DNA of 12,427 nt from Syntrophaceae bacterium (GTDB lineage Bacteria > Desulfobacterota > Syntrophia > Syntrophales > UBA5619). The first letter of the stretch is position 1; each line of letters starts with the position of its first letter. The DNA is taken from NCBI GenBank assembly GCA_919902745.1, contig CAKKRN010000118.1, forward strand, positions 1 to 12,427. The letters run 5' to 3'. Position numbers and translations under genes: made by a program. The notes below the pieces were generated by a model. That model saw only the letters and a program-made list of their open reading frames with translations. It did no database searches and was not told where the DNA came from. This document shows positions 1 to 12,427 of the stretch, piece after piece.

Positions 1-2
1 CC

Positions 3-1076
3 CTCTACGGCAATCCGGACGTGCTCTTGCTCGACGAGCCGACGAACCACCTGGACCTCCGCTCCATCGCCTGGCTGGAGGATTTCCTCTGCCGGTTCCG
101 AAACACGGTCATCGTCGTCTCCCATGACCGCCACTTCCTGAACCAGGTCTGCACCCACATCGCGGATATCGATTTCGGCAAGATCCGGGTTTACGCGGGC
201 AACTACGACTTCTGGTACCAGGCGAGCCAGCTTATCCTGAAGCAGAAGCAAAACGAAAACCGCAAGGCCGCCGAAAAGGCGGACGACTTGAAGGCCTTCA
301 TCCAGCGGTTCAGCGCCAACGCCTCCAAGTCGAAGCAGGCCACGTCCCGGAAAAAGCTGCTGGAGAAGCTGACCATCTCGGATATGCCGGTTTCCTCGCG
401 GAAGTACCCGTTCATCCAGTTCAAACCCGAGCGACCCTGCGGGAACACCATCCTGGAGATCACGGGTCTTGGCAAGGAGATCCAAGGGGTATCCGTATTG
501 AACAACCTGAACCTCACCGTAAGGAAGGGGGACAAGATCGCCTTTATCGGCAGCGACGGCCTGGCCAAGACGACCCTCTTTCAGATCCTTGCCGGGGAGA
601 TGAAACCGGACAGCGGAAGTTTCCGCTGGGGGGCGACGATTACCCCCGCCTATTTCCCGAAGGAGAACAGCGCTTACTTCCGGGGCGACCTGAATCTGGT
701 CGACTGGCTCTGCCAGTTCCCCCCCTGCGACGGGGAGAGCTTCGCCAGGGGTTTCCTCGGGAGGATGCTCTTCTCGGGGGACGAGGCGCTGAAGAAGACC
801 AGTGTCCTCTCCGGGGGAGAGCAGGTCCGCTGCATGCTCTCCCGAATGATGCTCACCGGCGCCAACACCCTCATCCTGGACGAGCCGACGAACCACCTGG
901 ATCTTGAATCGCTCACCGCCCTGAACAACGGGCTCATCGCCTTTCCGGAGGTGCTGCTCTTGGCCTCCCGCGATCACGAGCTGGTATCCACCGTGGCGAA
1001 CCGAATCGTGGAGATCACCCCCGACGGGGTGATTGACCGCGTGATGGGGTTTGAAGAGTACCTGGAAGCCGGTTGA
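3..1076 (+). CDS. ABC-F family ATPase (YbiT/YkpA-like), 5' end cut off by window
   Basis: This is the C-terminal two thirds of a soluble duplicated-ATPase ABC-F protein; members bind the ribosome E site and act as translation factors or antibiotic-resistance proteins. The frame is open from base 3, so the gene starts outside the window; the GTG at 21 lies inside the first Walker B region and is not a real start. Visible in order: end of ATPase domain 1 (Walker B LLLDEPTNHLD, H-switch VSHDRHF), a lysine-rich charged linker at about 230-420, then ATPase domain 2 with P-loop (549-572), signature LSGGEQ (807-824) and Walker B LILDEPTNHLDLES (about 870-908). The C-terminal ANRIVEITPDGVIDRV pattern suits the YbiT/YkpA subgroup. 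Two residues are odd: the third P-loop glycine is Ala (codon 564-566, GSDGLAKT) and the H-loop His is Arg (969-971, SRDH). Both look like single-base changes, so domain 2 may be catalytically weak. Family assignment is firm; the cellular role is not known. Confidence 0.93.
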   Translation, partial: LYGNPDVLLLDEPTNHLDLRSIAWLEDFLCRFRNTVIVVSHDRHFLNQVCTHIADIDFGKIRVYAGNYDFWYQASQLILKQKQNENRKAAEKADDLKAFIQRFSANASKSKQATSRKKLLEKLTISDMPVSSRKYPFIQFKPERPCGNTILEITGLGKEIQGVSVLNNLNLTVRKGDKIAFIGSDGLAKTTLFQILAGEMKPDSGSFRWGATITPAYFPKENSAYFRGDLNLVDWLCQFPPCDGESFARGFLGRMLFSGDEALKKTSVLSGGEQVRCMLSRMMLTGANTLILDEPTNHLDLESLTALNNGLIAFPEVLLLASRDHELVSTVANRIVEITPDGVIDRVMGFEEYLEAG

Positions 1077-1086
1077 GCGGCGCGTC

Positions 1087-1098
1087 CGTTCCGGAACG
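1087..1098. repeat. 12-bp perfect palindrome after the ABC-F gene
   Basis: CGTTCCGGAACG is a perfect palindrome 11 bases after the ABC-F stop, followed by a T-rich stretch (1099-1118). The palindrome has no loop room for a good RNA hairpin, so it could be a protein-binding site or a poor terminator. No function is assigned. Confidence 0.3.
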
Positions 1099-1223
1099 AT
1101 TATTTCGCTTTCATTTTCCCGAACCGGATGATAGAAGCACCCGTTAGAAGCGGCGATACCGTCTCCCCCGGTGGAAAAAGGGCGGGGGGCGGGAAAGAAA
1201 AAAAGGAACGACTTAAAAAAGAT

Positions 1224-1883
1224 ATGCCTATACATATACCCATGCCCCAGTACAGCCCCCGTGAGGAACTGGCGAACAGCATCACCCACGGGGTCGGGAT
1301 CGTCCTCGCGATCGTGGCGCTCGCAATTCTGACCGCCTTTGCGACGCTGTTCGGAGACGCCTGGCACATCGTGGGCTGCAGCATCTTCGGGGCGACGCTG
1401 ATCATTCTCTACACGGCATCCACGCTCTACCACAGCATCCCGTTCCCAGGGGTAAAGTCGCTCCTTCGTGTCATCGACCATTCGGCGATCTTTCTCCTCA
1501 TCGCCGGGACCTATACCCCCTTCATGCTGGTGAATCTCCGCGGCCCCTGGGGCTGGTCCCTGTTCGGCGTCGTCTGGGGAATCGCACTGATCGGGGTCAT
1601 CTTCCAGGTCTCCCTGCTCCGCCGGTGGCCGATCGCCTCGGTCGGCCTCTACGTGGGAATGGGATTCCTGGTGGTCGTCGCCATCAAACCCCTGCTCGCC
1701 GCCATAACGCCTGCCGGCGTTTCCCTGCTGATCGCCGGGGGGCTCGCCTACATCCTGGGCCTCGCGTTCTACGGCTGGCGCCGGCTGCCGTACCACCATG
1801 CCGTGTGGCACCTCTTCGTTCTGGCCGGCAGCACCTTCCACTTTTTTGCGGTCCTTCTCTACGTCATCCCCGTGGCTGTTTAA
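1224..1883 (+). CDS. Hemolysin III / PAQR-family integral membrane protein
   Basis: A protein of 219 residues, the usual size of bacterial HlyIII/YqfA proteins, with about seven hydrophobic segments. Family hallmarks visible: an N-terminal REELANSITHGVG stretch, a YTASTLYHS segment, an IDHSAIFLLIAGTYTPF segment, and a C-terminal HAVWHLFVLAGSTFHFF segment. The conserved histidines in these stretches form the metal site of PAQR-type proteins. The name comes from a Bacillus cereus hemolysin; the physiological role in most bacteria (membrane homeostasis or hydrolase activity) is uncertain. I chose the ATG at 1224 because the family homology begins just after it; AGGAA lies about 15 bases upstream, which is rather far. 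An in-frame ATG at 1128 would add 32 low-complexity Gly/Lys residues that do not look like family sequence and has no ribosome binding site. An ATG at 1242 is also possible. Confidence 0.92.
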   Translation: MPIHIPMPQYSPREELANSITHGVGIVLAIVALAILTAFATLFGDAWHIVGCSIFGATLIILYTASTLYHSIPFPGVKSLLRVIDHSAIFLLIAGTYTPFMLVNLRGPWGWSLFGVVWGIALIGVIFQVSLLRRWPIASVGLYVGMGFLVVVAIKPLLAAITPAGVSLLIAGGLAYILGLAFYGWRRLPYHHAVWHLFVLAGSTFHFFAVLLYVIPVAV

Positions 1884-1896
1884 AATAGCACTGACA

Positions 1897-1902
1897 TATA
1901 AT
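1897..1902 (+). promoter_or_regulatory. Perfect TATAAT -10 box ahead of the EamA transporter gene
   Basis: TATAAT lies 14 bases after the hemolysin III stop and 62-77 bases before the transporter start. No convincing -35 hexamer is seen at 16-18 bp spacing (bases around 1873-1880 are GC-rich and poorly matched), so this would need an activator or be a chance match. Confidence 0.35.
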
Positions 1903-1978
1903 CCGGTTTTACGGGTGCAGTAAGCCGTACCTCAAATGGAAGCGATGAACGGGAATAGAAATCGTGGCCGGAATTAAA

Positions 1979-2809
1979 ATGACGCAAGCCGTTCTTCTGC
2001 TTTTGGCCGCGGCCGTGCTCTGGAGTCTGGCCGGAGTGCTCATCAAATGGGTCTCTCTGCCCGCGCTAACTGTGGCCGGGTTCCGGAGCGCCATAGCCCT
2101 GCCGGTCCTGCTCCTCTTTTTCGGCAGGCGGGCCGTCAATTTTTCGGCCACCCAACTGATCGGCGGGGTCTGTTATGCGGCCACGGTCACCCTTTTTGTC
2201 TCGGCCACCAAGCTCACCACCTCGGGCAACGCGATCCTGCTGCAATACACCGCGCCGCTCTACGTGGCGCTGCTTTCCGGGTGGCTGCTCCACGAAAGGA
2301 CAAGGTGGTTTGACTGGGCGGCCATAGCGGCCGTCCTGTGCGGCATGTCGCTGTTCTTTATCGACAGATTGAGCGCCGATGGACTGACGGGCAATATACT
2401 GGCGGTCCTCTCCGGGTTCGCCTTTGCTTCCCTCATCATCGCCATGCGCCGGCAGAAGGACGCATCACCGGCGGGTTCCGCCATCCTGGGCAATCTCTTG
2501 ACCGTCCTGATCTGCCTGCCCTGGATGGTCCAAACCCAGCCCGGCGGAGCGGACTGGATCGGCCTTGCGCTTCTCGGCGTGTTCCAACTCGGGCTCTCTT
2601 ACGCCTGCTATGTTGTGGCCATCAAGAATGTGACGGCGATGGAGGGCATTCTCATCCCCGTTCTTGAGCCCATCCTGAATCCCCTTTGGACGCTTCTGTT
2701 CATGGGGGAGCGGGTCGGCCCCTGGGCGCTATTGGGCGGGGTCGTGGTGATCCTCTCGATCATTTTCCGTGCCGTCATGGATTCCCGGAGGAGCGTCCCC
2801 ACGGTCTGA
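1979..2809 (+). CDS. EamA/DMT-superfamily transporter (10 TM)
   Basis: About 276 residues and strongly hydrophobic throughout, with two tandem halves as expected of the EamA (DUF6) drug/metabolite exporter family. The first half starts with LWSLAGVLIKWVSLPALTVA and includes the conserved TSGNAILLQYTAPLYVALLSGWLLHE segment. The second half ends with a segment containing MEGILIPVLEPILNPLWTLLFMGERVGPW. These two stretches are the family's repeated substrate-path motifs. It should sit in the inner membrane and export a small metabolite or amino acid; the substrate cannot be read from sequence. The ATG at 1979 has GGAA 5 bases upstream; an in-frame GTG at 1964 with GGGAA upstream would add five residues and is equally possible. 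The next gene (NRAMP) starts 56 bases after the stop in the same direction and may be co-transcribed. Confidence 0.9.
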   Translation: MTQAVLLLLAAAVLWSLAGVLIKWVSLPALTVAGFRSAIALPVLLLFFGRRAVNFSATQLIGGVCYAATVTLFVSATKLTTSGNAILLQYTAPLYVALLSGWLLHERTRWFDWAAIAAVLCGMSLFFIDRLSADGLTGNILAVLSGFAFASLIIAMRRQKDASPAGSAILGNLLTVLICLPWMVQTQPGGADWIGLALLGVFQLGLSYACYVVAIKNVTAMEGILIPVLEPILNPLWTLLFMGERVGPWALLGGVVVILSIIFRAVMDSRRSVPTV

Positions 2810-2865
2810 CGGGCGGGCCGGGCCGCTCAAATGGAGGGGGTGGCGTTCCTCCCAAGAGAAGATGC

Positions 2866-4128
2866 ATGCTGAAGAACATCCTCCGGACATTTTATAAAGA
2901 CGGCCACATGCGACCGCAGGTCTCCAGCTTCATGAAATATATGGGGCCGGGCCTGCTCGTGACCGTCGGCTTCATCGATCCCGGCAACTGGGCTGCCAAT
3001 GTGGCGGCCGGCTCCACGTACGGCTATGCTCTCCTTTGGATGGTGACCCTGGGCACGGCCATGCTCATCCTGCTGCAGCACAACGCCGCGCATCTGGGGA
3101 TCGTTACCGGGTATTGCATTTCCGAGGCGGCAACCCGGCATCTCAAACCGTGGGTATCCCGAACGGTTCTCTCTTCGGCCGTGCTGGCCGCCGCAGCCAC
3201 GGCGATGGCGGAGATTCTCGGGGCGGCCATCGCCCTTCAGATGCTTTTCCGCCTCCCCATCAAGATCGGCGCCCTCCTGACCCTTGTGGTTGTTTTCACG
3301 CTGATTTTAACCAATTCCTATTCCCGTCTGGAGAAATTCATCATCGGCTTTGTCTCGCTGATCGGTCTCGCGTTCATTTTCGAACTCGTCCTGGTGCAGA
3401 TTGCATGGCCAAGGGCGGCCGTCGGCTGGGTCATGCCGCGCATACCCCAGGGATCGATTCCGATCGTCATGAGCGTGCTCGGGGCCGTGGTCATGCCCCA
3501 CAACCTTTTTCTCCATTCGGAGATCATCCAGAGCAGGCAGTGGCATGTCGAGGCTGAGCCGGTCATCGCCCGCCTATTGAAGTATGAGTTTCTGGACACC
3601 CTCTTTTCGATGATCGTCGGCTGGGGGATCAACAGTGCGATGATTCTGGTCGCCGCCGCCGTTTTTTTCCATGCCGGCACGGTCGTCACCGATCTTGTCC
3701 AGGCGGAATCGCTGCTCCGGCCCCTTCTGGGGAATGCCGCCGCCACGGTTTTTGCCGTTGCGCTGCTGTTTGCCGGGGTCGCATCCAGCATCACCGCCGG
3801 CATGGCGGGGGGGAGCATCTTTGCGGGGATGTTCGGTGAACCTTACAACAGCGGGGATCGCCATACACGGCTTGGGATCGGCCTCACGCTGGTGATCGGC
3901 ACGGCGGCGATCTTCGCGGTAGACAATCCCTTCAACGGCCTGATTCTCTCCCAGATCCTGCTAAGCGTCCAGCTCCCCTGGACCATATTCCTGCAGATCC
4001 ATCTGACCTCGTCGAAGAAACTGATGGGGAAACACGCCAACGACCGGACGGGGCGCGTCATGCTCTGGGCCGTGGCCGCCGTCGTCGTGGCGTTGAACGG
4101 AATGCTGCTCTGGAGTTATTTGAAATGA
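2866..4128 (+). CDS. NRAMP-family divalent metal transporter (Mn2+/Fe2+)
   Basis: A 420-residue inner-membrane protein with about 11 hydrophobic segments, the normal length for bacterial NRAMP/MntH proteins. The two metal-site motifs are intact: DPGN in TM1 (residues 38-41) and the A-x-x-M-P-H motif in TM6 (Ala207, Met210-Pro211-His212). The Met is the soft ligand that favours Mn2+/Fe2+ over Mg2+ in this superfamily, so uptake of a transition metal driven by the proton gradient is the likely role. This is family knowledge applied to visible residues. The ATG at 2866 is chosen because the protein reads naturally from it, with a purine-rich AAGAGAAG just upstream. The open frame extends further 5' to 2686, but that part overlaps the transporter gene in another frame and does not look like real protein. 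No MntR or Fur box was recognised. Confidence 0.93.
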   Translation: MLKNILRTFYKDGHMRPQVSSFMKYMGPGLLVTVGFIDPGNWAANVAAGSTYGYALLWMVTLGTAMLILLQHNAAHLGIVTGYCISEAATRHLKPWVSRTVLSSAVLAAAATAMAEILGAAIALQMLFRLPIKIGALLTLVVVFTLILTNSYSRLEKFIIGFVSLIGLAFIFELVLVQIAWPRAAVGWVMPRIPQGSIPIVMSVLGAVVMPHNLFLHSEIIQSRQWHVEAEPVIARLLKYEFLDTLFSMIVGWGINSAMILVAAAVFFHAGTVVTDLVQAESLLRPLLGNAAATVFAVALLFAGVASSITAGMAGGSIFAGMFGEPYNSGDRHTRLGIGLTLVIGTAAIFAVDNPFNGLILSQILLSVQLPWTIFLQIHLTSSKKLMGKHANDRTGRVMLWAVAAVVVALNGMLLWSYLK

Positions 4129-4328
4129 TCTGTCCCGCAAATGAGCCGTCTGATGGTCAGCCTTGACGATTTCTCCGTATAAAGTTCCTCTGCTGCGTTT
4201 GGCCGCCGCACTTCATGTGCGTCACGGATTCGCTTTCCATGTCACCTCGCGCATGATTTTGTTTGAATCGAACTCTCCAGGCGCCTGACCCACATGGAGA
4301 AGGTGAACGTCAGGCAGTCAAAACCCTC
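4129..4328. other. Non-coding stretch downstream of the NRAMP gene
   Basis: No protein-like reading frame was found on either strand. A small inverted repeat is present (GCCTGAC 4283-4289 with GTCAGGC 4309-4315, 19-base loop); it lacks a T-tract and is a weak terminator candidate at best. Nothing else was recognised before the promoter at 4329. Confidence 0.5.
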
Positions 4329-4357
4329 TTGACACACAAGATCCTTCTTCATATACT
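4329..4357 (+). promoter_or_regulatory. Near-consensus sigma70 promoter
   Basis: TTGACA (4329-4334), a 17-base spacer and TATACT (4352-4357) match the sigma70 consensus at 11 of 12 positions with ideal spacing. Transcription would start at about 4364 and run through two gene remnants into the diguanylate cyclase gene at 4895. It is the best promoter match in the left part of the window; activity is inferred, not shown. Confidence 0.7.
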
Positions 4358-4392
4358 CTCACCGCGAAAAAGGAAGTTCTTATCAATGCTTC

Positions 4393-4554
4393 GGCGGCGT
4401 TCCCCACTGCATCTGTCTGGAGACGGCCCACCCGGCCAAATTCCCCGATGAGATCCGGGAACTCCTGGGGATCAATCCCGACCTCCCCCAAAGCATGAAG
4501 GATATCGATGAGCGATCGGGACACCCGGCGTTCCTCTCCGCCGGTTGCGGCTAA
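4393..4554 (+). pseudogene. thrC: C-terminal remnant of threonine synthase
   Basis: Reading the frame 4381, 4384 and so on gives a stretch with ICLETAHPAKFPDEIRELLGI (split as ICLETAHPAKF at about 4411-4443, then PDEIRELLGI), followed by NPDLPQSMKDIDER and a stop at 4552-4554. The AHPAKFP pattern near the C terminus is characteristic of bacterial threonine synthases (PLP enzymes making threonine from O-phosphohomoserine). Everything upstream, including the PLP lysine and the catalytic body of about 400 residues, is missing. The in-frame sequence back to a stop at 4330-4332 is not recognisable as the enzyme. This is therefore a dead scrap about 50 codons long, probably left by a deletion or recombination. 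The last dozen codons match the family poorly. Confidence 0.65.
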
Positions 4555-4642
4555 TTCAGGATCTATCTGAAAGGAAATCTGCAAGTTGCGGATTGAAGAC
4601 GCCGATGGCGACAGGGGGGTCGGCGGGAAAGAAGAGGGATTT

Positions 4643-4882
4643 ATGAAGCTTTTTTTTCGATATTTCATCTTCATCTCGAGTATCTTTCTTCTCACATCCT
4701 TCATGGTTGAAAGCTCCGCTTCCACCAGTTCTGAAAGGAAATTGATCATCACAGGTACGGGATCGAGCATCGGCACCATGCGACGGATGGCCGAGGGTTT
4801 TCAAAAGAAACACCCCAACGTCACTGTCAATGTACTCTCTGAAAGCGGCCATGTGCCTTTGCCGCGAATCACCGGAAAGTGA
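4643..4882 (+). pseudogene. Truncated PstS-like periplasmic substrate-binding protein
   Basis: A 79-residue frame with a good ribosome binding site (GAGGG, 6 bases before the ATG). It opens with a signal peptide (MKLFFRYF followed by a hydrophobic core and SSAS) and then reads like the start of a phosphate-type ABC binding protein: a beta strand, TGTGSSIGTMRRMAEGFQKKHP, then VTVNVLSES. Binding proteins of this class run 250-350 residues; here the frame stops after HVPLPRITGK, so more than two thirds are missing. The final residues do not follow the family pattern (usually a Gly/Ser-rich loop), suggesting a deletion junction at about 4845-4860. The stop lies 12 bases before the diguanylate cyclase start, so translation of this scrap could still couple to it. 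It could alternatively be a small secreted protein in use. Confidence 0.6.
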
Positions 4883-4894
4883 GGTGAAGCGCCT

Positions 4895-6880
4895 TTGGAT
4901 TCCCGGCCTCTGCAATCGAAAGCACCCGCCACAAGGATCATGAAGCTCCTGGGGGCTCTGGCGGCGTGCATTTTCGCCATTGCAATCCCTTCTTGGTACT
5001 ATATGCTTTCGGTATTCGAGATACGGGATTCTCTTGCGTTAGAAACCGCCTTTCTCGCAAAATCCGTCGAAAAAGTCATCCAGACCCGGCCGGATATGTG
5101 GGAGTTCGAAAGTGTGAGATTGCTGGAGATTGTCTCGCAACCCACGCACCATGGAAAACCGTGTGAAAGGATCATTCGCACTGCGGCGGGAACAGTGGTC
5201 GCGAAAACCGATATTGAAACGAGACGCCCGGTTGTCTCGACTTCGGTGGTTCTCTTTGACTCAGGACGACCTGTCGGTTCGATCGAAGCCAGACATTCCA
5301 TCCGCAAACCGGTCGTCTTTACGTTGCTTTTGGGGCTCCTCAGTTCGTTTCTCGGCGCCCTGATCTATTTCATCTTCCGCACCTATCCGATCAAAAAACC
5401 GGACAGCGCCTTGGCCGATCTGCAGCGGGCGGAGGGGGAGCAGCGCCTAAGCCGGGAGATCGCCGAGCGGCTATCCGAAGAGACGGCCGTCATCGCCGAT
5501 ATCGGGCGGCTGATCGGCTCCACGCTGGACATCGACGCGGTGTACGAGAGATTCGCCGCCGAGGCCCGAAAGCTGATCCCCTTTGACAGGCTTTCCATTA
5601 ACCTGTTCAATTTTCAAGAGAACACCGCCCGTAATGCCTATGTTTACGGAGAGGATGTCCCTGGGCGAAGACCGGGGGAATCTTACCCTCTGACGGGGAC
5701 GGTGAGTGAGGCGGTAATACGGGCGCGGACCGGCCTGATCATCCAGCTGGCGAGCCTTGAAGAGATGGCCCGCCTGTATCCCACCAGTATCGTCTCCACC
5801 TTTCAGGCGGGGCTACGCTCCATGATGAGCGTTCCACTGATCTACCGGGATACGGTGATCGGCGCCCTGCACTTCCTGTCGAAAATGCCAAATTCCTACC
5901 CCGAGCAGGATCTCCGGCTGGCGGAGAGGATCGGGGCGCAGATTGCCGGGGCGATCGCCAATGCGCAGCTCTTCGCCGAACTGAAGGATACGGGGAATTC
6001 ATTGCGGGAGAGCGAGGGGCGGTTCCGCGCCCTGGTCGAGCAGGCGGCGGTGGGAGTGGCCGAGATCGAAATGAGTACGGGCCGTTTCTTCACGGTGAAC
6101 CGTCGCCTTTGCGAAATGGTCGGCCGAACGGAGGAGGAGATGCTGGCCGCCACCTTCCAGGCGATCACGCATCTGGAGGATCTCCATCTGCATGAGGAAA
6201 AAACAGCGCTGCTGGCGGCCGGGAAGATCGGGCACTACAGCCTGGAGAAGCGCTACCTCCGGAAGGACGGGGAGAGCGTCTGGGTGAACATCACGGTATC
6301 GCCTCTCTGGAAGCCGGGGGAAAAACCCGGACGCAACATGATCGTGGTTGAGGACATCACCGAGCGCAAGCGGATGGAGGCGGAGATGCGGGAGATGTCC
6401 CTGCGGGACCTGCTCACAGAGCTGTACAACCGGCGCGGATTTATCACCCTTGCGGAGCAGCAGCTCAAGGCCGCAAGCAGAGCCCAAAGGCCGCTGCAGC
6501 TCACATTCATCGATTGCGATCGCCTGAAATGGATCAACGATACGCTGGGTCATAAAGAAGGGGACAAGGCCCTGATCGATACGACGCATATTCTCCGGCA
6601 GACGTTCCGGGAATCGGACATCATCGCCCGCTTGGGCGGCGATGAATTCGCCATCCTTTCCATAGATGCCGCGGATATGAATCATGAAGACTTTTCGCGG
6701 CGCCTTCAACAACACATCGATGCATATAATGCAAAAGAATTCCGACAGTACAAGCTCTCCCTGAGTTGGGGCACGGCCATCTACAACCCTGAATCCCCGA
6801 TCACTCTGGACCAACTGATATCGGCAGCCGACGAGTTGATGTACGCCCAGAAAAAAGCCAAATCAAACCGGTTGAATTGA
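4895..6880 (+). CDS. Membrane diguanylate cyclase, GAF-PAS-GGDEF
   Basis: A 661-residue enzyme predicted to make the second messenger c-di-GMP from two GTP. Layout: a TM helix at about residues 16-36, a periplasmic sensor stretch of about 100 residues of unrecognised type, a second TM helix at about 140-161, a coiled stretch, a GAF domain at about 200-360, a PAS domain at about 376-490 ending in VVEDITERKRMEAEM, and a GGDEF domain to the end. The catalytic GGDEF motif is intact (residues 581-585), and an RxxD inhibitory site (RESD, 572-575) stands the usual five residues upstream, implying product feedback. There is no EAL or HD-GYP domain. The start is a TTG with a strong GAGGTGA 8 bases upstream; an ATG at residue 16 (4940) with AAGG is the alternative and would begin right at the first TM helix. 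It lies downstream of the promoter at 4329 and 10 bases before the next gene. Confidence 0.93.
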   Translation: MDSRPLQSKAPATRIMKLLGALAACIFAIAIPSWYYMLSVFEIRDSLALETAFLAKSVEKVIQTRPDMWEFESVRLLEIVSQPTHHGKPCERIIRTAAGTVVAKTDIETRRPVVSTSVVLFDSGRPVGSIEARHSIRKPVVFTLLLGLLSSFLGALIYFIFRTYPIKKPDSALADLQRAEGEQRLSREIAERLSEETAVIADIGRLIGSTLDIDAVYERFAAEARKLIPFDRLSINLFNFQENTARNAYVYGEDVPGRRPGESYPLTGTVSEAVIRARTGLIIQLASLEEMARLYPTSIVSTFQAGLRSMMSVPLIYRDTVIGALHFLSKMPNSYPEQDLRLAERIGAQIAGAIANAQLFAELKDTGNSLRESEGRFRALVEQAAVGVAEIEMSTGRFFTVNRRLCEMVGRTEEEMLAATFQAITHLEDLHLHEEKTALLAAGKIGHYSLEKRYLRKDGESVWVNITVSPLWKPGEKPGRNMIVVEDITERKRMEAEMREMSLRDLLTELYNRRGFITLAEQQLKAASRAQRPLQLTFIDCDRLKWINDTLGHKEGDKALIDTTHILRQTFRESDIIARLGGDEFAILSIDAADMNHEDFSRRLQQHIDAYNAKEFRQYKLSLSWGTAIYNPESPITLDQLISAADELMYAQKKAKSNRLN

Positions 6881-6890
6881 GGAGTGCATC

Positions 6891-7286
6891 ATGACAGACG
6901 AGATCGATCTGAAGACACAGGAAACCGCGAAGAGGCTCTTCGGCGGCGGCGTCAAAATGGATCCCCCCTACCGGACATGGAAGGCGTTCGACCGGGATCT
7001 GGCCAACGATTTTTCCCGATTCATCACGGGAAATCTCTACTCCCGCACCGTCCTGACCCCCCAGGAGCGGCAGATGGTCGCCTGCGCGGTCCTCGCGGCA
7101 ACGCGCTCCGGTGACGAGCTGAAGCTTCACGTGAACGCAGCCCTCAACGTAGGGTGCGACCCAAAGAAGCTGACCGAGCTCTTCTTCCAGGTGGCGACCT
7201 ACGCCGGCATGCCCGCCGTCAACGAGGCATTGGCGGTCTATCGCGACGTTCTCACGGAACGGGGTGAATGGCCGATTCAAAAGTGA
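6891..7286 (+). CDS. Carboxymuconolactone decarboxylase (CMD/AhpD-like) family protein
   Basis: A 131-residue all-alpha protein of the CMD family. The core reads LTPQERQMVACAVLAATRSGDELKLHVNAALNVGCDPKKLTELFFQVATYAGMPAVNEAL, written here in pieces: LTPQERQMVACAVLA, then ELKLHVNAALNVG, then VATYAGMPAVNEAL. This is the PcaC-type pattern (helix with an E-x-x-x-H pair, then the YAG-P helix). The CxxC pair of AhpD peroxidase-type members is absent, so it resembles the PcaC branch rather than the redox branch. No pcaB/pcaD genes are nearby, so a protocatechuate role is not supported. The ATG has GAGGAG 6-7 bases upstream and starts 10 bases after the diguanylate cyclase stop, so the two are very likely one operon. 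Confidence 0.9.
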   Translation: MTDEIDLKTQETAKRLFGGGVKMDPPYRTWKAFDRDLANDFSRFITGNLYSRTVLTPQERQMVACAVLAATRSGDELKLHVNAALNVGCDPKKLTELFFQVATYAGMPAVNEALAVYRDVLTERGEWPIQK

Positions 7287-7329
7287 AGTTTTAGAAATTC
7301 TTCAGCCGGCATGGCGAAACCATTTTAAA

Positions 7330-7387
7330 AAGTCTTTGAAAGCCGGCAGATGGAATCCGCTTTTTCTGTATGAGCTTTTAAAGACTT
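7330..7387. repeat. 14-bp inverted repeat (30-base loop) at the edge of the low-GC region
   Basis: AAGTCTTTGAAAGC (7330-7343) pairs with GCTTTTAAAGACTT (7374-7387), 13 of 14 Watson-Crick plus one G-U. It lies between the CMD gene and the first gene of the less GC-rich block. It could be a terminator, although the A/T-rich arms lack a clean T-tract, or an end or remnant of a small mobile element. An imperfect direct repeat of AGCCGGCA occurs at 7304 and 7341. Confidence 0.45.
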
Positions 7388-7462
7388 GATATATGGAAAA
7401 GCACAGAAAATGTGGAGATATCTGGAAACTTTAGAATAACTTGCTAGCAACAGAGAGAGCTA

Positions 7463-8134
7463 TTGAAAACCATATTCATAGAAAACGACCTGTCCAGCTT
7501 CGCAGACTTCCATGATACGGAATGGTTTTCCAGGCTCTTTGCTGCAGTTGACGGATCTGATTTGGAAGCACCAGTCGAGGACTTTGCTGCACATTGGTGG
7601 GGTGCTTCGAGGTCCTTCGTATTGCCGTGGCTGTACGTAAACGGCATCTATGATGCGGTTGACAGCACTGTTCCGATAATCGGGAAATCTAGACAAGATT
7701 TATGGAATGAATACCTTCAAGTGAATGCATTCAATGCATCTTTGTGGAAAATCGCCGAAGGTTCCTTTTGCGCGATCTACTACGCTTACGAGAACCTTCT
7801 CGTCCGAATTCTTGCAGAAACAATTGGTAGGCACATTCGTGTGACAGACAGGGATTTCAACAAAGAGTTAATTGGCGCGTATGGGTCGGCGTTTGCGAAT
7901 CGGTTCTGGACCGCGAATTTCATATCGGTGTCGCGAGAAATTCGCAACTGCATAACGCACAATAGCGGCAAAGCTACTGAGCGGCTACGGGGTATGAAGC
8001 CTCGTCCGATGATTGAAAAAGACGACGTTCTTATTTCAGCAAGCGACGTCAGAGCACTCTATACGCACTTGAAGCCGGTAGCACGCGAAGTGATCGACCA
8101 ATCTCTTCGTAGACTTAATGCTTTTCGGCGATAG
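7463..8134 (+). CDS. Uncharacterised protein with HEPN-like Rx4H motif
   Basis: A 223-residue soluble protein I do not recognise by family. The start must be the TTG at 7463: the frame is closed by a TAG at 7445-7447, no ATG or GTG occurs in the N-terminal part, and GAGAG lies 3-4 bases upstream of it. The most telling feature is EIRNCITHNSG, giving Arg161-Asn-x3-His166, the RN-x3-H form of the Rx4-6H motif that marks the catalytic site of HEPN RNases. It is preceded by mostly helical sequence (ASLWKIAEGSFCAIYYAYENLLVRILAE), also typical of HEPN helices. HEPN proteins are common as toxins and defence effectors. The motif is short, so the assignment is tentative. A/T content is higher than in the genes to the left. 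It is followed 24 bases later by a large hairpin and then a restriction-modification pair. Confidence 0.8.
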   Translation: MKTIFIENDLSSFADFHDTEWFSRLFAAVDGSDLEAPVEDFAAHWWGASRSFVLPWLYVNGIYDAVDSTVPIIGKSRQDLWNEYLQVNAFNASLWKIAEGSFCAIYYAYENLLVRILAETIGRHIRVTDRDFNKELIGAYGSAFANRFWTANFISVSREIRNCITHNSGKATERLRGMKPRPMIEKDDVLISASDVRALYTHLKPVAREVIDQSLRRLNAFRR

Positions 8135-8148
8135 ACGAGGCGAAGGAG

Positions 8149-8216
8149 TTGCTAACACGAGCGTGGAGCCGGACACGAATAAGACTTCGTGTCGCTCACG
8201 CTCCATGTTGAGGCAA
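8149..8216. repeat. Large imperfect hairpin with bulges (attC-like or terminator)
   Basis: GACACGAA (8172-8179) pairs with TTCGTGTC (8186-8193) around a TAAGAC loop. AGC (8167-8169) pairs with GCT (8194-8196), and GAGCGTG (8159-8165) with CACGCTC (8197-8203). Outside these, TTGC and AACA (8149-8157) pair with TGTT and GCAA (8206-8216). The left arm carries unpaired bases at 8166 and 8170-8171. No T-tract follows. The size, the AAC/GTT ends and the bulges on one arm resemble an integron attC site, but the 7-base core boxes do not match consensus. A non-classical terminator for the upstream gene is the simpler reading. Confidence 0.5.
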
Positions 8217-8230
8217 TGACGGATATGCAG

Positions 8231-8260
8231 TTGACGATTATGTGGGTATTATAGTATTAA
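8231..8260 (+). promoter_or_regulatory. Candidate promoter of the restriction nuclease gene
   Basis: TTGACG (8231-8236) is followed 18 bases later by TATTAA (8255-8260); TATAGT at 8250-8255 is another -10 option with too short a spacer. With TATTAA, transcription would begin at about the A of the ATG at 8267. No Shine-Dalgarno sequence precedes the ATG. Confidence 0.45.
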
Positions 8261-8266
8261 ACCAAA

Positions 8267-8869
8267 ATGGCGATACTTCGAAACGCAGTCGATTTGAAAA
8301 AATTCAATCCTGAGGCGGCTTTTCCCTTTCAGTTGAGGCCGCAGGATTTCCAGATGGCAATGCAAGATGTCTATGACTTCTTCTATGATGTCAACTCCAA
8401 CTTGGCTCGAAAGGGGCTGCAGAGACTGGACGATATGTTGCGTCCCGCAATAATGTCAGGTGTGCTGTCGGACATGCTTTCCGCCAGTCTTGCCAAGCAT
8501 TCACGTGTTCTCACCGAAAACCGCTATTTTAACGGTCACCCCGATTTGATTGTACGGGGTGTCTACATTGGCAACGCCGTCAAGGCCGGAACAGAGGGTG
8601 TTGAGATAAAAACTACCAGAAAAGCGGGAGGGGCAGTTGACACCCATGGAGCAAGAGATCAATGGATGTGCGTTTTTGTGTATGACATAGATTCGCAGAC
8701 AGAGCCTGCTTTTGACCGAGACCCCATGTCATTCAGGGAAGTCTATCTCGGGCAGGTAGTAATATCGGATTTCCGGAAGAACCCCCGCAGTGAACTTGGC
8801 ACTCGAACTGCAACCCTTCACAAGGACGGCATTCAGAAACTCAGGGAAAACTGGATATACCGTCTTTAG
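8267..8869 (+). CDS. Type II restriction endonuclease, PD-(D/E)XK fold
   Basis: A 200-residue protein. Its catalytic signature is Pro92-Asp93 (in NGHPDLIVRG) followed 20 residues later by Glu113-Ile-Lys115 (in GVEIKTTRKAGG), the PD...ExK arrangement of the most common restriction nuclease fold, which cuts DNA using Mg2+. It pairs with the DNA methyltransferase gene lying tail to tail: the two stop codons overlap by 4 bases (8866-8869). The nuclease identity is inferred from motif plus partner; the recognition sequence is unknown. The ATG at 8267 is the first start in frame, has no ribosome binding site and sits directly after a candidate -10 box, so the message may be leaderless. No controller (C) protein gene is visible nearby. 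Confidence 0.85.
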   Translation: MAILRNAVDLKKFNPEAAFPFQLRPQDFQMAMQDVYDFFYDVNSNLARKGLQRLDDMLRPAIMSGVLSDMLSASLAKHSRVLTENRYFNGHPDLIVRGVYIGNAVKAGTEGVEIKTTRKAGGAVDTHGARDQWMCVFVYDIDSQTEPAFDRDPMSFREVYLGQVVISDFRKNPRSELGTRTATLHKDGIQKLRENWIYRL

Positions 8870-10014
8870 TGTTGTACGTTTGGCGCGAGGCGGCTCAGCC
8901 TGGGGATGGAGTCGCAGGCCATCTTGAAGAAATGCTCGTCTTTCTCAATTCCGATACTTTCATATCCCACCGCCTCGGCTGCGGCTAACGTCGATCCTGC
9001 TCCAGCAAAAGGATCGAGGATTGTCCCTTTCCCCATAGGAAGCACCGCGTGAACAACCTGCCGGAGGAAAGCCTGTGGCTTCAGACTTGGGTGCGGAGCT
9101 AAGTTCCTTTCTACCTTCCTTGTCGGCGCGGACGATATCACATCTCCGAAGGGTCTTTCCGAAGACGGCCTGCGGAACCCTCCGGTACCCCACTTCCTCA
9201 GGTTATCCTGTACCCTGCCTTCAATCGGTTTTCGATAAACGAGCCACGGCTCCCACATGGAGCGGGGCATTACGCTGATATTAGGGAATTCGTCGTGTGC
9301 AGCCTTAGGGCGATCACCCCCTCGCAGAGTCATGGTAAGGCGAATAATCTCACCTCGTCGTTCCAGACCGGCATCCGATAACGACCCAGAAACTATATAT
9401 GATAACAGTGGATTGGATGCAACTACAACATGTGCACCGGGGACTATCTTCGGTAAGAGTAATCTTGCCCAATTCAAAAAAAACATTCTCACGTCCTTGA
9501 GTTGCTGGGCGCTCAACGTGGTGAATCTTGGAAGGGGACTTCTTGTGTGCCCATCGAAAGACGGCGGGATTCGCCAAACGCCACCCTTCCCATTTCGTAG
9601 CTTATTCTGTTGTTCGGCTGAGTACTCGTACAGGCCGTAAGGTGGGTCAGTAACAACAGCTTGAAAGCTGTTATCCTCTTGTTGTTCTATCCAATCGAAG
9701 CAGTCAGCATGGAAAATCGTAGACTTACCAAATTTCACGGGGTCTCGCCAAATCTGCGTCTCAAAAAGGTTCCGCTGAGCGCTTCGGGCAGCCACAGTCT
9801 GCACGGTATAGACTCCGCGAGTCTCGCGGACAAATAAATCTGGCGTGTTAAGGCGGAGATACGAACGAACCGATGATGTTGGCGTGGGTCCAATCATTTG
9901 ACCTACACGATTCTCAATTTCCTTGACAGAAAGAGGGCGTGAGGTTAACGATAAAACATGAACAATTGCATCCCTCACTTGTCCGGGAGCATTTCTGAGT
10001 TGTTCTTTAGCCAT
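8866..10014 (-). CDS. Site-specific adenine DNA methyltransferase, beta class, with N-terminal HTH
   Basis: A 382-residue protein that should methylate DNA with S-adenosylmethionine. Motif IV DPPY (residues 123-126, in VVTDPPYGLYEY) precedes motif I DPFAGAGST (334-342), with a target-recognition stretch between them: the beta-class order. DPPY favours N6-adenine as the product, though N4-cytosine cannot be fully excluded. Residues about 1-80 form a separate segment (VRDAIVHVLSLTSRPLSVKEI, then SSVRSYLRLNTPDLFVRETRGVYTV) that looks like a winged-helix or HARE-HTH domain, as found in some restriction-modification proteins; it may add DNA contacts or bind the gene's own promoter. It protects host DNA from the convergent nuclease gene. 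The ATG at 10014 has no Shine-Dalgarno and lies 8 bases after a -10 box, implying a leaderless mRNA. Confidence 0.93.
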   Translation of the reverse strand: MAKEQLRNAPGQVRDAIVHVLSLTSRPLSVKEIENRVGQMIGPTPTSSVRSYLRLNTPDLFVRETRGVYTVQTVAARSAQRNLFETQIWRDPVKFGKSTIFHADCFDWIEQQEDNSFQAVVTDPPYGLYEYSAEQQNKLRNGKGGVWRIPPSFDGHTRSPLPRFTTLSAQQLKDVRMFFLNWARLLLPKIVPGAHVVVASNPLLSYIVSGSLSDAGLERRGEIIRLTMTLRGGDRPKAAHDEFPNISVMPRSMWEPWLVYRKPIEGRVQDNLRKWGTGGFRRPSSERPFGDVISSAPTRKVERNLAPHPSLKPQAFLRQVVHAVLPMGKGTILDPFAGAGSTLAAAEAVGYESIGIEKDEHFFKMACDSIPRLSRLAPNVQH

Positions 10015-10022
10015 GGCTAATG

Positions 10023-10051
10023 GTATTAGACGTCTCGACGTCTTTTGTCAA
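10023..10051 (-). promoter_or_regulatory. Methyltransferase promoter with operator-like repeat in its spacer
   Basis: Read on the minus strand: TTGACA (10051-10046), a 17-base spacer, then TAATAC (10028-10023), a strong sigma70 match. The spacer contains GACGTC twice (10029-10034 and 10037-10042); together they form the inverted repeat AGACGT...ACGTCT (10028-10043). Transcription should start at about 10015-10017, only 0-2 bases before the ATG. A protein bound in the spacer, or methylation of GACGTC, would directly affect RNA polymerase. Confidence 0.72.
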
Positions 10052-10114
10052 GCAGTTTTTTGAGGGAAAAAGGTACATGCCCCAACAAGGCAACTTGCGT
10101 CTTAGCGCACGCCT

Positions 10115-11035
10115 ATGAATCTTCCAAAGCATCAGCACTGGGTTCCCCAATTTTATCTTCGGCACTTTGCTACGCCCGAAACCCGGGGTAACGAAGATGC
10201 GCAGGTGTGGATCTTCTCGAAGGAGGAAGCGGACGGCGACGAAACCTTGACGAACGTCAGGAATGTCTGCGGAAAGAGGTACCTTTACACCCCGTTCGAC
10301 GAATCCGGAGAACGCGTTTGGAACTTTGAGAAGAAGCTTGACGGTCTCGAAACAACAATGGGGCTGATTTGGCCCGATCTCGCGAATGGTTTTATTGACA
10401 TCGGCAATTCGACTCTACGCAAGGGCGTTTCGCTCTTCGTGGCAGTGATGCACCTACGGAACCCAGAGGTCAGATGGTTTGTAGAACATTTGCACCACCG
10501 CTTTGTGGAGGCTTACGAAGAGATGCCTATCAGGCCAGACGGGAATCCGGACGTATGCTCAATCGAAGTCGATGGAACGACCTACCCATTCGATCCAAGT
10601 GACTGGAATGAATATCGAGCATGGGGTAAAAACGATCACGACCGCTTCTTTGTCCATGTTATCGAGTCTGAAGCAGTGCGCATCGCGGAACTTCTTATGC
10701 GAAAGCGCTGGTCTATCGTCTTTTCAGAAGTGGATGTATTCGTCACATCCGATAGGCCAGTGGTGCTACAGCACCAATCGGGAGAGATGTTTGGTTTTGG
10801 TACACAGAACGCAATAGTCACATTTCCTCTGTCACCGAGGAGGCTTCTGGTAATGGACGACTTGCACGAGGAACCAGCCAATCAGTACTACCCGCTCAAG
10901 CGGTCAAACGTAGGCTCCTTCAATCAAAATATCTGGAGCAACGGCAGCCGTTTTATGATCACGGGTCGTCCAGTTCACGAAGTGCTCGCTGAGATACTGG
11001 CGTGGGCAGACGTACATCATAGCAGAGGCGCATAA
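10115..11035 (+). CDS. DUF4238 domain-containing protein
   Basis: A 306-residue soluble protein. The opening LPKHQHWVPQFYLRHFA is the hallmark start of the DUF4238 family (H-x-VPQFYL-x-xFA), and the later FVTSDRPVVLQ matches the family's second conserved patch (SDxPV). The family's biochemical function is not established; members are frequent in accessory and defence regions, which fits the restriction-modification genes next door. It is transcribed away from the methyltransferase gene, 100 bases apart. The ATG at 10115 lacks a clear ribosome binding site and I could not find a good promoter in the intergenic stretch. A hairpin lies 7 bases past its stop. Confidence 0.88.
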   Translation: MNLPKHQHWVPQFYLRHFATPETRGNEDAQVWIFSKEEADGDETLTNVRNVCGKRYLYTPFDESGERVWNFEKKLDGLETTMGLIWPDLANGFIDIGNSTLRKGVSLFVAVMHLRNPEVRWFVEHLHHRFVEAYEEMPIRPDGNPDVCSIEVDGTTYPFDPSDWNEYRAWGKNDHDRFFVHVIESEAVRIAELLMRKRWSIVFSEVDVFVTSDRPVVLQHQSGEMFGFGTQNAIVTFPLSPRRLLVMDDLHEEPANQYYPLKRSNVGSFNQNIWSNGSRFMITGRPVHEVLAEILAWADVHHSRGA

Positions 11036-11042
11036 CAAATAA

Positions 11043-11075
11043 GGATTGAGGCGATGCGGAGCTTCGTTTCAATCC
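11043..11075 (+). terminator. Hairpin after the DUF4238 gene, possible terminator
   Basis: GGATTGAGGCGA (11043-11054) pairs with TCGTTTCAATCC (11064-11075): 12 pairs including two G-U, with a 9-base loop. It begins 7 bases after the stop codon. No T-tract follows, so a factor-dependent end or mRNA 3' protection is as likely as intrinsic termination. Confidence 0.4.
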
Positions 11076-11268
11076 CGGGTTCAAGGTAAGCCGGTGGTTT
11101 AAGGGCAATGCTTCGAGAGGGAACTGGTCGGGCTGATGAGAGATGATCATTTTCCCATCCCCAAAAGGGGCGATTTGACGTTTTCATGACAAGGGCCAGG
11201 AGACGTTTTAGAGAGAGCCCGATTGCACTGCGGGCCACGGCTCAACCCCGCGTTTGCCGCGAAATGAC
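11076..11268. other. Non-coding stretch between the DUF4238 gene and the toxin-antitoxin operon
   Basis: About 190 bases with no convincing gene. A minus-strand frame starting at 11150 has a GGGA-type ribosome binding site and runs about 60 codons back into the DUF4238 gene, but shows no recognisable motif. No tRNA could be folded from the GGTTCAAGG-like stretch at about 11079. Confidence 0.4.
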
Positions 11269-11338
11269 TTGACATCACAATAACGTTGGCGTACCGTATG
11301 TCGTACGATAAGGAGATTGAAAAGAATGACAACGTTAT
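11269..11338 (+). promoter_or_regulatory. Toxin-antitoxin promoter/operator region
   Basis: TTGACA at 11269-11274 is a perfect -35 box; the -10 at 17 bp spacing (TACCGT, 11292-11297) is weak. An inverted repeat CGTAC (11290-11294) with GTACG (11303-11307) covers this -10 region. A second one, ATAACGTTG (11280-11288) with CAACGTTAT (11330-11338), brackets the ribosome binding site and antitoxin start. Such repeats are the usual binding sites for antitoxin or toxin-antitoxin autorepression. AAGGAG at 11310-11315 is the ribosome binding site. Confidence 0.5.
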
Positions 11339-11568
11339 CGGCATCAGAGGCAAGAAAACGGCTGTACAATCTGGTTGACGAGGTAAAGGAGACACACGTA
11401 CCGGTCCAGATCGTAGGAAAGAGAAGTTCAGCCGTTCTTGTTTCCGAGGAGGACTGGAGGGCAATAGAAGAGACCTTATATCTCCTGTCGATACCAGGGA
11501 TGCGGGAATCTATCAAGAAGGGCCTCAAAATCCCCGTAGAAAAGTGCGATGAGGCGCCCGGATGGTGA
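11326..11568 (+). CDS. Type II antitoxin, Phd/YefM family
   Basis: An 80-residue antitoxin. The N-terminal TTLSASEARKRLYNLVDEV is the typical Phd/YefM dimer and DNA-binding start, followed by VPVQIVGKRSSAVLVSEEDWRAIEETLYLL, the conserved strand-helix unit (read as VPVQIVGKRSSAVLVSEEDW then RAIEETLYLL). The C-terminal part should be flexible and wrap the toxin. It neutralises the YoeB-like toxin encoded next and, as in the family, should repress its own promoter alone and more strongly with toxin. The ATG at 11326 has AAGGAG 10 bases upstream; the in-frame TTG at 11317 lies only one base after that site and is rejected. It overlaps the toxin gene by 7 bases, giving translational coupling. Confidence 0.93.
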   Translation: MTTLSASEARKRLYNLVDEVKETHVPVQIVGKRSSAVLVSEEDWRAIEETLYLLSIPGMRESIKKGLKIPVEKCDEAPGW

Positions 11569-11828
11569 GTTGGCGTCTGGTTTTCACAAAGCAGGCAAAA
11601 AGAGATGCGAAGGAAATAGCACAATCCGGCTTTAAACCTCAGGCCGGTCGCCTGTTGGACTTACTAAAGGAAGACCCTTACCGGAATCCCCCGCCATATG
11701 AGAAGCTCGTGGGAGATCTTTCCGGCGCCTATTCCCGAAGAATCAACATACAGCACCGCCTGGTCTACCAAGTTCTCGATGACATCAAGACGGTGAAAGT
11801 TATCCGGATGTGGACGCACTATGAATAG
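11562..11828 (+). CDS. Type II toxin, YoeB/Txe family mRNA interferase
   Basis: An 88-residue toxin of the RelE superfamily, YoeB/Txe branch, which cuts mRNA in the ribosome A site. Family features visible: the start WRLVFTKQAKRDAKEI, the segment NPPPYEKLVGDLSGAYSRRINIQHRLVYQV, and the C terminus VIRMWTHYE. The Glu of PYEKL, the Arg of the RRINIQHR stretch and the terminal His-Tyr are the catalytic positions of the family and all are present, so it looks active. The ATG at 11562 overlaps the antitoxin's end by 7 bases, the classic arrangement. No other partner is nearby. The pair may stabilise the accessory block to its left, which is inference. Confidence 0.95.
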   Translation: MVSWRLVFTKQAKRDAKEIAQSGFKPQAGRLLDLLKEDPYRNPPPYEKLVGDLSGAYSRRINIQHRLVYQVLDDIKTVKVIRMWTHYE

Positions 11829-11837
11829 CGATTATAA

Positions 11838-11910
11838 CAGAACGTCCACAATCCCGACTTTAATTATGGCGAATTCGCCACAATTAGAAGTCAGGCAGGA
11901 CTCAACAGCA
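11838..11910 (+). pseudogene. Remnant of a KilA-N domain (phage-type) protein
   Basis: Directly after a stop at 11835-11837 the frame reads VHNPDFNYGEFATIRSQAGLNS (given here in parts: VHNPDFNYGEF, ATIRSQAGLNS). The NPxFNxxEFxxIRxxAGxNSF pattern is the core of KilA-N domains of phage antirepressor-like proteins, which are DNA-binding. Only about 24 codons fit; the start and the rest of the domain are missing, and the following codons (TLIPEYVKDYVSFNEMA) stay open but do not match. It is a scrap lying 10 bases after the toxin stop. The identification rests on a short stretch and is moderate. Confidence 0.5.
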
Positions 11911-11991
11911 CCCTGATTCCCGAATACGTCAAGGATTACGTTTCTTTTAACGAGATGGCTTTGACGGTGATCTATGGTAGAGGACGGACCC

Positions 11992-12189
11992 ATGAGCGGC
12001 AACAATCGATCCGACATCGCACCCGGCATGCGGGTGAGAGTGGTCCGGAAAGAGGATCAGCGAAGCGGCGCCCTCACGGAAGGGGTCGTCCGTGATCTGC
12101 TAACGAAATCGCCCCACCACCCCCACGGCATCAAGGTGCGCCTGGAGGGCGGCATCGTCGGCCGGGTGAAAGAGATTTTGGGTGTCTGA
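11992..12189 (+). CDS. YwbE family protein
   Basis: A 65-residue protein of the YwbE (DUF2196) family, full length for the family. Hallmarks: NRSDIAPGMRVRVVRKEDQRSG at the start, the LTEGVVRDLLTKSPHHPHGIKV stretch (HPHGIKVRL is the signature), and the GRVKEIL end. The fold is a small beta-barrel, possibly nucleic-acid binding; the function is not established. The ATG at 11992 has AGAGGA 7 bases upstream. An in-frame ATG at 11974 would add six residues and has no ribosome binding site. It stands alone on the + strand between a phage-gene scrap and an unrecognised frame. Confidence 0.9.
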   Translation: MSGNNRSDIAPGMRVRVVRKEDQRSGALTEGVVRDLLTKSPHHPHGIKVRLEGGIVGRVKEILGV

Positions 12190-12206
12190 AGGGCGCCTTC
12201 GCCCTT
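12189..12206 (+). terminator. Short GC hairpin at the end of the YwbE gene
   Basis: AAGGGCG (12189-12195) pairs with CGCCCTT (12200-12206) around a CCTT tetraloop, starting on the last base of the stop codon. No T-tract follows, so it may be a factor-dependent terminator. It also lies inside an open frame that reads on to 12398. Confidence 0.35.
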
Positions 12207-12398
12207 AACCCCCGGGGCAAGCTCTATACGGAGGAGAACGTCAAGGACCGTCTGGCCGTGCGGGATCTCCTGAGCGAACTGCGGGACGGCGGCCTGATGA
12301 CGGGCGGACCGCCGGCCTTCGGGAAGAAGGACTGCCAGGCCTTTGCCGACCAGCTCGATCGTTTCCTGATCCGCCGGTTGAAAGGGGAAAGGGACTAA
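12192..12398 (+). pseudogene. Unrecognised protein, C-terminal stretch without a start
   Basis: An open frame ends at the TAA 12396-12398 and reads as plausible soluble, charged protein (KLYTEENVKDRLAVRDLLSEL, then GGPPAFGKKDCQAFADQLDRF, ending RRLKGERD). Codon use is GC-rich like the core genes. No ATG or TTG starts it; the only usual start is a GTG at 12258 with no ribosome binding site at the proper distance, although GGAGGAG lies at about 12230-12236. I do not recognise the family. It could be the tail of a decayed gene, or a short gene beginning at the GTG. Confidence 0.35.
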
Positions 12399-12427
12399 AC
12401 GGCTTGGTGGCGGCCCTTTCGCCGGAC

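Follow-up and report, generated by a model that had tools for sequence, protein, structure and literature searches.

The locus and its genes

The window analysed here, a stretch of 12,427 nucleotides from a Syntrophaceae bacterium, corresponds to contig 118 of a genome that is 85.5% complete. It carries a DNA methyltransferase gene on the minus strand and, overlapping it tail to tail (8267-8869 plus versus 8866-10014 minus), an ORF for a convergent partner. The features of this locus are as follows.

10046..10051, minus: -35 element TTGACA, read directly; TTGAC is conserved in related promoters
10037..10042, minus: operator half-site 1, GACGTC, read directly; invariant in 46 non-redundant operators
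10035..10036, minus: 2-bp operator centre, GA here, mostly pyrimidine-purine in relatives
10029..10034, minus: operator half-site 2, GACGTC, read directly; invariant in the 46 operators
10023..10028, minus: -10 element TAATAC, a weak TATAAT match; the family form is TAnnnT
10015..10022, minus: 8-nt gap from the -10 element to the ATG, read directly
8866..10014, minus: 382-aa beta-class amino DNA methyltransferase (N6_N4_Mtase), by Pfam, PADLOC and fold match
9799..10014, minus: predicted N-terminal winged helix (wHTH), residues 1-72, by AlphaFold2 model and co-occurrence
8267..8869, plus: 200-aa convergent partner, a putative restriction enzyme, by conserved motif and weak fold match

The methyltransferase matches Pfam PF01555 (N6_N4_Mtase, 1.3e-14), its residues 99-376 match the type II methyltransferase profile MTase_II of PADLOC (2.5e-104), and its fold matches that of CcrM (6pbd, E 8.5e-13); CcrM, a rotifer N4-cytosine enzyme and M1.HpyAVI are high-ranking solved fold relatives, and PvuII is matched as well. 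Residues 12-71 are predicted to form a winged helix, with helices at 12-22, 30-41 and 46-56 and a hairpin at 61-71 in the AlphaFold2 model, where the 10-residue pLDDT means are 69-82 for residues 11-70. No Pfam family matches this domain above the cut-off, and it does not qualify as HARE-HTH (PF05066), for which the best E value was 0.093, with matches in 2 of 31 members. A Rok winged helix match (1.9e-5, below Pfam's cut-off) was seen for one relative only, L100.

The partner has a PD-(D/E)xK-like motif, D93 ... E113-x-K115 (GHPDL...VEIKTTR), and its model has a pLDDT of 84. In a Foldseek fold search EcoRV was the best match (E 6.6e-3, prob 0.80), and NaeI was also found (E 6.7e-2, prob 0.94); there was no match in Pfam and nothing credible in NCBIfam or among PDB sequences. 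We propose that the 200-aa partner is a restriction enzyme, a putative nuclease that is weakly EcoRV-like. It has a match in 57 of 66 related loci (7 of the matches are shorter than 100 residues), 56 of them convergent, and the pairing of a methyltransferase with a putative nuclease gene is that of a type II restriction-modification system. In L028, a Mycobacterium avium plasmid, the nuclease-like partner (3958-4881, ~35% identity) is encoded on the same strand as the methyltransferase, and its C-terminus is extended by ~100 residues. The methyltransferase and nuclease matches span most of the 2150-bp Raoultella plasmid record NZ_CP104462.1.

Other genes are close by. A DUF4238 protein (2.8e-31; 10115-11035, plus), which also matches the PADLOC DUF4238 model weakly, is encoded divergently and starts ~60 bp from the methyltransferase promoter, and a Phd/YefM antitoxin and Txe/YoeB toxin pair (11317-11828, plus) is found near the restriction-modification genes. 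Upstream of the nuclease gene lies a 223-aa ORF (7463-8134, plus) with a very weak RTasHEPN match (0.017).

The promoter and its GACGTC pair

Ahead of the methyltransferase ATG at 10014 on the minus strand, the 17-nt spacer between the -35 and -10 elements (10029-10045, minus) reads AAAGACGTCGAGACGTC, laid out as AAA-GACGTC-GA-GACGTC. The 14-bp operator GACGTC-GA-GACGTC (10029-10042) thus sits wholly inside the spacer and abuts the -10 element. The earlier note on this DNA had described TTGACA-17-TAATAC with GACGTC at 10029-10034 and 10037-10042, and direct reading gives the same coordinates; its statement that the only other GACGTC of the window is at 8045 also agrees with our count of three (8045, 10029, and 10037). 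This number is at chance level (3 seen versus 3.44 expected), but at the observed frequency simple arithmetic predicts only ~0.001 GACGTC pairs with a 2-bp gap in the window, and the unusual feature is such a pair in a promoter spacer, not the number of sites.

The call of a promoter made in that note stands by comparison, TTGAC and TAnnnT being conserved in relatives at the corresponding places, but not by any quality of TAATAC as a consensus -10 element, which agrees with TATAAT at only 3 of 6 positions. The promoter is absent from the list returned by a consensus promoter scan because that scan demands the final T. The 8-nt gap between the -10 element and the ATG points to a leaderless or nearly leaderless transcript, and we regard the methyltransferase mRNA as probably leaderless or very short-leadered. 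Even allowing up to 3 mismatches, the window's own genome contains no second copy of the 29-bp promoter-plus-operator, and no operator pair is found at the start of the partner gene.

The operator goes with the winged helix

The earlier note had recommended searching related methyltransferase promoters for the repeat. Among loci fetched by protein similarity, an exact GACGTC-NN-GACGTC is present upstream in 48 of 48 relatives that have the wHTH and in 0 of 21 that do not, a distribution that favours the note's suggestion of the methyltransferase's N-terminal HTH as the binder of the repeat. The bulk of this count comes from 66 loci with 4 repeats dropped (comparisons 1 to 3 below), where the operator accompanies 45/45 wHTH-bearing and 0/17 wHTH-less members (Fisher p 1.4e-15, kinship ignored). 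The wHTH was scored in these loci as a tblastn match on the same strand with E <=1e-4, and the operator was called where the 600 bp preceding the catalytic match contained an exact pair. Further searches added three new wHTH-bearing loci, all with the operator (L102, L104, and L112), and four wHTH-less loci without it (L105-L108); for the set L102-L113 both calls were read off printed positions, and repeats were left out (L103=L017, L110=L024, L111=L007, and L109=L104).

Comparison 1 covered 24 loci of named genomes, from several phyla by record title, with identities of 64-83%; the match in L025 is partial and covers 129 residues. The pair lies just upstream of the gene in 23 of the 24. The exception is L020, whose match starts at residue 81; its wHTH part is absent and its 5' end is replaced. 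In comparison 2, 27 plasmid and 27 phage records matched and 8 of the 54 were fetched; the pair is present in 7/7 plasmid loci and absent from the Halorubrum virus relative, which is without the wHTH. The wHTH-bearing plasmid relatives extend down to ~56% protein identity. Comparison 3 drew on 301 genomes of one phylum, 41 of which matched (the 30 best matches were fetched and 11 lower-scoring genomes left out), and on 297 genomes of the window's own phylum, 5 of which matched and were all fetched, the window's own locus (L078) being left out of the counts. A match was found in 7 of 265 further genomes and, with the wHTH alone as the query, in 4 of 259; together these searches gave 12 loci. 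One of them, L113, is counted in neither group: it has a 36-residue wHTH-like match but lacks both the methyltransferase and the operator. By tblastn (E 3.4e-5) this match passes the wHTH cut-off, but with a search E value of 0.006 and an ATPase-like ORF on the opposite strand we take it as a chance match.

In comparison 4 the 78-aa wHTH alone was searched against the 301 genomes and gave 18 matches, 17 of them already known. The eighteenth was L100, a separate 89-codon wHTH frame near a contig end (37% identity, E 2.8e-4), preceded by GACGTC-TA-GACGTC, which starts 30 nt ahead of the ATG. The frame is followed by an overlapping ORF that runs for 29 residues to the contig end and begins with another wHTH-like stretch, so that the operator may belong to a two-wHTH methyltransferase operon. 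Because of this cut ORF with its wHTH-like start, L100 is weaker as independent evidence. In plasmids the wHTH is found in 20 records, identical to the 20 listed for the methyltransferase; the wHTH alone has no match in phage records, and there is no near copy of the plasmid version in E. coli genomes.

The fused loci are ambiguous in one respect, because the operator adjoins the coding part for the wHTH and one deletion could remove both. The co-loss of operator and wHTH in L020 seems to be a case of this kind, a replacement of the 5' end. The split loci make the better argument: there the operator is found beside the wHTH ORF, away from the catalytic part. In the actinobacterial plasmids L028-L030 the wHTH is an ORF of its own, whose stop codon starts 1-16 nt past the initial nucleotide of the methyltransferase gene, and in L064 a shifted frame likewise puts it out of frame with the catalytic part. 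In all four the operator precedes the wHTH ORF and begins 226-300 bp ahead of the methyltransferase start or the catalytic match. The operator is also kept at four wHTH-bearing loci (L014, L031, L052, and L057) where 1.5 kb or more of downstream sequence contains no match to the nuclease.

When the operator label is mapped onto a tree of 68 catalytic domains, 4 changes are required, compared to a mean of 17.5 for shuffled labels (0 of 500 shuffles were as low). Three members without the operator, L020, L065, and L081, fall inside the operator-bearing clade, the latter two at weakly supported forks.

Operator conservation and rarity

The 46 non-redundant operators include three fetched by pattern (L036, L037, and L038), two of which, L037 and L038, were also retrieved by protein similarity (L080 and L079, respectively). 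No variation is seen at any of the 12 GACGTC positions. TTGAC carries ~0.9-1.2 bits per position, and bases outside the operator, -35 and -10 elements carry at most ~0.55 bits. The centre is C19/T24/G3 at position 6 and A23/G13/C9/T1 at position 7, and A and T are frequent in the operator flanks. Of 48 related loci, 33 have TAnnnT in the -10 position, and in 39 the distance between the operator's first base and a start codon is 22-32 nt, taking the start nearest the aligned one. At the level of sequence, then, comparison establishes the promoter, the operator, the invariance of the operator and its tie to the wHTH. Chance, or mere relatedness of the upstream regions, might be entertained on the grounds that GACGTC is no more frequent in the window than expected, but the surrounding bases vary while the 12 operator positions stay fixed, across proteins down to ~56% identity, and we give this explanation practically no credence.

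A different division of the site is conceivable, in which each GACGTC is bound by its own wHTH dimer, two side by side, so that the palindromes are uninformative about the methylation target. Such an arrangement has a parallel in RptR, the repressor of a type I locus, which acts through 6-bp palindromes and requires two of them to be intact (PMC12255303, in part); the window operator likewise consists of two 6-bp palindromes. The fixed 2-bp gap, a centre that is mostly pyrimidine-purine and the A and T often present in the flanks look instead like one two-fold operator, and we consider separate dimers unlikely. RptR resembles the present case further in that its repeated palindromes lie over a promoter and are conserved across diverse bacteria, but it differs in being a stand-alone alpha-helical repressor that acts on three direct repeats of TAGCTA in type I systems (PMC12255303, in part).

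The operator is also rare. A pattern-first search with TTGACNNNNGACGTCNNGACGTC matched 3 of 297 genomes, the window's own included, in all three before this methyltransferase gene. In viral contigs there were 3 matches, 1 of them at this gene; the others, L034 and L035, have no match to it. In six carrier genomes the pair occurs 1-2 times per genome, with 2 further pairs versus 2 control pairs, and therefore looks local. A regulon is not supported, since the pair occurs elsewhere in these genomes at about the control rate.

ACGT-core palindromes are known factor sites in other organisms, which would suit a host transcription factor, rather than the methyltransferase, as the user of the GACGTC sites. 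The pair, however, tracks the wHTH and not the host: it is found in several phyla and on plasmids, it is absent from the wHTH-less relatives sampled in the same phyla, and it is rare in the six carrier genomes. A host factor is accordingly a very improbable user of the sites.

Proposed mechanism

When a two-fold site in a promoter spacer travels with a DNA-binding domain that the gene itself encodes, the simplest reading is an autorepressor operator. On this comparative evidence the two GACGTC sites probably constitute one operator for the methyltransferase's own wHTH, through which expression would be capped by negative feedback. As the enzyme accumulates, two copies or a dimer would dock via the wHTH on GACGTC-NN-GACGTC and exclude RNA polymerase from the methyltransferase's own, probably leaderless, promoter; the methyltransferase level would thereby be capped in a type II system with convergent genes. 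If GACGTC is also the methylation target, the methylation state of the operator would enter the feedback. Direct binding by the wHTH, repression over activation and a leaderless start are what we infer here: the location of the operator inside the -35/-10 spacer fits steric repression, although its position alone may also be compatible with activation. A search of open-licence papers found no description of a GACGTC-NN-GACGTC operator.

If correct, this would be a widespread form of self-regulation of restriction-modification that is independent of C proteins and occurs in the amino-methyltransferase class, the wHTH-bearing relatives with the operator coming from several bacterial phyla. The invariant pair predicts the binding site of the wHTH and suggests a methylation target.

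Is GACGTC also the methylation target?

GACGTC could also be the system's own methylation and restriction site, with the promoter controlled by methylation of the sites, alone or through readout by the wHTH; methylated spacer sites would lower transcription or change wHTH affinity, by a logic like that of CfrBI, AhdI and LlaDII or of EcoRII. This possibility overlaps with the wHTH operator if the wHTH is the reader, and we place it not far short of an even chance. Each half-site is a perfect palindrome, invariant in 46 operators, as expected of a recognition site, and bacterial wHTH-bearing and archaeal wHTH-less members share a strongly conserved region between their catalytic motifs. The weakly EcoRV-like fold of the putative nuclease suits a blunt or 3'-overhang cutter; the GACGTC enzymes ZraI and AatII are such cutters. 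Among 120 relatives listed for the Halorubrum virus enzyme, many of those with an organism name are haloarchaeal, and in Halobacterium sp. NMX12-1 a GACGTC motif, m4C or m6A, is assigned to ABSL23_01420 (PMC11556058, in part), a possible lead to the target. In Natrinema the GACGTC mark is m5C, the product of another enzyme class (PMC12160562, in part). The portions of PMC10609329, PMC6471742, PMC4390886, PMC7911831 and PMC3874152 that were consulted yielded nothing on the methylation target of this family.

Several observations point the other way. The wHTH-less relatives, in which the specificity region is conserved, have the GACGTC pair upstream in 0 of 21 loci. GACGTC is not depleted in 24 wHTH-bearing carriers versus 36 non-carriers (median log2 GACGTC/CACGTC -0.05 versus 0.20, p 0.84), and the window's own genome contains 481 GACGTC versus 405 CTGCAG. 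The 20 wHTH-less carriers are depleted in GACGTC (-1.54, p 0.0024), but this is unspecific because the control CTGCAG is also depleted. The test covered 80 genomes of mixed phyla, with kinship ignored; 7 of the 24 wHTH-bearing and 2 of the 20 wHTH-less carriers are from outside the G297 phylum sample, and the 36 non-carriers were hand-picked from the no-match genomes of the 301-genome search, four of them having extremely few GACGTC. With no depletion in one group and unspecific depletion in the other, we set genomic GACGTC avoidance aside as a test of the target. The strong depletion of both GACGTC and CTGCAG in several wHTH-less carriers such as G314, G334, and G497 looks like general palindrome avoidance.

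That GACGTC is also the methylation target of this enzyme is thus given somewhat below even odds. The more specific proposal, that two copies of the methyltransferase's own target make up the operator and that the wHTH reads their methylation state, is tentative and rather more doubtful. Were it true, the methyltransferase would sense genome modification at its own promoter, as a self-measuring thermostat, and a 14-bp sensor would be conserved across several bacterial phyla.

Comparison with known systems

The self-repression proposed here has counterparts in M.SsoII, M.Ecl18kI and M.EcoRII, which share with the window enzyme a ~70-residue N-terminal DNA-binding region (here predicted) and a two-fold site in the methyltransferase promoter that mediates self-repression (here proposed). 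The window has both the fused N-terminal region, in the form of the predicted winged helix at residues 12-71, and the two-fold operator over the methyltransferase promoter. The enzyme class is different: EcoRII is a C5-cytosine enzyme and that of the window is an N6_N4_Mtase. SsoII is also a C5-cytosine enzyme, with a regulatory site, AGGACAAATTGTCCT, that differs from its methylation site CCNGG and sits in the intergenic region of its two genes, as described in the available part of PMC3978073; the SsoII and Ecl18kI methyltransferases work as autorepressors (PMC3978073 and PMC12707154, both in part). Unlike SsoII, the window has a beta-class amino-methyltransferase, a winged helix, a convergent nuclease gene and an operator that lies within the promoter spacer and is possibly made of target sites.

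CfrBI, AhdI and LlaDII also have sites in the methyltransferase promoter and feedback on the methyltransferase gene, according to the parts of PMC12707154 and PMC3978073 consulted, but in the window family the site is linked to the wHTH rather than to the catalytic domain. Overlapping, divergent promoters like those of CfrBI are not found here, where the genes converge tail to tail, as in 56 of 66 related loci. The analogy to CfrBI and SsoII drawn in the earlier note is therefore apt as to logic but does not extend to the defining features of either family. Most likely, we are dealing with SsoII/EcoRII-type logic in another enzyme class.

There is also some likeness to C proteins. The split loci L028-L030, and L100 in part, have a small DNA-binding ORF behind the operator, and this wHTH ORF comes before the methyltransferase or a cut ORF, an order somewhat reminiscent of a C gene ahead of its nuclease. 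C proteins are Xre-family HTH proteins (PMC3978073, in part), unlike the predicted winged helix, which adjoins or is fused to the methyltransferase. The note had reported no C-protein gene nearby, and indeed a scan of the 7 ORFs from 7463 to 12189 shows neither a C protein nor any separate Xre-family controller gene.

Possible regulator exchange in relatives

Some wHTH-less relatives have other candidate regulators. In L066 (3846 bp; minus, 2341-2712) an Xre-type HTH (HTH_31, 6.5e-17) is found in frame before the methyltransferase. Phd/YefM-like ORFs lie immediately upstream of or overlap the wHTH-less methyltransferase genes of L070 (2394-2810, minus; 5.3e-8) and L071 (1197-1469, plus; 8.9e-11), possibly as antitoxin-type regulators of the restriction-modification system, and L074 has an 11-bp inverted repeat upstream. 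These four loci suggest that regulators have been exchanged in front of one enzyme family. The natural variants, with the wHTH fused, split, replaced by an Xre HTH or with a Phd-like ORF upstream, make such exchange testable. The Microvirga plasmid locus L031 has a second, divergent wHTH-like stretch (2105-2308, minus; 42.6% over 68 residues), in an open frame beside the methyltransferase gene where no gene is listed.
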